Source of the DNA: Candidatus Mediterraneibacter avicola
Lineage (GTDB): Bacteria > Bacillota > Clostridia > Lachnospirales > Lachnospiraceae
Direction of reading: 5' to 3'
NCBI GenBank assembly: GCA_019115385.1
Contig: DXDR01000025.1
Span: 1 to 64,000, forward strand
Length of the DNA: 64,000 nt
Shown here: in pieces, positions 1 to 64,000 of the stretch
Layout of the letters: each line of letters begins with the position of its first letter
Position numbering within the stretch: the first letter of the stretch is position 1
The notes under the pieces: generated by a model
Told to the model about the DNA's origin: nothing
The model's database searches: none
What the model saw: only the letters and a program-made list of their open reading frames with translations
Position numbers and translations under genes: made by a program

Positions 1-484
1 GCCGCAGAGAAATCATCATCTCCTCGTAATCCTTCTTACTACCAATACCGTAAATACAGGAAACCGATGACACCACAATGACATCTTTCCGCTCGATGAG
101 CGCCGCCGTGGCGCTGTGCCGCAGCTTATCAATCTCATCGTTGATCGACGAATCTTTCTCAATATAGGTGTCCGTGGACGGCACATAAGCCTCCGGCTGA
201 TAATAATCGTAGTAGGAGACAAAATATTCCACCGCATTGTGCGGGAAAAATGCTTTAAACTCGCTGTAAAGCTGCGCCGCCAGCGTCTTGTTATGCGCCA
301 GGATCAGCGTCGGCTTATTTAACTGCTGAATGACATTGGCCATGGTAAATGTCTTGCCGGACCCGGTAACGCCCAGCAGCGTCTCAAACTGATTACCCTC
401 TTTAAACCCTTTCACCAGCTGTTCAATGGCCTGGGGCTGATCGCCGGTGGGGGCAAAATCTGATACTAATTCGAAATGGTCCAT
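1..484 (-). CDS. uvrB: UvrB, excinuclease ABC subunit B (5' part only)
   Basis: Encodes the damage-verifying helicase-like subunit of the UvrABC nucleotide excision repair complex, which is cytoplasmic and DNA-bound. About 161 codons are present and the gene continues past the left edge. The ATG at 484-482 follows a GGAGAG ribosome site. The N terminus reads [20 protein letters not shown], followed by the Walker A motif GVTGSGKT near residue 40, the [11 protein letters not shown] block, and the beta-hairpin region [14 protein letters not shown] near residue 93, all diagnostic of UvrB. There are no stops in the visible part. A diverged internal copy of residues about 33-95 lies at 3122-3310. 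A uvrC gene is present elsewhere in the window, at 40334-42175. Identification is certain; only the 3' end is missing. Confidence 0.97.
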
Positions 485-562
485 GATAAATTCTCTCCTT
501 TGTTGATTTTGATATGTTCGATATCAGCTATACTAATTCCCTATCAAATATTCATCTACTCT

Positions 563-1564
563 TTATTCAAAATTTTTGTCTTCTAACAATTTTTGTAATT
601 CTTCCTTACTTGGAAGTACTGTTTCATATTTACTTGCAAATATTTGATTATTATCTACAGGTAAAGTCATTTCCACAATAGCATCTTTCTTGTCTTTGCA
701 AATAATAATACCTATCGTTGAGTTTTCATCATCCAATTTGACTTTTCGATCATAATAATTAACATACATCTGCATCTGTCCTATGTCTTGATGTTTTAAC
801 TGGCCAATCTTCAAATCGAACAATACAAAGCAACGGAGTAAACGGTTGTAAAACACTAAATCCACACGAAAATGTTCTTCTTCAAATGTTAATCTAACCT
901 GTCTTCCAACAAAAGTAAATCCTCTTCCCAATTCCAGTAAAAACTTCTGCAGATTATCTATAATTTTATTCTCCAATTCTGATTCAGAATAAGTAACCAA
1001 TTCAGGAAGTCCTGTGAACTCTAAAATATAAGGATCTTTGAATATATCTTCTGGCTTTTCAATCATCTGACCTTCTGTCGCAAGGCGCATAACTTCTTGT
1101 TTATCTCTGCTTAACGCAAGCCGCTCATAAAGTGAACTTCCATACTGACGCGCCAGTTCATCTTTACTCCAACTATTTCTATAGGACTCTATTTCATAAA
1201 AATGACGTTCATCAACATTATTTATCCTCATAAGGATGAGATAATGAGACCAACTCAGATAAAATTTTCTTCCTTCCTGTGTAACTGGAAGTTTTTCAGA
1301 TTGGGGAAACGGCATTTCCCCAATTGAGTCTTTGGAATAAACCAGATAAAATTTACGCATCAGTTTTAAATTATCGTATGAGTACCCCCTTCCGAATTTC
1401 TGTGTCAATCTCTGAGACAATTCTTTCAGAATATACTTTCCATATGCTGCACGTTCTTTTCCGCCTTGTTCTTCTTCAACGATCATCCTCCCTGCTTCAT
1501 AATAGGAATATACCATTGTCATATTTACTGCAGTAGACAAATTTTTCTTGGCATTTTGGAACAA
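563..1564 (-). CDS. YhcG/DUF1016-family PDDEXK nuclease, 5' end broken by an in-frame stop
   Basis: The 333-residue open frame carries the DUF1016 N-terminal segment (STAVNMTMVYSYYEAGRMIVEEEQ style) and a C-terminal PD-(D/E)XK nuclease-like region with VDLVFYNRLLRCFVLFDLKIG near residue 235. These proteins are frequent in accessory islands and are suspected DNA-end or restriction-type nucleases; the substrate is unknown. The natural start appears to be ATG at 1609-1607, preceded by AAAGG at a 9-base distance. That frame reads MDNIQNETF, then TAA at 1582-1580, then NKVIELFQNAKKN, which matches the expected family N terminus. So the ochre codon sits inside the gene. The only downstream start is TTG at 1564-1562, so translation would need reinitiation or readthrough. 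The rest of the frame is intact, which suggests a recent lesion. It lies in an AT-rich patch of decayed genes. Confidence 0.75.
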   Translation of the reverse strand: MFQNAKKNLSTAVNMTMVYSYYEAGRMIVEEEQGGKERAAYGKYILKELSQRLTQKFGRGYSYDNLKLMRKFYLVYSKDSIGEMPFPQSEKLPVTQEGRKFYLSWSHYLILMRINNVDERHFYEIESYRNSWSKDELARQYGSSLYERLALSRDKQEVMRLATEGQMIEKPEDIFKDPYILEFTGLPELVTYSESELENKIIDNLQKFLLELGRGFTFVGRQVRLTFEEEHFRVDLVFYNRLLRCFVLFDLKIGQLKHQDIGQMQMYVNYYDRKVKLDDENSTIGIIICKDKKDAIVEMTLPVDNNQIFASKYETVLPSKEELQKLLEDKNFE

Positions 1565-1744
1565 TTCTATTACTTTATTTTAAAAAGTTTCATTTTGAAT
1601 ATTATCCATATAATACAACCTTTCATATTTCCGGCTTTATATATCCACTGTTCATAATTTTAACAATTCGTTCTGTTTAGTTGTAACCAACTTAGCTTTT
1701 CTCTTATTACTCATTTCATTTTGTTTTTCAAATTCAATTGTCTT

Positions 1745-2287
1745 TCACCTCAATATTTTCTCTTCATAAGTTCTTACTCTTTTCCCTTTCACATAATATT
1801 CTATATAAACAAGAGAATTCTTTGAATCTATTTCATAATAAATCCCCAAATCATATCCGCAAACATGTTCTGGCAATGTTTTTCCATCAAATGACCACAC
1901 TCCATCATACGAATCTTTTGTCAATGCAACCAGCCTAGCTTTGTCATTCTCCTTTTCCTTCATCGGTCGATATGACTTTTTCATTTCTAATGCAATAAGG
2001 TTATCTTTTTCAACAATTTCTCCTCGACTATGTACAATAAGATCACATATAATAGTTACTACCTTTAAATCATCATTATAAATAGTCTTTACTCGACCAT
2101 TATTTCTATTGTATTCAACATCAACATAATACCTAGAGTATTTGCTATGTCGAATTTCCAGATAAAGACATTGCGCCAATGTACTACATAGACTTCTTTC
2201 CGCTACATTACTCAAAATAAATGCTGTATTTTCCTTTAAAAACCTTTTATTTGCCCTTTCAAAAATCTTAACTAATTCATTCTCCAT
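1745..2287 (-). CDS. Hypothetical protein with nuclease-like motifs
   Basis: 180 residues; I do not recognise a named family. The order of conserved-looking residues resembles a PD-(D/E)XK fold: a helix with NVAERSLCSTLA near residue 28, an acidic residue in ICDLIVHSRG near residue 80, and an ExK in LIALEMKKS near residue 98, followed by a region ending GYDLGIYYEID. There is no signal peptide or membrane segment. Base composition is AT-rich like its neighbours and unlike the rest of the window. It sits between a broken YhcG-type nuclease gene and relics of DUF2971 and RhuM genes, so a role in an anti-phage or mobile-element island is plausible but is inference. The ATG at 2287 gives a normal-looking N terminus. 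Nuclease assignment is tentative. Confidence 0.6.
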   Translation of the reverse strand: MENELVKIFERANKRFLKENTAFILSNVAERSLCSTLAQCLYLEIRHSKYSRYYVDVEYNRNNGRVKTIYNDDLKVVTIICDLIVHSRGEIVEKDNLIALEMKKSYRPMKEKENDKARLVALTKDSYDGVWSFDGKTLPEHVCGYDLGIYYEIDSKNSLVYIEYYVKGKRVRTYEEKILR

Positions 2288-2385
2288 GATGCTTTCTCCA
2301 CATAATAATCAACCTTAGTTTCGACTTTTCTCTGCTTCTTAAAACCAGTTCTAGTCTTTGGAACAGATACGATAAAATCTATATG

Positions 2386-2667
2386 TTAGCGATAAGTTGC
2401 CTGCGAAACTATTACATGCTCTTTCCACTTTCTATCATTCATATGCCATTCCTTACTATCAATATCAATCCACTTAAACCCTTTACTTTCTAAGAAAAGC
2501 CACAGATTTCTATTATTAATAGACGATTTAGGACCAACAATTATATTTTCAATCAGTCTATACTCATTATTTTTAAAGTAGAGTTCTCTAAATGGAATTA
2601 TTGAACAATCATTCACCCTAAATTTTATATCACTGACATCTTTTTCCTCTCTTCTAATAGTCCTTTG
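2386..2667 (-). pseudogene. C-terminal fragment of a DUF2971-like protein
   Basis: The open frame from just after the TGA at 2670-2668 down to 2386 encodes about 93 residues. It includes FRVNDCSIIPFRELYF, then LIENIIVGPKSSINN, then LWLFLESKGFKWIDI. The pattern of an R-rich start, IIP(Y/F)-x-EL, and I-x-IIxGP followed by a short helix and an I-x-S/D segment resembles the C-terminal third of DUF2971 proteins, which occur in phage-defence-like islands. There is no proper start: the only candidate is GTG at 2616, with no good ribosome site. It is most likely a broken remnant. The family assignment is by pattern only. Confidence 0.4.
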
Positions 2668-2936
2668 TCAGTACAGTTCCAAAATTTTTAGTTGTTCATC
2701 GTTCATAGTATAGCCCTTAATTGTAAACTCTTCTGTAATTCCATTCGCCCTTTTTCGAAATCGACTGTTCTCGGAGAATCGTCCTTATTTCCAACAGCGA
2801 TAATCGCCTTTAAGTTGTAGTGATTCGTGTGATAACTTTTCCATCTGAAACAGTTATTCGAAATTTTCGAATAACTGACAGCACTTTTTCCTGTGACAGT
2901 AATAAATGTCAGACACTCTGCTGCCGAGGAGCACAC
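2668..2936 (-). pseudogene. Degenerate RhuM-like relic
   Basis: Pieces of a RhuM-type protein can be read in more than one frame. One frame gives SVIRKFRIT. Another gives HYNLKAIIAVGNKDDSPRT, the RhuM signature [15 protein letters not shown] third gives FRKRANGITEEFTIKGYTMN followed by DEQLK and a TGA at 2670-2668, the counterpart of [20 protein letters not shown] in the better-preserved copy at 3293-3802. At least two frameshifts separate these pieces, so no functional product is expected. The relic is a second, older RhuM-like copy about 0.9 kb from the first. A related 44-bp sequence precedes both copies. Confidence 0.6.
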
Positions 2937-3003
2937 TATAAATATTTTTTATATTCTTCACCTTTAAATTCAATAGATTTTTATCATTAAGAAATGTTCC
3001 TGC

Positions 3004-3047
3004 AAAAAGTCACAAAATCATTTTATCCGTCTGATATCATCCAGTCC
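3004..3047. repeat. Direct repeat, copy A (44 bp)
   Basis: Begins AAAAAGTCACAAAATCATTT and matches 3839-3882 with about six differences. Each copy lies just upstream, on the minus strand, of a RhuM-like sequence, which suggests duplication of a gene together with its upstream region. Confidence 0.6.
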
Positions 3048-3121
3048 GTTTAGTATCATTCCGTCCACAAAATCTGGACAAAAAAGCACTAAATATAACT
3101 CATTTTCCGGCTCCGACACAA

Positions 3122-3310
3122 TAGGAGACAAAATATTCTACGGCGTTGTTAGGAAAAAATTTCTTGAACTCGCCGTAAAGCTGAGCGGCCAGTGTCTTAT
3201 TATAGACGATAATAAGCGTCGGTTTATTTAACTGCTGGATAATGTTTGCCATCGTAAATGCTTTTCCAGAACCGGTGACACCAAGAAGAGTCTCACACTG
3301 GTTGTTCAAA
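3122..3310 (-). pseudogene. Captured internal fragment of uvrB (diverged second copy)
   Basis: The minus strand encodes [20 protein letters not shown], then [20 protein letters not shown], then [17 protein letters not shown]. This corresponds to about residues 33-95 of UvrB, including a Walker A in which the second T of GKT is replaced (GKA). Compared base by base with 210-395 of this window it is roughly three-quarters identical, with many third-position changes, so it is not a recent tandem duplicate of the resident gene. It has no start codon of its own, is joined on its 5' side to the truncated end of the RhuM gene (sharing the CAACCAGTGTGA junction), and ends abruptly at VSYCVGAGK. It looks like a scar of illegitimate recombination with foreign uvrB DNA. 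Confidence 0.85.
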
Positions 3311-3802
3311 TACATCTGCTATTTTTTGATATGCCCTTCGTTCACTCGCTCTTATTTCTCGAATGCGTTCTAGCGATTCGTCAAAATAATCTTTTCCAAA
3401 AGGCTTACCATTTTTTAACATATCATCATTAAGAACAAAGCCCTTTATGATATATTCTTTTAATGTTTTTGTTGCCCACTGCCGAAAACGTGTTGCTTTT
3501 TTTGTATTTACTCTATAACCAACTGCGATTATTGCATCCAAATTATAACATTTTACATTTCGTGATACGTTTCTATTTCCCTCTTTTTGAACTACCGAGA
3601 AAAACTCGGCAGTTGACTTTTCATCCAATTCTTCTTCTTGAAAAATCTTCTTTAAATGCAAAGAAATATTATCCGTAGAACAGTCAAACAATTCTGCCAT
3701 CGCCTTCTGCGTCATCCAAAAAGTCTGTTCACGAAAGAAAACACTGACACATATATTCGTTTTATCTATCTGATACAATACAATCTCATGTTCTTTGTTC
3801 AT
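3293..3802 (-). CDS. RhuM-family protein, C-terminally truncated
   Basis: Encodes about 169 residues from ATG at 3802 (GAGGGGAT just upstream), matching the N-terminal half of RhuM/virulence-protein family members. Visible blocks are [20 protein letters not shown] (a helix-turn-helix-like segment), [35 protein letters not shown], and [20 protein letters not shown]. Family members usually run to over 300 residues. This one ends at IADVFEQPV because its frame runs into the captured uvrB fragment at about 3310 and hits TGA there. The N-terminal domain may still fold, but the C-terminal domain is lost. RhuM proteins are common in genomic islands and are presumed DNA-binding or regulatory; their actual role is poorly known. 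Confidence 0.7.
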
Positions 3803-3838
3803 CCTATCCCCTCTTTTTCTCATTACGAATCTAATCTA

Positions 3839-3882
3839 AAAAAGTCAGAAAATCATTTTTTCCGTCTGGTATCATTCAGACC
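3839..3882. repeat. Direct repeat, copy B (44 bp)
   Basis: Begins AAAAAGTCAGAAAATCATTT and ends near TCATTCAGACC. Matches copy A at 3004-3047. It lies just upstream of the RhuM start codon and marks the right-hand limit of the AT-rich patch, next to the methyltransferase gene. Confidence 0.6.
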
Positions 3883-3890
3883 TTTTCTGT

Positions 3891-4424
3891 TTACAGCGCA
3901 GTCCCTTTCCCGGGAATATAAAAAGCCTCCGTATCTGCCTTCTCCAGTTTGAGAAGCTGCACTTTTTTATCAAGCCCGCCTGCATATCCTGTCAAGCTGC
4001 CATCCGTGCCTACCACGCGGTGGCACGGAACAATAATAGAAATTTCATTGTGTCCTACCGCGCCTCCCACGGCCTGGGCAGACATACGGGGCACCCCCTT
4101 TTGAGCGGCAATCTGCTTTGCGATCTCTCCATAAGTCATAGTCCGGCCATACGGAATAGAACAGAGAATTTTCCACACCTCATTCTGAAAAACCGTTCCA
4201 TTAAAATGAAGAGGCACAGTAAAATCCGGTTCTTTTCCCGAGAAGTAAATATCAAGCCACTGTTTTACTTTTTGAAAGAGCGGGATTTCCCTTGCCTCAT
4301 GCTCCTGATCCAGCCCTCGTGCAAAATACTTCTGCCCTTCAAACCACAAGCCGGTCAGACCGATGTCATCCGCCGCTAAAAGGATATTGCCGACAGGCGA
4401 CTCATAGTGACTGATATACTGCAT
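3891..4424 (-). CDS. ogt: Methylated-DNA--protein-cysteine methyltransferase (Ogt/MGMT)
   Basis: A 177-residue suicide repair protein that moves the alkyl group from O6-alkylguanine (and O4-alkylthymine) in DNA to its own cysteine. The N-terminal ferredoxin-like region starts MQYISHYESPVGNILLAADD. The DNA-binding winged-helix domain follows with FQNEVWKILCSIPYGRTMTY, and the catalytic motif IVPCHRVVG is near residue 135 with the downstream GSLTGYAGG. Length and motif order are normal for the family. The ATG at 4424 follows GGAGGTGC. It is transcribed leftward, divergent from the RpiR regulator, and is the first ordinary chromosomal gene to the right of the decaying island. Confidence 0.95.
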   Translation of the reverse strand: MQYISHYESPVGNILLAADDIGLTGLWFEGQKYFARGLDQEHEAREIPLFQKVKQWLDIYFSGKEPDFTVPLHFNGTVFQNEVWKILCSIPYGRTMTYGEIAKQIAAQKGVPRMSAQAVGGAVGHNEISIIVPCHRVVGTDGSLTGYAGGLDKKVQLLKLEKADTEAFYIPGKGTAL

Positions 4425-4753
4425 AGCGCACCTCCATAATTATTTTCTTTCTTCATTCTCTGAAACGGACTCAAACAAGAAACGCATCTGTATAAGCCCG
4501 CAGATATATTTTGTTCCGCCGTCTGCTTCTGTGATTAATATACTACACTTATATATCTATTGCAAGGCTTTCCCGAATGTATGTTCTTATTGGATTTCTC
4601 TATTTTCGTTCTCACCCCTGCCAATGCCGCACAGTCCAAATTTTACATGTTTTGTATCTTCCTTTTACCTCTTTTTTCTTTTCCTGTGATAAAATAATAT
4701 TGTTATTGTATTTGCGCTTTTTAAACTTAAAGAATTTGCCAGAGGTAACTGCT
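4425..4753. other. Divergent intergenic region between ogt and the rpiR-type gene
   Basis: This 329-base AT-rich stretch contains no credible gene. It should hold the two divergent promoters: TATA-like runs are seen near 4541-4556 and 4686-4700, but no pair of -35 and -10 boxes with good spacing was convincing. An upstream in-frame start at 4577 exists for the regulator, but it lacks a ribosome site and its coding segment does not look like the family. Confidence 0.4.
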
Positions 4754-5596
4754 ATGACTGATATCTATTTTACGAAAGGACATACTGATTTTACAAAAAC
4801 AGAGCAGAAGATCATCAATTATATTATCGAGAATCCTGATTCTTTTGTTCACATGACGATTGGAGAGGCGGCCCGCGCCATCGGCAGTTCTGAGCCTACC
4901 ATCTCCCGTTTTGCCAGGCACTGCGGATATGCAGATTTTAAAGAGCTGAAAACTACGGTGCTCCGGCACCTTTCAGGAACCGATTCTCCTGCCGGGAAAC
5001 TGAACTCCACAATCGGCAGCGCGTCATCCGGCACGCCCGAAGGATTTCTTCAAAGGCAGCAGTTTTGTATCGGGAAAACGCTTTCTTTTCTTGAACCGAA
5101 GCTCATGGAACAGGCTGTTTCCGCCATCACAGAAGCCAGAACTGTATATTTATATGCAAAAGGAGCGGCACTTTCGCTGGCCCAGCTGACGCACTTTCGG
5201 CTCACCCGTTTCGGGATCCAGACTGTCCTTCTTCCGCCGGGCAGTTCCGAATTGTTTGAATATATGAATCTTTTTACAGAAAAAGATCTGGTGATCCTGT
5301 TTGGTTTCCAGAAAACTCCGAAAGAGGCCCAGGTTTTGCTGGATCATCAAAAAGAACGGCACTATACCTGTGTCTTTTTTACCAGCCGTCTTTATCAGCC
5401 CGCAAATGACAGCAGAGTCATCCCGCTGTACGTGTACCGGGGCGAACCGACGGAATATCACTCTATGTCCGCTCCGGCGGCCCTCCTCGACGCTCTTGTA
5501 GTAATGATCGGAGCAAAACTGGGAAAACGGTCAGAAAAATACCTGGACAGTCTTTACCAGCTGAAAGAACACTACAAATCTGAAATCCCACGCTAA
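4754..5596 (+). CDS. MurR/RpiR-family transcriptional regulator with SIS domain
   Basis: A 280-residue regulator. The start ATG at 4754 follows AGAGGT and begins MTDIYFTKGHTDFTKTEQKI, the expected start of the family. Residues 1-75 form the HTH_6 domain with IGEAARAIGSSEPTISRFAR, the recognition-helix region. Residues about 115-265 form a sugar-isomerase (SIS) domain that binds a phosphosugar effector; VYLYAKGAALSLAQLTHFRL and the GSSELFEYMN segment belong to it. Such proteins control sugar-phosphate or amino-sugar catabolic genes, but no obvious target operon is adjacent, so the effector is unknown. It ends just before a strong hairpin at 5628-5665. Confidence 0.88.
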   Translation: MTDIYFTKGHTDFTKTEQKIINYIIENPDSFVHMTIGEAARAIGSSEPTISRFARHCGYADFKELKTTVLRHLSGTDSPAGKLNSTIGSASSGTPEGFLQRQQFCIGKTLSFLEPKLMEQAVSAITEARTVYLYAKGAALSLAQLTHFRLTRFGIQTVLLPPGSSELFEYMNLFTEKDLVILFGFQKTPKEAQVLLDHQKERHYTCVFFTSRLYQPANDSRVIPLYVYRGEPTEYHSMSAPAALLDALVVMIGAKLGKRSEKYLDSLYQLKEHYKSEIPR

Positions 5597-5627
5597 AAGA
5601 TCCGTTTGATTGACCGGGCTTAAAACG

Positions 5628-5665
5628 AGGGATGCTTCTTGAACGCGAGTTCAAGAAGCATCCCT
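5628..5665. terminator. Bidirectional terminator hairpin (17-bp stem, GCGA loop)
   Basis: A perfect 17-bp inverted repeat, AGGGATGCTTCTTGAAC and its complement, is closed by a GCGA tetraloop (GNRA type). It lies between the convergent regulator gene and PHP gene. A TTTT tract follows on the minus strand; no good T tract follows on the plus strand. Confidence 0.75.
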
Positions 5666-5697
5666 CTCTACATACGTATAGATATTCAGATCTGTCT

Positions 5698-6519
5698 TTA
5701 TATTTCCGCCCCTTTCAGCAATACCCCCACATAATCTCCCCCCAATGCATGTATTTCTTTTAAGGAACGTTTGAGCAGCCCCGCTGTCTCCACCTGAAAG
5801 CTGAGATTATCAGACATTTTTATCTCATATTCTCCCGCCTGTATCTGCCGGTACAGATCTTCCACTGTATGCGCCTCTTTTTCGAACACATTATAGACGC
5901 ATCCGTACTGGAAGGACTGATGTGTATCACTTCCGGCCACGAGAGGACGGTTCAGTTTCCTGGACAGGCGGCTCATCTTTTTCCATGTCCCGTCACAGTC
6001 CTGAGCCAGGTCCTTCCCATTGATGTCCAGAAACATAAATCTCTCCAGCATTTCCCTGGGAAGGAACGGGATATTGCCCCCTTCCCTGTACGGATGACCC
6101 GCTCCGAAAAGAACCGGATATTCTGCCGCCATATCTGACCACTTTTCAAAAGTAAGAAATTTTCCTTTCTCTTTATGAGGCTCAAGGCGCTGATTCATTT
6201 CAAGAATACAGTCCAGCGGCCCCGTCACAAGAGTATGCCCTCCCTCAGCGATATCTACTTCCATGCCGGGAAAGATACGAAAGCCGTCTTCCGTCACAAG
6301 GCTGTCCCCTTCCCTGGTACAGCGCCCCTCAATATAACGGTACACCTCAGCAAATCCAAGCGTATTAAAATGCTCTGTCAGGCAGAGCGCATCCAGTCCG
6401 GCCCTTCGGGCTTCCCCGAACAGCCAGTCAGTGTAATCCGGGGAAAAGGGCAGTTTTTTTGCCAGTTTCCCATGTGTGTGGAAATCAATTTTCACTTTAT
6501 TACGCATCCTTTCTGTCAC
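5698..6519 (-). CDS. PHP-domain metal-dependent hydrolase
   Basis: About 273 residues with the polymerase-and-histidinol-phosphatase (PHP) metal motifs in order: IDFHTHGK near residue 12 (HxH), LTEHFN near 48, GMEVD near 85, GAGHPYREGG near 139, and GSDTHQ near 196. These ligands form the multinuclear metal site of phosphoesterases such as histidinol phosphatase, but the substrate cannot be told from sequence. The start is uncertain: GTG at 6519, or ATG at 6507 with AGAAAGG touching it. It lies directly downstream of the ECF transporter genes on the same strand, so it may act on the imported compound; that link is inference from position. Confidence 0.85.
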   Translation of the reverse strand: MTERMRNKVKIDFHTHGKLAKKLPFSPDYTDWLFGEARRAGLDALCLTEHFNTLGFAEVYRYIEGRCTREGDSLVTEDGFRIFPGMEVDIAEGGHTLVTGPLDCILEMNQRLEPHKEKGKFLTFEKWSDMAAEYPVLFGAGHPYREGGNIPFLPREMLERFMFLDINGKDLAQDCDGTWKKMSRLSRKLNRPLVAGSDTHQSFQYGCVYNVFEKEAHTVEDLYRQIQAGEYEIKMSDNLSFQVETAGLLKRSLKEIHALGGDYVGVLLKGAEI

Positions 6520-6591
6520 TAAATTTTATCCCACGTTCATCGCTTAACTGCAGCCTGCAGAAGATATTTTCAGGGATCTTCTGTCGATCCG

Positions 6592-7428
6592 TTACAGAAC
6601 ATTTGACAGCAGCACCGAAATTCCAAAACTTGCTGCGGCCCAGCACACAGAGATTACTGCAAATATGATATCTCCTCTTGTTATCCGCAGCATGGCCAGC
6701 TTTATTTTCTTTACCTCTGGATTTTTCAGCGAATACCTGTAACCTTTAAGTTCCAGCGCCTCCACTGTCGTGCGTGAGCGTTTTGCCGTATTGAGCATAA
6801 GCGGATAGAAAGACTGGATGATCATTTTAATCTGATAAAACAAATACCGGACTTTTCCATAAAATGTTTTCTTTTCCGGCGGATTTCCTCTCAGGCGGTA
6901 TGACAGAAGGATGTTCTGAAACTCCTCCATCAGTACCGGAAGAATCCGGTAAGCAAAGGATATACTGAAGGAAAGCTGATCCGGGCATCCAAACCAGAGC
7001 ATGCCATTGGCCAGCCGGTCCGGATCAAGGCCGGAGAAAACCGTGATGGAAGCCAGGGACACGATGGCTACTTTCAGCGTCATCACGAGCAGAGGTGCAA
7101 TGGTCTGTGTATCTCCGCCAAAAAATAAAGCTACGATAAACAGATACCCGGTCTGGGAAAACACACCTATACAGAAAAGGAACAGAACCAGAGGCGCGAT
7201 CCTCGCCATCCTTGTAGTTGCGACAACAAACAGGAAAAGGCACAGAAGTACAGCCACGTCATTTAAAAACCAGGGTACCAGTCCAAAAAACAGATACCAT
7301 ACGAGGAGGATCCGTGGGTCCCGCCTGGCAATAACTGTGTCATCATTTCCATATGCATTTTTCAGCACCTGGTTTCTCAGGTAATCAATGGATATCTTAT
7401 CCAGAATATTTTCCGTCAGTTTACGCAT
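6592..7428 (-). CDS. ecfT: ECF transporter transmembrane component EcfT
   Basis: A 278-residue integral membrane coupling subunit that joins the substrate-binding S protein to the paired ATPases of an energy-coupling factor transporter. Several hydrophobic stretches are clear, for example LVWYLFFGLVPWFLNDVAVL and the following segment. The conserved cytoplasmic coupling motifs appear as AKRSRTTVEALELKGYR near the C terminus and ILLSYRLRGNPP in the middle, matching the A-R-S/G signatures that contact the ATPases. The start ATG at 7428 lies in an ATGCGTAA overlap with the stop of the ATPase gene and follows GAGGTG. This overlap implies translational coupling. Confidence 0.9.
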   Translation of the reverse strand: MRKLTENILDKISIDYLRNQVLKNAYGNDDTVIARRDPRILLVWYLFFGLVPWFLNDVAVLLCLFLFVVATTRMARIAPLVLFLFCIGVFSQTGYLFIVALFFGGDTQTIAPLLVMTLKVAIVSLASITVFSGLDPDRLANGMLWFGCPDQLSFSISFAYRILPVLMEEFQNILLSYRLRGNPPEKKTFYGKVRYLFYQIKMIIQSFYPLMLNTAKRSRTTVEALELKGYRYSLKNPEVKKIKLAMLRITRGDIIFAVISVCWAAASFGISVLLSNVL

Positions 7429-9139
7429 ACTTTTCACCTCTGAAATCTTCTCTGAAATGACTGATAAATTCATCAATCGTAAAACACGGACTTATTATCC
7501 CCATCTCTCTTGCCATATCGTAAATCTGAGGCGGCCGTATGCCTACTTTCCCCCGTACATACATATCCGCAAATACTTCTTCCTTCGTGCCGTCCGCGAT
7601 CACATATCCCGAGGAGAGCACAATGATCCGCTCTGCCCAGTCGCATACAAGCTGCATATCGTGGGTGGCGATCACAACCGTATCGGTGATCCCTTTGAGC
7701 ATCTGCAGGGTTTTCATGATCTCCCGGCGGGTTGCGATGTCCAGATTTGCCGTGGGTTCGTCCAGAAGCAGCATTTCCGGGTTCAGCGCAATGCCGATCG
7801 CAAGAGAAGCCCGGCGCATTTGTCCGCCGGAAAGAAGCCTGCCGTCCCTGTCCGCCAGATCGGTCAGTCGGAACATTTCCAACAGTTCACCGGTCCGCGC
7901 CTCGTAATTCTCAATCTTACGCACCTTCATCGCGTATTCAATATCTTTGCGGATGGAATCTTTGATAAACATTTCCTCTGGATTCTGGTAAACCATTGAG
8001 ATCGTATGGCCCAGTTCTTCTTTGGACATGTCTCTGGTAAGCTTTCCCTTTACAGAGACCCGCCCTGACTCGGGATGGATCAGTCCCATCATCAGTTTCA
8101 GCATTGTAGATTTTCCCGCGCCGTTGGAACCGATCAGAGCGATTTTTTCGCCTTTTCCTATGTCCAGGCAAAACTCGTCAAATACTTTCGGAGGCTCGCC
8201 TTTTACGGAACGGTATTTCACCGTAACTTTTTCAAATTCTACCATCTTTTCGCGCTGCCTCATGGCCGGCCTCTCTCTCTGTTCATTCCGGTTAAACTTT
8301 AAAAACGGAGCAAATACTCTCCGGCCCTCCTCAATATTCACCGGGAAGACGGTTCCTTCCGGCAGGATTCCTGCGTCTTCCATCTTCTGCGCCGCCATAG
8401 TGACCTGAGGCGGAAATATATTGCTCTCCTGCAGTTCCTTTACCCGGCGCATGGCTTCTTTTGCCGGAAGCTTCCATTTTATACTGCCGTCCTTTACAAG
8501 AAGGGCGTTTTTGCAGTACCGGGTAATATATTCTGTGTGATGCTCGATCACGATAATTGTCTTCTGATATTTTTCATTCAGATCTTTGAGTACCTCATAT
8601 ATACCGTCTGCATGAGACGGATCCAACTGAGCAATGGGTTCATCCAGGATCAGGATCTCGGGACTTAACGCCGCCATTCCCGCCAGGGCAAGCAGATGTT
8701 TCTGCCCTCCGGACAGCTGCCACACATAATCGTTCACCTTTCCACCGAGGCCGCACATCTGAAGCGCTTTCCTCCCTTTTTCCTTATAATCCGGCATAGC
8801 ATAATTCAGGCAGGCATAGGACGCGTCTTCCAGCACTGTGGGACAGACGATCTGGTTTTCAAAGTCCTGGTACACATACCCGACTTTCTTTGACAGTGTC
8901 CCGATTTCTTCTTCTCTTGTATTTTTCCCGCCGATAAAGATGTCCCCCTCCATATCTCCTGTAATAAAATGAGGGATCAGTCCGTTGAGCGTTCTGCATA
9001 AAGTAGATTTCCCGCAGCCATTGTTTCCAATAACTGCGAGAAAATCGCCTTTTTCAATACTGACATTAACCCCCTTGAGAGTGGGCGCCGAAGCTCCCGG
9101 ATATGTATAAGTAAGGTTTTTTATTTCAATAATGTTCAC
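7421..9139 (-). CDS. ECF transporter ATPase, two fused ATP-binding domains
   Basis: At 572 residues this is twice the length of one EcfA subunit and contains two complete ABC cassettes. Domain 1 has Walker A GNNGCGKST near residue 40, signature LSGGQ near 140, and Walker B ILILDEP. Domain 2 starts near residue 300 with Walker A GSNGAGKST, signature LSGGQMRR and Walker B MLLLDEPTANLD. It powers uptake of an unknown micronutrient through EcfT and the S component encoded upstream. The start is GTG at 9139 with GAGGT about eight bases before. Its stop overlaps the ecfT start. Fused A1-A2 proteins usually serve dedicated (group I) ECF transporters rather than shared modules. Confidence 0.92.
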   Translation of the reverse strand: MNIIEIKNLTYTYPGASAPTLKGVNVSIEKGDFLAVIGNNGCGKSTLCRTLNGLIPHFITGDMEGDIFIGGKNTREEEIGTLSKKVGYVYQDFENQIVCPTVLEDASYACLNYAMPDYKEKGRKALQMCGLGGKVNDYVWQLSGGQKHLLALAGMAALSPEILILDEPIAQLDPSHADGIYEVLKDLNEKYQKTIIVIEHHTEYITRYCKNALLVKDGSIKWKLPAKEAMRRVKELQESNIFPPQVTMAAQKMEDAGILPEGTVFPVNIEEGRRVFAPFLKFNRNEQRERPAMRQREKMVEFEKVTVKYRSVKGEPPKVFDEFCLDIGKGEKIALIGSNGAGKSTMLKLMMGLIHPESGRVSVKGKLTRDMSKEELGHTISMVYQNPEEMFIKDSIRKDIEYAMKVRKIENYEARTGELLEMFRLTDLADRDGRLLSGGQMRRASLAIGIALNPEMLLLDEPTANLDIATRREIMKTLQMLKGITDTVVIATHDMQLVCDWAERIIVLSSGYVIADGTKEEVFADMYVRGKVGIRPPQIYDMAREMGIISPCFTIDEFISHFREDFRGEKYA

Positions 9140-9174
9140 TACGATCTACCTCTGTCCGAATTTTGTTCTGCATT

Positions 9175-10023
9175 TCATCCTGCTTTTCTGGAATTTGCCG
9201 CTCTGCTGCGTATCACTCCGATCACGATAAGCGCCACGGCCGCCGCCACGATCATGGCCGTTACAAGGGCTCCTGTACTCTCCGCCCACGCAGCTTCCCA
9301 GTCTATCAGCTCATATCCGCCGGACGCCAGCAGTTCTGCCGCGATCGCCACTGCAAAACCAACGATGCTGAGGATGATCACCTTGGGCGAAAGTGCATTT
9401 TCTCCGCCAAGTACGCTCTTCTCGTCTCTCGGCTTCACGCCCAGAAGGGGCTCGATCTTGCCGTACAGCTTCGGGACAAGGTATACTGCCGGCAGCATGC
9501 AGAACAGGATTCCCGAGAACAGGATATCATTGAGACAGGCAAATCCTTCTGTAAAGAATACGCTTTCCGGGAGTCCGGCAACCGCCTCGAAATCCTCTAC
9601 AGCAAACTGGACTTTCAGAATGTCAACCGCACACCCCATCAACTGCTGGACCGTTACTCCAACAATAGAAGCAAGTGCTACCATTTTCCGGTTTTTCGGA
9701 TTTTTCACAAGGCGTCCCGCAATGTATACGCCGATCGTAACAGTAAGGAACTTCTCCAGTTCACCCAGTCCTCCGAACTGTCCCAGCATGATCTCACTGA
9801 AGACCAGCTCTCCCGTGGCCGCGCCAAGCGCTGCCGAAAGCGGATCAAAAAGCATTGCCAGTGTAAGGGGAATAAACAGAAAGTATTCTACTGAAAATTC
9901 CACGATTCCCACCTGAAAGGAAGGGATCAGTTCTGTAAACAGCGTTGCCAGTCCGTAAAGAGACATCGAAAGCACAAAAACCATCATTTTCTGCGACTGT
10001 GTAAGTTTGTTTTCCGGATTCAT
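9175..10023 (-). CDS. ECF transporter S component-like membrane protein, substrate unknown
   Basis: About 282 residues with roughly six hydrophobic segments, first gene of the ECF operon. The start ATG at 10023 follows GGAGGAG by eight bases; an earlier ATG at 10041 lacks a site. The N-terminal half (VGIVEFSVEYFLFIPLTLAM then DPLSAALGAATGELVF) has the look of S-component or ThiW/HMP-type binding proteins, with a GxxxGE-like turn. The C-terminal half adds a long helix pair ending in a basic tail. It presumably captures the substrate and docks on EcfT. No riboswitch that would name the substrate was found upstream. The protein is longer than typical 180-220 residue S subunits. Confidence 0.75.
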   Translation of the reverse strand: MNPENKLTQSQKMMVFVLSMSLYGLATLFTELIPSFQVGIVEFSVEYFLFIPLTLAMLFDPLSAALGAATGELVFSEIMLGQFGGLGELEKFLTVTIGVYIAGRLVKNPKNRKMVALASIVGVTVQQLMGCAVDILKVQFAVEDFEAVAGLPESVFFTEGFACLNDILFSGILFCMLPAVYLVPKLYGKIEPLLGVKPRDEKSVLGGENALSPKVIILSIVGFAVAIAAELLASGGYELIDWEAAWAESTGALVTAMIVAAAVALIVIGVIRSRAANSRKAG

Positions 10024-10074
10024 CGTTTTCTCCTCCATCACTCTCTAATTGCTAACTTTTTATCATTACTGACA

Positions 10075-10090
10075 ACGCTATTATAAGCGT
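10075..10090 (-). promoter_or_regulatory. Possible -10 box of the ECF operon inside a small inverted repeat
   Basis: On the minus strand, TATAAT (10085-10080) is framed by ACGCT and AGCGT, giving ACGCTTATAATAGCGT. No good -35 was found at normal spacing. The symmetry could be an operator. Tentative. Confidence 0.35.
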
Positions 10091-10236
10091 ACAGAAAACA
10101 TTCCGATATCACGATCCAATAAAATGTAAGTAAAATTTTCGTAAATGTAATTATGAAATTAAATTTTCATTTCATTATGAATCAAATAGTACAGAAACTG
10201 GCACCACCTTATCTGCTTCCCGAGCGATTTTATCAG

Positions 10237-10297
10237 AAAATTCAGAAAACGGAGCCAAAAGGGGCCTGACCCCTTTTGGCTCCGTTTTCTGAATTTT
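10237..10297. terminator. Long perfect hairpin (28-bp stem) downstream of rubredoxin
   Basis: Two 28-base arms starting AAAATTCAGAAAACGGAGCC and ending AAAAGGGG are exact complements around the loop CCTGA. The arm ends in TTTT in both directions and a T6 tract follows on the plus strand. It lies 20 bases after the rubredoxin stop and so would end that transcript. The stem is unusually long for a simple terminator and may be a dispersed palindromic repeat. Confidence 0.75.
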
Positions 10298-10316
10298 CCG
10301 ATTTTTTAATCTGAGC

Positions 10317-10475
10317 TTATACCTCAGAGAACTGATCTTTTCCTACGCCGCACAGAGGACACAAAAAGTCTTCCGGTACATCCTCCCATTTTGTGCCGGC
10401 TTCAATGCCGTTTTCCGGATCGCCGATCTCCTCGTCATAAATGTATCCGCATACGTCGCAAACATATTTTTTCAT
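10317..10475 (-). CDS. Rubredoxin
   Basis: A 52-residue one-iron electron carrier of the cytoplasm. The protein reads [20 protein letters not shown] at the start and has both iron-binding knuckles: CDVCGYIYD near residue 6 and [11 protein letters not shown] near residue 39, with the conserved DFLCP lead-in. The four cysteines ligate a single iron. The ATG at 10475-10473 follows GAGGAAC with good spacing, and the gene ends with TAA at 10319-10317. It stands alone between the AI-2E-type transporter gene and the ECF operon. Its usual partners in anaerobes are oxygen and peroxide detoxifying enzymes, none of which are nearby. Confidence 0.96.
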
Positions 10476-10583
10476 TTTCTGTTCCTCCTGTTCTCATAAT
10501 TAAAAACCTGTCCGAAAAAATCCGGAGTCAGGGGGAGAGTTTCTTTTCTCCCTTCCCCATAATAGCATATACCTGCAGTGATT

Positions 10584-11735
10584 TCAACGCGGCTGCTCTG
10601 TTTTTTCTTTTTCCCCATTTTCATGCAGCCCCACTATGCCACTGACCAGGATTTTTACATCATCAAAAATGTAGTCGAACGCTCCTGCCTGGCACATATT
10701 GATCAGTACCATACCGACAGGCACTGCGATGATCATGCCGAACACCCCGCTGAGCCGGTACCCGATATACAGGAGAAAGAGCGTTACAAGGGGATTGAGT
10801 CCCACGCTGTCCCCTACAAGCTTTGGCTGTATGAGCTGGCGCACCGCCTGGGTTATCACATAAATTATGACAAGAGCCGCTGTCTTTTCGTATTCGCCCA
10901 TAAAAAACGAATAGGCCGCCCAGGGGATCATTGCTGTTCCCGTTCCAAAAAATGGCAGGAAATCGAGAAATGAGATCAGGAAAGCGGCCAGTCCAAAATA
11001 GCTGGTCCGCAGAAAGCCGAGTCCCACCAGCAGAATCAGGAATACAACTCCCATGATCTTAAACTGCGCCTTAAAATAGCCTCCCACCGCATACCGGAGA
11101 TTATCCATCACAAGAGTCATCCTCTTCTGCACAGCCTGGGGAGAAACTTTCTTCAGCCACTGCAGCACTTCCTCTCTCTGTATGATAAAGAAGTAGGCAG
11201 ACATCACCGCTACAATAAAAGAAATCAGATATGAGGGGACACTTTTTGCAAAATTCCCTGCTGCCTCGACCGTCGGCTCACTGATGGCAGATACCAGACT
11301 CCCCATATACTGATCCAGATTTTCCACGACCGTGTTCCAGCCTCTCTGTACTCCTGCAGGCAGCTTATCGAACACCCCGGAAAGCGTGTCTCCGATCTGT
11401 CTCAGTCCGTTCTCAAGCTGTGCGTACATGTCTGGAAAATCTTTTGCCAGATTACCCAGTTCCGCCGCCAGACGGCTGATCCCGAAATACACTGCCAGTA
11501 CGATCACTGCGAGCACAAGCACAACGATCAGAGCCGAACCCAGCTTTTTTACGATCTTCAGTTTTTTCTCCAGCCAGTTTACAAGCGGAGACGCGATCGC
11601 CGCAATGATCCAGCCTATCACAAACGGCATGAGAAATCCGATCAGCTTCCAGCCTATGATAATAAATGCGGCCGTGGCAAGCAGACTGAATAAAAGCCTG
11701 ATGCACACCTGCCAGTAAGGGCGTCTGTTTTCCAT
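10584..11735 (-). CDS. AI-2E family (YtvI/PerM-like) membrane transporter
   Basis: A 383-residue polytopic membrane protein of the UPF0118/AI-2E family. Two or three hydrophobic segments occupy the N terminus (LLFSLLATAAFIIIGWKLIG, then a following pair), an extended soluble region spans about residues 90-190, and further helices follow. The family-typical sequence FLDFLPFFGTGTAMIPWA lies near residue 265, with the QPKLVGDSVGLNPL motif near 310. Some members act in autoinducer-2 export or Na+/H+ exchange and YtvI acts in sporulation; the substrate here is unknown. The ATG at 11735 follows AGGAGG; the gene start overlaps the end of engB, so it is probably part of the lon-engB transcript. Confidence 0.85.
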   Translation of the reverse strand: MENRRPYWQVCIRLLFSLLATAAFIIIGWKLIGFLMPFVIGWIIAAIASPLVNWLEKKLKIVKKLGSALIVVLVLAVIVLAVYFGISRLAAELGNLAKDFPDMYAQLENGLRQIGDTLSGVFDKLPAGVQRGWNTVVENLDQYMGSLVSAISEPTVEAAGNFAKSVPSYLISFIVAVMSAYFFIIQREEVLQWLKKVSPQAVQKRMTLVMDNLRYAVGGYFKAQFKIMGVVFLILLVGLGFLRTSYFGLAAFLISFLDFLPFFGTGTAMIPWAAYSFFMGEYEKTAALVIIYVITQAVRQLIQPKLVGDSVGLNPLVTLFLLYIGYRLSGVFGMIIAVPVGMVLINMCQAGAFDYIFDDVKILVSGIVGLHENGEKEKTEQPR

Positions 11736-11746
11736 CCCTGTCCTCC

Positions 11747-12361
11747 TCATCTTTCTGTAAAGTCTTCCTCCGGGAGCAGTTCCGCCGTCTCCTCGATCAC
11801 AGTCCAGATTTCATCCCGTCCCTGCTTCGTGGAAGAAGAAAACGGGATTACTTTTGTTCCCGGGAGAAGAGCAAGGCTCCCCCGTATCATTTTAACATGT
11901 TTCTGAACCTGGCTTCGCTTTATTTTATCCAGTTTTGTGGCAATTATAACCGGCTCAAATCCCTGATCGACGATCCAGCGGTACATCATTTTGTCATTTC
12001 CAGACGGTTCATGCCGGATGTCAATGAGAAGAAATACTGCTTTCAGCTGGGATGAACCGTGGAGATACCGCTCGATCAGCTTGCCCCACTGTTCTTTTTC
12101 TTTTTCAGACACCTTCGCATATCCGTATCCCGGAAGATCTACCAGATAAACAGCGTCGTTGATGCTATAAAAATTAATCGTCTGGGTCTTTCCCGGCGTA
12201 GCCGAGATACGGGCGTAAGACTTCCGGTTCATAAGCGCATTGATCAGGGAAGATTTCCCCACATTGGATTTCCCGGCAAACGCTACCTCAGGCTTGTCAT
12301 TTTCCGGCAGGACGCTGGTGATCCCGCATACTGTTTCCAGATTAATATTTTTGATAACCAT
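11747..12361 (-). CDS. engB: Ribosome biogenesis GTPase EngB (YsxC/YihA)
   Basis: A 204-residue essential GTPase that assists maturation of the large ribosomal subunit. G motifs are in order: GKSNVGKSSL (G1) near residue 31, TPGKTQT (G2) near 57, DLPGYG (G3) near 75, TKLDK (G4) near 142, and a G5-like FSSSTKQG near 174. Length is typical. The AGGAGG ribosome site overlaps the stop codon of lon, and engB follows lon as in Bacillus subtilis (lonA-ysxC). The next gene, the AI-2E-type transporter gene, overlaps its 3' end. Confidence 0.97.
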   Translation of the reverse strand: MVIKNINLETVCGITSVLPENDKPEVAFAGKSNVGKSSLINALMNRKSYARISATPGKTQTINFYSINDAVYLVDLPGYGYAKVSEKEKEQWGKLIERYLHGSSQLKAVFLLIDIRHEPSGNDKMMYRWIVDQGFEPVIIATKLDKIKRSQVQKHVKMIRGSLALLPGTKVIPFSSSTKQGRDEIWTVIEETAELLPEEDFTER

Positions 12362-12369
12362 ATATCCTC

Positions 12370-14688
12370 CTAATCCGTCAGAGCCTCTCCCAGAACTTCT
12401 TCCATGTTTTCCACCGGGATGATCTCAAGACCTTTTGTGATCTCGGAAGAGAGTTCTTCCACATCAGCCATATTTTTCTTTGGAACGAGTACAGTTTTTA
12501 TCCCGGCGCTCTTTGCAGCCAGAAGCTTTTCTTTCAGTCCTCCGATGGGGAGCACCCTGCCACGCAGGGTAATTTCTCCGGTCATGGCAATATCTGAGCG
12601 CACTTTCTTACCGGTAACGGCAGAAAGCATTGCCGTCGCCATAGTGATACCCGCAGAGGGTCCGTCCTTCGGGACAGCTCCCTCAGGAATATGTATATGA
12701 ATATCATGCTTGGCAAAGAAGTCATCTGCGATCCCGTACTGCCTGCTGATCGAGCGGATATAGCTGATTCCTGTGGTAGCCGACTCTTTCATCACATCTC
12801 CCATCTGTCCGGTCAGCATCACATCTCCTGTTCCAGGCATAATATTCACCTCGATCTGAAGTGTATCTCCTCCTACACTGGTCCAGGCCAGTCCTCTGAC
12901 TATGCCCACCTCCGGCGCCGGGTTCGCCATCTGATAAGAATATTTCTCTTTACCCAGGAACCGGTGAAGATTCCGGTCTGTAACGCTGATCTTCCTTTTC
13001 TCCGTTGTCAGGATTTCTTTCGCGGCCTTCCGGCAGACATTTCCTATCTCCCTCTCCAGCTGGCGCACACCGGCTTCCTTCGTATAATTGCGCGCCATTT
13101 TCCAGACAGCCTGTCTGCTGAAAGTGAGCTGCGAGGATTTTAGCCCATTTTTTTCCAGCTGTTTGGGGATCAGATGTTCTTCCGCAATATGAAGCTTTTC
13201 ATTTTCCGTATAGCTGCTGATCTCGATGATCTCCATGCGGTCCAGAAGAGGACGGGGAATAGTCTGCAGGGTGTTTGCCGTGGTGATGAACATAACCTCC
13301 GACAGATCCAGAGGCACCTCCAGATAATGATCCCGGAATCGGCCGTTCTGCTCACTGTCCAGCACCTCAAGAAGAGCGGAAAAAGTATCTCCTTTATAGT
13401 CTGTACTGACCTTGTCTATCTCATCCAGAAGCATGACCGGATTATTCACCCCTGCCATTCGGATGCCTGCTGCAATGCGCCCGGGCATAGCTCCCACATA
13501 GGTCTTCCGGTGGCCGCGGATTTCTGCCTCATCCCGTACACCGCCCAGGGAGATGCGGACATAAGGCTTTTTCATCGCCCGCGCCAGAGACTTTGCGATC
13601 GAAGTCTTGCCGGTTCCCGGAGGCCCTGCCAGACAAAGGATCGGACTGTCTCCCTTTTTTGTCAGGCTTCTCACTGCCAGGAATTCCAGAATCCTCTCTT
13701 TCACCTGTTCCAGCCCGTAGTGATCTTCATCCAGCACCTTCCTGGCGTAGCCGATATCATGTGCGTCTCTGGCCGCTTTATCCCAGGGCATCTCCAGGAG
13801 CGTCTCAATATAGGTCCGGATCACACCGCTTTCTGCAGGAGAATTCAGGGAACTCTTAAACCGTTTGATCTCCTTTTCAAGTTTCTCCTTTACTTCCTTC
13901 GGAGCTTTCAGCTTTTTCAGGGCATTTTCAAACTCTTCCGCGTCAGATACCGTAGAATCCTCCCCCAGTTCTTCCCGGATCAGCTTGAGCTGCTCCCGGA
14001 GGATATACTCTCTCTGATGCTTGTCTACCCGCTCTTTTACCTTACGCTGTATCTCCTCTTTGATGTTCATGATCTGAACCTCATTCACCAGCTTAAATGC
14101 CAGCTTTTCATAGCGTTTCCAGAAATCCGTCTCACTGAGCAGTTCCTGCTGGTCTGTGTAATGGAGTGGGATATTTGCAGCGATTTCATCCACAAGCTTT
14201 TTCAACCCTTTTATCTCCAGAAGTGCAGCGACGGATTCTTTTGACATTTTTCCGTTTTTAGCCGCGTATTCCACCAGCATATCTTTGAGCCCGCGCTCCA
14301 TAGCTTCTGCGTTTACGCTGTCCGGCGTCTCAACTTCCGGCTCTTCAGCGATCTCTACCAGCGCGCGCAGATAGGGGTCGGCAAATTCAATCTCTCTGAG
14401 GAAGCCCCGTTCCTCTCCCGCCACAAGAACCCGCACCGTATGCTTGGGAAGCTTGATGATCTGTTTAATGGTTCCCACTGTCCCCACTTCAAACACATCA
14501 TCCTGGCCGGGGTTTTCCGTATCTATGGATTTCTGGGCAGCAAGAAAGATTTTCTGTTCTTCCGTCATTGCCTCCTGCACCGCAGCGATCGATCTCTCCC
14601 GGCTCACGTCAAAATGCACTACCATTCCGGGAAGGATAGTCATTCCCCTGAGCGCCACCATGGGCATGCTTTGTCTCTTGTTGTCCAT
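12370..14688 (-). CDS. lon: ATP-dependent protease Lon (LonA)
   Basis: A 772-residue cytoplasmic AAA+ protease that degrades misfolded and regulatory proteins. The N-terminal LON substrate domain begins MPMVALRGMTILPGMVVHFD. The ATPase has Walker A GPPGTGKT near residue 355 and Walker B VMLLDEIDK. The C-terminal protease domain carries the catalytic serine in PKDGPSAGITMATAM near residue 675 and the lysine in KEKLLAAKSAGIKTV about 43 residues later. The ATG at 14688 follows AGGAGG by eight bases. It sits downstream of clpX, behind a hairpin at 14711-14742, and is coupled to engB. Confidence 0.98.
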   Translation of the reverse strand: MDNKRQSMPMVALRGMTILPGMVVHFDVSRERSIAAVQEAMTEEQKIFLAAQKSIDTENPGQDDVFEVGTVGTIKQIIKLPKHTVRVLVAGEERGFLREIEFADPYLRALVEIAEEPEVETPDSVNAEAMERGLKDMLVEYAAKNGKMSKESVAALLEIKGLKKLVDEIAANIPLHYTDQQELLSETDFWKRYEKLAFKLVNEVQIMNIKEEIQRKVKERVDKHQREYILREQLKLIREELGEDSTVSDAEEFENALKKLKAPKEVKEKLEKEIKRFKSSLNSPAESGVIRTYIETLLEMPWDKAARDAHDIGYARKVLDEDHYGLEQVKERILEFLAVRSLTKKGDSPILCLAGPPGTGKTSIAKSLARAMKKPYVRISLGGVRDEAEIRGHRKTYVGAMPGRIAAGIRMAGVNNPVMLLDEIDKVSTDYKGDTFSALLEVLDSEQNGRFRDHYLEVPLDLSEVMFITTANTLQTIPRPLLDRMEIIEISSYTENEKLHIAEEHLIPKQLEKNGLKSSQLTFSRQAVWKMARNYTKEAGVRQLEREIGNVCRKAAKEILTTEKRKISVTDRNLHRFLGKEKYSYQMANPAPEVGIVRGLAWTSVGGDTLQIEVNIMPGTGDVMLTGQMGDVMKESATTGISYIRSISRQYGIADDFFAKHDIHIHIPEGAVPKDGPSAGITMATAMLSAVTGKKVRSDIAMTGEITLRGRVLPIGGLKEKLLAAKSAGIKTVLVPKKNMADVEELSSEITKGLEIIPVENMEEVLGEALTD

Positions 14689-14710
14689 TTTCACTTCCTC
14701 CTAAACGAAA

Positions 14711-14742
14711 GGGCAGGCGCAGATCCTGCACTGCACCCGCCC
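14711..14742 (-). terminator. Terminator hairpin between clpX and lon
   Basis: A 12-bp stem (two G-U pairs) formed by GGGCGGGTGCAG and CTGCGCCTGCCC with an 8-base loop, followed on the minus strand by TTTCGTTT. It would end the tig-clpP-clpX message before lon. Confidence 0.65.
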
Positions 14743-14829
14743 ATTTTTTAGTACATCGGTCCATAAGTAACTAAGCCAAACCTGCTTGTCTGGCTTCCCG
14801 ATCACACCAGTGTACCTGCAAATTCTCTC

Positions 14830-16101
14830 TTACGCGCTCTCTGATGTCAGGAACGACCTGCGTTCTTCTCCATCCCGCAGATAGAGCGGACTTCCGGTTC
14901 CAAGAACCGCCTCCTTTGTGATCCGGCATTCCTTGATCGTCTCGTCAGACGGAACCCTGAACATGGTATCCATCATAATATTTTCCATGATCGCCCTTAA
15001 GCCTCTGGCTCCCGTCTTTCTTGCCAGGGTCGTCTCCGCGATCGCCGTCAGGGCGTCTCTGTCAAACTCCAGCTTGACTCCATCCAGTTCCAGAAGTTTC
15101 TGATACTGTTTCACGATAGCGCTCTTCGGTTCTGTGAGGATCCGGATCAGCGCTTCCTTGTCAAGAAGATCCAGTGACACTGTAACAGGAAGCCGGCCTA
15201 CCAGCTCCGGTATCAGTCCAAACTTGACCAGATCCTGAGGCAGCGCCTCATGGAGCAGAACATCCATATCATACTCATGCTTTGTGGCGATCTCTGCATT
15301 AAAACCGATAGATTTCCTGTCAAGACGTGTCTCGATGATCTTGTCGATCCCCTCAAAAGCTCCGCCGCAGATAAACAGAATATTGGTGGTATCTATCTGG
15401 ATCAGTTCCTGATGAGGATGCTTTCTGCCGCCCTGGGGCGGTACGGAAGCCACAGTCCCTTCTATGATCTTAAGAAGAGCCTGCTGAACGCCCTCACCGG
15501 ACACATCCCGGGTAATAGACGGATTTTCAGATTTTCGTGTGATCTTATCAATCTCATCAATATAGATAATCCCATGTTCAGCGCGCTCGATATCTCCGTC
15601 CGCGGCCTGGATCACCTTCAGAAGGATATTCTCTACATCCTCCCCCACATACCCGGCCTCCGTCAGAGCCGTGGCGTCTGCGATCGCAAAAGGTACATTC
15701 AGGATCTTTGCAAGTGTCTGGGCAAGAAGCGTCTTTCCGCAGCCGGTAGGACCGAGCATCAGAATATTGCTCTTCTGGAGCTCCACTCCCAGATCCTGCT
15801 CCGCCATGATCCTTTTATAATGATTGTATACCGCAACAGACAACACCTTTTTCGCCTCGTCCTGTCCGATCACATAATCGTCCAGGAACCGCTTGATCTC
15901 CTCCGGCGTCAGGAGATTGATATCGTCGAAAGTTCCCCCTTCACTGTAGTCCAGCTCCTCTTCAATGATCTCCGAGCAGATGCCGATGCACTCGTCACAG
16001 ATATAGGTTCCGTTTGGCCCTGCGATCAGCTTTCTTACCTGGGCCTGCGTCTTATTGCAGAAGGAGCATCTTACGATATCATCCATCATTTTCCCTGCCA
16101 T
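14830..16101 (-). CDS. clpX: ClpX, ATP-binding subunit of Clp protease
   Basis: A 423-residue AAA+ unfoldase that feeds substrates into ClpP. The N-terminal zinc-binding domain has CSFCNK near residue 10 and CDECIGIC near residue 33. The ATPase has Walker A GPTGCGKT near 117 and Walker [11 protein letters not shown] near 182, and later the pore-lining and sensor regions, with [11 protein letters not shown] matching the family GAF segment. The start ATG at 16101 (MAGKMMDD) follows GAGGTG by six bases; the GTG nine bases upstream lacks a good site. Directly downstream of clpP, as expected. Confidence 0.98.
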
Positions 16102-16126
16102 ATATGTCACCTCATACCGCCATTCA

Positions 16127-16708
16127 CTAATGGCTTACTAATATTTCGTCAATCAATCCATATGCCTTCGCTTCGTCTGCAGACATAAAATTATCGCGCT
16201 CTGTATCCGCCTTGATGGTCTCAAGGGGCTGGCCTGTATTGGCCGCCAGAATCTCATTTAATTTCTGCTTCGTCCGCAGAATGTGCTCTGCCGCGATCTG
16301 GATCTCCGTGGCCTGGCCCTGCGCGCCGCCGGACGGCTGATGGATCATGATCTCGGCGTTAGGAAGGGCAAAACGCTTTCCTTTCTTGCCGCCTGCAAGC
16401 AGGAATGCGCCCATGCTTGCTGCCATGCCGATACATACAGTAGACACATCGCACTTGATATACTGCATCGTGTCGTAGATCGCCATGCCCGCCGTGACAG
16501 AGCCTCCCGGGCTGTTTATATAAAGCTGGATGTCTTTCTCCGGGTCGTCCGCCTCAAGGAACAGCATCTGGGCGACAACAACGCTTGCTGAAATGTCGCT
16601 CACCTCTTCCCCGAGGAAGATAATTCTCTCTTTGAGCAGTCTGGAATATATATCATAAGAGCGCTCTCCGCGGCTCGTCTGCTCAATGACATAAGGTACT
16701 AAACTCAT
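16127..16708 (-). CDS. clpP: ClpP, proteolytic subunit of Clp protease
   Basis: A 193-residue serine protease that assembles as a double heptamer with ClpX. The catalytic serine is in [14 protein letters not shown] near residue 98, the histidine in [18 protein letters not shown] near 123, and the aspartate in [14 protein letters not shown] near 172. Length and sequence are typical of the housekeeping ClpP1 type. The ATG follows AAGGAAAAG. It is the middle gene of tig-clpP-clpX. Confidence 0.98.
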
Positions 16709-16795
16709 ATCTTTTCCTTCTTTCTCTTAATCTGGCAAAACTCTATAATCCGACAAAAGGTGCACCTTCAGGCGGCGCACCTTTCAAAACACTGC

Positions 16796-18085
16796 TTAGC
16801 CTTCTACCGCTGCATCCGCGATCAGAGTCACTGCTTCCTGAACTGCAATGTCTTCCTTCATCTGGTTCTTTTCGTTTTCACCCATAAACTCTTTCAGTTT
16901 ATCTACCTCCATCTGGTAGGAGTCGGCCATCTTCTGAAGCTCCTCATCAAGGCGCTCATCAGATACCTGAATGTTCTCTGCTGCCACTACCGCCTCAAGA
17001 ACAAGTCTTGTCTTAATGCGCTTCTCAGCCTGTGGCTTCAGTTCCTCAATGATCTTGTCCTCTGACAGTCCTGTAAGCTGGAAATACTGATCGACACTCA
17101 TACCCTGCTGCATGATACGGCGTGCAAAATCATCCGCAAGCTGTTTTGCCTCAAGGTCGATCATCGGCTGCGGAATGTCCATCTGTGAATTTTCAATAGC
17201 CTGCTCAACCGCCTGGTCTTCCTTTTTCTGGCGTCCCTCGCGCTCCTTGCGCTCCTTGATCTTTGCCTTTACCTCTGCTCTGTAGTCTTCCAGCGTCTCG
17301 CAGTTTTCAGATACGTCGGACGCAAACTCGTCGTCCAGTTCCGGAAGTTCTTTGGCCTTGATCTTGTGAACCGTGCATTTGAACACTGCCTCTTTTCCCG
17401 CAAGCTCTTTTGCGTGATAATCCTCCGGGAACGTAACTTTAACTTCTGTCTCTTTATCGATCTCAGCGCCGATCAGCTGCTCTTCAAATCCGGGAATAAA
17501 GGAGCCGGATCCGATCGTCAGCGGATAATTTTCTCCCTTTCCGCCCTCAAACGCCTCTCCGTCCACAAATCCTTCAAAGTCGAGAGTAACCACGTCTTTA
17601 TCCTGCACCGCTCTGTCCGTCACATCAATGGTACGTGCATTGCGTTCGCGCTCTTTCTCGATCTCCTCGTCCACTTCTTTCTGTGTTACTCTTGTAGAAA
17701 CCTTGTCCACTTTCAGTCCCTTGTATTCTCCGAGAACAACGTCCGGCTTAACAGCAACTTCTGCTGTGAAAATAAAGGGTTTTCCCTTTTCAAGCTGAAC
17801 AACTTCAACCTTCGGCTGGGATACGATCTCCAGCTCGCATTCGTCATAGGCATTTCCATATGCCTCTGATATCATATGATTTGCCGCCTCATCATAGAAC
17901 ACTTCCGGTCCATACATCTTTTCGATCATCTGACGCGGCACCTTGCCCTTGCGAAATCCCGGAAGGCTGATCTTGCTGCGTTCTTTGAGATAAGCAGCCT
18001 GAAGCGCTTTCTCCACTTCGTCCGCTGACACCTCGATCGTCAGCTTCGCCATATTATGTTCTAACTTCTCTACTTGTAAACTCAT
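16796..18085 (-). CDS. tig: Trigger factor, ribosome-associated chaperone/prolyl isomerase
   Basis: A 429-residue chaperone that binds nascent chains at the ribosome exit tunnel. The N-terminal ribosome-binding domain contains PGFRKGKVPRQMIEKMYG near residue 41 (the GFRxGKxP ribosome-docking loop). The FKBP-type prolyl isomerase domain occupies about residues 160-245 (VTLDFEGFVDGEAFEGGKGE region), followed by the helical substrate-binding C-terminal domain. The ATG follows AAGGAGG. It heads the tig-clpP-clpX block; a TATAAT flanked by GCAAA/TTTGC lies in the short upstream region near 18100-18116 and may be part of its promoter. Confidence 0.98.
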   Translation of the reverse strand: MSLQVEKLEHNMAKLTIEVSADEVEKALQAAYLKERSKISLPGFRKGKVPRQMIEKMYGPEVFYDEAANHMISEAYGNAYDECELEIVSQPKVEVVQLEKGKPFIFTAEVAVKPDVVLGEYKGLKVDKVSTRVTQKEVDEEIEKERERNARTIDVTDRAVQDKDVVTLDFEGFVDGEAFEGGKGENYPLTIGSGSFIPGFEEQLIGAEIDKETEVKVTFPEDYHAKELAGKEAVFKCTVHKIKAKELPELDDEFASDVSENCETLEDYRAEVKAKIKERKEREGRQKKEDQAVEQAIENSQMDIPQPMIDLEAKQLADDFARRIMQQGMSVDQYFQLTGLSEDKIIEELKPQAEKRIKTRLVLEAVVAAENIQVSDERLDEELQKMADSYQMEVDKLKEFMGENEKNQMKEDIAVQEAVTLIADAAVEG

Positions 18086-18149
18086 TTTCTTCCTCCTTGA
18101 TCGCGCAAATTATATTTGCAGTCATTGAAACAGTATAGCATACAACCCC

Positions 18150-18728
18150 TCATATTTCCAGTATTTTTTCACGATTTCTCCTGTATACAATAGATCCTGC
18201 TATTTCATCCGCCTTTTCTTTCCCCCAGAGAATCTCAGTCAGTTTCAGGGCAAATGGGATGGCCGCTCCCATTCCTCTGCCTGTAACAATGTGTCCGTCC
18301 ACGGCCGCAGGCTCCTTCACGATTTCCGCGCAGTTCAGCCCGTCTTCAAAGGAAGGATACGCGCACGCCTTTTTCCCTTCGAGCATTCCCAGATCGCTCA
18401 AGATACTGGGAGCCGCACAGATTGCGGCAATGTACTTTTTCTCCCTGTCAAACTCTCTGAGCAGCGCAGTCAGTCCTTCATGGGCCTTCAGGTTCAGCGT
18501 GCCGGGCATCCCTCCCGGAAGCACAAGAAGACCGGCGTCTGAAAAGTTCCCGTCTTCAAACAGGCTGTCCGCCAGGACCCGTATTCCGTGAGCCCCCTCG
18601 ATCTCCTTCCTGCCCGTCACAGAGACAGTCACTGTATCGGTCCCTGCCCTGCGCAGGACATCCACAACAGTAAGCCCCTCGATCTCTTCAAATCCATCTG
18701 CAAGAAACACATATACTTTCTTATTCAT
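18150..18728 (-). CDS. DJ-1/PfpI-family protein (YajL-like)
   Basis: A 192-residue protein of the DJ-1 superfamily. It starts MNKKVYVFLADGFEEIEGLT, with the family E residue, and has the nucleophilic-elbow cysteine in IAAICAAPSIL near residue 103 followed by the conserved histidine-type region. Members act as protein/nucleotide deglycases or stress chaperones; the exact activity is unclear. The start chosen is ATG at 18728 because GGAGGGATCAGG lies just upstream and the extra upstream residues do not match the family. Divergent from the CYTH gene. Confidence 0.9.
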   Translation of the reverse strand: MNKKVYVFLADGFEEIEGLTVVDVLRRAGTDTVTVSVTGRKEIEGAHGIRVLADSLFEDGNFSDAGLLVLPGGMPGTLNLKAHEGLTALLREFDREKKYIAAICAAPSILSDLGMLEGKKACAYPSFEDGLNCAEIVKEPAAVDGHIVTGRGMGAAIPFALKLTEILWGKEKADEIAGSIVYRRNREKILEI

Positions 18729-18791
18729 CCTGATCCCTCCAGTTTGTCTCACTTCTTTCACTTTATCAAAACACAGGCGGAAATGCAATGG

Positions 18792-18820
18792 TTTACATTT
18801 TTTTTCGGCCGTATTATTAT
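18792..18820 (+). promoter_or_regulatory. Promoter of the CYTH gene
   Basis: -35 TTTACA at 18792-18797, 17-base spacer, -10 TATTAT at 18815-18820. AGGAGGT follows shortly after and the start codon is at 18846. Confidence 0.55.
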
Positions 18821-18845
18821 GGTTGCATGATAGGAGGTATGGACA

Positions 18846-19295
18846 ATGGAAATCGAACGCAAGTTTCTCACAGATTTGAAAAATCTGCCGTTTCGCCCGG
18901 AGGATTTTCCCTGCAGGAAAATTGAGCAGGGATATCTCTGCACCTCACCGGTGGTAAGGATCCGAAGGGATAATGATGAATATTTTCTCACATATAAATC
19001 CAAAGGACTGATGGTGAGAGAAGAATATAATCTTTCTCTCACAGAAGAATCTTACGAACATCTGAGGCAGAAAATCGACGGGCGCCTGATCACAAAGACA
19101 AGATATGTGATTCCTCTCGAAGAAGGATTATCACTGGAACTGGATATTTTTGAGGGCAGCCTTGCGCCTCTCGTTCTGGCTGAAATCGAGTTTCCGGACC
19201 AGGAATCGGCAGCCGCCTATAAAGCGCCCGAATGGCTGGGCGAGGATGTAACCATGTCGCCGCGATACCACAACAGTACACTGAGCATGCTGTAA
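18846..19295 (+). CDS. CYTH-domain protein (triphosphate tunnel metalloenzyme)
   Basis: 149 residues beginning with the signature EIERKFL (ExExK), whose acidic residues bind metal in the eight-stranded tunnel. Further tunnel residues are visible in VVRIRRDNDEYFLTYKSKG, LITKTRYVIP, and LELDIFEGSLAPLVLAEIEF. Bacterial single-domain members hydrolyse inorganic triphosphate or act on thiamine triphosphate-like substrates; which applies here cannot be told. The ATG at 18846 follows AGGAGGT by seven bases. A terminator follows at 19310-19336. Confidence 0.9.
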   Translation: MEIERKFLTDLKNLPFRPEDFPCRKIEQGYLCTSPVVRIRRDNDEYFLTYKSKGLMVREEYNLSLTEESYEHLRQKIDGRLITKTRYVIPLEEGLSLELDIFEGSLAPLVLAEIEFPDQESAAAYKAPEWLGEDVTMSPRYHNSTLSML

Positions 19296-19309
19296 CATCT
19301 GCCGCTCCC

Positions 19310-19336
19310 AAAAGAAACGTTTTGTTTCTTTTTTTA
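19310..19336 (+). terminator. Terminator of the CYTH gene
   Basis: Stem AAAAGAAAC / GTTTCTTTT with a five-base loop, followed by a T tract. Confidence 0.75.
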
Positions 19337-19431
19337 TTTATTTCCTGTTCTGTTGCATAAAAACCCATTTACAGCAAAAATTGTTATAATAATCAGGTAT
19401 TTCGGCAATGAAATGTAAATGGAGGTGCGCT

Positions 19432-19821
19432 GTGTCAAATATTCAACTGACAGACAATCTGGTCAGGCTCAGAAAAGATTACAACTATACACAGAAACAG
19501 ATTGGCCGTAAACTGAATATCTCACGGCAGGCATACTCGAATTATGAGCGGGGCAAGCGCATCCCTGATATCAGTATGCTGCTACGGCTTGCAGATATCT
19601 ACGGGGTTACTCTGGAGCAGCTGCTCACCCAGACCTGCACGAAAAACGGGATCATAAATGAAAATCACGGCCCCTATTTCCGCGGCCTGGTCATCGAAAA
19701 CGCAGATACTCTCTACCTGACGCAGGAAGAACTCAGTATCCTCACCCACTACAGGAAAGCTTCTTCCGATGACCGCCGTCTGGTACAGAAAGTACTTGAT
19801 ATAAACCTTTCAGATGAATAA
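19432..19821 (+). CDS. XRE-family helix-turn-helix regulator
   Basis: A 129-residue DNA-binding protein. Residues about 5-60 form a Cro/C1-type HTH: LVRLRKDYNYTQKQIGRKLN then ISRQAYSNYERGKRIPDISM. The C-terminal half (FRGLVIENADTLYLTQEELS onward) is a short helical region of unknown role. The start chosen is GTG at 19432 because GGAGG lies six bases before it; the ATG at 19408 has no site. A TATAAT at 19385-19390 probably belongs to the promoter, without a clear -35. Its targets are unknown; the neighbours are convergent and divergent housekeeping genes. Confidence 0.85.
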   Translation: MSNIQLTDNLVRLRKDYNYTQKQIGRKLNISRQAYSNYERGKRIPDISMLLRLADIYGVTLEQLLTQTCTKNGIINENHGPYFRGLVIENADTLYLTQEELSILTHYRKASSDDRRLVQKVLDINLSDE

Positions 19822-19884
19822 AAAAGATGGATTTGCAGTTACAGTGCTTATTACCTCGTGCAGTCTGCAATATCCATCTTTTTA
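19821..19884. terminator. Bidirectional terminator between the XRE gene and the apgM-like gene
   Basis: AAAAAGATGGATTTGCAG pairs with CTGCAATATCCATCTTTTT (two-base bulge), giving a stem with A and T tracts on both sides. It serves convergent genes. Confidence 0.8.
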
Positions 19885-19900
19885 TTTTTCCTTTTCCCCG

Positions 19901-21103
19901 CTATTTCATAAGAAGGCGGGAGAGAAGCGTATATCCTTTGTCCACATATACGCCTGTCCGGGCCGCTGTTTTCTCACTGTACATACCCGGTCCATCCACA
20001 GATCCCGTGCTGTCATACAACAGATAGGGAACCGGATCACCTGTATGAGTGCGCACCCGGACCGGTGTGGGATGGTCGGGAAGGATCAGCATTCTGTATG
20101 CTGTCCCTGCTTTGTCAAAAGCCTGCGTCACGGGACAGATGATCTCCTTATCGATCCGCTCAATAGCCAGAATCTTGTTTTCTGCACTTCCCTGATGCCC
20201 CATTTCATCCGGTGCTTCAATATGCACATACACAAAGTCATATCCGTCCTGAGTCAGGGCCTTTACCGCCGCTTCACCCTTTCCGGCATAATTTGTATCC
20301 AGGCCGCCGTTGGCGCCTGCCACCGTAATGTTATCCATCCCGGCGCCTACCGCGATTCCTTTCAACAGATCCACCGCAGAGATCATGGCCCCCTTCACGC
20401 CATTCTTTTCCTCGAAAGACACAAGGGCGGGGCGGGTGCCTGCCCCCCAGAACCATGCAGAATTGGCGGGATTCTTCCCCTGCTCCCGGCGTTTTACATT
20501 AATCGGATGATCTTTCAGGAGTTCATAGCTTTTCTCCATCATTTCCCGAAGTACCGGATCCTGAGGCAGGTACTCTCCGATCCTCCTGGTCAGGATATCG
20601 TGAGGCGCGGTCAGTTCGATCACTTTCCCTTTATTCTGTATCAGGAGATGGCGGTAACTGATACCGGTATAGAAAGTATATCCCTCCCGCTCCAGTCCTG
20701 ACTTTAATGCTTCCATCAGCTCCGCAGCCTCCGCCGTGCTGATCTCGCCGGAACTGTGATCCAGGATATGTCTGTCTTCATACTTTTCTTCTTCCTCGGA
20801 CAAGGTGACAAGATTGCAGCGGAAAGAAACGTCGTCCGCGGCCATCTCGGCCCCTATGCTCAGAGCTTCCAGGGGAGACCTGCCGGAATAATATTTTCTC
20901 GGGTCATATCCGATTACCGACAGGTTGGCTGTATCACTGCCGGGAGCCATTCCCTCCGGCACTGTGCGCACCATTCCCACCTCTGATTTCCCGGCAAGCC
21001 GGTCCATGCCCGGTGTGTGGGCTGCCTCCAGCGGCGTCCTGCCTCCCAGGCTCTCGATGGGCTCATCCGCCATCCCGTCGCATAATATCACGATATACTT
21101 CAT
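19901..21103 (-). CDS. ApgM-like enzyme, proposed homoserine kinase
   Basis: A 400-residue member of the alkaline-phosphatase superfamily, archaeal-type cofactor-independent phosphoglycerate mutase family (COG3635). It starts MKYIVILCDGMADEPIESLG, with the metal-binding aspartate. The catalytic-serine region GSDTANLSVIGYDPRKYYSG and later metal ligands HIEAPDEMGHQGS and LILPDHPTPV are present. It lies immediately downstream of hom, and this subgroup is catalogued as a proposed homoserine kinase (the TIGR02535 concept). No classical thrB is visible in the window. So threonine-pathway homoserine phosphorylation is as likely as a glycolytic role. The ATG at 21103 follows AGAAAGG; an upstream start at 21133 would extend it but overlaps hom. 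Confidence 0.85.
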   Translation of the reverse strand: MKYIVILCDGMADEPIESLGGRTPLEAAHTPGMDRLAGKSEVGMVRTVPEGMAPGSDTANLSVIGYDPRKYYSGRSPLEALSIGAEMAADDVSFRCNLVTLSEEEEKYEDRHILDHSSGEISTAEAAELMEALKSGLEREGYTFYTGISYRHLLIQNKGKVIELTAPHDILTRRIGEYLPQDPVLREMMEKSYELLKDHPINVKRREQGKNPANSAWFWGAGTRPALVSFEEKNGVKGAMISAVDLLKGIAVGAGMDNITVAGANGGLDTNYAGKGEAAVKALTQDGYDFVYVHIEAPDEMGHQGSAENKILAIERIDKEIICPVTQAFDKAGTAYRMLILPDHPTPVRVRTHTGDPVPYLLYDSTGSVDGPGMYSEKTAARTGVYVDKGYTLLSRLLMK

Positions 21104-21119
21104 CTTCAATACCTTTCTG

Positions 21120-22340
21120 TTATCTCTCTTCAATACGGATCATATGAAGAATTCCGGGGAGTTCTTCTGATTTCTTCCTGTATTCCCCTTCTGTCATCAC
21201 TTCCGTCACAAAGCCAAATTCACCGTCGAGCTCCGGTACTGTCACGATACGGACAGGGCCGAACAGCCCCTCCACCTTTTTCTCCATATCCTCTGCATTT
21301 CCAGACACACGTACAAAAAACCGCTTGCTTGTATCTTCGATAGGCTCAAGCACAAGTTTTTCACTCTTCCACATTGTCATGATATTTCTGTGGAGATGCT
21401 TTGCCTCGTCCACTACATCCGCAACAACTGCGCTTGCTGTGGGAAGTTTGCCTGCTCCACTGCCGTAGAACATCGCATCTCCCAGCATATTTCCGTGTAC
21501 AAAAACAGAGTTGAACACATCATCAATATTATAAAGCGGATGATCCTTGCCGAGAAGAGCCGGCGCAACGATAGCATGAAGGTGATCCTGATGCCGCTTG
21601 CTGGATGCAAGAAGCTTGATCGTCATTCCCATCTCTTTTGCATACATCATATCCTTCTTTGTGATCTTTGTAATGCCTTCCGTATAGATATCCTCGTAGT
21701 CCACCTGCTGTCCGGATATCAGGGAAGAAAGAATGGCGATCTTCCTGCAGGCGTCATATCCTTCCACATCGGCCTCAGGATTCCTCTCCGCATAGCCGTT
21801 ATCCTGGGCTTCTTTGAGGACTTCATCGTAGTCCGCCCCCTCATAAAACATCTTGGTAAGCATATAGTTTGTCGTTCCGTTGAGAATTCCTGTGATCTCC
21901 TCGATCACATCCGCCGTCATGCTGGAATTCAGCGCGCGGATGATCGGAATCCCCCCGCCCACGCTTGCCTCGAAAAGGAAGTTGAGTTCCCGTTCTCTGG
22001 CAATGGATAATAGTTCCGCCCCGTGCTTTGCCACAAGCGCCTTGTTAGAGGTTGCCACGCTTTTGCCCGCCTCCAGGCAGCGTTTTACAAAGGTATATGC
22101 AGGTTCAATGCCTCCCATTACCTCCACAACAATCTTGATCTCCGGGTCATTGATGATAATGTCGACATCATGGATGATCTTCTCCTGGATCGGATCTCCC
22201 GGGAAATCCCTGAGATCAAGAACATATTTGATATTGATCTCGTCTCCCGCCCGCTGATTGATGATCGCGCTGTTCGTATTGATTACCTCCACAACGCCTG
22301 AGCCTACTGTACCATATCCCATTACCGCTATATTTACCAT
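21120..22340 (-). CDS. hom: Homoserine dehydrogenase
   Basis: A 406-residue enzyme converting aspartate-semialdehyde to homoserine with NAD(P)H, the branch point to threonine and methionine. The Rossmann motif GYGTVGSGVVEV starts near residue 7. The catalytic domain contains GILNGTTNYMLTKM and EADVEGYDACRKIAILSSL. The C terminus (FFVRVSGNAEDMEKKVEGLF onward) is an ACT-type regulatory domain, implying feedback control, usually by threonine. The ATG at 22340 shares its A with the TGA stop of prfB, so the two are translationally coupled. The ApgM-like gene follows directly. Confidence 0.97.
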   Translation of the reverse strand: MVNIAVMGYGTVGSGVVEVINTNSAIINQRAGDEINIKYVLDLRDFPGDPIQEKIIHDVDIIINDPEIKIVVEVMGGIEPAYTFVKRCLEAGKSVATSNKALVAKHGAELLSIARERELNFLFEASVGGGIPIIRALNSSMTADVIEEITGILNGTTNYMLTKMFYEGADYDEVLKEAQDNGYAERNPEADVEGYDACRKIAILSSLISGQQVDYEDIYTEGITKITKKDMMYAKEMGMTIKLLASSKRHQDHLHAIVAPALLGKDHPLYNIDDVFNSVFVHGNMLGDAMFYGSGAGKLPTASAVVADVVDEAKHLHRNIMTMWKSEKLVLEPIEDTSKRFFVRVSGNAEDMEKKVEGLFGPVRIVTVPELDGEFGFVTEVMTEGEYRKKSEELPGILHMIRIEER

Positions 22341-23462
22341 CACTCTTTTCCTTTCTGTACTTCTGCATTCATACTCAGGTATGCATTGATAAACGGGTCA
22401 ATGCTTCCATCCATTACACTGTTTACATTACTGATCTCTGCGTTAGTCCTGTGGTCCTTCACCAGGGTGTAGGGCTGCATCACATAGGACCGGATCTGGC
22501 TGCCAAAATTAATATCTCTGACCTCTCCTCTGATATCCGACATTTTCTCGGCCTGCTCCTGCTGCTTGAGCAGATACAGCTTCGACTTGAGCATCTGCAT
22601 TGCCTTGTCTTTGTTCATGTGCTGGGAGCGCTCATTCTGGCACTGTACCACGATTCCCGTAGGAAGATGGGTAATACGCACCGCCGAAGAAGTCTTATTG
22701 ATATGCTGGCCTCCGGCCCCGCTTGACCGGTAAGTGTCGATCTTCAGATCGTCCTCATTGATCTCAATGTCGATATCTTCCTCGATATCAGGAATTACAT
22801 CACAGGATGCAAACGAGGTCTGCCGTTTTCCGGCCGCGTTGAACGGGGAAATACGCACCAGGCGGTGCACTCCCTTTTCAGAACGGAGATACCCATAGGC
22901 ATTTTCTCCCTTCACCTCAAACGTTACGCCTTTGATCCCGGCAACGTCCCCTTCCAGGTAGTCCAGGACTTCCACAGCGTAGCCTTTCTTCTCCGCCCAT
23001 CGGGTATACATACGGTAAAGCATACCCGCCCAGTCGCAGGATTCCGTTCCGCCCGCGCCTGCATGAAGGGTAACAATGGCATTATCTTTGTCATAGGGAC
23101 CGGTCAGAAGGGTGCTGATGCGCAGTTCTTCAAACGTCTTTTCAAACTGCTCCAGCTCTTCTTCGATTCCCTGGACCGTCTCCTCATCTGCGTCCTCCTG
23201 ACTCATCTCGATCAGAAGCATCATATCATCATAATCTGAATAGAGCTTTTCAATCTGTTCTACCGAATCCTGGAGGTTTTTCAGTTCCTTCATCACTTCC
23301 TGTGAGACCTCCGGTTCGTCCCAGAATCCCGGCTCTTCCAGCCTTTTCTGTAATTCTTCAATCCTTAATTTCTTTGACGCCAGGTCAAAGTGAATCCCTC
23401 AAATCTTTCAGCGGTTCCTCATATGCGCCCAGTCTGGACTTCAGTTCATCTAACAAAACCAC
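22340..23462 (-). CDS. prfB: Peptide chain release factor 2, programmed +1 frameshift
   Basis: RF2 recognises UGA and UAA stop codons and triggers peptide release. The gene is in two frames. A first 25-codon frame starts at GTG 23462-23460 (GAGGTG six bases upstream) and reads VVLLDELKSRLGAYEEPLKD then LRDSL before TGA at 23387-23385. The sequence CTT TGA C (23390-23384) is the classical slip site, with an SD-like GAGGG just upstream. Shifting +1 continues DLASKKLRIEELQKRLEEPG. The main frame carries the GGQ peptidyl-transfer motif in SSGAGGQHINKTSSAVR. The total is about 373 residues, normal for RF2. This autoregulatory frameshift senses RF2 level. Confidence 0.97.
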
Positions 23463-23500
23463 CTTAATCACCTCTTTCTTAATTCTGATTCTTTATTCGT

Positions 23501-23655
23501 GGCTTACGCCTAGCTCTTGCCAAGTTGCTTTCATAAGGATGTTCTGTTCGCTAACCTCGCCTGTCGCCTGCGGCTCCGGCTCGCTAATCTCACAGAACGG
23601 CCTCGCACTAGGGCTCGAGCTGCGGCTTACGCCTAGCTCTTGCCAAGTTGCTTTC
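23501..23655. repeat. Intergenic repeat bounded by 32-bp direct repeats at the secA 3' end
   Basis: Two exact 32-base copies beginning GGCTTACGCCTAGCTCTTGC lie at 23501-23532 and 23624-23655, 123 bases apart. Between them is a GC-rich segment with GTTCTGT and ACAGAAC arms. The minus strand of each copy can be read AAGCAACTTGGCAAGAGCTAG. The right-hand copy encodes the last residues and stop of SecA. This looks like a dispersed palindromic repeat of the kind common in Lachnospiraceae intergenic regions; other copies are not visible in this window. Confidence 0.75.
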
Positions 23656-26218
23656 GGCCGCAGCACTGTTTGTATTTCTTGCCGCTTCCGCACGGACACG
23701 GGTCGTTCGGATAGATTTTTTTCTCCTCCCGCTTTTTCGGAGCGCGCACAGCGGACTCATCCTTATTTGTTCCGGTTACTTTTGCAACCTCTTCTCTCTC
23801 CACCTTCTGCTCTACACGGATATGGAATAGTGTGCGGATCGTCGTCTCTGCAATAGCATTTGTCATGGCCCCGAACATGTCATATCCTGTCATCTTATAC
23901 TCCACGAGCGGATCTCTCTGGCCGTAAGCCTGCAGGCCGACGCCCTGGCGGAGCTGCTCCATATCGTCGATATGATCCATCCATCTGGCATCGATTACTT
24001 TCAGAAGAACGACACGCTCCACCTCCCGAAGCTGTTCTGCCTCGGGGAACTCCGCTTCTTTCGCCTCATACGCCTTAACAGCTTTCTCCTTGAGAAGATG
24101 CTTCAGTTCTTTCTGATTCATCTTTCTGCACTCTTCAGCAGAGGGGACTTCAAGCTGCGGGATCTCGTCGTGGAGTGTGACTGTAAGCCCCTTAATATCC
24201 CAGTCGTCCGCATGAACCTCGGAAGAGGCAAATTTGTCGGCCGTGTTCTCCACATACTCCGTGATCATATTATAAATCGTATCGCGCATGCTCTCGCCGT
24301 CAAGAACACGGCGTCTCTCACCGTAGATGATCTCCCTCTGCTCGTTCATTACCTGATCGTACTCCAGAAGGTTTTTACGAATACCGAAGTTATTGCTCTC
24401 TATCTTCTTCTGGGCTTTCTCAATGGCGCTGGAGAGCATTTTGTGCTCGATCTGCTCTCCGTCTGCGACACCCAGCGCGTTAAACACACCCATCAGGCGC
24501 TCGGAACCGAACAGACGCATCAGGTCGTCTTCCAGAGAAATATAGAAACGGGATTCTCCCGGGTCTCCCTGACGTCCGCTTCGTCCGCGGAGCTGATTGT
24601 CGATACGGCGGGACTCGTGCCGCTCTGTGCCGATGATCTTCAGGCCGCCTGCCTTTCTCGCATCCTCATCCAGCTTGATATCCGTACCACGGCCAGCCAT
24701 GTTGGTAGCGATCGTCACCGCGCCGTGTACACCCGCGTCAGCGACGATCTCAGCCTCCTGCTCATGGTATTTGGCGTTCAGCACATTGTGCTGGATGCCT
24801 TCTTTTTTAAGCATTTTGCTGAGAAGTTCAGACACCTCTATGGTGATCGTACCCACCAGGACCGGCTGTCCTGTGGCATGGGCTTTTTTCACCGCCTCCA
24901 CAACAGCTTTGTACTTTTCTGCTTTTGTCTTGTATACCGCGTCTTCCAGATCTTTTCTCTGGACCGGAACATTCGTCGGTATCTCAACCACATCCATGCC
25001 GTAAATATCCCGGAACTCCTTCTCCTCTGTCAGAGCCGTACCGGTCATGCCGCTCTTTTTGTCAAATTTATTAAAGAGGTTCTGGAATGTGATCGTAGCA
25101 AGAGTCTTGCTCTCCCGTTTTACCTTTACGTGCTCCTTCGCCTCAATGGCCTGGTGCAGTCCGTCGGAGTACCGGCGGCCCGGCATGATACGTCCGGTAA
25201 ATTCATCAACGATCATGACTTCTCCTTCAGAAGTCACCACATAGTCCTGATCTTTAAACATCAGATTGTGGGCCCGAAGCGCAAGGATAATGTTGTGCTG
25301 TATCTCAAGATTCTCCGGGTCGGCCAGGTTTTCAATGTGGAAGAATTTCTCCACTTTCTTTACGCCGTCCTCGGTCAGGTTGACCGTCTTTTCTTTTTCA
25401 TTGACAATAAAGTCCCCTGTCTCCTCGATCGCCTCACCCATGATCGCATTCATCTTGGAAAACTCTCCGCTGGCCTCGCCGCGCTCCAGCTGACGCGCGA
25501 GAATGTCACAGGCCTCGTACAGTTTGGTAGACTTGCCGCTCTGACCTGAAATGATCAGAGGCGTTCTGGCCTCGTCGATCAGAACGGAGTCAACCTCGTC
25601 GATAATGGCAAAGTGAAGTCCCCTCTGAACAAGCTGCTCTTTGTAAATAACCATATTGTCGCGCAGATAGTCAAATCCCAGTTCGTTGTTGGTCACATAC
25701 GTAATGTCGCAGTCATAAGCCGCACGGCGCTCATTCTTATCCATGCTGTTTAATACGACGCCTACAGTGAGGCCCAGGAATTCATGCACCTTGCCCATCC
25801 ACTCGGCATCACGCTTCGCCAGGTAGTCATTGACCGTAACGATATGGACCCCGTTTCCTTCCAGTGCATTCAGATAAGCCGGGAGCGTTGATACAAGAGT
25901 TTTACCCTCTCCTGTTTTCATCTCGGCGATTCTTCCCTGATGAAGAATAATGCCGCCGATCAGCTGGACTCTGTAGTGGCGCATACCAAGGCTTCTGAAG
26001 GCTGCCTCCCGCACAACTGCATATGCCTCAGGCAGAATATCGTCCAGAGTCTCTCCTTCTTCCAGCCGGCCTTTGAACTCTCTTGTCTTTCCCTTCAGTT
26101 CTTCATCCGACAGCGCCTTCATCTCCGGCTCCAGTGCCTCTATCCGGTCTACGATCGGATAGATTCTCTTCAATTCATTCTCACTGTGGGTTCCGAAAAT
26201 TTTCTCTATAATACCCAT
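23633..26218 (-). CDS. secA: SecA, preprotein translocase ATPase
   Basis: An ~861-residue motor that pushes unfolded preproteins through SecYEG. It starts [18 protein letters not shown]. Walker A is in [20 protein letters not shown] near residue 100 and the DEAD-like box in [15 protein letters not shown] near 205; helicase domain 2 contains [14 protein letters not shown]. The C-terminal zinc motif [20 protein letters not shown] binds SecB or the ribosome. The final QLGKS and stop come from a repeat sequence duplicated downstream, so the tail is longer than the usual end just after CCGR. The start is uncertain: ATG 26218 matches the family, but AAGGAG is 13 bases away; TTG 26227 is only 4 bases from it. 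Confidence 0.98.
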
Positions 26219-26304
26219 ATTCAGCAATAAACTCCTTATACTAATTTCAGCGCCGCTTATTCTCAGGACGCCGCTCTGTTTTCCATTCTAACACTAACTG
26301 CTGC

Positions 26305-27078
26305 CTAATTCAACAAATTCTTTACAGCGTCATAGGGGATCCTGCCTCCGAAAAGATCCAGGGCGCTCCCGATGGTAAAGTCCACGGTTCCTCCGCTGGC
26401 TTTGGCAAATGCCTCCAGATCCGCCAGAGACCCGATGCCCCCGGCATAAGTGACAGGAATCCCCTTCCATTCTCCAAGCATCCGGACCAGTTCTGTCTCC
26501 ATCCCGGATCCCTTTCCCTCCACGTCAACGCCGTGTATGAGAAATTCATCGCAGTATCCTGCCAGGCTGTCCAGGGTCCGGGGCGTCACTTTCACCTGTG
26601 TGAATTTCTGCCAGCGGTCTGTAACTACATAATATCCGTCTTCTTTCTTTCTGCAGCTCAGATCAAGCACAAGCCGTTCCCTGCCGACCGTATGTACCAG
26701 TTTTTCCAGATTATCTTTCTGGAATGCTCCCCCTGAAAAGACATAGGACGTAACGATCACATGGCTGGCTCCGGCTTCCAGATATGCGGCGGCATTGTCT
26801 GCCGTAATGCCGCCTCCGACCTGAAGTCCGCCGGGATAAGCCCGCAGCGCTTCCAGAGCCTGTTTTCTTGTTGCTTTGTAATATTTTGATGAAGGAGGGT
26901 TCAGGAGAATAATATGGCCTCCTTTCAGGTTGTCTTTTCTGTACAGATCCGCATAGAAAGCCGCGCCTTTTTCTGAGGCGAAATTGGTGCTTGCACTGTC
27001 CCCTTCATCCCGCAGGCTTCCCCCTACGATCTGTTTTACTTTACCGTTATGTATATCAATACAGGGTCTGAATCTCAT
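26305..27078 (-). CDS. hisA: HisA, ProFAR isomerase, eukaryote-type
   Basis: 257 residues catalysing the fourth step of histidine synthesis (isomerisation of 5'-ProFAR). It starts MRFRPCIDIHNGKVKQIVGG, with the catalytic aspartate, and has phosphate-binding GGLQVGGGITADNAAAYLEA and VTYAGGIGSLADLEAF in a TIM barrel. Sequence features such as GGHIILLNPPSSKYYKATRK and the FLIHGVDVEGKGSGMETELV segment match the fungal/plant HIS6-like branch (TIGR02129) rather than the usual bacterial HisA. It is alone here, with no other his genes adjacent. The ATG follows AAAGGAG. A terminator lies upstream at 27102-27138. Confidence 0.9.
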   Translation of the reverse strand: MRFRPCIDIHNGKVKQIVGGSLRDEGDSASTNFASEKGAAFYADLYRKDNLKGGHIILLNPPSSKYYKATRKQALEALRAYPGGLQVGGGITADNAAAYLEAGASHVIVTSYVFSGGAFQKDNLEKLVHTVGRERLVLDLSCRKKEDGYYVVTDRWQKFTQVKVTPRTLDSLAGYCDEFLIHGVDVEGKGSGMETELVRMLGEWKGIPVTYAGGIGSLADLEAFAKASGGTVDFTIGSALDLFGGRIPYDAVKNLLN

Positions 27079-27101
27079 ATACTGCTCCTTTTATAAAACG
27101 G

Positions 27102-27138
27102 AAGGCCGGATCAGATCTTTGATCCGTCCGGCCTTTTT
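27102..27138. terminator. Terminator between the lipoprotein gene and hisA
   Basis: Stem AAGGCCGGA / TCCGGCCTT with additional inner pairing, T tracts on both sides (TTTTT on plus, CCGTTTTAT on minus). It would end the lipoprotein message upstream of hisA. Confidence 0.7.
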
Positions 27139-27143
27139 CTCTG

Positions 27144-27497
27144 TTATCTATTGGAATTATTCTGATTTGAATTATCTGTATCCGAATTATCCGCATCTTT
27201 CTGAGGGCCATTGTTTTCGGTCAGATCATCCGCAGCTTTGTCAACGTCATTCGTGATATCGTCCGTTACATTATCCACTCCATCGGTCACATCGTCTACA
27301 GCGTCGTCGAGGACTCCGTCTCCGCCTGTGGCATCATTCATAGTATCGTTCTTGTTGTTATCCCGGTTGTCCGTATTGTTGTCCTGCGTCGTCTGATCCG
27401 CACCGTTATCAGCATTATCCCGGCTGCTGCATGCGGTTGTTCCAAAAAGAGCAAATGCACAGGCTGTCAGCGCCAGGATTTTTCTCATTTTTTTCAT
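27144..27497 (-). CDS. Small Asp/Asn-rich lipoprotein, function unknown
   Basis: 117 residues. The N terminus MKKMRKILALTACAFALFG ends in a lipobox-like LFGTTAC, so the cysteine near residue 23 would be lipidated and the protein held on the outer face of the membrane. The remainder is low-complexity, dominated by D, N and T, with a quasi-repeat DDAVDDVTDGVDNVTDDITN of amphipathic acidic heptads, and no known domain. The ATG follows GGGAGA. The acidic repeats suggest an extended or coiled structure. It is not conserved enough by eye to name. Confidence 0.8.
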   Translation of the reverse strand: MKKMRKILALTACAFALFGTTACSSRDNADNGADQTTQDNNTDNRDNNKNDTMNDATGGDGVLDDAVDDVTDGVDNVTDDITNDVDKAADDLTENNGPQKDADNSDTDNSNQNNSNR

Positions 27498-27573
27498 AAG
27501 ATTATCTCCCTTTCCATAAATATTGTTGTACTGTTACTATCTGCACTTTTACAATATTTATGCAGGGATTTTT

Positions 27574-28425
27574 TTATTTTTCTGCATTCATGCGCAGCTT
27601 TTCCAGCGCTCTGGCCTCGATCTGGCGCACTCTTTCCCGCGTCACGCCCAGCTGTTCGCCAATCTCTTCCAGTGTACCGGGTTTTCCGCCGTCCAGCCCG
27701 TAGCGCAGCCGGATAACCTGCCTTTCTCTATCACTGAGCGATTCCAGAAGTTCCGATACCTCTTCCTTCTGTACCAGCTGTTCCATCGCCTCCTCCGGAG
27801 TGGCTTCCGTTCTGTCTTCGACCATGTCGCCAAGGCTGTCTTCCCCGCTCTCGCCCACAGGGGTTTCAAGAGAAACCGGATTCTGTAGATAAGTCAGGAT
27901 ATTTTTTACATCCTCCTCGGATTTATCTCCCAGTTTTTTTGCGATCTCACCCGGAGTGGCATCTCTGCCGAAAGTCTGCTGCAGCTCTCTGGCCGCCTTC
28001 TGCACTTTTTTCATATTTTCCGCCACATGGACCGGCACCCGTATTTCCCGGGACTGCTGGTCGATGGCCCTCTGCATCGCCTCTCTGATCCACCAGGCCG
28101 CGTAGGTTGAAAAGCGGTTTTCTTTCTGATAATCATACTTTTCAGCGGCATGCATCAGCCCCATGTTGCCTTCCTGTATCAGATCCAGAAGCGGAACGCC
28201 CCGGCCCGTAAAATGCCTGGCAAGGGACACGACCAGCCTCAGGTTCCCCTCCGCCAGCCGTTTTCTCGCAGTCTCGTCTCCCTGAGCGCTTCTTTTCCCC
28301 AGTTCTTTTTCTTCTTCTTCGTCCAGAACGGGAATCTGCCCGATCTCCTGCAGGTAGATTTTTAAAGGCTCAGACGCCTCTGCTTCCGGTGTATAATTCG
28401 TTTTGTTTTCTGCGTTCTGTCCCAT
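27574..28425 (-). CDS. RNA polymerase sigma-70 family factor, RpoD-like without region 1.1
   Basis: 283 residues. Region 1.2 (PLKIYLQEIGQIPVLDEEEE) is followed by region 2 with NLRLVVSLARHFTGRGVPLL, the core-binding LDLIQEGNMGL, and the -10 recognition helix with FSTYAAWWIREAMQRAI. Region 3 (VPVHVAENMKKVQKAARELQ) and region 4 with the -35 HTH TLEEIGEQLGVTRERVRQIE complete it. The length is shorter than primary RpoD because the acidic region 1.1 is missing, so it may be an alternative group 2 factor rather than the housekeeping one. The ATG follows AGGAGG. It is downstream of fbp. Confidence 0.88.
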   Translation of the reverse strand: MGQNAENKTNYTPEAEASEPLKIYLQEIGQIPVLDEEEEKELGKRSAQGDETARKRLAEGNLRLVVSLARHFTGRGVPLLDLIQEGNMGLMHAAEKYDYQKENRFSTYAAWWIREAMQRAIDQQSREIRVPVHVAENMKKVQKAARELQQTFGRDATPGEIAKKLGDKSEEDVKNILTYLQNPVSLETPVGESGEDSLGDMVEDRTEATPEEAMEQLVQKEEVSELLESLSDRERQVIRLRYGLDGGKPGTLEEIGEQLGVTRERVRQIEARALEKLRMNAEK

Positions 28426-28445
28426 ACGTTCCTCCTGTAATGCAT

Positions 28446-30398
28446 TCAGAGCTTTTCTGTTATCTCTCCGTTCCGGTATGCGGCGAGAAGCCGCTCCAGA
28501 TCCTGGATCTGTTCCCGCAGTTCTCTTCCCGCATCTGTATCTCCTACCAGATAGCGGTCATAGACTCTCTGTACCACCATTGTCTCCGAGTGGATATCAT
28601 TTTCTTTTGCGATGGCCGCCTCCGTAGACTCAAAAGGTTCGTGAGCCACAAGCCGCAGTCCGAAGGAATGGTACACCAGCGTGTAGCCCGCGATCCCTGT
28701 CTCTTCCTGATACGCCTTTGAAAATCCCCCGTCAATGACCAGGACCTTTCCGCCGCATTTGACCGGGCTCTCCCCGTCCTTTCTCTTCACCGGCACATGT
28801 CCGTTCACGATATGAGCCTTTCCCGGATCAAGCCCGAACTCCCGGAGAATGCCGTCGATGACGGTTTCATTTTCGATTAGAAAATAATACGGATTTTTCT
28901 TTTCAATGTGAGTTTCCGGGTCAACGAGGAAAAATCTCTCGAAGGTTGCCATTTTATTTTTCCCGAAAAGCGGCGAGTCCGGATGCAGCCAGATAAACCA
29001 CATGATATCTCTGCCGGCCTGTCTTTCCTTTTCATCCAGGGCAAAAAATCCTTTTCTCACGTAGCTCTCCAGCACGTCATAGAGTTCTTTTCCCCGGTAT
29101 TTTGTGCCGTAAATTTCCACTTCTTTCAGGCTGCCGTCCTCGTTTAGGGGCACACAGCCGTGATAGAGCAGATTGTCGTTATACACTTTATAAAGTCCGC
29201 CTTTTGTAAGCAGGAAACGCATATGCTGCTGCAGTTTTTCACAGTTTGCAAAGGCGCGCTCCAGACGGTTCATGATCTCCTCTTCCTCTGGAGTCAGCCG
29301 GTAAGGATCCCGGGGATCTACCGTAGGAAAATTTGTATCGGAAAGTGGATATTCTTTTCCTTCCAGAGTGATCGTCCCCCGCTCAAAGTCGATCCGGTGG
29401 AGCATGGCTCTCTCTTCCAGGTGGAATTCCGGCCGTCTCTGAATGATCTGACCCTCAATCTTGAACTGGAGCACAGAGATCGCTTTGTGGATCCTCACAT
29501 TCATCTTCATTTCCTCTGATTCAGCCGTATCGGATGATTTCAGCTTAAAACAGGTGCAGGGATCATCCCCGTACACCCGCATGGCATAAGTTGCAAGAGG
29601 AAGAAGATTGATGCCGTAGCCGTCCTCCAGGATATCCAGATTGCCGTAGCGCGCGCAGATGCGGATCACATTGACAATGCACCCTCTCTGTCCTGCTGCC
29701 GCGCCCATCCATACCACATCATGGTTTCCCCACTGGATGTCAACAGAATGGTATGCCATCAGTTTGTCCATAATTATATGAGGGCCGGGCCCTCTGTCAT
29801 AAATATCGCCCACAATATGCAAGTGGTCGACCACCAGCCGCTGGATGAGTTCAGAGATGGCGATAATGAACTCCTCTGCCCGGCCAATGCGGATAATAGT
29901 GGAAATGATCTCATTATAGTAGGATTCCTTGTCCCGCACTTCCGCTTTCTCCGTGATCAGTTCCTCGATCACATAGGCAAAATCTTTCGGCAGCGCCTTT
30001 CTCACCTTGGACCGGGTATATTTGCTGGCCGCCCTTTTGCTCACCTCGATCAGGAGATAAAGATGGACTCTGTACCAGTCCTCCATGTTCGTCTCCGTCT
30101 CTTTGATGATATCCATCTTGGCCTTTGGATAATAGATCAGTGTGGCAAGCCTCTTCTTGTCCCTGGCACTCATCGTATTGCCGAACACCTCGTCAATTTT
30201 CTTTCTGACCGCCCCGGATCCGTTCTTAAGGACATGGGAAAAAGCCTCGTATTCCCCGTGAATATCTGTCAGGAAATGCTCGGTCCCCTTGGGAAGGTTC
30301 AATATGGCCTGAAGATTGATGATCTCCGTGGATGCAGCCGCAATGGTGGGGTACAGATCTGACAGCCGCTCCAGGTATCTTGTTTCCAGATCTCTCAT
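28446..30398 (-). CDS. fbp: Fructose-1,6-bisphosphatase, class III (Firmicute type)
   Basis: A 650-residue gluconeogenic phosphatase, unrelated to class I enzymes and typical of Firmicutes. Metallophosphoesterase motifs are visible: DIHGEYEAF near residue 48, VGDIYDRGPGPH near 195, and WGNHDVVWMGAA near 225, ligating the manganese pair, with a later HIVNGHVPVK histidine. Length is normal for the family. The ATG at 30398 follows AAGGAG and starts just after the dapB stop, so dapB and fbp share a transcript. Confidence 0.95.
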   Translation of the reverse strand: MRDLETRYLERLSDLYPTIAAASTEIINLQAILNLPKGTEHFLTDIHGEYEAFSHVLKNGSGAVRKKIDEVFGNTMSARDKKRLATLIYYPKAKMDIIKETETNMEDWYRVHLYLLIEVSKRAASKYTRSKVRKALPKDFAYVIEELITEKAEVRDKESYYNEIISTIIRIGRAEEFIIAISELIQRLVVDHLHIVGDIYDRGPGPHIIMDKLMAYHSVDIQWGNHDVVWMGAAAGQRGCIVNVIRICARYGNLDILEDGYGINLLPLATYAMRVYGDDPCTCFKLKSSDTAESEEMKMNVRIHKAISVLQFKIEGQIIQRRPEFHLEERAMLHRIDFERGTITLEGKEYPLSDTNFPTVDPRDPYRLTPEEEEIMNRLERAFANCEKLQQHMRFLLTKGGLYKVYNDNLLYHGCVPLNEDGSLKEVEIYGTKYRGKELYDVLESYVRKGFFALDEKERQAGRDIMWFIWLHPDSPLFGKNKMATFERFFLVDPETHIEKKNPYYFLIENETVIDGILREFGLDPGKAHIVNGHVPVKRKDGESPVKCGGKVLVIDGGFSKAYQEETGIAGYTLVYHSFGLRLVAHEPFESTEAAIAKENDIHSETMVVQRVYDRYLVGDTDAGRELREQIQDLERLLAAYRNGEITEKL

Positions 30399-30415
30399 TC
30401 TTTTCTCCTTATACA

Positions 30416-31174
30416 TCAAAAGCGGATCACGTCTCCCATGTCGTACATGCCCGGCTTCTGTCCTGCCAGGAATTTGGCGGCCTCAACCGCCCCTTTTGCA
30501 AATACGCTTCTGGAATATGCCGTGTGTTTAAACTCGATCACCTCATCTGTTCCCGCAAAGATAACCTCGTGATCTCCCACGATGGTTCCTCCCCGGACCG
30601 CAGAAATCCCGATCTCATATTTTTCTCTCTTCTGCCTCACCTGGCTTCTGTCATATACATACGTGTATTTCTTATCAAGAGCTTCATTGACCGAATCGGC
30701 CAGCGCAAGCGCAGTACCGCTTGGCGCGTCAACTTTCTGATTGTGGTGTCTCTCCACCAGCTCAATGTCATAGCCCGCCGGTCCCAGTACCTTAGCCGCC
30801 TCAGCCAGGAGTTTTAAAAGGAGATTGATCCCCATTGACATATTTGCGGACTTAAGGATCGCGATTTTCTCTGACGCCTCTTTTACTTTCTCCAGCTGTT
30901 CTTCGGAAAGTCCCGTCGTACACAATACAACGGGCAATTTTTTCTCCACACAGTAGTCAAGCAGTCCGTCCACTGCCCCCGCATTGGAAAAATCCACCAC
31001 AACATCTGCGTCCGCGTCGCATTTTTCCAGAGTTTCACACACCGGATAGTCATTGGGCACGCCCACATATGCGTCCACTCCCGCAGAGATCACTGCGTTC
31101 TCATCATTTTTTACGATCTCTGTGATCATTCTTCCCATCTTTCCGTTGCAGCCATGCATCAATATTTTTACCAT
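30416..31174 (-). CDS. dapB: 4-hydroxy-tetrahydrodipicolinate reductase (DapB)
   Basis: 252 residues catalysing the NAD(P)H-dependent second step of the lysine/diaminopimelate branch. The start ATG at 31174 (GGGAGG upstream) gives MVKILMHGCNGKMGRMITEI with the Rossmann GxxGxxG. The substrate motif ERHHNQKVDAPSGTALALAD, with catalytic histidine and lysine, is near residue 145. The C terminus ends KPGMYDMGDVIRF as in other DapB. An in-frame upstream extension to 31267 lacks a site and does not match the family. Confidence 0.97.
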   Translation of the reverse strand: MVKILMHGCNGKMGRMITEIVKNDENAVISAGVDAYVGVPNDYPVCETLEKCDADADVVVDFSNAGAVDGLLDYCVEKKLPVVLCTTGLSEEQLEKVKEASEKIAILKSANMSMGINLLLKLLAEAAKVLGPAGYDIELVERHHNQKVDAPSGTALALADSVNEALDKKYTYVYDRSQVRQKREKYEIGISAVRGGTIVGDHEVIFAGTDEVIEFKHTAYSRSVFAKGAVEAAKFLAGQKPGMYDMGDVIRF

Positions 31175-31285
31175 TGTACTTCGCCTCCCTATTTTCTCCT
31201 CTTTTGACAAAGAGGGCAAACACCTTATTGCGGCGTGTGCATCCCGCACAGAGTGCTTTTCTGTCATAAAATTTTCCTGTGATAT

Positions 31286-31332
31286 AAAAAAAGGATATCA
31301 CATCTGAGAGTTTATCTCAATATATGATATCC
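31286..31332 (-). terminator. Terminator of the SSB-like gene
   Basis: On the minus strand GGATATCATAT pairs with ATGTGATATCC, with inner TGAGA/TCTCA pairing, followed by TTTTTTT. A textbook rho-independent terminator. Confidence 0.88.
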
Positions 31333-31368
31333 ATTTCTTCCATATACACTGTCTCGGCAGACGGTTCT

Positions 31369-31998
31369 TCAGTCCTCAAGACACTCCAGTTTGCTCACGG
31401 ACACTTCATACGCAGTCCGCGTTTCCGTCTCTGTCTCCGAGAGTTTTTTCACATACTCCCTGCTCTGGATCCTCCCCAGTATGCGCACATGCTCGCCCAC
31501 ATCGAACCCGGAAGCATACCTTGCGTTTCTGCCCCAGCAGATGCAGGGAATGTAGTCGGATTTTCCATAGGGCCTGTTTACGGCCAGCAAAAGATCCGCA
31601 ATCTCCCTTCCCAGAGGCGTCTTTCTGTATACCGGACGTTTGCACATATAACCCTCCAGCAAAATGTGATTCGTCCTGGCCCCGTCCGGCTCTTCGTCGA
31701 TAAACTCGATCTCTCTTGCAAACACAGACAGCACCAGACGGTTCTTCTGCTCCTCATGCCGGTTGTAGGACCGGAACTGCCCGGACACCATGATACACTC
31801 GCCCCGGTAATCCTCGGTCACATCGATCAAACGCTCCGACGCCATGACCGGGATCCTGTCATTCGAACTGCTCAGTCTTTTCACCAGAATGTCAACCATG
31901 TAAAATCCTTCCCCAAATACCTCATGGCTGTATGTAAATTCTGATACCACCTCGCCAATGACTGTTACCTGATTGTTCTCAATAATCTTATCTGACAT
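31369..31998 (-). CDS. Single-stranded DNA-binding protein-like, two OB folds
   Basis: 209 residues containing two consecutive OB-fold units. The first (ENNQVTVIGEVVSEFTYSHE to ECIMVSGQFRSYNR) spans about residues 8-85; the second (NHILLEGYMCKRPVYRKTPL to GEHVRILGRIQSREYV) spans about 108-190. The second resembles SSB, with the IPCICWGRNARYASGFDVGE strand pattern. There is no acidic C-terminal tail of the DDDIPF type, so partner recruitment would differ from ordinary SSB. A role in replication or recombination is likely but unproven. The ATG follows GGGAGAG. Confidence 0.8.
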   Translation of the reverse strand: MSDKIIENNQVTVIGEVVSEFTYSHEVFGEGFYMVDILVKRLSSSNDRIPVMASERLIDVTEDYRGECIMVSGQFRSYNRHEEQKNRLVLSVFAREIEFIDEEPDGARTNHILLEGYMCKRPVYRKTPLGREIADLLLAVNRPYGKSDYIPCICWGRNARYASGFDVGEHVRILGRIQSREYVKKLSETETETRTAYEVSVSKLECLED

Positions 31999-32159
31999 AA
32001 TTTGTAGCTCTCCCTTCCTCTTTTCGGTATTTTTTGAGTCACTACTAAATGTATGAGCCAGAATTGTGAATTAGAACAACCGGGCATCCAGAATCGTTCG
32101 ACCGATTTTTACGCATTTCACACCTTGCCAAAACAAAATTTTGTGATAAAATAAAAAAG

Positions 32160-32186
32160 TTGCAGTTACAATGAATGACTTATAAT
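32160..32186 (+). promoter_or_regulatory. Possible promoter of typA
   Basis: TTGCAG at 32160-32165 and TATAAT at 32181-32186 with a short 15-base spacer. AAGGAAAG lies 13 or more bases before the start. Confidence 0.4.
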
Positions 32187-32207
32187 AAGGAAAGAGTGTA
32201 ATCGACT

Positions 32208-34034
32208 ATGAAAACGAAACGCGAAGATATAAGAAATATTGCCATTATCGCCCATGTCGACCACGGCAAGACCACTCTGGTGGACGAGTTGTTAAAACAG
32301 AGCGGCGTATTCCGTGAAAACCAGGAAGTTGCAGAACGTGTCATGGACTCGAATGATATCGAGAGGGAAAGAGGCATCACCATCCTCTCCAAAAATACGG
32401 CTGTCCACTATAAGGGCGTCAAAATTAATATCATCGACACACCCGGACATGCGGACTTCGGCGGCGAGGTGGAGCGTGTCCTCAAGATGGTAAACGGGGT
32501 CATCCTCGTTGTGGACGCATTTGAAGGCGCTATGCCCCAGACCAAATTTGTGCTCCGCAAGGCGCTGGAACTGAGCCTGCCGGTTATCGTATGCATCAAC
32601 AAGATCGACCGGCCTGAAGCGCGCCCGGACGCTGTGATCGACGAAGTGCTGGAGCTTTTCATCGATCTGGGCGCGTCCGACGAACAGCTGGAGTGCCCCT
32701 TCGTCTACGCTTCAGCAAAAGCCGGCGTAGCTGTGCTGGATCTTTCAGATGAAGAGCGTGATATGAAGCCGCTCTTTGAGACAATTCTTGATTATATCCC
32801 GGCTCCCGAGGGAGATCCGGAGGCTCCCACCCAGGTTCTGATCAGTACCATCGACTACAATGAATATGTTGGCCGCATCGGAATCGGAAAAGTAGACAAC
32901 GGAACAATCTCTGTCAACCAGGATATGGTGCTTGTCAACCACCATGACCCGGACAAACAGCAGAAAGTGAAGATCAGCCGCCTCTATGAATTTGACGGAC
33001 TGAATAAAGTGGAGGTAAAAGAAGCATCCATCGGATCCATCGTAGCGATCTCCGGCATCTCGGACATCTCCATCGGAGACACCCTCTGTTCTCCCGAAAA
33101 CCCGGAGCCGATCCCCTTCCAGAAAATCTCCGAGCCCACGATCGCCATGCAGTTTATCGTAAACGACAGTCCCTTTGCCGGACAGGAAGGGAAATACGTG
33201 ACTTCCCGCCACCTGCGTGACCGGCTCTTCCGGGAACTCAATACAGACGTCAGCCTCCGGGTAGAAGAGATGGACAACACAGACAGCTTCAAAGTATCCG
33301 GCCGCGGGGAACTGCACCTCTCCGTCCTGATCGAAAACATGCGCAGGGAGGGATACGAATTTGCCGTCAGCAAGGCGGAAGTCCTCTACCACACAGATGA
33401 AAACGGCAAAAAACTGGAGCCGATGGAACTTGCATATATCGACGTGCCCGACGAATTTACCGGAGTGGTGATCGAAAAGCTGGGTCAGCGGAAAGGCGAG
33501 CTGCGCAACATGAGCGCATCAAACGGAGGCTACACCCGGCTGGAATTCTCCATCCCGTCCCGCGGACTGATCGGTTACAGAGGCGAATTTCTTACCGATA
33601 CCAAAGGAAACGGCATCCTCAATACAAGCTTTGACGGTTACGCCCCATACAAAGGCGATATCCAGTACCGAAAACAGGGATCTCTCATTGCGTTCGAGAC
33701 CGGAGAATCCGTCACATACGGGCTGTACAGCGCTCAGGAACGCGGCACACTGTTTATCGGGCCGGGTGAAAAGGTGTACGCTGGAATGGTGATCGGACAG
33801 AACGGGAAGGCGGAGGACATAGAATTGAATGTCTGCAAGACCAAACATCTGACCAACACCCGCTCTTCCAGCGCCGACGAGGCCCTTCGCCTCACCCCGC
33901 CGCGGATTCTCAGCCTGGAGCAGGCTCTCGATTTTATCGACACAGACGAACTGCTGGAGGTGACGCCAAAATCCCTGCGCATCCGCAAAAAGATCCTGGA
34001 TTCCAGGATGCGCAAGAGAAGCGCCATGAAGTAA
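32208..34034 (+). CDS. typA: TypA/BipA ribosome-associated GTPase
   Basis: A 608-residue translational GTPase related to EF-G, binding ribosomes under stress or low temperature. G motifs: AHVDHGKTTL (G1) near residue 16, RGITILSKN (G2), DTPGHADFGG (G3) near 77, NKIDRPEARP (G4) near 131, and YASAKAG (G5). Later domains include the EF-G-like domains III and V and a TypA-specific C terminus (GTLFIGPGEKVYAGMVIGQN then LTNTRSSSADEA). Length is typical. A strong terminator lies downstream at 34085-34133. Confidence 0.98.
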   Translation: MKTKREDIRNIAIIAHVDHGKTTLVDELLKQSGVFRENQEVAERVMDSNDIERERGITILSKNTAVHYKGVKINIIDTPGHADFGGEVERVLKMVNGVILVVDAFEGAMPQTKFVLRKALELSLPVIVCINKIDRPEARPDAVIDEVLELFIDLGASDEQLECPFVYASAKAGVAVLDLSDEERDMKPLFETILDYIPAPEGDPEAPTQVLISTIDYNEYVGRIGIGKVDNGTISVNQDMVLVNHHDPDKQQKVKISRLYEFDGLNKVEVKEASIGSIVAISGISDISIGDTLCSPENPEPIPFQKISEPTIAMQFIVNDSPFAGQEGKYVTSRHLRDRLFRELNTDVSLRVEEMDNTDSFKVSGRGELHLSVLIENMRREGYEFAVSKAEVLYHTDENGKKLEPMELAYIDVPDEFTGVVIEKLGQRKGELRNMSASNGGYTRLEFSIPSRGLIGYRGEFLTDTKGNGILNTSFDGYAPYKGDIQYRKQGSLIAFETGESVTYGLYSAQERGTLFIGPGEKVYAGMVIGQNGKAEDIELNVCKTKHLTNTRSSSADEALRLTPPRILSLEQALDFIDTDELLEVTPKSLRIRKKILDSRMRKRSAMK

Positions 34035-34076
34035 CAGTCCAGCCTGCGTCATGAAAAATTAATCATTGATTTATTC

Positions 34077-34105
34077 TATACATTACAGCTGTTCCATGTT
34101 ATAAT
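34077..34105 (+). promoter_or_regulatory. Promoter of hpf, embedded in the typA terminator
   Basis: -35 TATACA at 34077-34082, 17-base spacer, -10 TATAAT at 34100-34105. Transcription would start near 34112-34118, inside the loop or right arm of the terminator hairpin at 34085-34133. Confidence 0.5.
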
Positions 34106-34133
34106 ATTTTTATAATATGAACAGCTGTTTTTT
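34085..34133 (+). terminator. Terminator after typA
   Basis: Perfect 10-bp stem ACAGCTGTTC / GAACAGCTGT with an AT-rich, partly self-complementary loop, followed by TTTTTT. Confidence 0.85.
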
Positions 34134-34172
34134 GTCTGTTTATGTCAAATTTGAACAAAGGAGTTGAGCAGC

Positions 34173-34730
34173 ATGAATTTTATTATCAGCGGAAAAAACA
34201 TTGAGGTAACCTCCGGATTAAAGGACGCTATCGAACAGAAATTAGGAAAGCTTGAACGGTATTTCACTCCTGAAACAGAAATTATTGTAACGCTCAGCGT
34301 GGAAAAAGGCCGGCAGAAAATTGAGGTCACGATTCCCGTGAAGGGACACATTATCCGCTCTGAGCAGACAAGCAGCGACATGTATGTATCAATCGACCTC
34401 GTAGAAGAAATCATTGAGCGCCAGCTTCGGAAATACAAGAACAAGCTGGTGGCGCGCAGCCAGGGCCATCCTACATCGGCGGTATCCGCAGGAGGGATCA
34501 AAAAAGAATTTATTGATTCGGAAGAAGAATCCCCGGAAGATGACGAGATACGGATCGTCCGCACAAAACGCTTCGGCGTTAAGCCCATGTATCCAGAAGA
34601 CGCCTGCCTTCAGATGGAGCTTCTGGGACACAGCTTCTTCGTATTTTCCAACGCAGAAACGGATGAGGTCAACGTGGTATACAAAAGGAAAGACGGTTCT
34701 TTCGGCCTGATCGAACCCGAATTTTCATAG
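34173..34730 (+). CDS. hpf: Ribosome hibernation-promoting factor, long form (HPF/YfiA)
   Basis: 185 residues. The N-terminal ribosome-binding domain begins MNFIISGKNIEVTSGLKDAI and has the conserved basic face. After a linker (about residues 100-130, EFIDSEEESPEDDEI), the C-terminal domain IRIVRTKRFGVKPMYPEDAC to FFVFSNAETDEVNVVYKRKD is the dimerisation module that makes long HPF join two 70S into inactive 100S ribosomes. The ATG at 34173 follows AAGGAG by nine bases; an upstream TTG is unlikely. It is likely to have its own promoter (34077-34105). Confidence 0.96.
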   Translation: MNFIISGKNIEVTSGLKDAIEQKLGKLERYFTPETEIIVTLSVEKGRQKIEVTIPVKGHIIRSEQTSSDMYVSIDLVEEIIERQLRKYKNKLVARSQGHPTSAVSAGGIKKEFIDSEEESPEDDEIRIVRTKRFGVKPMYPEDACLQMELLGHSFFVFSNAETDEVNVVYKRKDGSFGLIEPEFS

Positions 34731-34779
34731 GACAAGAACCGGCGCTGTGCCGGGCATCAGTACACCTGAAAGAGACGAA

Positions 34780-34814
34780 GAGGCGGTTCCTTCACAGGAT
34801 CCGCCTCCTTTTCA
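34780..34814 (+). terminator. Terminator after hpf
   Basis: Stem GAGGCGG-T-TCC / GGA-T-CCGCCTC with one mismatch and loop TTCACA, followed by CTTTTC. Confidence 0.7.
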
Positions 34815-34842
34815 TTGCTTTTGTACTCTTCCTCTGTCATCG

Positions 34843-35496
34843 CTATCCGTCTGTTATCTGTATGCCTGCCTCTGTTCTTGCAAACCAGCACCGGGACACT
34901 TCCTCCACAGACGCCTGCCCGCTGGTAGCTTCCATGATCTCCTTTTTCAGGGTCGTCTCCTCCCCCTCCGGGACAAGGACAATAAACTCTACCCTATCCG
35001 TGTAAATGCTGTCCAGAACCGTCAGTTTCCTCTGTCCCAGAAGATACTGGACTTTTCCCGAACCCGCGTAGTCCGTCCCGATCCTGAGTTTCATCCCGTA
35101 TATTCTGGTAATGATCTCTGTGTGTGCAAGTCCTTCCGAAGCCGCTCCCGAGTAAGCTCTGACCAACCCTCCGGTTCCCAGAAGAACGCCGCCGAAATAT
35201 CTGGTAACAACAACAAATACATCTGTAAGCCCCTTGCCTCTCAGCACTTCCAGGATAGGTTTTCCCGCTGTCCCTGCAGGTTCTCCGTCGTCGCTCATTC
35301 TCTCGGAGCCGGGATTTCTTCCAATTATATACGCCCAGCAGTGATGCCTCGCATCCCAGTGTTCTTTCCTGACAGCCTCCAGATACGCAAAAGCCTCCTC
35401 CTCTGATGAAACCGGAAATATCTGTGCGATAAAACGAGATTTCTTTTCTGTGATCTCTCCCTGTCCTGTAGTATAAACGGTACAATAGCTGTCCAT
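34843..35496 (-). CDS. YigZ/IMPACT-family protein
   Basis: 217 residues of the conserved UPF0029 (IMPACT) family. The N-terminal domain carries KKSRFIAQIFPVSSEEEAFA, then DARHHCWAYIIG and SDDGEPAGTAGKPILEVL near residue 67, and VTRYFGGVLLGTGGLVRAYS near 97, which are the hallmark motifs. The C-terminal domain (about 135-205) is a small ferredoxin-like fold shared with EF-G. Bacterial members are of uncertain function, perhaps translation-related. The ATG at 35496 follows AGAGGAG. It is convergent with hpf. Confidence 0.93.
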   Translation of the reverse strand: MDSYCTVYTTGQGEITEKKSRFIAQIFPVSSEEEAFAYLEAVRKEHWDARHHCWAYIIGRNPGSERMSDDGEPAGTAGKPILEVLRGKGLTDVFVVVTRYFGGVLLGTGGLVRAYSGAASEGLAHTEIITRIYGMKLRIGTDYAGSGKVQYLLGQRKLTVLDSIYTDRVEFIVLVPEGEETTLKKEIMEATSGQASVEEVSRCWFARTEAGIQITDG

Positions 35497-35675
35497 AAAT
35501 CCACTCCTCTTCCACTCTCTCCGTTTCTGTCCATATTTACTATATCAGACTGATTTCCAATCTACAAGCCAAAACCTTTCCCTCAGTACAGTCCGGTAAA
35601 GTAAAATTTTTTCTTAATTTTTCGTGATAAAATGTGAAGTTTTTATTTTCTTCTTTATTTGAAAGAGTATATTTG

Positions 35676-35695
35676 CTATAATCATAAGAGTTAAA
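35676..35695 (+). promoter_or_regulatory. Extended -10 promoter of the PBP1A gene
   Basis: TTTGCTATAAT, with the TGn extension directly before TATAAT, lies about 30 bases upstream of the start codon. No good -35 is needed for this promoter type, and none was found. Confidence 0.45.
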
Positions 35696-35712
35696 AAAGG
35701 AGGATGCTATTC

Positions 35713-38262
35713 GTGAATTACGGAAAAAAGAATCTTTCAAAAAGAAAGAACCAGATCTCTTCTAAAAAGAGAATGAAAACAAAGCGCGTCGGTGTCCGAT
35801 TTTTCAAGGCTCTTATCCTGTGTATACTCCTTCTTGCAGTCATATGTGTTATCGGAGGCGTTATACTTATAAAACATATCATAGATAATACGCCTAATGT
35901 AACGGCTGAAGATATTCTGCCGAAAGGATATACGACTACGATCGTCGACCAGAACGGTACAGAGATTGAGACGCTCAAAGATTCCGACTCCAACCGTGTA
36001 TACAAAACATATGATGAGATTCCTGAATATATGGCTCATGCTTTTGTCGCCATTGAGGACGAGCGTTTTTATGAGCACAATGGAATAGATCTGCAGGGTA
36101 TCCTGCGCGCCGGCATGGTAGGCATAACGAACGGCTTTAATTTTTCAGAAGGAGCCAGCACGATCACCCAGCAGCTTATCAAAAATAATGTGTTTCCCAA
36201 TTTCGTAAGCGAAAAGACGTTTTACGACCGGATCGAGCGAAAACTCCAGGAACAATATCTGGCTCTCCAGATTGAAAAGGAGATGAGCAAAGAGGAAATC
36301 CTGGAAGCGTATATGAATACCATTAACCTGGGACAGGGGTGCCTCGGTGTCCAGACAGCAGCAACCCGGTATTTCAACAAAGATGTATCCGAACTGACGC
36401 TTTCTGAGTGTGCCGTTATCGCAGCCATAACCAAAAATCCTACCGGATATGATCCGGTGACCCATCCGGACGCCAACGAGAAAAGGCGCAAGACCGTGCT
36501 GGATAATATGCTGGACCAGGGCTGGATCGAACAGGCCGAATATGACGAAGCTCTTGCCGATCCTGTCTATGACCGGATCCTGCAGACCGCTGCCGTTACA
36601 GAAGATAAAGAGCCCTATTCCTACTTTGTTGACGCTCTGATCGATGATGTGATCCAGGATCTCATTGACGAAAAAGGCTATACAGAAACGCAGGCCTACA
36701 ATCTGTTATACAGCGGCGGCCTTACCATCAAATCTACGCAGGATTCCAAGATCCAGCAGATCTGTGACGAAGAAGTAGCAAATGTAGGCGAATACCTCTC
36801 CATCGCAGAGTATGGCCTTGAATACGCTCTCACTATTCACAGAGCCGACGGCACCACAGAGAATTACAGCAAGGAACAGCTTGCATCATACATTAAAGAA
36901 GCGCATAATGACAGCAATCCCCTTGTATTCAGTTCAGAGGACGATGCCAGAGCAGCGATAGAAGAATATAAGGGCACCCTGAACATCAATACCGAGGCTG
37001 GAGATACTGTGGATGAAAGCATTGAGATAACGCTCCAGCCGCAGACATCCGTTGTGATCATGGATCAATATACCGGACAGGTCAAAGCGATCGTAGGAGG
37101 AAGAGGGACTAAGCAGACAAGCCTTTCCCTGAACCGTGCGACAGACTCTACCAGACAGCCTGGATCTACCTTTAAGGTGGTATCAACCTATGCGCCCGGC
37201 CTGAATGAATGCGGCATGACGCTTGCCACCTCTATCAAAGATGAACCTTATGAGTATGCCAACGGAAAACCGGTCCGCAACTGGGACGGCAAGTACATCG
37301 GAAGCGCAACCGTGCGCTATGCGATCGAACATTCCATGAATGTATGCGCAGTGCGGACTCTTACCGAGACAGTGGGACTGGAAAAGGGTTATGAGTATCT
37401 CCAGAAATTCGGATTCACAACACTTGTTGACGGAACAGATGAAAACTATCCGGGCCATACAGATATCGCCCAGTCTACAGCTCTGGGTGGAATAACCCGC
37501 GGTGTGTACAACATGGAACTTACCGCTGCATTTGCTTCGATCGCAAATGGAGGAGAGTATACAGAACCTGTTCTGTACACCCAGATCCTCGATCATGACG
37601 GCAACGTGCTTATCGACAATACCACGCCAGACACCCATGAAGTGATCAAGGAGTCCACCGCTTATCTTCTGACAAGCGCTATGGAGGATGTTGTAAGAAA
37701 AGGTACTGGTACACCGGCCCGACTGAGCAATATGACCGCAGCAGGAAAGACCGGTACAACGGACGACAGCACTGATTTATGGTTTGTGGGATATACTCCC
37801 TACTACACCGGCGGCGTCTGGGGCGGTTACGATGCCAATAAATCCATGAGCGGCATGAACAGCAACTGGCATAAAACGCTGTGGAAAAATATTATGGAGA
37901 GAGTTCACGAAGGACTTGAGGATAAAGATTTTGAGATTCCCTCCTCTGTTGTACGGAAATCAATCTGCAGAGAGTCCGGGCTACTTGCAGTGGACGGCTG
38001 TCCGACGATCACAGAGTACTTCGACAAAGATACGCTGCCCACACAGAGCTGCTCAGGACACATAACAGAACCGGAAGAGCCTGTTGACGAAGATCCGGAC
38101 AGCAGCACTGCTCAGGATCCGGCGGCAGAGCCATCGGATCCCACTACTCCGACCACCCCAACTGATCCGGATGAACCAACCGATCCGACTGATCCGACCG
38201 ATCCGACCGACCCGACTGACCCGACTACTCCGACCGATCCAAATAATCCGGCCGGCGGCTAA
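35713..38262 (+). CDS. pbpA: Penicillin-binding protein 1A, bifunctional glycosyltransferase/transpeptidase
   Basis: About 849 residues, a class A PBP that polymerises and cross-links peptidoglycan outside the membrane. After a basic cytoplasmic tail, one membrane anchor follows (LILCILLLAVICVIGGVILI near residue 35). The GT51 domain has AIEDERFYEHNGID near residue 115 (catalytic Glu). The transpeptidase has STRQPGSTFKVVSTY (SxxK serine), EHSMN (SxN) and AGKTGTTDDSTDLWF (KTG). The C-terminal 60 residues are a Pro/Thr/Asp repeat (DPTDPTDPTDPTDP), probably wall-spanning and encoded by repeated GACCCGACT-like units. GTG at 35713 sits nine bases after AGGAGG; the ATG at 35704 touches the site. 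The gene symbol is a conventional guess. Confidence 0.93.
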   Translation: MNYGKKNLSKRKNQISSKKRMKTKRVGVRFFKALILCILLLAVICVIGGVILIKHIIDNTPNVTAEDILPKGYTTTIVDQNGTEIETLKDSDSNRVYKTYDEIPEYMAHAFVAIEDERFYEHNGIDLQGILRAGMVGITNGFNFSEGASTITQQLIKNNVFPNFVSEKTFYDRIERKLQEQYLALQIEKEMSKEEILEAYMNTINLGQGCLGVQTAATRYFNKDVSELTLSECAVIAAITKNPTGYDPVTHPDANEKRRKTVLDNMLDQGWIEQAEYDEALADPVYDRILQTAAVTEDKEPYSYFVDALIDDVIQDLIDEKGYTETQAYNLLYSGGLTIKSTQDSKIQQICDEEVANVGEYLSIAEYGLEYALTIHRADGTTENYSKEQLASYIKEAHNDSNPLVFSSEDDARAAIEEYKGTLNINTEAGDTVDESIEITLQPQTSVVIMDQYTGQVKAIVGGRGTKQTSLSLNRATDSTRQPGSTFKVVSTYAPGLNECGMTLATSIKDEPYEYANGKPVRNWDGKYIGSATVRYAIEHSMNVCAVRTLTETVGLEKGYEYLQKFGFTTLVDGTDENYPGHTDIAQSTALGGITRGVYNMELTAAFASIANGGEYTEPVLYTQILDHDGNVLIDNTTPDTHEVIKESTAYLLTSAMEDVVRKGTGTPARLSNMTAAGKTGTTDDSTDLWFVGYTPYYTGGVWGGYDANKSMSGMNSNWHKTLWKNIMERVHEGLEDKDFEIPSSVVRKSICRESGLLAVDGCPTITEYFDKDTLPTQSCSGHITEPEEPVDEDPDSSTAQDPAAEPSDPTTPTTPTDPDEPTDPTDPTDPTDPTDPTTPTDPNNPAGG

Positions 38263-38334
38263 ATTCGGATTTTCCGTAAAAGAGTCTTTGCTGCAAAGCA
38301 ACCGAAAACCAATAAATATAAGATGATAAAAAAC

Positions 38335-38387
38335 ATAACTGGCGGCGTGTGGCGGGAAGTAAATCCCCATCACACGCCGCCAGTTAT
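38335..38387. terminator. Bidirectional terminator between the PBP1A gene and glcK
   Basis: A perfect 17-bp stem, ATAACTGGCGGCGTGTG and its complement, with a 19-base loop. TTTTTT follows on the minus strand, so it ends the hprK-glcK message, and it also faces the PBP gene. Confidence 0.88.
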
Positions 38388-38410
38388 CTTATTCATCCAG
38401 CCAGCTATAT

Positions 38411-39346
38411 TTAATCTTCCAGCACCAGTTTCGCGGAACCGCATATTCCCGCATCATTTCCAAGCTCTGCCAGAACGAATTTTACCTGCTTGTCAGCAAA
38501 GAATGCATGTTCCAGATAAGGCTTTTGTATATACGGTATCAGCACTTCTCCCGCCTTTGACACGCCTCCTCCGATCACAAATACTGAAGGATTGCATACT
38601 GCAGCGAGATTTGCCAGTCCATATCCCAGATACCGTCCGAATTCGACCGCGATCTCATCTGCGACCTCATCTCCGGCTTTTACTGCGTCAAACACATCTT
38701 TTGCTGTTACATCTTCTTTATTGAGAATAGTAGCGCGCATTTCCTGCCCCAGTTTTTTCTTTGCCAGTTTCACGATCCCCGTAGCTGATGCGTACTGCTC
38801 CAGACAGCCGCAGTTTCCGCAGCCGCAGTGGTCTGTCTCACCATAATTCACACAGATATGGCCAATCTCCCCGCCGGCTCCGGTGGCGCCCACAAGTATT
38901 TTCCCGTCAATAATGATGCCGCCGCCGACTCCGGTACCAAGAGTTACCATGATCATATTCTTTTCACCTGCGCCGCCGCCTTTCCACATTTCTCCAAGCG
39001 CTGCGACATTCGCATCATTTCCGATAACAGCCTTCAGCCCTGTCAGTTCTTCCAGTTCTCGCTTTACTTCCTTGTACTTCCAGCCAAGATTTGCGCTCCC
39101 GTTTACAACACCGTCTGCTGTCACAGGGGCCGGAACTCCGACACCAATCCCGATAATGTCTTTTTTATCAAGCTGATGTTCTTCAATCTTGGCTGCCACA
39201 GACGCTGCCACATTCGGAAGGATCGCCGCTCCTTCATCTGAAATATCTGTCGTGATCTCCCATTTGTCCACGATAGTGCCTTCTGCCTCGAACAGCCCGA
39301 GCTTTACTGTTGTTCCTCCGATATCCACGCCAAAACAATATTTCAT
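38411..39346 (-). CDS. glcK: ROK-family glucokinase
   Basis: 311 residues phosphorylating glucose with ATP. It starts FGVDIGGTTVKLGLFEAEG with the phosphate-binding loop; GVGVPAPVTADGVVNGSANL and TLGTGVGGGIIIDGKILVGA follow. The zinc motif CGCGNCGCLEQYASATG near residue 175 is the ROK signature. The ATG follows AGGAGGAGAGGG. It is downstream of hprK and likely co-transcribed, linking sugar phosphorylation to catabolite control; it could use glucose released by the alpha-glucan enzymes at 53861-61408. Confidence 0.94.
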   Translation of the reverse strand: MKYCFGVDIGGTTVKLGLFEAEGTIVDKWEITTDISDEGAAILPNVAASVAAKIEEHQLDKKDIIGIGVGVPAPVTADGVVNGSANLGWKYKEVKRELEELTGLKAVIGNDANVAALGEMWKGGGAGEKNMIMVTLGTGVGGGIIIDGKILVGATGAGGEIGHICVNYGETDHCGCGNCGCLEQYASATGIVKLAKKKLGQEMRATILNKEDVTAKDVFDAVKAGDEVADEIAVEFGRYLGYGLANLAAVCNPSVFVIGGGVSKAGEVLIPYIQKPYLEHAFFADKQVKFVLAELGNDAGICGSAKLVLED

Positions 39347-39361
39347 ACCCTCTCCTCCTTT

Positions 39362-40294
39362 TTAGTGTTTCGCTTTGATCAGGTTTTCCTGAACTCTCTT
39401 GTAAAGTTCCTGAGCCGCATTGTAACCCATCTGTTTCTGTCTGTGGTTGACTGCGGCGGACTCAACAATAATCGCAAGATTACGGCCCGGACGGATAGGA
39501 ATGCTGTGGCATACCACACGATTTCCGAGGAATTCCGTATACTCTTCCTCCAGCCCCAGCCTGTCGTACTCCTTATCTCTGTCCCAGTCCTCAAGTGTAA
39601 TAACCAGATCGATATTCTGCGTGTCTCTTACGCTCTGCACACCGAACATAGATTTCACATCCACAATGCCAATACCGCGAAGTTCAATAAAATGACGTGT
39701 AATATCAGGGGCAGATCCCACAAGTGTATCGTCGCTCACCTTGCGGATCTCAACTACATCATCTGTCACAAGGCGGTGTCCCCTTTTGATCAGTTCCAGA
39801 GCAGCTTCGCTTTTCCCAATACCGCTCTCCCCCATGATCAGGACTCCGACGCCATATACATCCACCAGCACCCCATGAATGGAAATACACGGAGCAAGTT
39901 TTACATTCAGCCAGCGGGTCAGCTCAGCGGTAAAAGCGGACGTTCTGTTTGTCGTATTGAATACAGGAACGTCATGCTGTTCCGCCAGTTCAAGAAAGAT
40001 TTCATCCGGCTGAAGGCTCTTGCTGAATATCACACAGGGAAGCTTATACTCAAGAAGTTCATGATACACTTTCGTTTTCACGTCTTCGCTGAGCGTCTTG
40101 AGATAATTGTACTCTACATTGCCGATAATCTGTACCCTGTTTGAATCAAAGTGATCAAAAAATCCTACAAGCTGTAAAGCAGGCCTGTTGACGTCCGGTA
40201 CGTTCACCTCCCGGCCTACAAGTTCTACTTTAGGAGTAAGATTTTTCAGATCCATCTTCTCTACAACTTCTGTTAACTTTACACCATGTCCCAT
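39362..40294 (-). CDS. hprK: HPr kinase/phosphorylase
   Basis: A 310-residue enzyme that phosphorylates Ser46 of HPr, the key signal for CcpA-mediated carbon catabolite repression in Firmicutes, and reverses it under phosphate excess. The N-terminal domain (about 1-130) is followed by Walker A GESGIGKSEAALEL near residue 155 and the family signature ELRGIGIVDVKSMFGVQSVR near residue 200. Length is normal. The ATG follows AAGGAG. HPr itself is not in the window. glcK follows 15 bases downstream. Confidence 0.97.
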   Translation of the reverse strand: MGHGVKLTEVVEKMDLKNLTPKVELVGREVNVPDVNRPALQLVGFFDHFDSNRVQIIGNVEYNYLKTLSEDVKTKVYHELLEYKLPCVIFSKSLQPDEIFLELAEQHDVPVFNTTNRTSAFTAELTRWLNVKLAPCISIHGVLVDVYGVGVLIMGESGIGKSEAALELIKRGHRLVTDDVVEIRKVSDDTLVGSAPDITRHFIELRGIGIVDVKSMFGVQSVRDTQNIDLVITLEDWDRDKEYDRLGLEEEYTEFLGNRVVCHSIPIRPGRNLAIIVESAAVNHRQKQMGYNAAQELYKRVQENLIKAKH

Positions 40295-40333
40295 TGGTTT
40301 TTCTCCTTTTTTCTCAGACTTAGTCCAATTATA

Positions 40334-42175
40334 TCATTTATGAAAAAAGTTGTACACTGATTCAGCTGCTTTTTCATTCATGGACGGGATTTTTGCAAGT
40401 TCCTCCACTTCTGCCCTGCGGATATCCTCAAGACTCGCATAATGCCTCATCAGCGCCTTTCTTCTGGCCGGCCCGATCCCGTCAATATCATCCAGTATAG
40501 AGTGAACCTGGCCTTTGCCCCGGAGTTGTCTGTGATACTCTATTGCAAAACGGTGGGCCTCGTCCTGTATCCTTGTGATCAGACGAAACGCCTCCGATGC
40601 TTTATCGACAGGCAGTTCCTCATTGCAGTAATACAATCCCCTGGTACGGTGATGATCGTCTTTTACCATACCGCATACCGGAATCTGAAGATGCAGTTCA
40701 TCGAGTACCTGCAGCGCTACATTGACCTGCCCTTTTCCTCCATCCATCATGATCAGATCCGGGAATGCAGTAAACTTGCCAAGCTCTGCATTTTCCTCCC
40801 GCTCTTTCAGGCCATGGGTAAAGCGGCGTGTCAGGACTTCTCTCATACTGCCATAGTCGTCAGCGCCCTGAACTCCCCTGATCTTAAACTTGCGGTAATC
40901 GTTCCGCTTAGGCCGGCCGCGCTCATAGACAACCATAGAGCCGACGGATTCAAACCCGTTTGTATTGGAGATATCGTATGCTTCCATGCGGACGATTTCA
41001 TTCAGTCCGAGCATAGATGCGATCTCCTTTACCGCACCGATGGTGCGGCCTTCCTCCCGCTTCAGCCGTTCCTTATCCTTCGACAATACCAGCTCCGCGT
41101 TTTCCCGGGCAAGCTCGATCAGTTTCTCTTTCGTACCCTTTTTCGGCACTTTCAGCGTTACTTTCTGTCCTCGCTTTGAGGTAAGCCATGCTTCCAGCAG
41201 TTCCTTATCTTCCACTTCATCCTGAAGCATCAGTTCACCGGGAATGAAGGGTGTCCCCGCATAATACTGGAGCACAAAACTGTTCAGTATCTCGGAAGCG
41301 CTCTCTCCTTTCGAGATGCGCAGGTAAAAATGATCCCTGCCGATCAGGCGCCCGCTGCGGATGAAAAAGACCTGAACGACCGCGTCCTCTTCTTCTGATG
41401 CCACGGCCAGCACGTCTCTGTCCTCCCCGCTGGAATCTGTGATCTTCTGCTTCTGCGCCACCTTTTTCACGCTGCTGATCAGTTCCCGGTACTCAATGGC
41501 CCTTTCGAACTCCAGAGCTTCGGAAGCCGCGTTCATCTTCTCTTCCAGTTCTTTTAAAACCCCGTCATAATTTCCATTTAAAAAGCGGAGCACCTCCGTG
41601 ACAGATTTACCATATTCCTCCTGGGAGATGTAGCCCTGGCAGGGAGCATCGCACTGCTTGATATGATAATTCAGACATGGCCGCTCCTTTCCGATATCTC
41701 TGGGCAGGCTGCGATTGCAGTTTCGCAGATGATACAGTTTATGGATAAGGTCGATCGTGTCCCGAACCGCCTGGGAACTTGTGTAGGGGCCAAAATATTT
41801 TGCTTTGTCTCTCAGCATCTTCCTGGACAGGATAACCCGTGGAAATGGCTCATTTGTCGTCACTTTAATAAACGGATAGGTCTTGTCATCCATAAGCATT
41901 GTATTGTATTTCGGATGATGCTCTTTTATTAAATTGCATTCCAGAACAAGCGCCTCAAGCTCTGAGTCAGTAACAATGTACTCAAAGCGGCGGATGTGCG
42001 TTACCATCTGTTCAATCTTGACACCTTTGTTCCTGCTGCTCTGAAAGTACTGCCTTACCCGGTTTTTCAGGCTGATGGCCTTACCCACATAGATAATGTG
42101 ATCGTTTTCATCATGCATGATATAAACTCCCGGTCTGGCAGGGAGTTTTTTTAGTTCTTCCTGTATGTCAAACAT
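40334..42175 (-). CDS. uvrC: UvrC, excinuclease ABC subunit C
   Basis: A 613-residue nuclease subunit that makes both incisions in UvrABC repair. The N-terminal GIY-YIG domain ([20 protein letters not shown]) makes the 3' cut; a zinc cysteine cluster [18 protein letters not shown] is near residue 170; the UVR motif for UvrB contact is near 205-240; the C-terminal RNase H-like domain ([20 protein letters not shown], later [10 protein letters not shown]) makes the 5' cut; a helix-hairpin-helix pair ends it ([16 protein letters not shown]). The ATG follows AAAGG. It precedes hprK on the same strand. Confidence 0.98.
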
Positions 42176-42261
42176 AATCCTTTATGCCTTTCCTATCCGC
42201 TGTCTGCGGAATCCGATAATATTTTACTATACTGCTCTGTGTATTTCCAGGCAAAATTGAA

Positions 42262-42303
42262 GGCGAAAATTCTTCCAGACATATTATCCGAAGAATTTTC
42301 GCC
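42262..42303 (-). terminator. Terminator of ftsH
   Basis: A perfect 14-bp stem GGCGAAAATTCTTC / GAAGAATTTTCGCC with a 14-base loop lies eight bases after the ftsH stop, followed by a T-rich TTCAATTTTG. Confidence 0.75.
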
Positions 42304-42310
42304 ATATATT

Positions 42311-44326
42311 TTAATCCGGTACTTCCGTGTCCACCGGTTTTATTGAGATACGCTCTGTCTGGCTTTTCTCCTCCTGTCCTTCCTCCGGCTCCGGAATACC
42401 CTTTACTTCCCGGAAGATCTTCATAAATTCTTTTCCTGTGATGGTTTCCTTCTCGATCAGAAATGCTGCGATCTTGTCAAGTGCTTCTCTGTTCTCACCG
42501 AGCAGACGCTTTGCTTCCGCATAGGCGCCTTTAAGCATCTTCATGACTTCCTCGTCTATCTCAGCAGCGGTTGCGTCGCCGCAGTTGAGCACTGCCCGCC
42601 CGTCCAGATACTTGTTCTGGATGGACTCCAGTCCCATCAGCCCGAACCGTTCGGACATGCCGTACTGAGTGATCATGGCTCTGGCGATCTTTGTAGCCTG
42701 TTCAATGTCGTTAGCTGCTCCTGTCGTTACCGTATCAAACACGATTTCCTCAGCGGCTCTTCCTCCAAGAGCGACCACGATCATTGCCTCCAGTTCTTTC
42801 TTCGTGTTCAGGAACTTTTCTTCTTCTGGAGTCTGCATCACATAGCCGAGAGCTCCCATTGTCCTGGGTACGATCGTGATCTTCTGCACCGGTTCTGTGT
42901 TTTTCTGGAGAGCCGTAACGAGAGCGTGGCCTACTTCATGATAGGAAACGATCCGCCGCTCTTCCTTGCTCATAATGCGGTCTTTTTTCTCCTTACCCAC
43001 AAGAACGACTTCCACTGCCTCAAAGAGATCCTGCTGGCTTACCACCTGTCTGCCGTGCTTTACAGCATTGATAGCCGCCTCATTGATCATATTTGCCAGA
43101 TCTGAGCCCACCGCTCCCGATGTGGCAAGGGCAATGGCCTCCAGATCGACCGTCTCGTCCATCCGTACATCCTTTGCATGAACTTTCAGGACATCCACAC
43201 GACCTTTTAAATCTGGTTTATCTACGATGATCCGGCGGTCGAACCGTCCTGGGCGCAGAAGCGCCGGGTCAAGGATTTCCGGACGGTTTGTAGCCGCCAG
43301 GATCAGAAGTCCTTTGTTTGTATCAAATCCGTCCATCTCCGCGAGAAGCTGGTTCAAAGTCTGTTCCCGCTCGTCATTTCCGCCCAGGGCGGTATCGCGT
43401 GTCTTTCCGATGGCATCTATCTCATCAATAAATACAATACATGGAGCCATCTGCTGTGCCTGCTTGAACAGATCCCTGACACGGGACGCCCCCACACCGA
43501 CATACATTTCCACAAAGGCCGAGCCTGACAGAGAGAAGAACGGCACTTTCGCCTCTCCCGCCACCGCCTTGGCCAGCAGGGTCTTTCCGGTACCCGGAGG
43601 TCCTACGAGAAGCGCCCCCTTAGGCAGCTTTGCTCCGATACCGGTATATTTCCCCGGATTGTGGAGAAAATCCACTACCTCCTGAAGAGACTCCTTTGCC
43701 TCGTCCTGTCCTGCAACATCCTGGAACGTAACTCCGGTTTCTTTTTCCATGTACATCTTTGCATTGCTCTTGCCAATTCCCATCATGCCGCCGCCCTTAG
43801 TCATCCTGCGCATAAGGAAACTGAACAGAACGACAAGAAGAATGATCGGAAGGAGCACGGTCACAAAAATCTCAAAAATCAGAGAACCTGCCGTATCCGG
43901 CACCTCGCCGGAAAATTCAATGTTGGCCTCATCCAGTATCTGCGCCAGCCTGTCGTCACTGACATATCCGGTATAATAATCCGGATCCTTCTCGCCGTCT
44001 CCGCCGGTCTGGAACTGAAACTGCCCGAAAATACTGGTTATGCTGCCAATGCCTCCGTCGTTTTCTTTTTCCTCTTCTTCCTCTTTCTCTTCTCTTGCCT
44101 TATCTGTAAGAGTGATATAGATCCGATTGCTGGCCAGTTCGACCTTCTCAACCTTTTTCTCCTCTACCAGGCCCAGAAATTTGTCATAGCTGATCTCCTG
44201 GGGTCCCGCCCCCTGCATCATAGAATATAATCCCATAACAACAAAAGCGACCAGCAGGGTAATGATCAGTACGATCCCCCAGCCCTGCCGGTTATTGTTG
44301 GAATCCTTTTTATTCTGATTATCCAT
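42311..44326 (-). CDS. ftsH: FtsH, membrane AAA+ zinc metalloprotease
   Basis: A 671-residue membrane-anchored protease of misfolded membrane and regulatory proteins. One N-terminal helix (WGIVLIITLLVAFVVMGLYS) and a second near residue 165 (IFVTVLLPIILLVVLFSFLM) flank an extracytoplasmic domain with an acidic EEKEEEEEKEND stretch. The AAA domain has Walker A GPPGTGKT and Walker B CIVFIDEIDAIG; the protease has the zinc motif YHEVGHALVTAL. The ATG at 44326 follows AGGAGG by six bases; an upstream in-frame start at 44410 lacks a site. Confidence 0.98.
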   Translation of the reverse strand: MDNQNKKDSNNNRQGWGIVLIITLLVAFVVMGLYSMMQGAGPQEISYDKFLGLVEEKKVEKVELASNRIYITLTDKAREEKEEEEEKENDGGIGSITSIFGQFQFQTGGDGEKDPDYYTGYVSDDRLAQILDEANIEFSGEVPDTAGSLIFEIFVTVLLPIILLVVLFSFLMRRMTKGGGMMGIGKSNAKMYMEKETGVTFQDVAGQDEAKESLQEVVDFLHNPGKYTGIGAKLPKGALLVGPPGTGKTLLAKAVAGEAKVPFFSLSGSAFVEMYVGVGASRVRDLFKQAQQMAPCIVFIDEIDAIGKTRDTALGGNDEREQTLNQLLAEMDGFDTNKGLLILAATNRPEILDPALLRPGRFDRRIIVDKPDLKGRVDVLKVHAKDVRMDETVDLEAIALATSGAVGSDLANMINEAAINAVKHGRQVVSQQDLFEAVEVVLVGKEKKDRIMSKEERRIVSYHEVGHALVTALQKNTEPVQKITIVPRTMGALGYVMQTPEEEKFLNTKKELEAMIVVALGGRAAEEIVFDTVTTGAANDIEQATKIARAMITQYGMSERFGLMGLESIQNKYLDGRAVLNCGDATAAEIDEEVMKMLKGAYAEAKRLLGENREALDKIAAFLIEKETITGKEFMKIFREVKGIPEPEEGQEEKSQTERISIKPVDTEVPD

Positions 44327-44425
44327 TATCTGCCTCCTGAAATTAACTAAAGCCGGTACGCAAAAAAGTCCGACTGCCATTTTCACGGCCGGGACATCTT
44401 TTTTCTGCATATCAGCGTTATTATC

Positions 44426-44454
44426 ATTATAAGTACAGGTTTTCCATAAATCAA
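44426..44454 (-). promoter_or_regulatory. Promoter of ftsH
   Basis: On the minus strand: -35 TTGATT at 44454-44449, 17-base spacer, -10 TATAAT at 44431-44426, about 100 bases before the start codon. Confidence 0.7.
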
Positions 44455-44473
44455 TAAAAAGATTATGAAAATA

Positions 44474-44503
44474 TTGTAAAACTGTGGCGTTTTATAGTAT
44501 ACT
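44474..44503 (+). promoter_or_regulatory. Promoter of the DUF1846 gene
   Basis: -35 TTGTAA at 44474-44479, 18-base spacer, -10 TATACT at 44498-44503. The -10 and following bases GTATACTGAGAAAGTATTTT match the pyrG promoter at 46153-46182. Confidence 0.65.
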
Positions 44504-44623
44504 GAGAAAGTATTTTATCCGCTGGCGCTGACGTGATCCTGCGCCGGAACCCTTGAACGGGTCCTTAGACGGAAAATAGACCTTTTGAGATTTTTAAGAT
44601 ATTTTGGGGAATGGAGAATGAAA
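44504..44623 (+). promoter_or_regulatory. Structured leader of the DUF1846 gene
   Basis: About 110 bases before the start codon hold two compact hairpins: GGCGC/GCGCC (around 44525-44550) and GGAACCC/GGGTCC (around 44551-44569, one bulge), then GGTC/GACC followed by TTTT near 44587. The role is unknown; an attenuator is possible. I match no known riboswitch. Confidence 0.35.
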
Positions 44624-46102
44624 ATGAAAATCGGATTTGACAATGAAAAGTACCTGAAAATGCAGTCTGAACATATCAGAAACCGGATCAACCAGTTCGA
44701 CAACAAACTTTACCTGGAATTTGGCGGCAAACTTTTTGACGATTACCATGCTTCCCGCGTCCTGCCCGGATTCGCGCCCGACAGTAAGCTTCGTCTCTTA
44801 AAAGAGCTGAGCAGCCAGGCGGAGATTGTCATCGTTATCAGCGCAAAGGATATTGATAAAAATAAGATCCGCGGAGACCTGGGCATCACCTATGACACAG
44901 ATGTACTCCGTCTGATCGAAACATACCGGGAGCAGGGGCTCTATGTGGGAAGCGTTGTTATCACCCAGTTTTCCGGACAGGAGAGTGCTCTGCTGTTTAA
45001 GCACCGCCTGGAAAATCTGAACATTCCCGTCTATCTTCACTATATAATTCCCGGATATCCCGCCAATATCCCGCTGATCATCAGCGATGAAGGCTATGGA
45101 AAAAATGACTACATCCAGACAACCCGGCCGCTTGTGATCATCACAGCGCCCGGCCCGGGAAGCGGAAAGATGGCAACCTGCCTTTCTCAGCTCTATCACG
45201 AGCACAAGAGAGGGATCCGTGCCGGTTATGCCAAGTTCGAGACATTCCCGATCTGGAACCTGCCTCTCAAACATCCGGTCAACCTGGCGTACGAAGCCGC
45301 CACTGCGGACCTCAATGATGTCAATATGATCGATCCTTTCCATCTGGAGGCCTACGGAGAGACAACGGTCAATTACAACCGGGATGTGGAGATCTTCCCG
45401 GTGCTGAATACAATCTTTGAAAAAATTTACGGAGAAAGCCCCTACAAATCTCCTACAGACATGGGCGTAAATATGGCCGGAAACTGTATCTGTGACGACG
45501 AGGCGTGCAGGGAAGCTTCCAAACAGGAAATTATCCGCCGGTACTATTCAGCTCTGAACTCTCTCGTCAAAGGAGACAGTTCCGACAAAGAGGCTCAGAA
45601 GATCGAACTTCTGATGAACATGGCGGGAATCAGCGTTGAGGACAGGAAGGTAGCGGTAAAGGCTTTAGCGCGTGCCAGAGAAACAAACGGACCGGCTGCT
45701 GCCCTGGAGCTGGAAGACGGAAGGATCATCACCGGGAAAACAACCAATCTGCTCGGGGCATCCGCCGCTCTCCTGCTGAATGTTTTAAAGGAACTGGCAG
45801 GCATAGACCACAGTCTTCATATTATCTCCCCCCAGTCCATTGAACCGATCCAGAAACTGAAGGTAGATTATCTGAAGAGCAAGAATCCCCGTCTTCACAC
45901 AGACGAGGTGCTGATCGCACTCTCGGCCAGCGCAGCAGACAGCCAGGAGGCCCGGCTGGCTCTGTCCCAGCTTCCAAAACTGGAGGGCTGCCAGGCGCAC
46001 ACCTCAGTCATGCTCTCGGATGTGGATATTAAGATTTTCAAGAAACTGGGCGTACAGCTGACCTGCGAAGCGGTGTACGAGCATTCGTACCTCTCCCACT
46101 GA
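44624..46102 (+). CDS. DUF1846-domain protein
   Basis: 492 residues of the conserved Firmicute DUF1846 family, of unknown function. The N terminus MKIGFDNEKYLKMQSEHIRN and an early DDYHASRVLPGFAPDSKLRL are hallmark sequences. A P-loop-like APGPGSGKMATCLSQLYHEH near residue 183 suggests nucleotide binding, and NMAGNCICDDEACREASKQE near residue 285 is family-typical. ATG at 44624 follows GGAGA by six bases and matches the family start; upstream starts at 44618 and 44585 are less likely. It lies directly upstream of pyrG on the same strand and has a matching promoter. Confidence 0.85.
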   Translation: MKIGFDNEKYLKMQSEHIRNRINQFDNKLYLEFGGKLFDDYHASRVLPGFAPDSKLRLLKELSSQAEIVIVISAKDIDKNKIRGDLGITYDTDVLRLIETYREQGLYVGSVVITQFSGQESALLFKHRLENLNIPVYLHYIIPGYPANIPLIISDEGYGKNDYIQTTRPLVIITAPGPGSGKMATCLSQLYHEHKRGIRAGYAKFETFPIWNLPLKHPVNLAYEAATADLNDVNMIDPFHLEAYGETTVNYNRDVEIFPVLNTIFEKIYGESPYKSPTDMGVNMAGNCICDDEACREASKQEIIRRYYSALNSLVKGDSSDKEAQKIELLMNMAGISVEDRKVAVKALARARETNGPAAALELEDGRIITGKTTNLLGASAALLLNVLKELAGIDHSLHIISPQSIEPIQKLKVDYLKSKNPRLHTDEVLIALSASAADSQEARLALSQLPKLEGCQAHTSVMLSDVDIKIFKKLGVQLTCEAVYEHSYLSH

Positions 46103-46152
46103 TACGGAACTATACTCTGTTACTTTATTTATCCGGTCCGGAAAAGTCTTGC

Positions 46153-46182
46153 TTGTATTTTCTACCGGATCAGGTGTATACT
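46153..46182 (+). promoter_or_regulatory. Promoter of pyrG
   Basis: -35 TTGTAT at 46153-46158, 18-base spacer, -10 TATACT at 46177-46182, followed by GAAAAAGTATTTTATAC as the likely initial transcribed region. Very similar to the DUF1846 promoter. Confidence 0.65.
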
Positions 46183-46196
46183 GAAAAAGTATTTTA

Positions 46197-46273
46197 TACA
46201 GTTCAATCATATGCATTTAAGTCAGACCCAAAGACGCGGATCTGCAGGCTATGGTTGAACTGTACTCTTTTTT
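46197..46273 (+). terminator. Leader terminator (attenuator candidate) of pyrG
   Basis: TACAGTTCAATCAT (46197-46210) pairs with ATGGTTGAACTGTA (46251-46264): 14 bp including one G-U. The 40-base loop is followed by CTCTTTTTT. The hairpin lies after the pyrG promoter and about 90 bases before the pyrG start, so it would abort pyrG transcription unless prevented. Confidence 0.7.
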
Positions 46274-46361
46274 AGGGAAAAGAGGAGAAAATTCAGGAAA
46301 AATGAACATAAAGAGCACGTTTTCTGCGCACTCTTTACACAGAGGAGAAGGAGGATTTAAA

Positions 46362-47990
<1,629 letters not shown>

Positions 47991-48962
47991 GCACGGCAGT
48001 TCTCACATTTTTTTATCTTTTTTGCATACTTTTTTGATTCTGGAAAGGACGGGGCAAGATAGGACCACATTTCCTTCATTTTAAAAAGGATGGTCCTGTC
48101 CCCGGACATTTCCCGGCAGTAACCTGCATACAGGAGATCATGGAATTTTCGGATCTCTGAAATGGAAGCTGGCTTTCCTCCCCGAAGTTCTCTGCCCAGA
48201 GCAGGATCCGCCAGCACTCCCCGCCCGGTCATTACCCGTTCCAACCCGGGAAACTTTTCCGTAATCCTGCAGAAATCATCTATAGATACGATATCCCCGT
48301 TATAGCACACCGGATTTTTTGTTTTATCAAACGCTTCTGAAAATGCTGCAAGATTTGGAGTATTTTTATAAAAATCCTTCTGAACTCTCGGATGGATGAT
48401 CACCTCTTCAAAAGGGTATCTGTTATAGATCTCCAAAATCCTCTTAAACTCTCCTGGTTCTTCCATCCCCAGCCTTGTCTTCACTGAGATTTTCATGGTG
48501 CATTTTTCAAATATCTCATCCAGGAACCGCTCCAGACGCTCCAGGTCTCCTAAAAATCCTGCTCCGCGGCATTTTGTGACCACTGTCCTGGAAGGGCATC
48601 CCAGATTCAGATTAATCTCGTCATACCCATAATGCTCATGAAGCCTCCCGGCGGTATAAAGAAAATCGTCCGCCTGATTTGTCAAAACCTGGGGGACAGC
48701 ATACATCCCTCTATTATTCTCGGGCATCACATCCTTCTTCTCTCTGGAACTGAAATGTCCGTGCTGATTCGGACTGATGAATGGAATAAAATACTTGTCA
48801 AATCCTCCGAAACAGGCGTACTGCGCGTTCCGGTAAATCCATCCCGTAATCCCCTCCAGGGGCGCAAGATACAGTTTCATTCCTTTCTCCTCACATTCTC
48901 TTCCAAAAGTAATAAACGGCAACTTCTTCCTGCCGACTGAGGGTAACACAGGATTTCTCTCC

Positions 48963-48991
48963 TTGTCAAGAAAAACCAGGTATGCTAAGAT
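48963..48991 (+). promoter_or_regulatory. Promoter of the ABC exporter gene
   Basis: -35 TTGTCA at 48963-48968, 17-base spacer, -10 TAAGAT at 48986-48991, about 20 bases before the start codon at 49012. Confidence 0.7.
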
Positions 48992-49011
48992 GATTCCCAG
49001 GAGGAATTATC

Positions 49012-50733
49012 ATGCATACAATTAAAAAATTCATTGCGTATTACGGGCCGTACAAGGCGGTCTTTTTTATTGATCTTTTGTGCGCTGCCATGATCAGCCT
49101 TGTGGATCTGGCCTATCCCCAGATTCTGCGCACACTGACCAACACTCTCTTCACAGAGGACAGCAGCGCCATCCTGCGCGTTCTTCCACTGATCGCAGGC
49201 GGGCTTCTGCTTATGTACATCATACAGAGTCTGTGCAAATATTATGTCAGTTACCAGGGCCATATGATGGGCGCACACATGGAGCGTGATATGCGCCAGC
49301 GGCTTTTTGACCACTACGAGAAGCTATCCTTCTCCTACTACAGCCGGAATAATTCAGGACAGATGATGAGTAAGCTTGTATCCGACCTGTTTGACATTGC
49401 CGAGTTTGCCCACCACGGGCCGGAAAATCTCTTTATTTCCGTGGTTAAAATTATCGGTTCCTTTGTGTTCCTCTTCCTGATCAACTGGCGGCTCGCCCTG
49501 CCTTTGATCGCGCTGGTCATCTGCATGTTTCTCTTTTCTTTCCGGCAGAACAGCCGTATGCAGGAAACGTTTATGGAAAACCGGCGCAAAATAGGAGACG
49601 TGAACGCCAGCCTTCAGGATACCCTCGCCGGCATCCGGGTCGTTCAGTCCTTCACAAACGAAGATATCGAGCGCGAAAAATTCAGGAAAAGCAACCATGC
49701 TTTCCTTCTCTCCAAAAGAGACAACTATAACTGTATGGGAAGCTTCATGGGATGGAACCTGTTCTTCCAGGGCATGATGTACCTGGTAACTCTGGTATTC
49801 GGAGGATATCTTATCGCCCACGATCTGATGGATGTGGCAGATCTTGCCATGTATGCCCTGTATATCGGTATTTTTATCAGCCCGATCCAGATCCTTGTAG
49901 AATTGATTGAAATGATGCAGAAAGGTCTTGCGGGCTTCCGCCGCTATCTGGATGTGATCGAAACGGAGCCGGATATCGAGGACGCGCCGGACGCGGCGCC
50001 TCTGGAAAACGTAAAAGGACGTGTCTGCTATGAAGACGTCTCCTTCCACTACAGCGATGACGATACGCCGGTGCTCTCTCATGTATCATTTGAGATTCCC
50101 GCCGGAAAATCTGTGGCCCTTGTAGGCCCTTCCGGCAGCGGAAAAACAACGATCTGTTCTCTCCTGCCCCGCTTCTATGACGTAACCGGAGGCAGGATCA
50201 CAGTAGACGGAAAGGACGTGCGCACACTCACCCTGAAAAGCCTGAGAAGCCAGATCGGCATGGTCCAGCAGGATGTGTACCTCTTCTGCGGCACCATCCG
50301 CGACAATATCGCATACGGCAGACCCGGCGCCTCCCAGGAGGAAATCGAAGAAGCCGCAAAACGCGCAAATATCCACGACTTTATTACAGGACTTCCAGAC
50401 GGATATGACACCTATGTTGGGGAACGGGGAACCCGCCTCTCCGGAGGGCAGAAACAAAGAATTTCCATAGCCCGGGTGTTCCTGAAAAATCCTCCGATCC
50501 TGATCCTCGACGAGGCCACAAGCGCTCTGGACAATGAAAGCGAACGCTGGATCCAGCAGAGTCTGGAGGAACTGTCCAAAAACCGCACTACCATCACGAT
50601 CGCGCACCGCCTTTCCACCATACGAAATGCGGATGAGATCATCGTGATAACGGAAGACGGGATCGCAGAGCGGGGAACACATGAAAGCCTGCTCGAAAAA
50701 GGCGGGATTTATGCCCATTACTATAATATGTAA
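49012..50733 (+). CDS. ABC exporter, fused membrane and ATP-binding domains
   Basis: 573 residues of the MsbA/LmrA-type (ABCB) exporter family. The N-terminal transmembrane domain (about 1-310) has six hydrophobic segments, starting FFIDLLCAAMISLVDLAYPQ. The nucleotide-binding domain has Walker A GPSGSGKTTICSLLPRFYD near residue 370, signature RLSGGQKQRISIARVF near 475, Walker B ILILDEATSALDNES, and the H-loop IAHRLSTI. It exports a lipid, peptide or drug; the substrate is unknown. The ATG follows GGAGGAATTATC. Stop TAA at 50731-50733 is the first three bases of a 13-bp terminal repeat of the adjoining palindromic element. Confidence 0.93.
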   Translation: MHTIKKFIAYYGPYKAVFFIDLLCAAMISLVDLAYPQILRTLTNTLFTEDSSAILRVLPLIAGGLLLMYIIQSLCKYYVSYQGHMMGAHMERDMRQRLFDHYEKLSFSYYSRNNSGQMMSKLVSDLFDIAEFAHHGPENLFISVVKIIGSFVFLFLINWRLALPLIALVICMFLFSFRQNSRMQETFMENRRKIGDVNASLQDTLAGIRVVQSFTNEDIEREKFRKSNHAFLLSKRDNYNCMGSFMGWNLFFQGMMYLVTLVFGGYLIAHDLMDVADLAMYALYIGIFISPIQILVELIEMMQKGLAGFRRYLDVIETEPDIEDAPDAAPLENVKGRVCYEDVSFHYSDDDTPVLSHVSFEIPAGKSVALVGPSGSGKTTICSLLPRFYDVTGGRITVDGKDVRTLTLKSLRSQIGMVQQDVYLFCGTIRDNIAYGRPGASQEEIEEAAKRANIHDFITGLPDGYDTYVGERGTRLSGGQKQRISIARVFLKNPPILILDEATSALDNESERWIQQSLEELSKNRTTITIAHRLSTIRNADEIIVITEDGIAERGTHESLLEKGGIYAHYYNM

Positions 50734-50740
50734 ATTTGTA

Positions 50741-50921
50741 TTTGTGGGTGGAAAATGTCCGCCGGGGAGTCCGGGTATGGTGCCGGAGAGCTCACTTTCG
50801 TTCGGACGCGGCGCAGCAGTACGTAAGAGCGCAAAAGACGCGCTCTAAGTGCCGGCGCCACTTTACGGTTCTCCATCACCATACCCGGACTCCTCGGCTG
50901 CGTTTTTCCACTCACAATTTC
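50741..50921. repeat. Large hairpin 1 of the palindromic element
   Basis: Arms include TTGTGGGTGGAAAA near 50749 against TTTTTCCACTCACAA near 50904, and GAGTCCGGGTATGGTG (50767-50782) exactly against CACCATACCCGGACTC (50877-50892). The apex has AGAGCGC/GCGCTCT near 50826-50846. Arms of about 45 bp pair with few mismatches, then looser inner pairing. Confidence 0.8.
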
Positions 50922-51094
50922 AAATTCAAACAAGAAGAAACGAAGACAGAACTTTATCGGCTGACACAAGACTGTATTCCGTACGGTTGTTTGAAAGAAG
51001 GTGTATTTTCCTGTTTCAAAAGCGGAAATCGGATAAACAGTCATCCGTAGTCGAAAAAGTTCTGTCTTTGTTTTTGTTTGTTGAATTTGAAATT
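50916..51094. repeat. Large hairpin 2 of the palindromic element
   Basis: Outer arms AATTTCAAATTCAA (50916 onward) and TTGAATTTGAAATT (51081-51094), continuing with AAGACAGAACTTT against GTTCTGTCTTTG. Nested GACTGT/ACAGTC and TTTGAAA/TTTCAAA arms fill the centre. Confidence 0.8.
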
Positions 51095-51109
51095 ATCAGT
51101 GGCAGTGCC

Positions 51110-51420
51110 GATTGGGAAAAGAACAGAAAATGGCGGAATACGGACGATGGGATGCGACTTTCGGATAGCAGCTGCGGGAAATTTCGGCGACTTGAAGCGT
51201 AATTTAGTAAAACTTAAAACCCTGAGTACAGGCGTTAGGATTTTCAATGGATCTGTCCGAACGGTACGTGAGTTTCCATTGAAAATCCTGCTTTTAGCCT
51301 GTGCTCAGGGTTTTGTAGTTTTAATTATTACGCGGAACGGAGCTGAAATTTCCCGCAGCCGCTATCCGAAAACGATTTATTCTCACTTTGTATTCTGAGA
51401 TTTTCGGACTTTTTTCAATC
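51110..51420. repeat. Large hairpin 3 of the palindromic element
   Basis: The longest palindrome, arms of roughly 140-150 bases. Well-paired blocks are TTTCGGATAGCAGCTGCGGG near 51160 against CCCGCAGCCGCTATCCGAAA near 51352, AAAACCCTGAGTACAGGC near 51216 against GCCTGTGCTCAGGGTTTT near 51297, and the apex AGGATTTTCAATGG / CCATTGAAAATCCT (51237-51250 and 51276-51289). Confidence 0.85.
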
Positions 51421-51443
51421 CCATACCGCAGATAAATACAAAT

Positions 51444-53363
51444 TTATTTCTCCACTTTTCTCTCTGTTCTGCTGCTGATCTCTCCTTGGATCTGAGCAAT
51501 GAACTCTTCCAGGCCTCTCTGCCCTTCGTCTCCGGCAAAGCGGCTCCTGACGGAAACCTTTTCTTCTTCCTCTTCTTTTGCCCCTACCACGAGCATATAA
51601 GGAATTTTTTTCATCTGCGCCTCGCGGATCTTATAGCCGATCTTCTCTGCGCGGGTGTCGATCTCTGCGCGGATCCCGGCCGCCTTGAGCGCGTCAAGTA
51701 CTTTTGTGCCATATTCCATATGCTTATCGGAAATAGGCAGCACTTTCACCTGCACCGGGGCAAGCCAGGTTGGGAATGCGCCTGCAAAGTGCTCGATCAG
51801 GATGCCGATAAATCTTTCAATAGAACCAAATACAACCCTGTGGATCATGATCGGTCTGTGTTTCTCTCCGTCTGCTCCCGTGTATTCCAGGTCAAAACGC
51901 AGCGGGAGCTGGAAATCAAGCTGGATAGTTCCGCACTGCCATGTTCTTCCAATGGAATCTTCCAGATGGAAGTCGATCTTTGGCCCATAGAAAGCGCCGT
52001 CCCCTTCATTTACAACATAAGGAAGGCCAATATCATCCAATGCGCTGCGGAGAGCGTCCGTTGCCATTTCCCAGTCCTCATCGCTTCCCATACTGTCCTC
52101 CGGACGGGTGGAAAGTTCTACATGATACTTGAACCCGAACAGGCTGTACACCTGGTCGATCAGCCTTACAACCCCCTTGATCTCGTCCTTGATCTGTTCC
52201 GGTGTCATAAAGATGTGGGCATCGTCCTGGGTGAAACAGCGTACACGCATAAGGCCGTGAAGCTGGCCGGATTTCTCATGGCGGTGTACAAGGCCGAGTT
52301 CACCCATACGGATGGGAAGATCCCGGTAAGAACGAGGTTCAGACTGGTATACAAGAATACCGCCCGGACAGTTCATGGGCTTGATGGCAAAGTCTTCCTC
52401 GTCGATCACCGTTGTATACATATTTTCTTTATAATGATCCCAGTGTCCCGACGTCTCCCAGAGATGACGGCTCAGCATGATGGGCGTGGAGATTTCCACA
52501 TAGCCTGCCTGATCATGGATTTCTCTCCAGTAGTCAAGAAGAGTATTCTTAAGAACCATTCCGTTTGGCAGGAAGAAGGGGAACCCGGGGCCCTCCTCAC
52601 GCATCATGAACAGTCCCAGTTCTTTTCCGAGTTTTCTGTGGTCGCGCTTCTTTGCCTCTTCGATCATAGTCAGATACTCTTCCAGTTCTGCTTTCTTCGG
52701 AAATGCGGTACCGTAGATCCTCTGGAGCATTTTGTTGTGCTCGTCGCCTCTCCAGTATGCGCCTGCAAGGCTCGTCAGCTTGAATGCCTTTACCGGTTTT
52801 GTCGTCATCAGATGAGGGCCTGCGCACAGATCCGTAAATTCCCCCTGGGAATAGAAACTGATGGTCTCGTCTTCGGGAAGATCCTCGATCAGTTCTACCT
52901 TGTAGGACTCGTTTTTCTCTTTAAAATACTCAATGGCCTCATTTCTGGGCATAGTATACTGTTTGATCTCCAGGTTTTCCTTGACGATCTTTTTCATCTC
53001 CGACTCGATCTTTTCCAGATCTTCCACAGTAAACGGAGTCTCTCTGTCCACATCATAGTAAAATCCGTCAGCAATAGACGGCCCGATGGCAAGCTTTGTC
53101 TCCGGGTACAGGCGCTTGACAGCCTGAGCCATAATGTGGGATGCAGTATGGCGGAACGCGCCTTTTCCTTTGTCGTCGTTAAATGTCAGGATATTCAGAG
53201 CACAATCGTGATCCACTACGGTTCTCAGATCTACGATCTCGCCGTCCATCTCTCCGGCTGTTGCCACTCTGGCAAGTCCTTCGCTTAAATCTGCAGCAAT
53301 GTCATACACGCTCACAGGATTCTGATACTCTTTACATGAGCCGTCTTTCAGTGTAATCTTCAT
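51444..53363 (-). CDS. thrS: Threonyl-tRNA synthetase
   Basis: 639 residues charging tRNA-Thr. The N-terminal TGS domain starts MKITLKDGSCKEYQNPVSVY; the editing domain contains HTASHIMAQAVKRLYPETKL near residue 75 and LCAGPHLMTT; the class II catalytic core has motif 2 FRLVHRHEKSGQLHGLMRVR-like sequence, zinc ligands in the MNCPGGILVYQ region, and motif 3. The C-terminal anticodon-binding domain follows. ATG at 53363 has AAAGGA upstream; earlier in-frame starts lie inside the leader. It is regulated by the T-box at 53440-53794. Stop TAA at 51446-51444 begins the terminal repeat of the palindromic element. Confidence 0.97.
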   Translation of the reverse strand: MKITLKDGSCKEYQNPVSVYDIAADLSEGLARVATAGEMDGEIVDLRTVVDHDCALNILTFNDDKGKGAFRHTASHIMAQAVKRLYPETKLAIGPSIADGFYYDVDRETPFTVEDLEKIESEMKKIVKENLEIKQYTMPRNEAIEYFKEKNESYKVELIEDLPEDETISFYSQGEFTDLCAGPHLMTTKPVKAFKLTSLAGAYWRGDEHNKMLQRIYGTAFPKKAELEEYLTMIEEAKKRDHRKLGKELGLFMMREEGPGFPFFLPNGMVLKNTLLDYWREIHDQAGYVEISTPIMLSRHLWETSGHWDHYKENMYTTVIDEEDFAIKPMNCPGGILVYQSEPRSYRDLPIRMGELGLVHRHEKSGQLHGLMRVRCFTQDDAHIFMTPEQIKDEIKGVVRLIDQVYSLFGFKYHVELSTRPEDSMGSDEDWEMATDALRSALDDIGLPYVVNEGDGAFYGPKIDFHLEDSIGRTWQCGTIQLDFQLPLRFDLEYTGADGEKHRPIMIHRVVFGSIERFIGILIEHFAGAFPTWLAPVQVKVLPISDKHMEYGTKVLDALKAAGIRAEIDTRAEKIGYKIREAQMKKIPYMLVVGAKEEEEEKVSVRSRFAGDEGQRGLEEFIAQIQGEISSRTERKVEK

Positions 53364-53439
53364 CTCATTTTTCCTTTCCTGTTTTATTTTCTGTTTCAGG
53401 AGTGATTTTATTTCTGCGGGCCGCACAGTCTTTGGCTTA

Positions 53440-53794
53440 AAATGGATGCAGAGAAATAAAAAGGCACTCCTTGGGGAGTGCCTCCTGTTGTCTGAAATAA
53501 GAATCTATCTGCATGGAAACACTCCACGCAGGGACGGGAGCTGTTTCCCGCGGTTCCACCCTGCTTGTTTTCCATGACTGGTACGTCTGCCGCCATACGG
53601 CTTTCGTCTTTTTCGGCACAGACGATAAGAAAACCTTCTTAATTCGTATGATGATAACGGAATCACCGGGCTTTATTAGAGCCGCTCCGAGGTGGTTTTC
53701 AGTCAGCCGGTACAACAAAGCCCTCGCACCATACGGGCTTCTCTCTGAGATGACCGGACAGCCTACTGTCCTCTTCAACGCTTTTTCTTCTACA
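53440..53794 (-). promoter_or_regulatory. T-box riboswitch (tRNA-Thr) upstream of thrS
   Basis: On the minus strand, the T-box sequence AGGGTGGAACCGCG lies at 53562-53549, the hallmark of the antiterminator. Upstream, a Stem I with AGAGAGAAGCCC and a specifier region GAAAACCACC (53700-53691) offers the threonine codon ACC. Downstream is the terminator GGCACTCC/GGAGTGCC with loop CCAA and T tract (53453-53485). Uncharged tRNA-Thr binding would stabilise the antiterminator and turn on thrS. Confidence 0.93.
53453..53485 (-). terminator. T-box terminator of thrS
   Basis: Stem GGCACTCC / GGAGTGCC, loop CCAA, followed by TTTTTATTT, the regulated terminator of the T-box leader. Confidence 0.9.
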
Positions 53795-53800
53795 CAGGAT

Positions 53801-53830
53801 ATTCTACTCCAGAAGAATATTGTGTGTCAA
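53801..53830 (-). promoter_or_regulatory. Promoter of thrS leader
   Basis: On the minus strand: consensus -35 TTGACA at 53830-53825, 18-base spacer, -10 TAGAAT at 53806-53801. Transcription should start near 53794. Confidence 0.85.
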
Positions 53831-53860
53831 GCCGTATTTTCGCCATACAGCCCTCTCTTT

Positions 53861-55510
53861 TCAGCACAGCCCTTTTCCCTGAGCTGTTTTCCGAAGCAGG
53901 ATTACAGCCTCGTACGGCCGCAGTTCTTTCTGTAAAACGCCCTCGTAATTATGGAGCAGGATCTCACTGTCCTGCCATTTTGCCGGAAGCGTGCAGCTTG
54001 CCGTCTCTCCCGTAAAGTTTGCACACACGAGCAGCTCCGCCTCCTCATCTGTCCTGGTATAGGCAAATATCTGCTCATCTTCCGGCAGAAGAAGTTTGAA
54101 CTTTCCATCTGTAAAGACCGGATATTCTTTTCTCAGCCGGATCAGCCTGCGGTAGAACTGCCAGACCGAATTCGGATCTTTCCTCTCATCTTCTGCATTG
54201 ATCTCTACATAATTGGGATTTACGCCAAGCCATGGCGTCCCTTTTGTAAATCCTGCGTTTTTCTCCGCACTCCACTGCATGGGCGTCCGGGCATTATCTC
54301 TGCTCTTTGCATAGACCGAGGCCATGATCTCATCTTTATCGTACCCGGCTTCCAGGCGGTCATAGTACATGTTCAGCGTCTCAATATCTCTGTAGTCTTC
54401 GATGCTGTCAAACCGGACGTTGGTCATGCCCAGTTCCTCCCCCTGATAAATATAGGGAGTGCCCTGCATTCCGTGAAGAATAACGGCCAGCATTTTTGCC
54501 GACTGTACACGGTATGTTCCGCCGTCTCCCCAGCGGGAAACGATCCTTGGCAGGTCATGATTGTCCCAGAACAGACTGTTCCAGCCCTTCCCGTACAATT
54601 CATTCTGCCATTTTTCCAGGCATTTTTTTAATTTTACAAAGGGAAGGGGCGCAAGATCCCACTTTTCTTTTCCCTCCTGCTGATCCATGACCATATGCTC
54701 AAACTGAAAGACCATCGAAAATTCGCTTCCGTCTGGGTTGCTGTACTTTTTGGCGATCTCCGGTGTGGCGCCCCAGGCTTCGCCCACCGTAATGAGATTG
54801 CCTTTCTGGAAAGTTTCCCTGCTCAGCTCTCTCAAAAACTCATGGAGCCTGGGTCCGTTGTTGGTAATCCCCAGATCCGGCTCTTTTGCGATCTGGTCGA
54901 TCACATCCAGGCGGAAACCGCCTACGCCTTTGTCCATCCACCAGAGTATCATATCGTAAATCTCTCTGCGGACTTTCGGGTTTTCCCAATTCAGATCCGG
55001 CTGTTTTACAGAAAACTGATGAAAATAATACTGTTTCAGTTCCGGCACCCACTCCCACGCGGGACCGCCGAATGTGGATTTCATATCATTCGGATAAACG
55101 CCTTCCTCACCGTCCCGCCACACATAATAATCGTGATAGGGATTATCTTTTCCCTTTGCCGCCTCCTGAAACCATCTGTGCTCGTCTGAGGTATGATTGA
55201 GCACCAGATCCATGATGATTTTTATCCCTCTTCTGTCCGCCTCGCGGATCAGTTCCTCCATATCGGCCAGAGTGCCGAACATGGGGTCAATATCCTGGTA
55301 ATCGGAGATATCATATCCGTTATCGTCCTGGGGCGAACAGTACATCGGAGAAATCCACACCGCATCAATGCCCAGGTCTTTTAAGTAGTCCAGACGGCTG
55401 ATCATCCCGCGGATATCCCCATATCCGTCTCCGTCGGAATCCTGAAAGCTCTTCGGATAAATCTGATATACGACGGCGTTTTGCCACCACTTTTTTTCGT
55501 TATTTCCCAT
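53861..55510 (-). CDS. Alpha-glucosidase (oligo-1,6-glucosidase type, GH13)
   Basis: A 549-residue cytoplasmic glycoside hydrolase of GH13 (subfamily 31-like), releasing glucose from small malto- or isomalto-oligosaccharides. It begins KKWWQNAVVYQIYPKSFQDS; the calcium/active-site region DLVLNHTSDEHRWF is near residue 100. The catalytic nucleophile is in GGFRLDVIDQIA, the acid/base glutamate in TVGEAWGAT, and the transition-state aspartate in FWDNHDLPRI. The C-terminal beta domain follows. ATG at 55510 follows AAGGAGGGAG. It is the last gene of the glucan operon; four bases separate it from the previous gene's stop. Confidence 0.94.
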   Translation of the reverse strand: MGNNEKKWWQNAVVYQIYPKSFQDSDGDGYGDIRGMISRLDYLKDLGIDAVWISPMYCSPQDDNGYDISDYQDIDPMFGTLADMEELIREADRRGIKIIMDLVLNHTSDEHRWFQEAAKGKDNPYHDYYVWRDGEEGVYPNDMKSTFGGPAWEWVPELKQYYFHQFSVKQPDLNWENPKVRREIYDMILWWMDKGVGGFRLDVIDQIAKEPDLGITNNGPRLHEFLRELSRETFQKGNLITVGEAWGATPEIAKKYSNPDGSEFSMVFQFEHMVMDQQEGKEKWDLAPLPFVKLKKCLEKWQNELYGKGWNSLFWDNHDLPRIVSRWGDGGTYRVQSAKMLAVILHGMQGTPYIYQGEELGMTNVRFDSIEDYRDIETLNMYYDRLEAGYDKDEIMASVYAKSRDNARTPMQWSAEKNAGFTKGTPWLGVNPNYVEINAEDERKDPNSVWQFYRRLIRLRKEYPVFTDGKFKLLLPEDEQIFAYTRTDEEAELLVCANFTGETASCTLPAKWQDSEILLHNYEGVLQKELRPYEAVILLRKTAQGKGLC

Positions 55511-55514
55511 AAAA

Positions 55515-57278
55515 CTACTCCCTCCTTCCAATCTTACGGATCAGGGTTCCCTTTGGCCCCAGTATATTATCCCGGTAATTTCTGGAAAACAAGACATCTC
55601 CGCCCGGCTCTGTCTCCACCTCTTCTCCCGAACAGTTGAGGACCACTTCCAGTTTCCTGTTCTGCGCATCCAGCTTGATATACTCCACGCACCGCCTGTT
55701 TTCATACTGATCAGGGAAATGAAAATGCAGGCTTCGGCAGGCTTCCTCCGTGCGCCTCATATGGATCAGTTTTTTCATCTCGCTGATCCGCTTCCTGTTT
55801 TCCTCTGAATCAATCTCGTCCCAGGGCATACAGCGTCTGCAGTCCGGGTCAAATCCGCCTTCCATGGCGATCTCCGTGCCATAGTAAATACAGGGACTTC
55901 CAGGAAGGGTAAAAAGTACGGCCAGCTGCTGGTAAAACAGATCAAGATCGTGAAAGCGGTTCATCAGGCGCTCTGTATCATGGGAGTCCAGAAGATTGAA
56001 CATGACATTATTATTCTGCTGCATATACATAGTATAACAGCGATTTACCATATATTCAAACTCTTCCTTTCCAAGAGACTCATCCAGAAAGAAATCATGG
56101 ATGCCGCTCAGAAGCGGATAGTTCATAACCGAATCGTACTCATCACCCTGAAGCCACTGGCTGGCATCGTGCCAGATTTCTCCCAGCAGATAAATGTCCG
56201 GCTTCAGCGTTTTCAGATGTTCCCGGATCCGCTTCAAAAACCGGTGGGACACTTCATTTCCCACGTCAAAGCGAATGCCGTCGATATCATATTTTTTTAC
56301 CCAGTCCTCGCAGACCTTGCAGAAATAGGATATGACTTCCTCATTATTTGTATTTAGCTTCGGCATCCCGTCTGCAAAAGCAAAAGAAAAAAATCTTCCG
56401 TCCCTTGTGTCCGCATGCCTGTTGAGATTTTCCCAGTCATGGATCATGAACCAGTCCGCATATGCCGAATCTCTGCCCTTTTCCTGCACGTCCAGCCAGG
56501 GGCCGAACTTTCTTCCGCAGTGGTTGAATACTGCGTCCACCATGATTCGGATCCCGTTCTCATGGGCCTCCCGGCAGAGGGCGCGCATAACCCGGTCGTC
56601 TCCAAAAGCAGGATCGATACGGGTGTAGTCTGTGGTGTCGTACTTATGGTTGGACTCCGCCTCCATGATCGGATTCAGATAGAGCCCGGTAACTCCCAGT
56701 TCCCTCAGGTACGGCAGCTTCTGCCGGATTCCCTCCAGATTGCCTCCATACCGTTCTTTGTTCGTCACCTTCCCGGTCTGCCAGGGCGTGATCGCCGGAT
56801 CTGTTTTTTCCGGCGTGCCGTTGCAGAACCGATCCGGGAAGATCTGATACCAGACCGTGTCATTGACCCACTCCGGCGTCCGGTTAACGTCCGCCGGATT
56901 CATCCAGGGTACGATAAAACACTGGAGCATCCGTCCCTCCAGATTGATCTGTTCTTCCGTCAGGAATCCGTCCTCCAGATAGTACCAGACCTGGTCCTCT
57001 GTGTGCAGCTCAAAATAATATTTGCACCGTTTATAAGGGGGAACAAGAGTTGTGGTCCACCAGATCTGATGGGGAAGCCGCTTTTTATAAACGATCTCCT
57101 TCCTCTTTCCCGTCCATTTTTCATTGCCGCCCAGTATGCCTGCCTCAAATGGATCGCCGTAGTGGATAAATACCTGTTTCACGTCATATCCTGTCTTGAG
57201 ATTGATAACAAGCTCGTCTTCATTCAGCGCATAGCTCATCTGCTCCGAAGTCTTATGGTATACGCCCGTAAATTCCAT
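55515..57278 (-). CDS. Neopullulanase/cyclomaltodextrinase-type GH13 enzyme
   Basis: 587 residues. The N-terminal beta-sandwich (about 1-125, CBM34-like, VFIHYGDPFEAGILGGNEKW) is typical of GH13_20 enzymes that cleave pullulan, cyclodextrins and maltodextrins. The catalytic barrel begins WVNDTVWYQIFPDRFCNGTP; active-site blocks are VDAVFNHCGR, GIRFDVGNEVSH (nucleophile), LLGEIWHDASQ (acid/base) and LLDSHDTERL. No signal peptide, so it acts on imported oligosaccharides. ATG at 57278 follows AGGAGGGA. It lies between the debranching enzyme and alpha-glucosidase genes on one transcript. Confidence 0.93.
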   Translation of the reverse strand: MEFTGVYHKTSEQMSYALNEDELVINLKTGYDVKQVFIHYGDPFEAGILGGNEKWTGKRKEIVYKKRLPHQIWWTTTLVPPYKRCKYYFELHTEDQVWYYLEDGFLTEEQINLEGRMLQCFIVPWMNPADVNRTPEWVNDTVWYQIFPDRFCNGTPEKTDPAITPWQTGKVTNKERYGGNLEGIRQKLPYLRELGVTGLYLNPIMEAESNHKYDTTDYTRIDPAFGDDRVMRALCREAHENGIRIMVDAVFNHCGRKFGPWLDVQEKGRDSAYADWFMIHDWENLNRHADTRDGRFFSFAFADGMPKLNTNNEEVISYFCKVCEDWVKKYDIDGIRFDVGNEVSHRFLKRIREHLKTLKPDIYLLGEIWHDASQWLQGDEYDSVMNYPLLSGIHDFFLDESLGKEEFEYMVNRCYTMYMQQNNNVMFNLLDSHDTERLMNRFHDLDLFYQQLAVLFTLPGSPCIYYGTEIAMEGGFDPDCRRCMPWDEIDSEENRKRISEMKKLIHMRRTEEACRSLHFHFPDQYENRRCVEYIKLDAQNRKLEVVLNCSGEEVETEPGGDVLFSRNYRDNILGPKGTLIRKIGRRE

Positions 57279-57314
57279 ACCGCATCCCTCCTGTAATATT
57301 CTGAAAATATCCCT

Positions 57315-59324
57315 TTATTGCTTTTCCAGCGCCTCATACACCCGGAGCATCTCGCCCACGCTCCATGCCTGGGCGAAACATCCTTTGGAGGACGTCGGAT
57401 TTTCCCCGTCATAGATCTCCGGGAGCTGTCCGATACAGCCTTCCCGCATGGCGCTTTCAAGCACTTCCATCTGCGCCCTTACCTCTTCTCTGGCCTTCCG
57501 GCTGAAATGATTTACTTTCAGGTACGCCAGATAGTAGGCGCCCATTGGGTACACCCACACCGTTCCCTGGTGGTAAGCCATATCCCGGTGAAACATATCT
57601 CCTTCATAAGCCGGATGGAACTGCGGGTCTTCCGGTGCCAGCGTGCGCAGCCCGTAAGGGGTGTACAGTTTCTCAAACACTGTGTCCACGACCCGCCGCT
57701 CTCTTTCCCAGTCCAGCATGGTAAACGGCATGGATACCGCCCAGATCTGGTTGCAGCGGATCTGCCTGTCCGCATCGGCGCCGGAAACCACATCCTTCAG
57801 ACAGTTCTTATCCTCCATCCAGAAACACCGGTTAAACGATACTTTTACCTGTTCTGCCTGTTCTCCGTACAGCGTGCCGTCCTTTTTACAGAGAGGGGAT
57901 AGTTCCTCCATTATCCTGAGAGCATTGTACCAGTATGCATTTACTTCCACGGGCCTGCCATGCCGGGGCGTAGGCAGTACGTCTCCGGCACGCACATCCA
58001 TCCAGGTCACCTGATCCAGATCTTTCCCCGCCGTCAAAAGTCCGTCCTCCTCCATGCGGATTCCGAACTTTGTGCCTTTCTGATATTTTTCTATGATCCG
58101 TTCCATCACCGGATAGACCTCACGCACAAAATCCCCGTCCTTTGTCCTGTCAAAATAAAGGTATACGCAGTTGATAAAAAGGAGAGCCGCGTCCACCGTA
58201 TTGTACATGGGATCATTTTTCCCTTCCGGAAAAAGATTCGGCATCAGGCCGTCCTTTTCATAGCGGGCAAATGTTCTCAGAATAGATTTTGCCTCCTCAT
58301 ACCTGGCGGTGGAAAGACAGACTCCCGGAAGAGCGATCATCGTATCTCTCCCCCAGTCTTCAAAAAACGGAAATCCTGCTAGGATGGTCTTTCCGCCGGT
58401 CGACTGTCTCTCAGCAAGAAACTGGTCTGCGCTCTTTGCAAGAAAAACGGCTGTCTCTGAGACAAATCCTGCGGCTTTTCCCAGCCTCTGCCGTCTTTCT
58501 CTCTCTTCTTCTATCACACTTTTGACAGAGGGAAGGCTGGCGTCATTCCCATCTGTCCCCCCGGGGCTGTCCTGGGAGCCGCCCATTGTATAGAGGAGTT
58601 CAAGTGTTCCGCTTTTGCCGGGCTCCACACAGAAAACAATCCGGTGTTCCGCTTTTGCCGCCCCCGTTTCCTGTCTGCCGTCACAGGCGTCATAAGCATA
58701 GTAATAGCGCTGAAGTTTCTCCGGCATATCCTCGATCCGGCCATTGGTGGCGCACACAAGAGAGAGCCCCCGGCTCTCGATCCGGGCGCAGCATCTGTAA
58801 CAGCCTCCTCCGGCGTCTGCTCCGGTGCGTCTGAATCCCTGTTCTTTCGCAAGATCTTTTCCTTTTTCTGCAAAACGGAAATAAGGGGTAACCATAAATC
58901 TGACCTGCTGCCGGGTGCGGTTGGATATTCTCCAGCGCACGGCAATGGTATTTTCTCCCTGCCGCATGGCAGCCTCTTTTACGACTTCTGTGCCTTTTAT
59001 ATGGTACCGCCAGACAGGAGTGTCTTCAAAAGAGAACTCTGACAGGAAGTGAAACCCTTCCTGCCTGCTGCCATCCGCAAACTCCTGGGCAGATAAAAGA
59101 TAGTTTTCTCCTCCTGCAGTTATCTCCTCCTCCAGCCGCTGGATCATGTTATACCTGTGGTTCGGCGCTTCCGTACACGCCATAAAGAATGCATGATCCC
59201 CCCGGGCGGCAGCCCCGGTCATAGTCAGAGAAGAAAAACCTCCCAGGCCATTCGTCATCAGATAACAGTTTTCCAGCCCTCTCTCAAATGTCTTCCAGTC
59301 CTGTTTCCCATACACCCATTTCAT
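57315..59324 (-). CDS. Glycogen debranching enzyme, amylo-alpha-1,6-glucosidase type
   Basis: 669 residues. The N-terminal domain (MKWVYGKQDWKTFERGLENC then YLMTNGLGGFSSLTMTGA) matches GDE_N beta-sandwich proteins, and the C-terminal (alpha/alpha)6 barrel carries FFEDWGRDTMIALPG near residue 360, PVEVNAYWYNAL near 480, and AQAWSVGEMLRVYEAL at the end, typical of GH133-type amylo-alpha-1,6-glucosidases. It would hydrolyse alpha-1,6 branch stubs. ATG at 59324 overlaps the pulA stop (ATGA), so the two are translationally coupled; the upstream in-frame extension lies within pulA and is not used. Confidence 0.9.
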   Translation of the reverse strand: MKWVYGKQDWKTFERGLENCYLMTNGLGGFSSLTMTGAAARGDHAFFMACTEAPNHRYNMIQRLEEEITAGGENYLLSAQEFADGSRQEGFHFLSEFSFEDTPVWRYHIKGTEVVKEAAMRQGENTIAVRWRISNRTRQQVRFMVTPYFRFAEKGKDLAKEQGFRRTGADAGGGCYRCCARIESRGLSLVCATNGRIEDMPEKLQRYYYAYDACDGRQETGAAKAEHRIVFCVEPGKSGTLELLYTMGGSQDSPGGTDGNDASLPSVKSVIEEERERRQRLGKAAGFVSETAVFLAKSADQFLAERQSTGGKTILAGFPFFEDWGRDTMIALPGVCLSTARYEEAKSILRTFARYEKDGLMPNLFPEGKNDPMYNTVDAALLFINCVYLYFDRTKDGDFVREVYPVMERIIEKYQKGTKFGIRMEEDGLLTAGKDLDQVTWMDVRAGDVLPTPRHGRPVEVNAYWYNALRIMEELSPLCKKDGTLYGEQAEQVKVSFNRCFWMEDKNCLKDVVSGADADRQIRCNQIWAVSMPFTMLDWERERRVVDTVFEKLYTPYGLRTLAPEDPQFHPAYEGDMFHRDMAYHQGTVWVYPMGAYYLAYLKVNHFSRKAREEVRAQMEVLESAMREGCIGQLPEIYDGENPTSSKGCFAQAWSVGEMLRVYEALEKQ

Positions 59325-61408
59325 ACTGCGTCCTGTTCCTCCTGCCATCTTTTTCTCCGCCGCTGTTTTTTCAGCAGTTGTTTTTCCTCCCTCTGCTCCA
59401 TATCCGTTTTTTCCTCCGAATGTATATGCACAATGCCTGCCCGGAACCCGGAGAATTGTGCTCTGTGTCCCAGGATCAGAACACTCTGGGACTCTGCCGT
59501 CACACGATTTCCTGCCGGAAACCGGTGCCGCCACATGCCGCTGTCCGAAGCATCGCATAAGATTTCCCATCCCTCGCCGGGCAGCTTATACGATATCCCG
59601 TTTTTTGTACTGTTGTATATAATCCTCAGCCGGTCCCACTCGGAGGAAAATGCTTCACTCGTGTTGTCCACTGTAAAACCTACAACTCCGTCAGATTTGT
59701 ATATATCGCTGATCCTCTCTGCAGCCCGGGAGGACTTGTCACAGAGACCGGGGAGCTGTCTGCGCAGGGCGATCAGACCTTTGTAATACTCCACAAGAGA
59801 ACGGTTTTTCCACGCCAGCGCCCAGTCCAGACGGTTCAGAGATACGGGAGCATTGAAAGAGTCTTCCATACCGTCTTTTGTCCGGCCAAACTCCTCCCCG
59901 GACAGCAGGAACAGGGTGCCCTGGCAGGTCATGTACAGAGCTGCAGCCATCCGGTTCAGGCGCATCCTTTCTTCCTCTGAAGCCGTCTCCCCCAGCTTAT
60001 CCCAAAGGGTCTGGTTATCGTGAGAAGATACATAGGTGATGATCTGAGAGGGCGCTTTTGCAGGAGCCCTTTCGCCTTTTATGCTGGATACGCCGGTTTT
60101 CCCCCAGGCAGCGGCACTTTCCGCGATATCATTCTCATAGCCTGAGGCGCCGGTTATAAATCCGGGACGTTTTATTTTCAGGGCAGAACCTTTCACTGCG
60201 TCTCTGGTCAGATCGCAGAACATTCCGATATTCTCATCCAGCAGATCGATATTGCCTCTGGGCGCCCTGGGAGCCCCGTTTTCAATGGCCGTTTCTCCTG
60301 CCGCCCAGGGTTCTCCAAAAAGGATCTTTACACCTTTGCCGTACCGCTCGTCCAGTTCCTTGCGGATCCGGTTCATCAGTTTCACATCCAGAAGTCCCAT
60401 CAGGTCAAACCGGAACCCGTCAATGTGATACTCCTCGGTCCAGTATAACACGGATTCCAGTATATACTTTGCACACATTTCTCTCTCGCTGGCCACATCA
60501 TTTCCGCATGCCGATCCGTCAGAGATCCTGCCGTCGTCGAATACCCGGTAAAAGTACCAGGGAGCGGTTCTCTGGAACCAGGAATCCAGAGAATAGGTGT
60601 GGTTGTATACCACGTCCATGATAACACGGAATCCGCAGGAATGCAGGGTCTGTATCATCTCTTTCATCTCCCGGATACGCACCTCGCCGCGGTGGGGATC
60701 TGTCGAGTATGAACCCTCCGGCACATTATAATTTACCGGATCATATCCCCAGTTAAACTGGGAATCATCTCCCGCCTCATCCACGGAGCCGTAATCATAG
60801 GCCGGCATGATCTCCACATGAGTCACTCCCAGTTCTTTGAGATATGCAAGGCCGGTGGGATGTACGCCGTCATTGTACAACGTCGTGTCTTTACAGGTAA
60901 ACGCCTTGTATTTCCCCCGATATTCTTCCGGGAAACCGCCGGATGCATCCCAGGAAAATTCTTTTACATGGAGTTCATATATGATCCGCTCTGCGCTCTC
61001 CTCCGGCGCCCGGTCATTCTCCCAGCCTTCCGGGTCAGTACGGCGCAGGTCCACAGCCATACTCCGCGTCCCGTTCACCCCGCAGGCTTTTGCATAAGGG
61101 TCGGCGGACTGTATTTTCTCTCCTTCCATCTCCAGCGTATAATCATAATAAACGCCGTGCATATCCTCCTTCGTATGCCAGCTCCACACGCCTTTTTCTT
61201 CCTTCTGCATGGGAATGCGGGCCATGGTCTTCCCGCCGTCTCCCGCAGAATACAAATTCAGGGTGACCCGCTCTGCCGCCGGACTCCACAGTTTAAAAGA
61301 AGCGCCGGCGTCCGTGCAGGCCGCCCCGAGATCTTTTCCGCAATAGATATAATTGTCTTTAAATTCCCTTTTTGAATAATAATGTTTCCATTCCAAAGCT
61401 GTCTTCAT
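59321..61408 (-). CDS. pulA: Type I pullulanase (GH13)
   Basis: 695 residues cleaving alpha-1,6 bonds in pullulan and branched dextrins. An N-terminal CBM48-like domain contains ASFKLWSPAAERVTLNLYSA near residue 36. The hallmark FNWGYDPVNYNVPEGSYSTD near residue 218 replaces the YNWGYDP motif of the family. The catalytic nucleophile is in GFRFDLMGLLD, acid/base in LFGEPWAAGE, and third aspartate in YVSSHDNQTLWDK. The C terminus is highly charged (KQLLKKQRRRKRWQEEQ). No signal peptide. ATG follows GAGAGGGACAG. It follows malG after a hairpin at 61454-61485. Confidence 0.94.
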   Translation of the reverse strand: MKTALEWKHYYSKREFKDNYIYCGKDLGAACTDAGASFKLWSPAAERVTLNLYSAGDGGKTMARIPMQKEEKGVWSWHTKEDMHGVYYDYTLEMEGEKIQSADPYAKACGVNGTRSMAVDLRRTDPEGWENDRAPEESAERIIYELHVKEFSWDASGGFPEEYRGKYKAFTCKDTTLYNDGVHPTGLAYLKELGVTHVEIMPAYDYGSVDEAGDDSQFNWGYDPVNYNVPEGSYSTDPHRGEVRIREMKEMIQTLHSCGFRVIMDVVYNHTYSLDSWFQRTAPWYFYRVFDDGRISDGSACGNDVASEREMCAKYILESVLYWTEEYHIDGFRFDLMGLLDVKLMNRIRKELDERYGKGVKILFGEPWAAGETAIENGAPRAPRGNIDLLDENIGMFCDLTRDAVKGSALKIKRPGFITGASGYENDIAESAAAWGKTGVSSIKGERAPAKAPSQIITYVSSHDNQTLWDKLGETASEEERMRLNRMAAALYMTCQGTLFLLSGEEFGRTKDGMEDSFNAPVSLNRLDWALAWKNRSLVEYYKGLIALRRQLPGLCDKSSRAAERISDIYKSDGVVGFTVDNTSEAFSSEWDRLRIIYNSTKNGISYKLPGEGWEILCDASDSGMWRHRFPAGNRVTAESQSVLILGHRAQFSGFRAGIVHIHSEEKTDMEQREEKQLLKKQRRRKRWQEEQDAV

Positions 61409-61453
61409 ATATTCTGTCCCTCTCTGTATTCATGTATAAGATCTGTTTTCGGA

Positions 61454-61485
61454 ATGCCGGACACTGGCACACCAATGCCCGGCAT
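61454..61485 (-). terminator. Intra-operon hairpin between malG and pulA
   Basis: ATGCCGG / CCGGCAT with a partly paired loop (ATTGG/CCAGT) and no strong T tract downstream. It may be a weak terminator or an RNA-stabilising hairpin that uncouples transporter and enzyme expression. Confidence 0.45.
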
Positions 61486-61489
61486 CTTT

Positions 61490-62362
61490 TTAGCCTTTTA
61501 CAGCTCCCGACAAACCATCCACATAATACCTCTGCATGTACAGGAACAATGCCGCGATCGGAATCGAGATAAGCACCGCGCCTGCGGCAAAACAGGTATA
61601 CCAGCTGTCGATATACTCTTTCTCAAGCATCTTCCAGAGGCCGATGGCTATCGTATACTGGTCGGAGTTTGCACGGCAGATCACCTTCGCAAAAATAAAG
61701 TCCAGCCAGGGAGCCATAAAGGATGTAAGCACCGTATAGATAACGATGGGTTTGCTCAGAGGAAGGGTTACCTTTGTAAAGATCTGCCATCTGGTGCATC
61801 CGTCCAGCAGCGCCGCTTCATCCACTGCCACGGGAACCGTATCAAAAAACCCCTTGGCGATCTGGAAACTCAGTCCCGCGCCGCCGGAGTAGACCAGGAT
61901 CAGCGCCAGTTTGATCAGGTTCCCCTCCGTCATACCCAGAGCTTTTAAGATAAAATATACCGCGATCATAGACATGAATCCCGGGAAAAGTCCGAGGATC
62001 ATCGCCATGTTCATGTACGGCTTGCGGAGTTTGAACTTCAGCCTCGACAGACAGTAGGATACTGCCAGCACATAAAATGTCGCAAGAATGCAGGAACATA
62101 TCGCAATAAACAGCGTGTTCATAAACATCTGCGGGAAGTTCAGTATGGTTGTGTCGGTAAACAGTTTCGTGTAGTTGTCCAGCGTAAAAGCTTTCGGGAA
62201 GAAGGTAGATACATAGGATCCTTTCTCCGCGCGGAAACTGGTCAGGATAACCCACAGGATCGGGAATACCCATATCGCAGCCAGGACAGCCAGAACCACA
62301 TGGACGATCGAGTTGTTGATAAACCGTTTTCTTTTTGCAGATTGAAATTTCTTTCCGGCCAT
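61490..62362 (-). CDS. malG: Maltodextrin ABC transporter permease MalG
   Basis: A 290-residue inner-membrane permease with six predicted helices, the first near residues 14-35 (SIVHVVLAVLAAIWVFPILW). The EAA loop that docks on the ATPase is visible as DEAALLDGCTRWQIFTKVTL near residue 190. The sequence resembles MalG/GanQ carbohydrate permeases; a tail VDGLSGAVKG ends as in MalG. ATG at 62362 follows AAGGAGG. It is directly downstream of malF. The ATPase (MsmX-type) is not in this cluster, as is common in Firmicutes that share one. Confidence 0.93.
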   Translation of the reverse strand: MAGKKFQSAKRKRFINNSIVHVVLAVLAAIWVFPILWVILTSFRAEKGSYVSTFFPKAFTLDNYTKLFTDTTILNFPQMFMNTLFIAICSCILATFYVLAVSYCLSRLKFKLRKPYMNMAMILGLFPGFMSMIAVYFILKALGMTEGNLIKLALILVYSGGAGLSFQIAKGFFDTVPVAVDEAALLDGCTRWQIFTKVTLPLSKPIVIYTVLTSFMAPWLDFIFAKVICRANSDQYTIAIGLWKMLEKEYIDSWYTCFAAGAVLISIPIAALFLYMQRYYVDGLSGAVKG

Positions 62363-62364
62363 GC

Positions 62365-63423
62365 TTAAAATCCTCCTTCTTCTTTATATGATTTTGTATT
62401 CCTGTATGTCAGCAGCGCCGCCACAGCAAGGATGATAAATGTCAGGATACCGATAACCGCTCCGATATTATAGTACTGCTTATCAATCGTCAGTTTGTAC
62501 AGCCAGGTAACGAGCAGGTCCGTCTTGCCCGCCGTAGACGACAGATCCGTGACGGGATCTCCTCCTGACAGCAGATATATGACATTGAAGTTATTGACAT
62601 TTCCCGTAAATGTAACGATCAGATACGGCGTTGTCACATACAGCATATACGGCAGGGTGATCTTCGTAAAAATCTGAAGGGAATTGGCTCCGTCCACTTT
62701 TGCAGCCTCATAGAGTTCCGCCGGGATGTTCTGGAGCACTCCGGTAAGCTGCAGCAGTGTGTATGGCACGCCCACCCAGATATTAACTACAATAACCGTA
62801 ACTCTGGCCCAGGTAGGATCCGTAAAGAACGGAAGGCTGGCATCCTGGGCGATCAGCCCCATATTTCTTAAAAGTACATTGACCGCTCCTTCAGGCTGAA
62901 GCATGGTACGCATGATCAGAAGAGAGACGAACATCGGAACCGCGCAGGAAAGCACGAAGCAGAATCTCCAGAATCCCTTAGCCCTTGTCCCTTTCCGGTT
63001 GATAAGAAGGGAAACGATCATGCCGAATATATAGTTTGAAAACGTTGCGAAGAACGCCCAGATCAGCGTCCATCCCAGCACAGACCAGAAGGTGCTTCCA
63101 AGGATACTCGTGGAATCGAAAAGCGCCCGGAAGTTGTCAAGTCCCACCCAGTCAAAAAGCATCAGATGGCTGTCAATCTTACTGTAATTGGTAAATGCCA
63201 TACAGATCATAAAAATCAGGGGCAGGATCGTAAACGCGCCGATAAAGAACATCGGAGGCGTCATAAGGAGTCTGTGCAGATTCTCATGAAGCAGGCTCTT
63301 TAAGTCTTCAATAAAATTATTTACATGCTTTCCTTCTTTTGCAAGGCACTCAGCCTTATATGCGCTCCTTAACGCGCCGCGCCATGCGCATATCATGAGG
63401 AAAGTAATAACCACGGTCGCCAC
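62365..63423 (-). CDS. malF: Maltodextrin permease MalF, main (3') part of a split gene
   Basis: 352 codons in the same frame as the upstream fragment 63484-63744, separated only by TAA at 63486-63484. It contains most of the transmembrane helices (from ATVVITFLMICAWRGALRSA on) and the EAA loop YEAAKVDGANSLQIFTKITL. The only usable start is GTG at 63423, without any ribosome site. The TAA therefore interrupts what would be one 459-residue gene (62365-63744). Reading past it gives AQQIYVYTKGDQSILILLYG, a plausible permease sequence, so a single nonsense change or a sequence error is likely. If real, maltodextrin import would be weakened or lost unless the codon is read through. Confidence 0.85.
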   Translation of the reverse strand: MATVVITFLMICAWRGALRSAYKAECLAKEGKHVNNFIEDLKSLLHENLHRLLMTPPMFFIGAFTILPLIFMICMAFTNYSKIDSHLMLFDWVGLDNFRALFDSTSILGSTFWSVLGWTLIWAFFATFSNYIFGMIVSLLINRKGTRAKGFWRFCFVLSCAVPMFVSLLIMRTMLQPEGAVNVLLRNMGLIAQDASLPFFTDPTWARVTVIVVNIWVGVPYTLLQLTGVLQNIPAELYEAAKVDGANSLQIFTKITLPYMLYVTTPYLIVTFTGNVNNFNVIYLLSGGDPVTDLSSTAGKTDLLVTWLYKLTIDKQYYNIGAVIGILTFIILAVAALLTYRNTKSYKEEGGF

Positions 63424-63483
63424 GCCGTACAGCAGGATCAGGATGGACTGATCCCCCTTCGTGTAGACATAGATCTGCTGGGC

Positions 63484-63744
63484 TTAGTCCCAGATTTCTT
63501 TCTGGGGAACGCTTCCAAGCGACGGAAGCATTGCCAGGAACCCGGCGCCGTTTACCACCATAAATACAATATATGCCACTTCCACGGCCAGATACAGAAG
63601 ACCTTTTACAATCTGTCCGTGTACCATATTCCCCAGTCCCATGAGCACCATGGAGAGCTTTGTCTCCAGTCCGCCTTCACGGATCGCTTTTGTGCATGTA
63701 TAGGGTGTCGGAAATTCATTTACTCTCTTTTTAAATATTCCCAT
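63484..63744 (-). pseudogene. 5' fragment of malF ending at an in-frame TAA
   Basis: About 86 residues from ATG at 63744 (GAGGTG upstream): MGIFKKRVNEFPTPYTCTKA then one hydrophobic segment (GLLYLAVEVAYIVFMVVNGA). It ends VPQKEIWD before TAA. It is the N terminus of the permease continued at 63423-62365 in the same frame and would not function alone. Confidence 0.8.
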
Positions 63745-63760
63745 CCTCGTCACCTCATTC

Positions 63761-64000
63761 TCAGATCCCGTCACTGTTCATTGCTTCGTTCATCATCTCT
63801 GTCTGCTCCGCCGAATTCTCATGGGTGATCGATCCGTTGCGGATTCCCTTGCCCATGTTCTCAACCGGCGTCCAGCAGTTTGCCATCTCAGCCAGGTTCG
63901 GCTGCAGGATGGACGTGCGGTTGAACGTATCGTTAATGGCCGCTACCACATCATTTGATATAATATCCTCATCCGCAAGAAGCGCCGTATGAGTCGGAAC
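63761..64000 (-). CDS. Maltodextrin-binding protein MalE (3' end only)
   Basis: The last 79 codons of the first gene of the transport operon, entering from the right edge. The sequence VPTHTALLADEDIISNDVVA to EMANCWTPVENMGKGIRNGS then EQTEMMNEAMNSDGI is typical of the C terminus of extracellular maltose/maltodextrin solute-binding lipoproteins (helices closing the C-lobe, with the MxxxW-like sugar-contact region). It precedes malF by 16 bases. Family assignment rests on position and this tail only. Confidence 0.75.
   Translation of the reverse strand, partial: VPTHTALLADEDIISNDVVAAINDTFNRTSILQPNLAEMANCWTPVENMGKGIRNGSITHENSAEQTEMMNEAMNSDGI

Follow-up and report, generated by a model that had tools for sequence, protein, structure and literature searches.

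A candidate family of non-coding interspersed palindromic elements at gene ends in Lachnospiraceae

The interval between the ABC exporter gene and thrS

The window, i.e. the whole 64,000-nucleotide stretch of DNA that was analysed (C3:1-64000 of genome G000), contains an ABC exporter gene and the thrS gene in convergent orientation. The entire stop-to-stop interval is occupied by a 716-bp element with the order of parts of a full-length composite: terminal repeat, hairpin A, hairpin B, hairpin C, terminal repeat. The features are as follows.

49012..50733, plus strand: flanking ABC exporter gene, 3' end exactly at the element
50731..50743, plus strand: left terminal inverted repeat TAAATTTGTATTT, bases 1-3 being the ABC exporter stop codon
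50733..50926, plus strand: hairpin A, a hypervariable long stem P1 and a conserved core (from inverted-repeat pairing and homologues in the same genome)
50769..50892, plus strand: stretch matched by R1, the covariance model of hairpin A, in the whole-genome model search of G000
50791..50807, plus strand: apical motif of A, CTCACTTTCGTTCGGAC, containing the small covarying hairpin GC-UUUC-GC
50908..51102, no strand: hairpin B (outer arms; inner arms 50929-51082), connecting A and C
51159..51371, minus strand: hairpin C, pointing inward from thrS, long, with conserved internal loops
51205..51326, minus strand: stretch matched by R2, the covariance model of hairpin C, in the model search of G000
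51254..51274, minus strand: apical motif of C (minus-strand sequence AACTCACGTACCGTTCGGACA), resembling the apical motif of A
51434..51446, minus strand: right terminal inverted repeat, its final 3 bases being the thrS stop codon (minus strand)
51444..53426, minus strand: flanking thrS gene, 3' end exactly at the element

In profile searches thrS scored above the equivalog cut-off; the best model for the exporter was MsbA, with a score under the MsbA cut-off. The 13-bp terminal repeats form a perfect pair whose outermost triplets are the TAA stops of both genes, as an earlier sequence-only reading had it. The three large hairpins that it described as filling the gap were recovered as inverted-repeat pairs with arm complementarity of 82% (A), 82% (B) and 76% (C), and the two longest inverted repeats in the window (among those of at least 25 nt, at most 300 nt apart) are arms of the element. 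The closing stem around a multi-way junction, also drawn there, is the predicted fold: positions 1-12 of the element would pair with positions 705-716 with probability 0.61-1.0. The minimum free energy of the element folded as RNA is -362.2 kcal/mol, compared to -195.8 +/- 6.4 kcal/mol for shuffled sequences (n=20, z = -26). The statement that the interior has no coding frame holds as an interpretation rather than literally, as there are overlapping ORFs of 104-117 aa; these look like by-products of the palindromes.

Distribution of the family and its position relative to stop codons

The models of hairpins A (R1, 31 rows) and C (R2, 19 rows) both include the copy in the window, in the latter case as L202. 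As only the best first-look candidates were scored in each genome (60, 17 and 12 for A in the genus, family and class searches, respectively, and 18 in the R2 search), copy numbers are lower bounds. With this limit, hairpin A was found in 44 of 58 genomes of the genus, with 1 to at least 47 matches each, and, at the class level, in 7 of 291 genomes, all seven of them Lachnospiraceae. Homologues of hairpin A occur in the genome of the window itself; there are many copies per genome, and near-identical copies are found at unrelated genes of one genome. Terminal inverted repeats and the modular architecture are also seen in G020 and in another genus (G110), although the terminal repeat of G110 is quite unlike that of G020. 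The units measure approximately 200-900 bp, single hairpins being about 200 bp and composites hundreds of bp. Seven loci taken from G239 were not matched by the core profile.

The hairpin A model matched 83 of 200 Lachnospiraceae genomes, one genome per genus, of this major gut family, and yet Rfam (release 15) yielded zero matches above the gathering score in the whole window. At relaxed thresholds the element produced matches only far under threshold, mainly to miRNA models, and the three matches at 18 other loci were a T-box, Clostridiales-1 and a tRNA. Nothing credible having been obtained, a known RNA family is rejected or weakened. The same holds for phage or plasmid cargo, since searches of plasmids, phages and (by exact pattern) viral contigs gave no element match. 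The elements form a large, apparently uncatalogued family of non-coding hairpin elements in Lachnospiraceae.

The position relative to genes is most precise in G020, where 22 of 29 terminal-repeat matches lie within 3 nt of a stop codon (ORFs of 60 aa or more). The background is 6.3% for positions up to 120 nt downstream of the stops of such ORFs and 5.3% for those after any stop trinucleotide. For the 154 cores of hairpin A, 28 of which were left out as too near the contig end, a same-strand stop codon lies at most 100 nt upstream in 88 of the 126 usable cases. The stop codons themselves (52 TAA, 30 TGA and 12 TAG among the 94 cores with a stop within 250 nt) are used at rates close to the background of 260, 211 and 82. 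The distance from stop to core is 37-95 nt in 73 of 80 loci where the A end faces a stop, and broad (17, 69-239 nt) in the 16 loci where it faces a start. By the tests applied, anchoring is weaker elsewhere: it was seen for 8 of 40 matches of a loose pattern in the genome of the window and for 9 of 26 matches in G110 (where the left end passes in 8 of 13 loci), and in other genera a stop lies no more than 80 nt from where the model begins at 20 of 40 loci. As to whether the stem base follows the stop codon more closely than the sequence end does, 17 of 88 cases fell within 3 nt, a number inside the permuted range (mean 10.6, maximum 20).

Among the 96 classified loci (40 edge and 18 far loci left out), 46 lie between convergent, 45 between codirectional and 5 between divergent genes. 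The element therefore does recur at other convergent gene pairs, a search that the sequence-only reading had called for. Its suggestion of a two-sided 3' end for convergent genes survives in part: the elements may play such a role there, but they are not confined to such pairs. In codirectional pairs there is an A-first bias of 34:11. In the classification as a whole one locus, L086, is counted as C-first although it is A-first by its sequence.

The history of individual sites was considered at several loci. The stop codon of thrS is native, as the last 15 residues of ThrS align between L202-L204 and L205, a relative that is free of the element. Nothing of the short interval of G022 is recognisable beside the window element, which fills the whole gap, a state at odds with a clean insertion. 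At nine G020 loci, compared by eye and unblinded, the orthologous stops in element-rich relatives are nearly always occupied, often by an element of another type. Function or old fixed sites fit this at least as well as active mobility does.

Pairing, mismatches and the conserved core

The stems change in sequence while near-strict Watson-Crick pairing is kept. Two-sided changes far exceed one-sided ones, with the reservation that the pair counts of alignments A1 and A2 favour structures predicted from the same rows, and that A4 and A5 were aligned by fitting to the model. A1 was made from 32 representatives, with L181 and one L131 copy (truncated) dropped and the window copy added; A2 consists of 22 finds of hairpin C minus L012 and L102 (truncated), and A3 lacks L005 as well. 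In one of five covariation measures, the number of further pair types in A4, the value was not above shuffles (109 versus 112.6). The small helices of the three-way junction of A also covary. Homologues and compensatory changes, whose joint absence would have spoken for a local duplication in the sequence-only reading, are both present, and the arms do covary as it had envisaged.

Covariation alone does not establish its further proposal, that selection may act on the pairing, because correction of palindromes by template switching can also generate two-sided changes. One possibility is that the elements are passive, i.e. old functionless repeat copies in which template switching during replication keeps the arms complementary. 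The excess of two-sided changes and the rarity of wobble pairs are as expected of such template-copied arms. However, in 31 diverse copies of hairpin A 17 alignment columns are invariant and 28 more are conserved at 90% or above, the ends of the elements are anchored at stop codons, and the mismatches are skewed in one direction in three alignments, all of which makes a passive origin distinctly unlikely. The conserved core, rather than covariation, is the better evidence for selection.

The mismatches were counted on the gene-sense strand. In hairpin A, G:T makes up 0.4% and A:C 2.7%, compared to 20.8% and 0.7% in the SRP RNA (RF01854; 30 loci, L339 left out), which is the sole control and evolves slowly, so that hypervariable RNA stems may hold fewer wobbles. 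In absolute numbers, 60 rows of A contain 63 A:C and 10 G:T mismatches when one conserved U:G column is left out, and 63 and 47 when it is included, whereas the SRP RNA of the same bacterial family has 13 A:C and 459 G:T. In other genera the corresponding counts, with the conserved column included, are 30 and 16. The skew has the same direction in three alignments: it is the strand antisense to the adjacent gene that tolerates wobble. Such a comparison of G:T and A:C by strand could help to tell DNA-level from RNA-level palindromes in other repeats.

These counts bear on the idea that the 3' UTR of the adjacent gene contains a regulatory RNA with a defined structure, a variant of the structured RNA that had been listed for the window element. 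The stable predicted fold, the three-way junction with its covarying small helices and the A-first bias in codirectional pairs would fit it. However, G:T well above A:C, as expected of an RNA of the gene-sense strand, is not seen in A with the SRP RNA as the only yardstick. The near-absence of wobble and the antisense skew argue against an ordinary 3'-UTR RNA, which we regard as extremely improbable, and for either a hairpin acting at the DNA level or an antisense terminator.

Termination, mobility and recombination

The elements could be functional 3' ends, namely strong bidirectional or antisense terminators that halt transcripts at the stop codon and shield the gene against opposing transcription. 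The near-strict Watson-Crick pairing would then reflect a need for folding on both strands, or chiefly in the antisense transcript. The large share of convergent loci and the skew toward the antisense strand agree with this, as does the continued occupation of orthologous stops across element-rich species, judged by eye. Low-GC Firmicutes are known to carry stem-loops shortly downstream of stop codons (PMC1590033). By raw counts, taken without a shuffled baseline, a T tract (at least 6 T in 8 bases, in the 55 nt that follow the A core) is present at convergent loci in 22 of 44 cases, at codirectional loci in 8 of 18, at close codirectional loci in 5 of 13 and at C-first loci in 0 of 3.

However, this amounts to 35 of 78 A loci, leaving about half of them without a T tract, and a simple scan found no terminator in the window element, its single match lying inside the ABC gene. 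The reading as an ordinary terminator is weakened by this. The T tract is also no rarer inside operons: the impression that the operon copies at fabG-fabF lack it was not upheld, since the richest 8-base stretch has 6 T in four of the five copies and 4 T in the other. Moreover, the conserved core of approximately 77 nt is superfluous for a terminator, and element-free species show ordinary-looking short terminators at the same genes (by eye). The elements share with intrinsic terminators, including bidirectional ones, a stem-loop at gene ends, often convergent and sometimes with a T tract, but are far longer, have a conserved structured core and form a dispersed homologous family. Fremin and Bhatt (2021) describe 250 palindromic candidates for structured RNAs, of which 230 were predicted to act as terminators (PMC8040213); the comparison covered four palindromic examples named there, and these differ in being mostly or entirely from Bacteroidetes. 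On balance, a host function at the 3' end seems somewhat doubtful.

Our preferred reading, with a probability of roughly 0.45, is that the 716 bp belong, as a full-length composite, to a family of palindromic, non-coding DNA elements interspersed in Lachnospiraceae genomes, non-autonomous, putatively mobile or recombining, and anchored at gene ends. A palindromic mobile element had been one of the initial suggestions, and it stays the leading class given the multiple copies, terminal repeats and stop anchoring, the mobility itself being putative. The structure would be read as DNA, either as a folded bottom strand or as a cruciform, and a putative hairpin-recognising enzyme acting in trans would copy or recombine the element, with the conserved tip as its probable recognition site. 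Insertion or retention directly after a stop codon would allow the 3' end of a gene to be occupied without harm; copies would be homogenised within a genome, and occupied loci would persist. If the elements are mobile, they shape gene ends genome-wide; if functional, they represent a novel type of element at gene ends.

The analysis did not find an enzyme for this. Inspection by eye of the recurrent neighbours of the 154 A cores, where profile identity checks covered FabG and FabF of L020, revealed no transposase-like protein, which weakens the case for an element-encoded transposase. The Y1 domain (PF01797) has no match in G056 (100% complete, at least 28 A matches), G048 (at least 28) and G060 (at least 16), and it is present in G001, G003, G008, G052, G022 and G023, which have no A matches among the best candidates scored. 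Mobilisation of the RAYT/REP type is therefore rejected or weakened, as Y1 genes do not follow the A copy number; a Y1 protein may have been a past mover. The elements resemble REPs and BIMEs with their RAYT (IS200/IS605-like) transposases in being non-coding interspersed extragenic palindromes in mosaic and tandem arrangements. They differ in the size of the units, the variable stems, the conserved tip, the stop anchoring and the lack of Y1 covariation: REPs measure 20-40 bp and carry a GTAG (or CGTC) end (PMC3733652), and both the hairpins and the composites exceed this size.

With bacterial MITEs the elements share terminal inverted repeats, multiple copies and the lack of a recognised gene. 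The Efa stem-loop repeats of Enterococcus likewise prefer gene 3' ends (PMC1590033). However, the stem sequence is not conserved here, the terminal repeats differ between two genera while the anchoring stays, and no parent transposon was recognised by eye near the 154 A cores. The ends adjoin stop codons, and no target-site duplication could be separated from the repeat itself; TA-duplicating (IS630-like) insertion is rejected or weakened, since the ends also adjoin TGA stops.

Integron integrases act at attC boxes RYYYAAC and GTTRRRY. In integrons, attC sites lie behind genes, their stems are variable yet complementary, and the bottom strand is favoured. An attC-like site-specific recombination at folded bottom-strand sites behind genes, shuffling genes or gene ends, would by analogy share this logic: a position behind the stop codon, a variable complementary stem and an antisense-strand bias. 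The downstream neighbour of thrS does differ, being the convergent ABC gene in G000 and a same-strand gene in G020, but this may be an ordinary rearrangement. No attC boxes were recognised by eye, the named flanking genes are core genes rather than cassettes, the elements are far longer, and neither cassette arrays nor a series of successive genes with a site behind each were noticed in passing. Recombination of this kind is very unlikely.

A bolder version of the preferred mobile or recombining element, unlikely as it stands, is that folded bottom-strand hairpins, known by their shape and conserved tip and not by the sequence of the stem, are joined precisely to the stop codons of core genes and copied, inverted or exchanged by a putative enzyme, an independent attC-like logic working across whole chromosomes and at any stop triplet. 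If true, it would be an undescribed DNA system of Lachnospiraceae, chromosome-wide rather than in cassette arrays. Independently of this version, the family raises the questions of how a DNA element could be placed with base-exact precision at a stop codon, whichever triplet it is, and what would read a hairpin with a free stem sequence but fixed pairing and tip. An ORF of 101-149 aa lies inside three near-identical G020 copies and is taken as a chance reading frame.

The element and its computed structure

The intergenic feature considered here is:

50731-51446, 716-bp element between an ABC exporter gene (+ strand) and thrS (- strand)

The two TAA stop codons hold the outer ends of its perfect 13-bp inverted repeat, and the interval between these terminal repeats is occupied by three large imperfect hairpins, A (50733-50926), B (50908-51102) and C (51159-51371), just as the sequence-only reading had described. 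The RNA fold of the element is 26 standard deviations below shuffles (n=20). The predicted ensemble has a multi-way junction closed by the terminal repeats, in agreement with the earlier drawing. Elsewhere in the window, what looks like an ordinary strong terminator lies at 10232-10302; it is a 33-bp palindrome, nearly perfect, with a loop of 5 bp.

All structures of A and C are computed. Hairpin A is predicted to be a three-way junction. Its outer stem is hypervariable, its core is conserved, with 17 columns invariant, and the third part, a tiny GC-UUUC-GC hairpin, covaries (G-C/A-U). In 31 diverse rows of A, 93.0% of cells pair vs 71.9% in shuffles, and 305 cells carry two-sided changes, compared with 93 in shuffles and at most 74 in slid structures. 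The 40 model-aligned matches to A in other genera pair in 94.7% of cells and have 585 two-sided cells (162 in shuffles, at most 122 in slid structures); further pair types, one of five measures, were not above shuffles in this set. Two-sided changes occur in 53 of the 57 predicted pairs of C.

The full order terminal repeat - A - B - C - terminal repeat is the same in the window and in one of the compared genomes, G020. Other copies are solo, paired (A-A) or internally deleted in appearance. Hairpins A and C have a common apical motif, about CTCRCnnnCGYTCGGAC, reading inward from the stop codon. Tandem arrays of A occur in Anaerobium acetethylicum (L158, 5119-5737, 164-bp spacing) and at G183:C21:12420-12920 (187-bp spacing). 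Three near-identical G020 copies (L038, L092, L098) contain a recurring ORF of 101-149 aa, probably by chance. A third hairpin type D, identified by eye, was seen at the same kind of site, after a stop codon, in loci L234, L262, L252 and L270. It has segments recurring across loci (CGCTTTACCTCA, TGTAACG, CTAACA, AGAAC, GTGTATTCGGAACGCTCC) and is perhaps a permuted relative of A.

Distribution of the family

In the element's own genome the 716-bp query gave 21 matches, four of them being the element itself and its own palindromes; the others are seven A-like, seven C-like and three short matches. A 200-bp hairpin A query matched in 13 of 41 genomes including the own one, all of the same genus, and in none of the 16 genomes from the order's other families. 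Named genomes, scanned with an exact pattern, gave 93 stretches; among the matches listed, with labels resting on 80 of the 93, Mediterraneibacter was the commonest, the other labels being Anaerobium, Brotaphodocola, Eisenbergiella, Acetatifactor, Lachnoclostridium or Ruminococcus. The element's genus is taken here to be Mediterraneibacter.

The covariance model of A, built from 31 rows, has matches in 44 of 58 genomes of the genus (1 to 47 per positive genome, as lower bounds), in 83 of 200 Lachnospiraceae genomes, each of a different genus, and in 7 of 291 genomes of the class, all seven listed as Lachnospiraceae; three more listed Lachnospiraceae in the latter set were negative for this model. 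The C model matched in 20 of the 200 Lachnospiraceae genomes, and the weakest of these matches may be chance hairpins. No viral contig matched an exact pattern, DNA searches in plasmids and phages were without a match, and no Rfam family matched. Titles and abstract beginnings among the literature matches listed contained no description of the family, subscription papers, preprints and supplements being outside the scope of that search.

Anchoring at stop codons and turnover of the sites

The G020 copies have a common left end, which starts at the upstream gene's stop codon, and a right end formed by the inverted terminal repeat (AAATTCCGGATTTATC...GATAAATCCGGAATTT); if the downstream gene converges, this right end is usually at its stop codon. 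With genes called by simple ORF rules, 22 of 29 terminal-repeat hits in G020 lie at most 3 nt from a stop that ends an ORF of 60 aa or more. The corresponding baselines are 6.3% for positions up to 120 nt past such stops and 5.3% for those after any stop trinucleotide. The same test holds for 8 of 40 hits in the own genome, where a looser pattern was used (baseline 6.2%), and for 9 of 26 hits in G110, a genome of another genus (baseline 6.4%), many hits in both genomes being internal or chance. The near-identical copies of G110 have a quite different terminal repeat (AAACTGTAGGTTAAAGG...) and start directly after stop codons at 8 of 13 loci (ORF test).

Among 126 usable fetched cores of A, 88 are preceded within 100 nt by a stop on the same strand, and 18 have a convergent one no further away than that on the opposite side; 55 of all stops sit 50-66 nt ahead of the core. 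Stop codons are used there at about background proportions, so that the end of a reading frame, not one trinucleotide, seems to be the anchor. Anchoring is looser in other genera, where 20 of 40 matches have a sense stop no more than 80 nt from the A model start.

The thrS stop in the window is native, as the last 15 residues of ThrS can be aligned with those of G022, a close relative in which only a short interval separates thrS from the ABC gene. This element-free interval (L205) starts, right after the thrS stop, with TAAATCCGGATCC, which resembles the terminal repeat and may be the scar of a lost element.

Orthologous 3' ends of nine G020 loci were read by eye in relatives. In informative cases the same stop codon is followed by some element type in 7 of 7 (G002), 7 of 8 (G004), 5 of 5 (G007), 3 of 4 (G006, two cases stopping at a contig edge) and 1 of 3 (G005), and the orthologous stops are unoccupied in G003 (0 of 6), G001 (0 of 3) and G008 (0 of 3). 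The type (A, C or D) often changes between species. Simple recent insertion fits this occupancy less well than do hot spots, or old occupied sites whose content has been homogenised or replaced. A FabG-like/FabF-like gene pair flanks a copy of A in seven loci, L020, for which the identities were checked by profile, and six others. In these copies, from several species, the genes are codirectional, and some have an outer stem of other sequence (AACCAAC...), likewise starting at the stop codon.

Mismatch types and possible nature of the element

Covariation alone does not decide between DNA and RNA, as template switching can also copy arm onto arm. In our chosen control, the SRP RNA (RF01854) of Lachnospiraceae (29 rows), thin as a single control RNA, there are 459 G:T vs 13 A:C cells and wobble is 20.8%. 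With one conserved U:G column omitted, the counts are 10 G:T vs 63 A:C in A (60 non-redundant rows) and 11 vs 30 in A from other genera; with this column included they are 47 vs 63 and 16 vs 30. C has 16 G:T vs 37 A:C, and wobble of 2.0%. In sign tests made by sequence, p is 1.3e-7 (A), 0.029 (A, other genera) and 0.039 (C), values that are optimistic owing to related sequences. These counts point to nearly strict Watson-Crick pairing, any tolerance of mismatches lying chiefly on the strand that is antisense to the gene with the abutting stop. Such a pattern argues against this gene's 3' UTR being the target of selection, and is compatible with a folded bottom DNA strand or with an RNA transcribed from the opposite side.

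The strongest rival explanation is a host-functional terminator, bidirectional or antisense. It draws on the position of 46 of 96 classified loci between convergent genes and on a T tract in 35 of 78 loci, a count made without a shuffled control; we consider it rather unlikely. Our preferred, still tentative, reading is a palindromic, non-autonomous DNA element whose shape and tip are recognised (probability roughly 0.45).

On present evidence the Y1 transposases (PF01797), the family covered by the analysis of protein association with the elements, are not the mobilising enzyme. Many genomes of the genus, whether or not they have elements, encode a diverged Y1-like protein (about 260-310 aa); one example is G000:C75:7204-7533 in the own genome, and similar single loci occur in many others.
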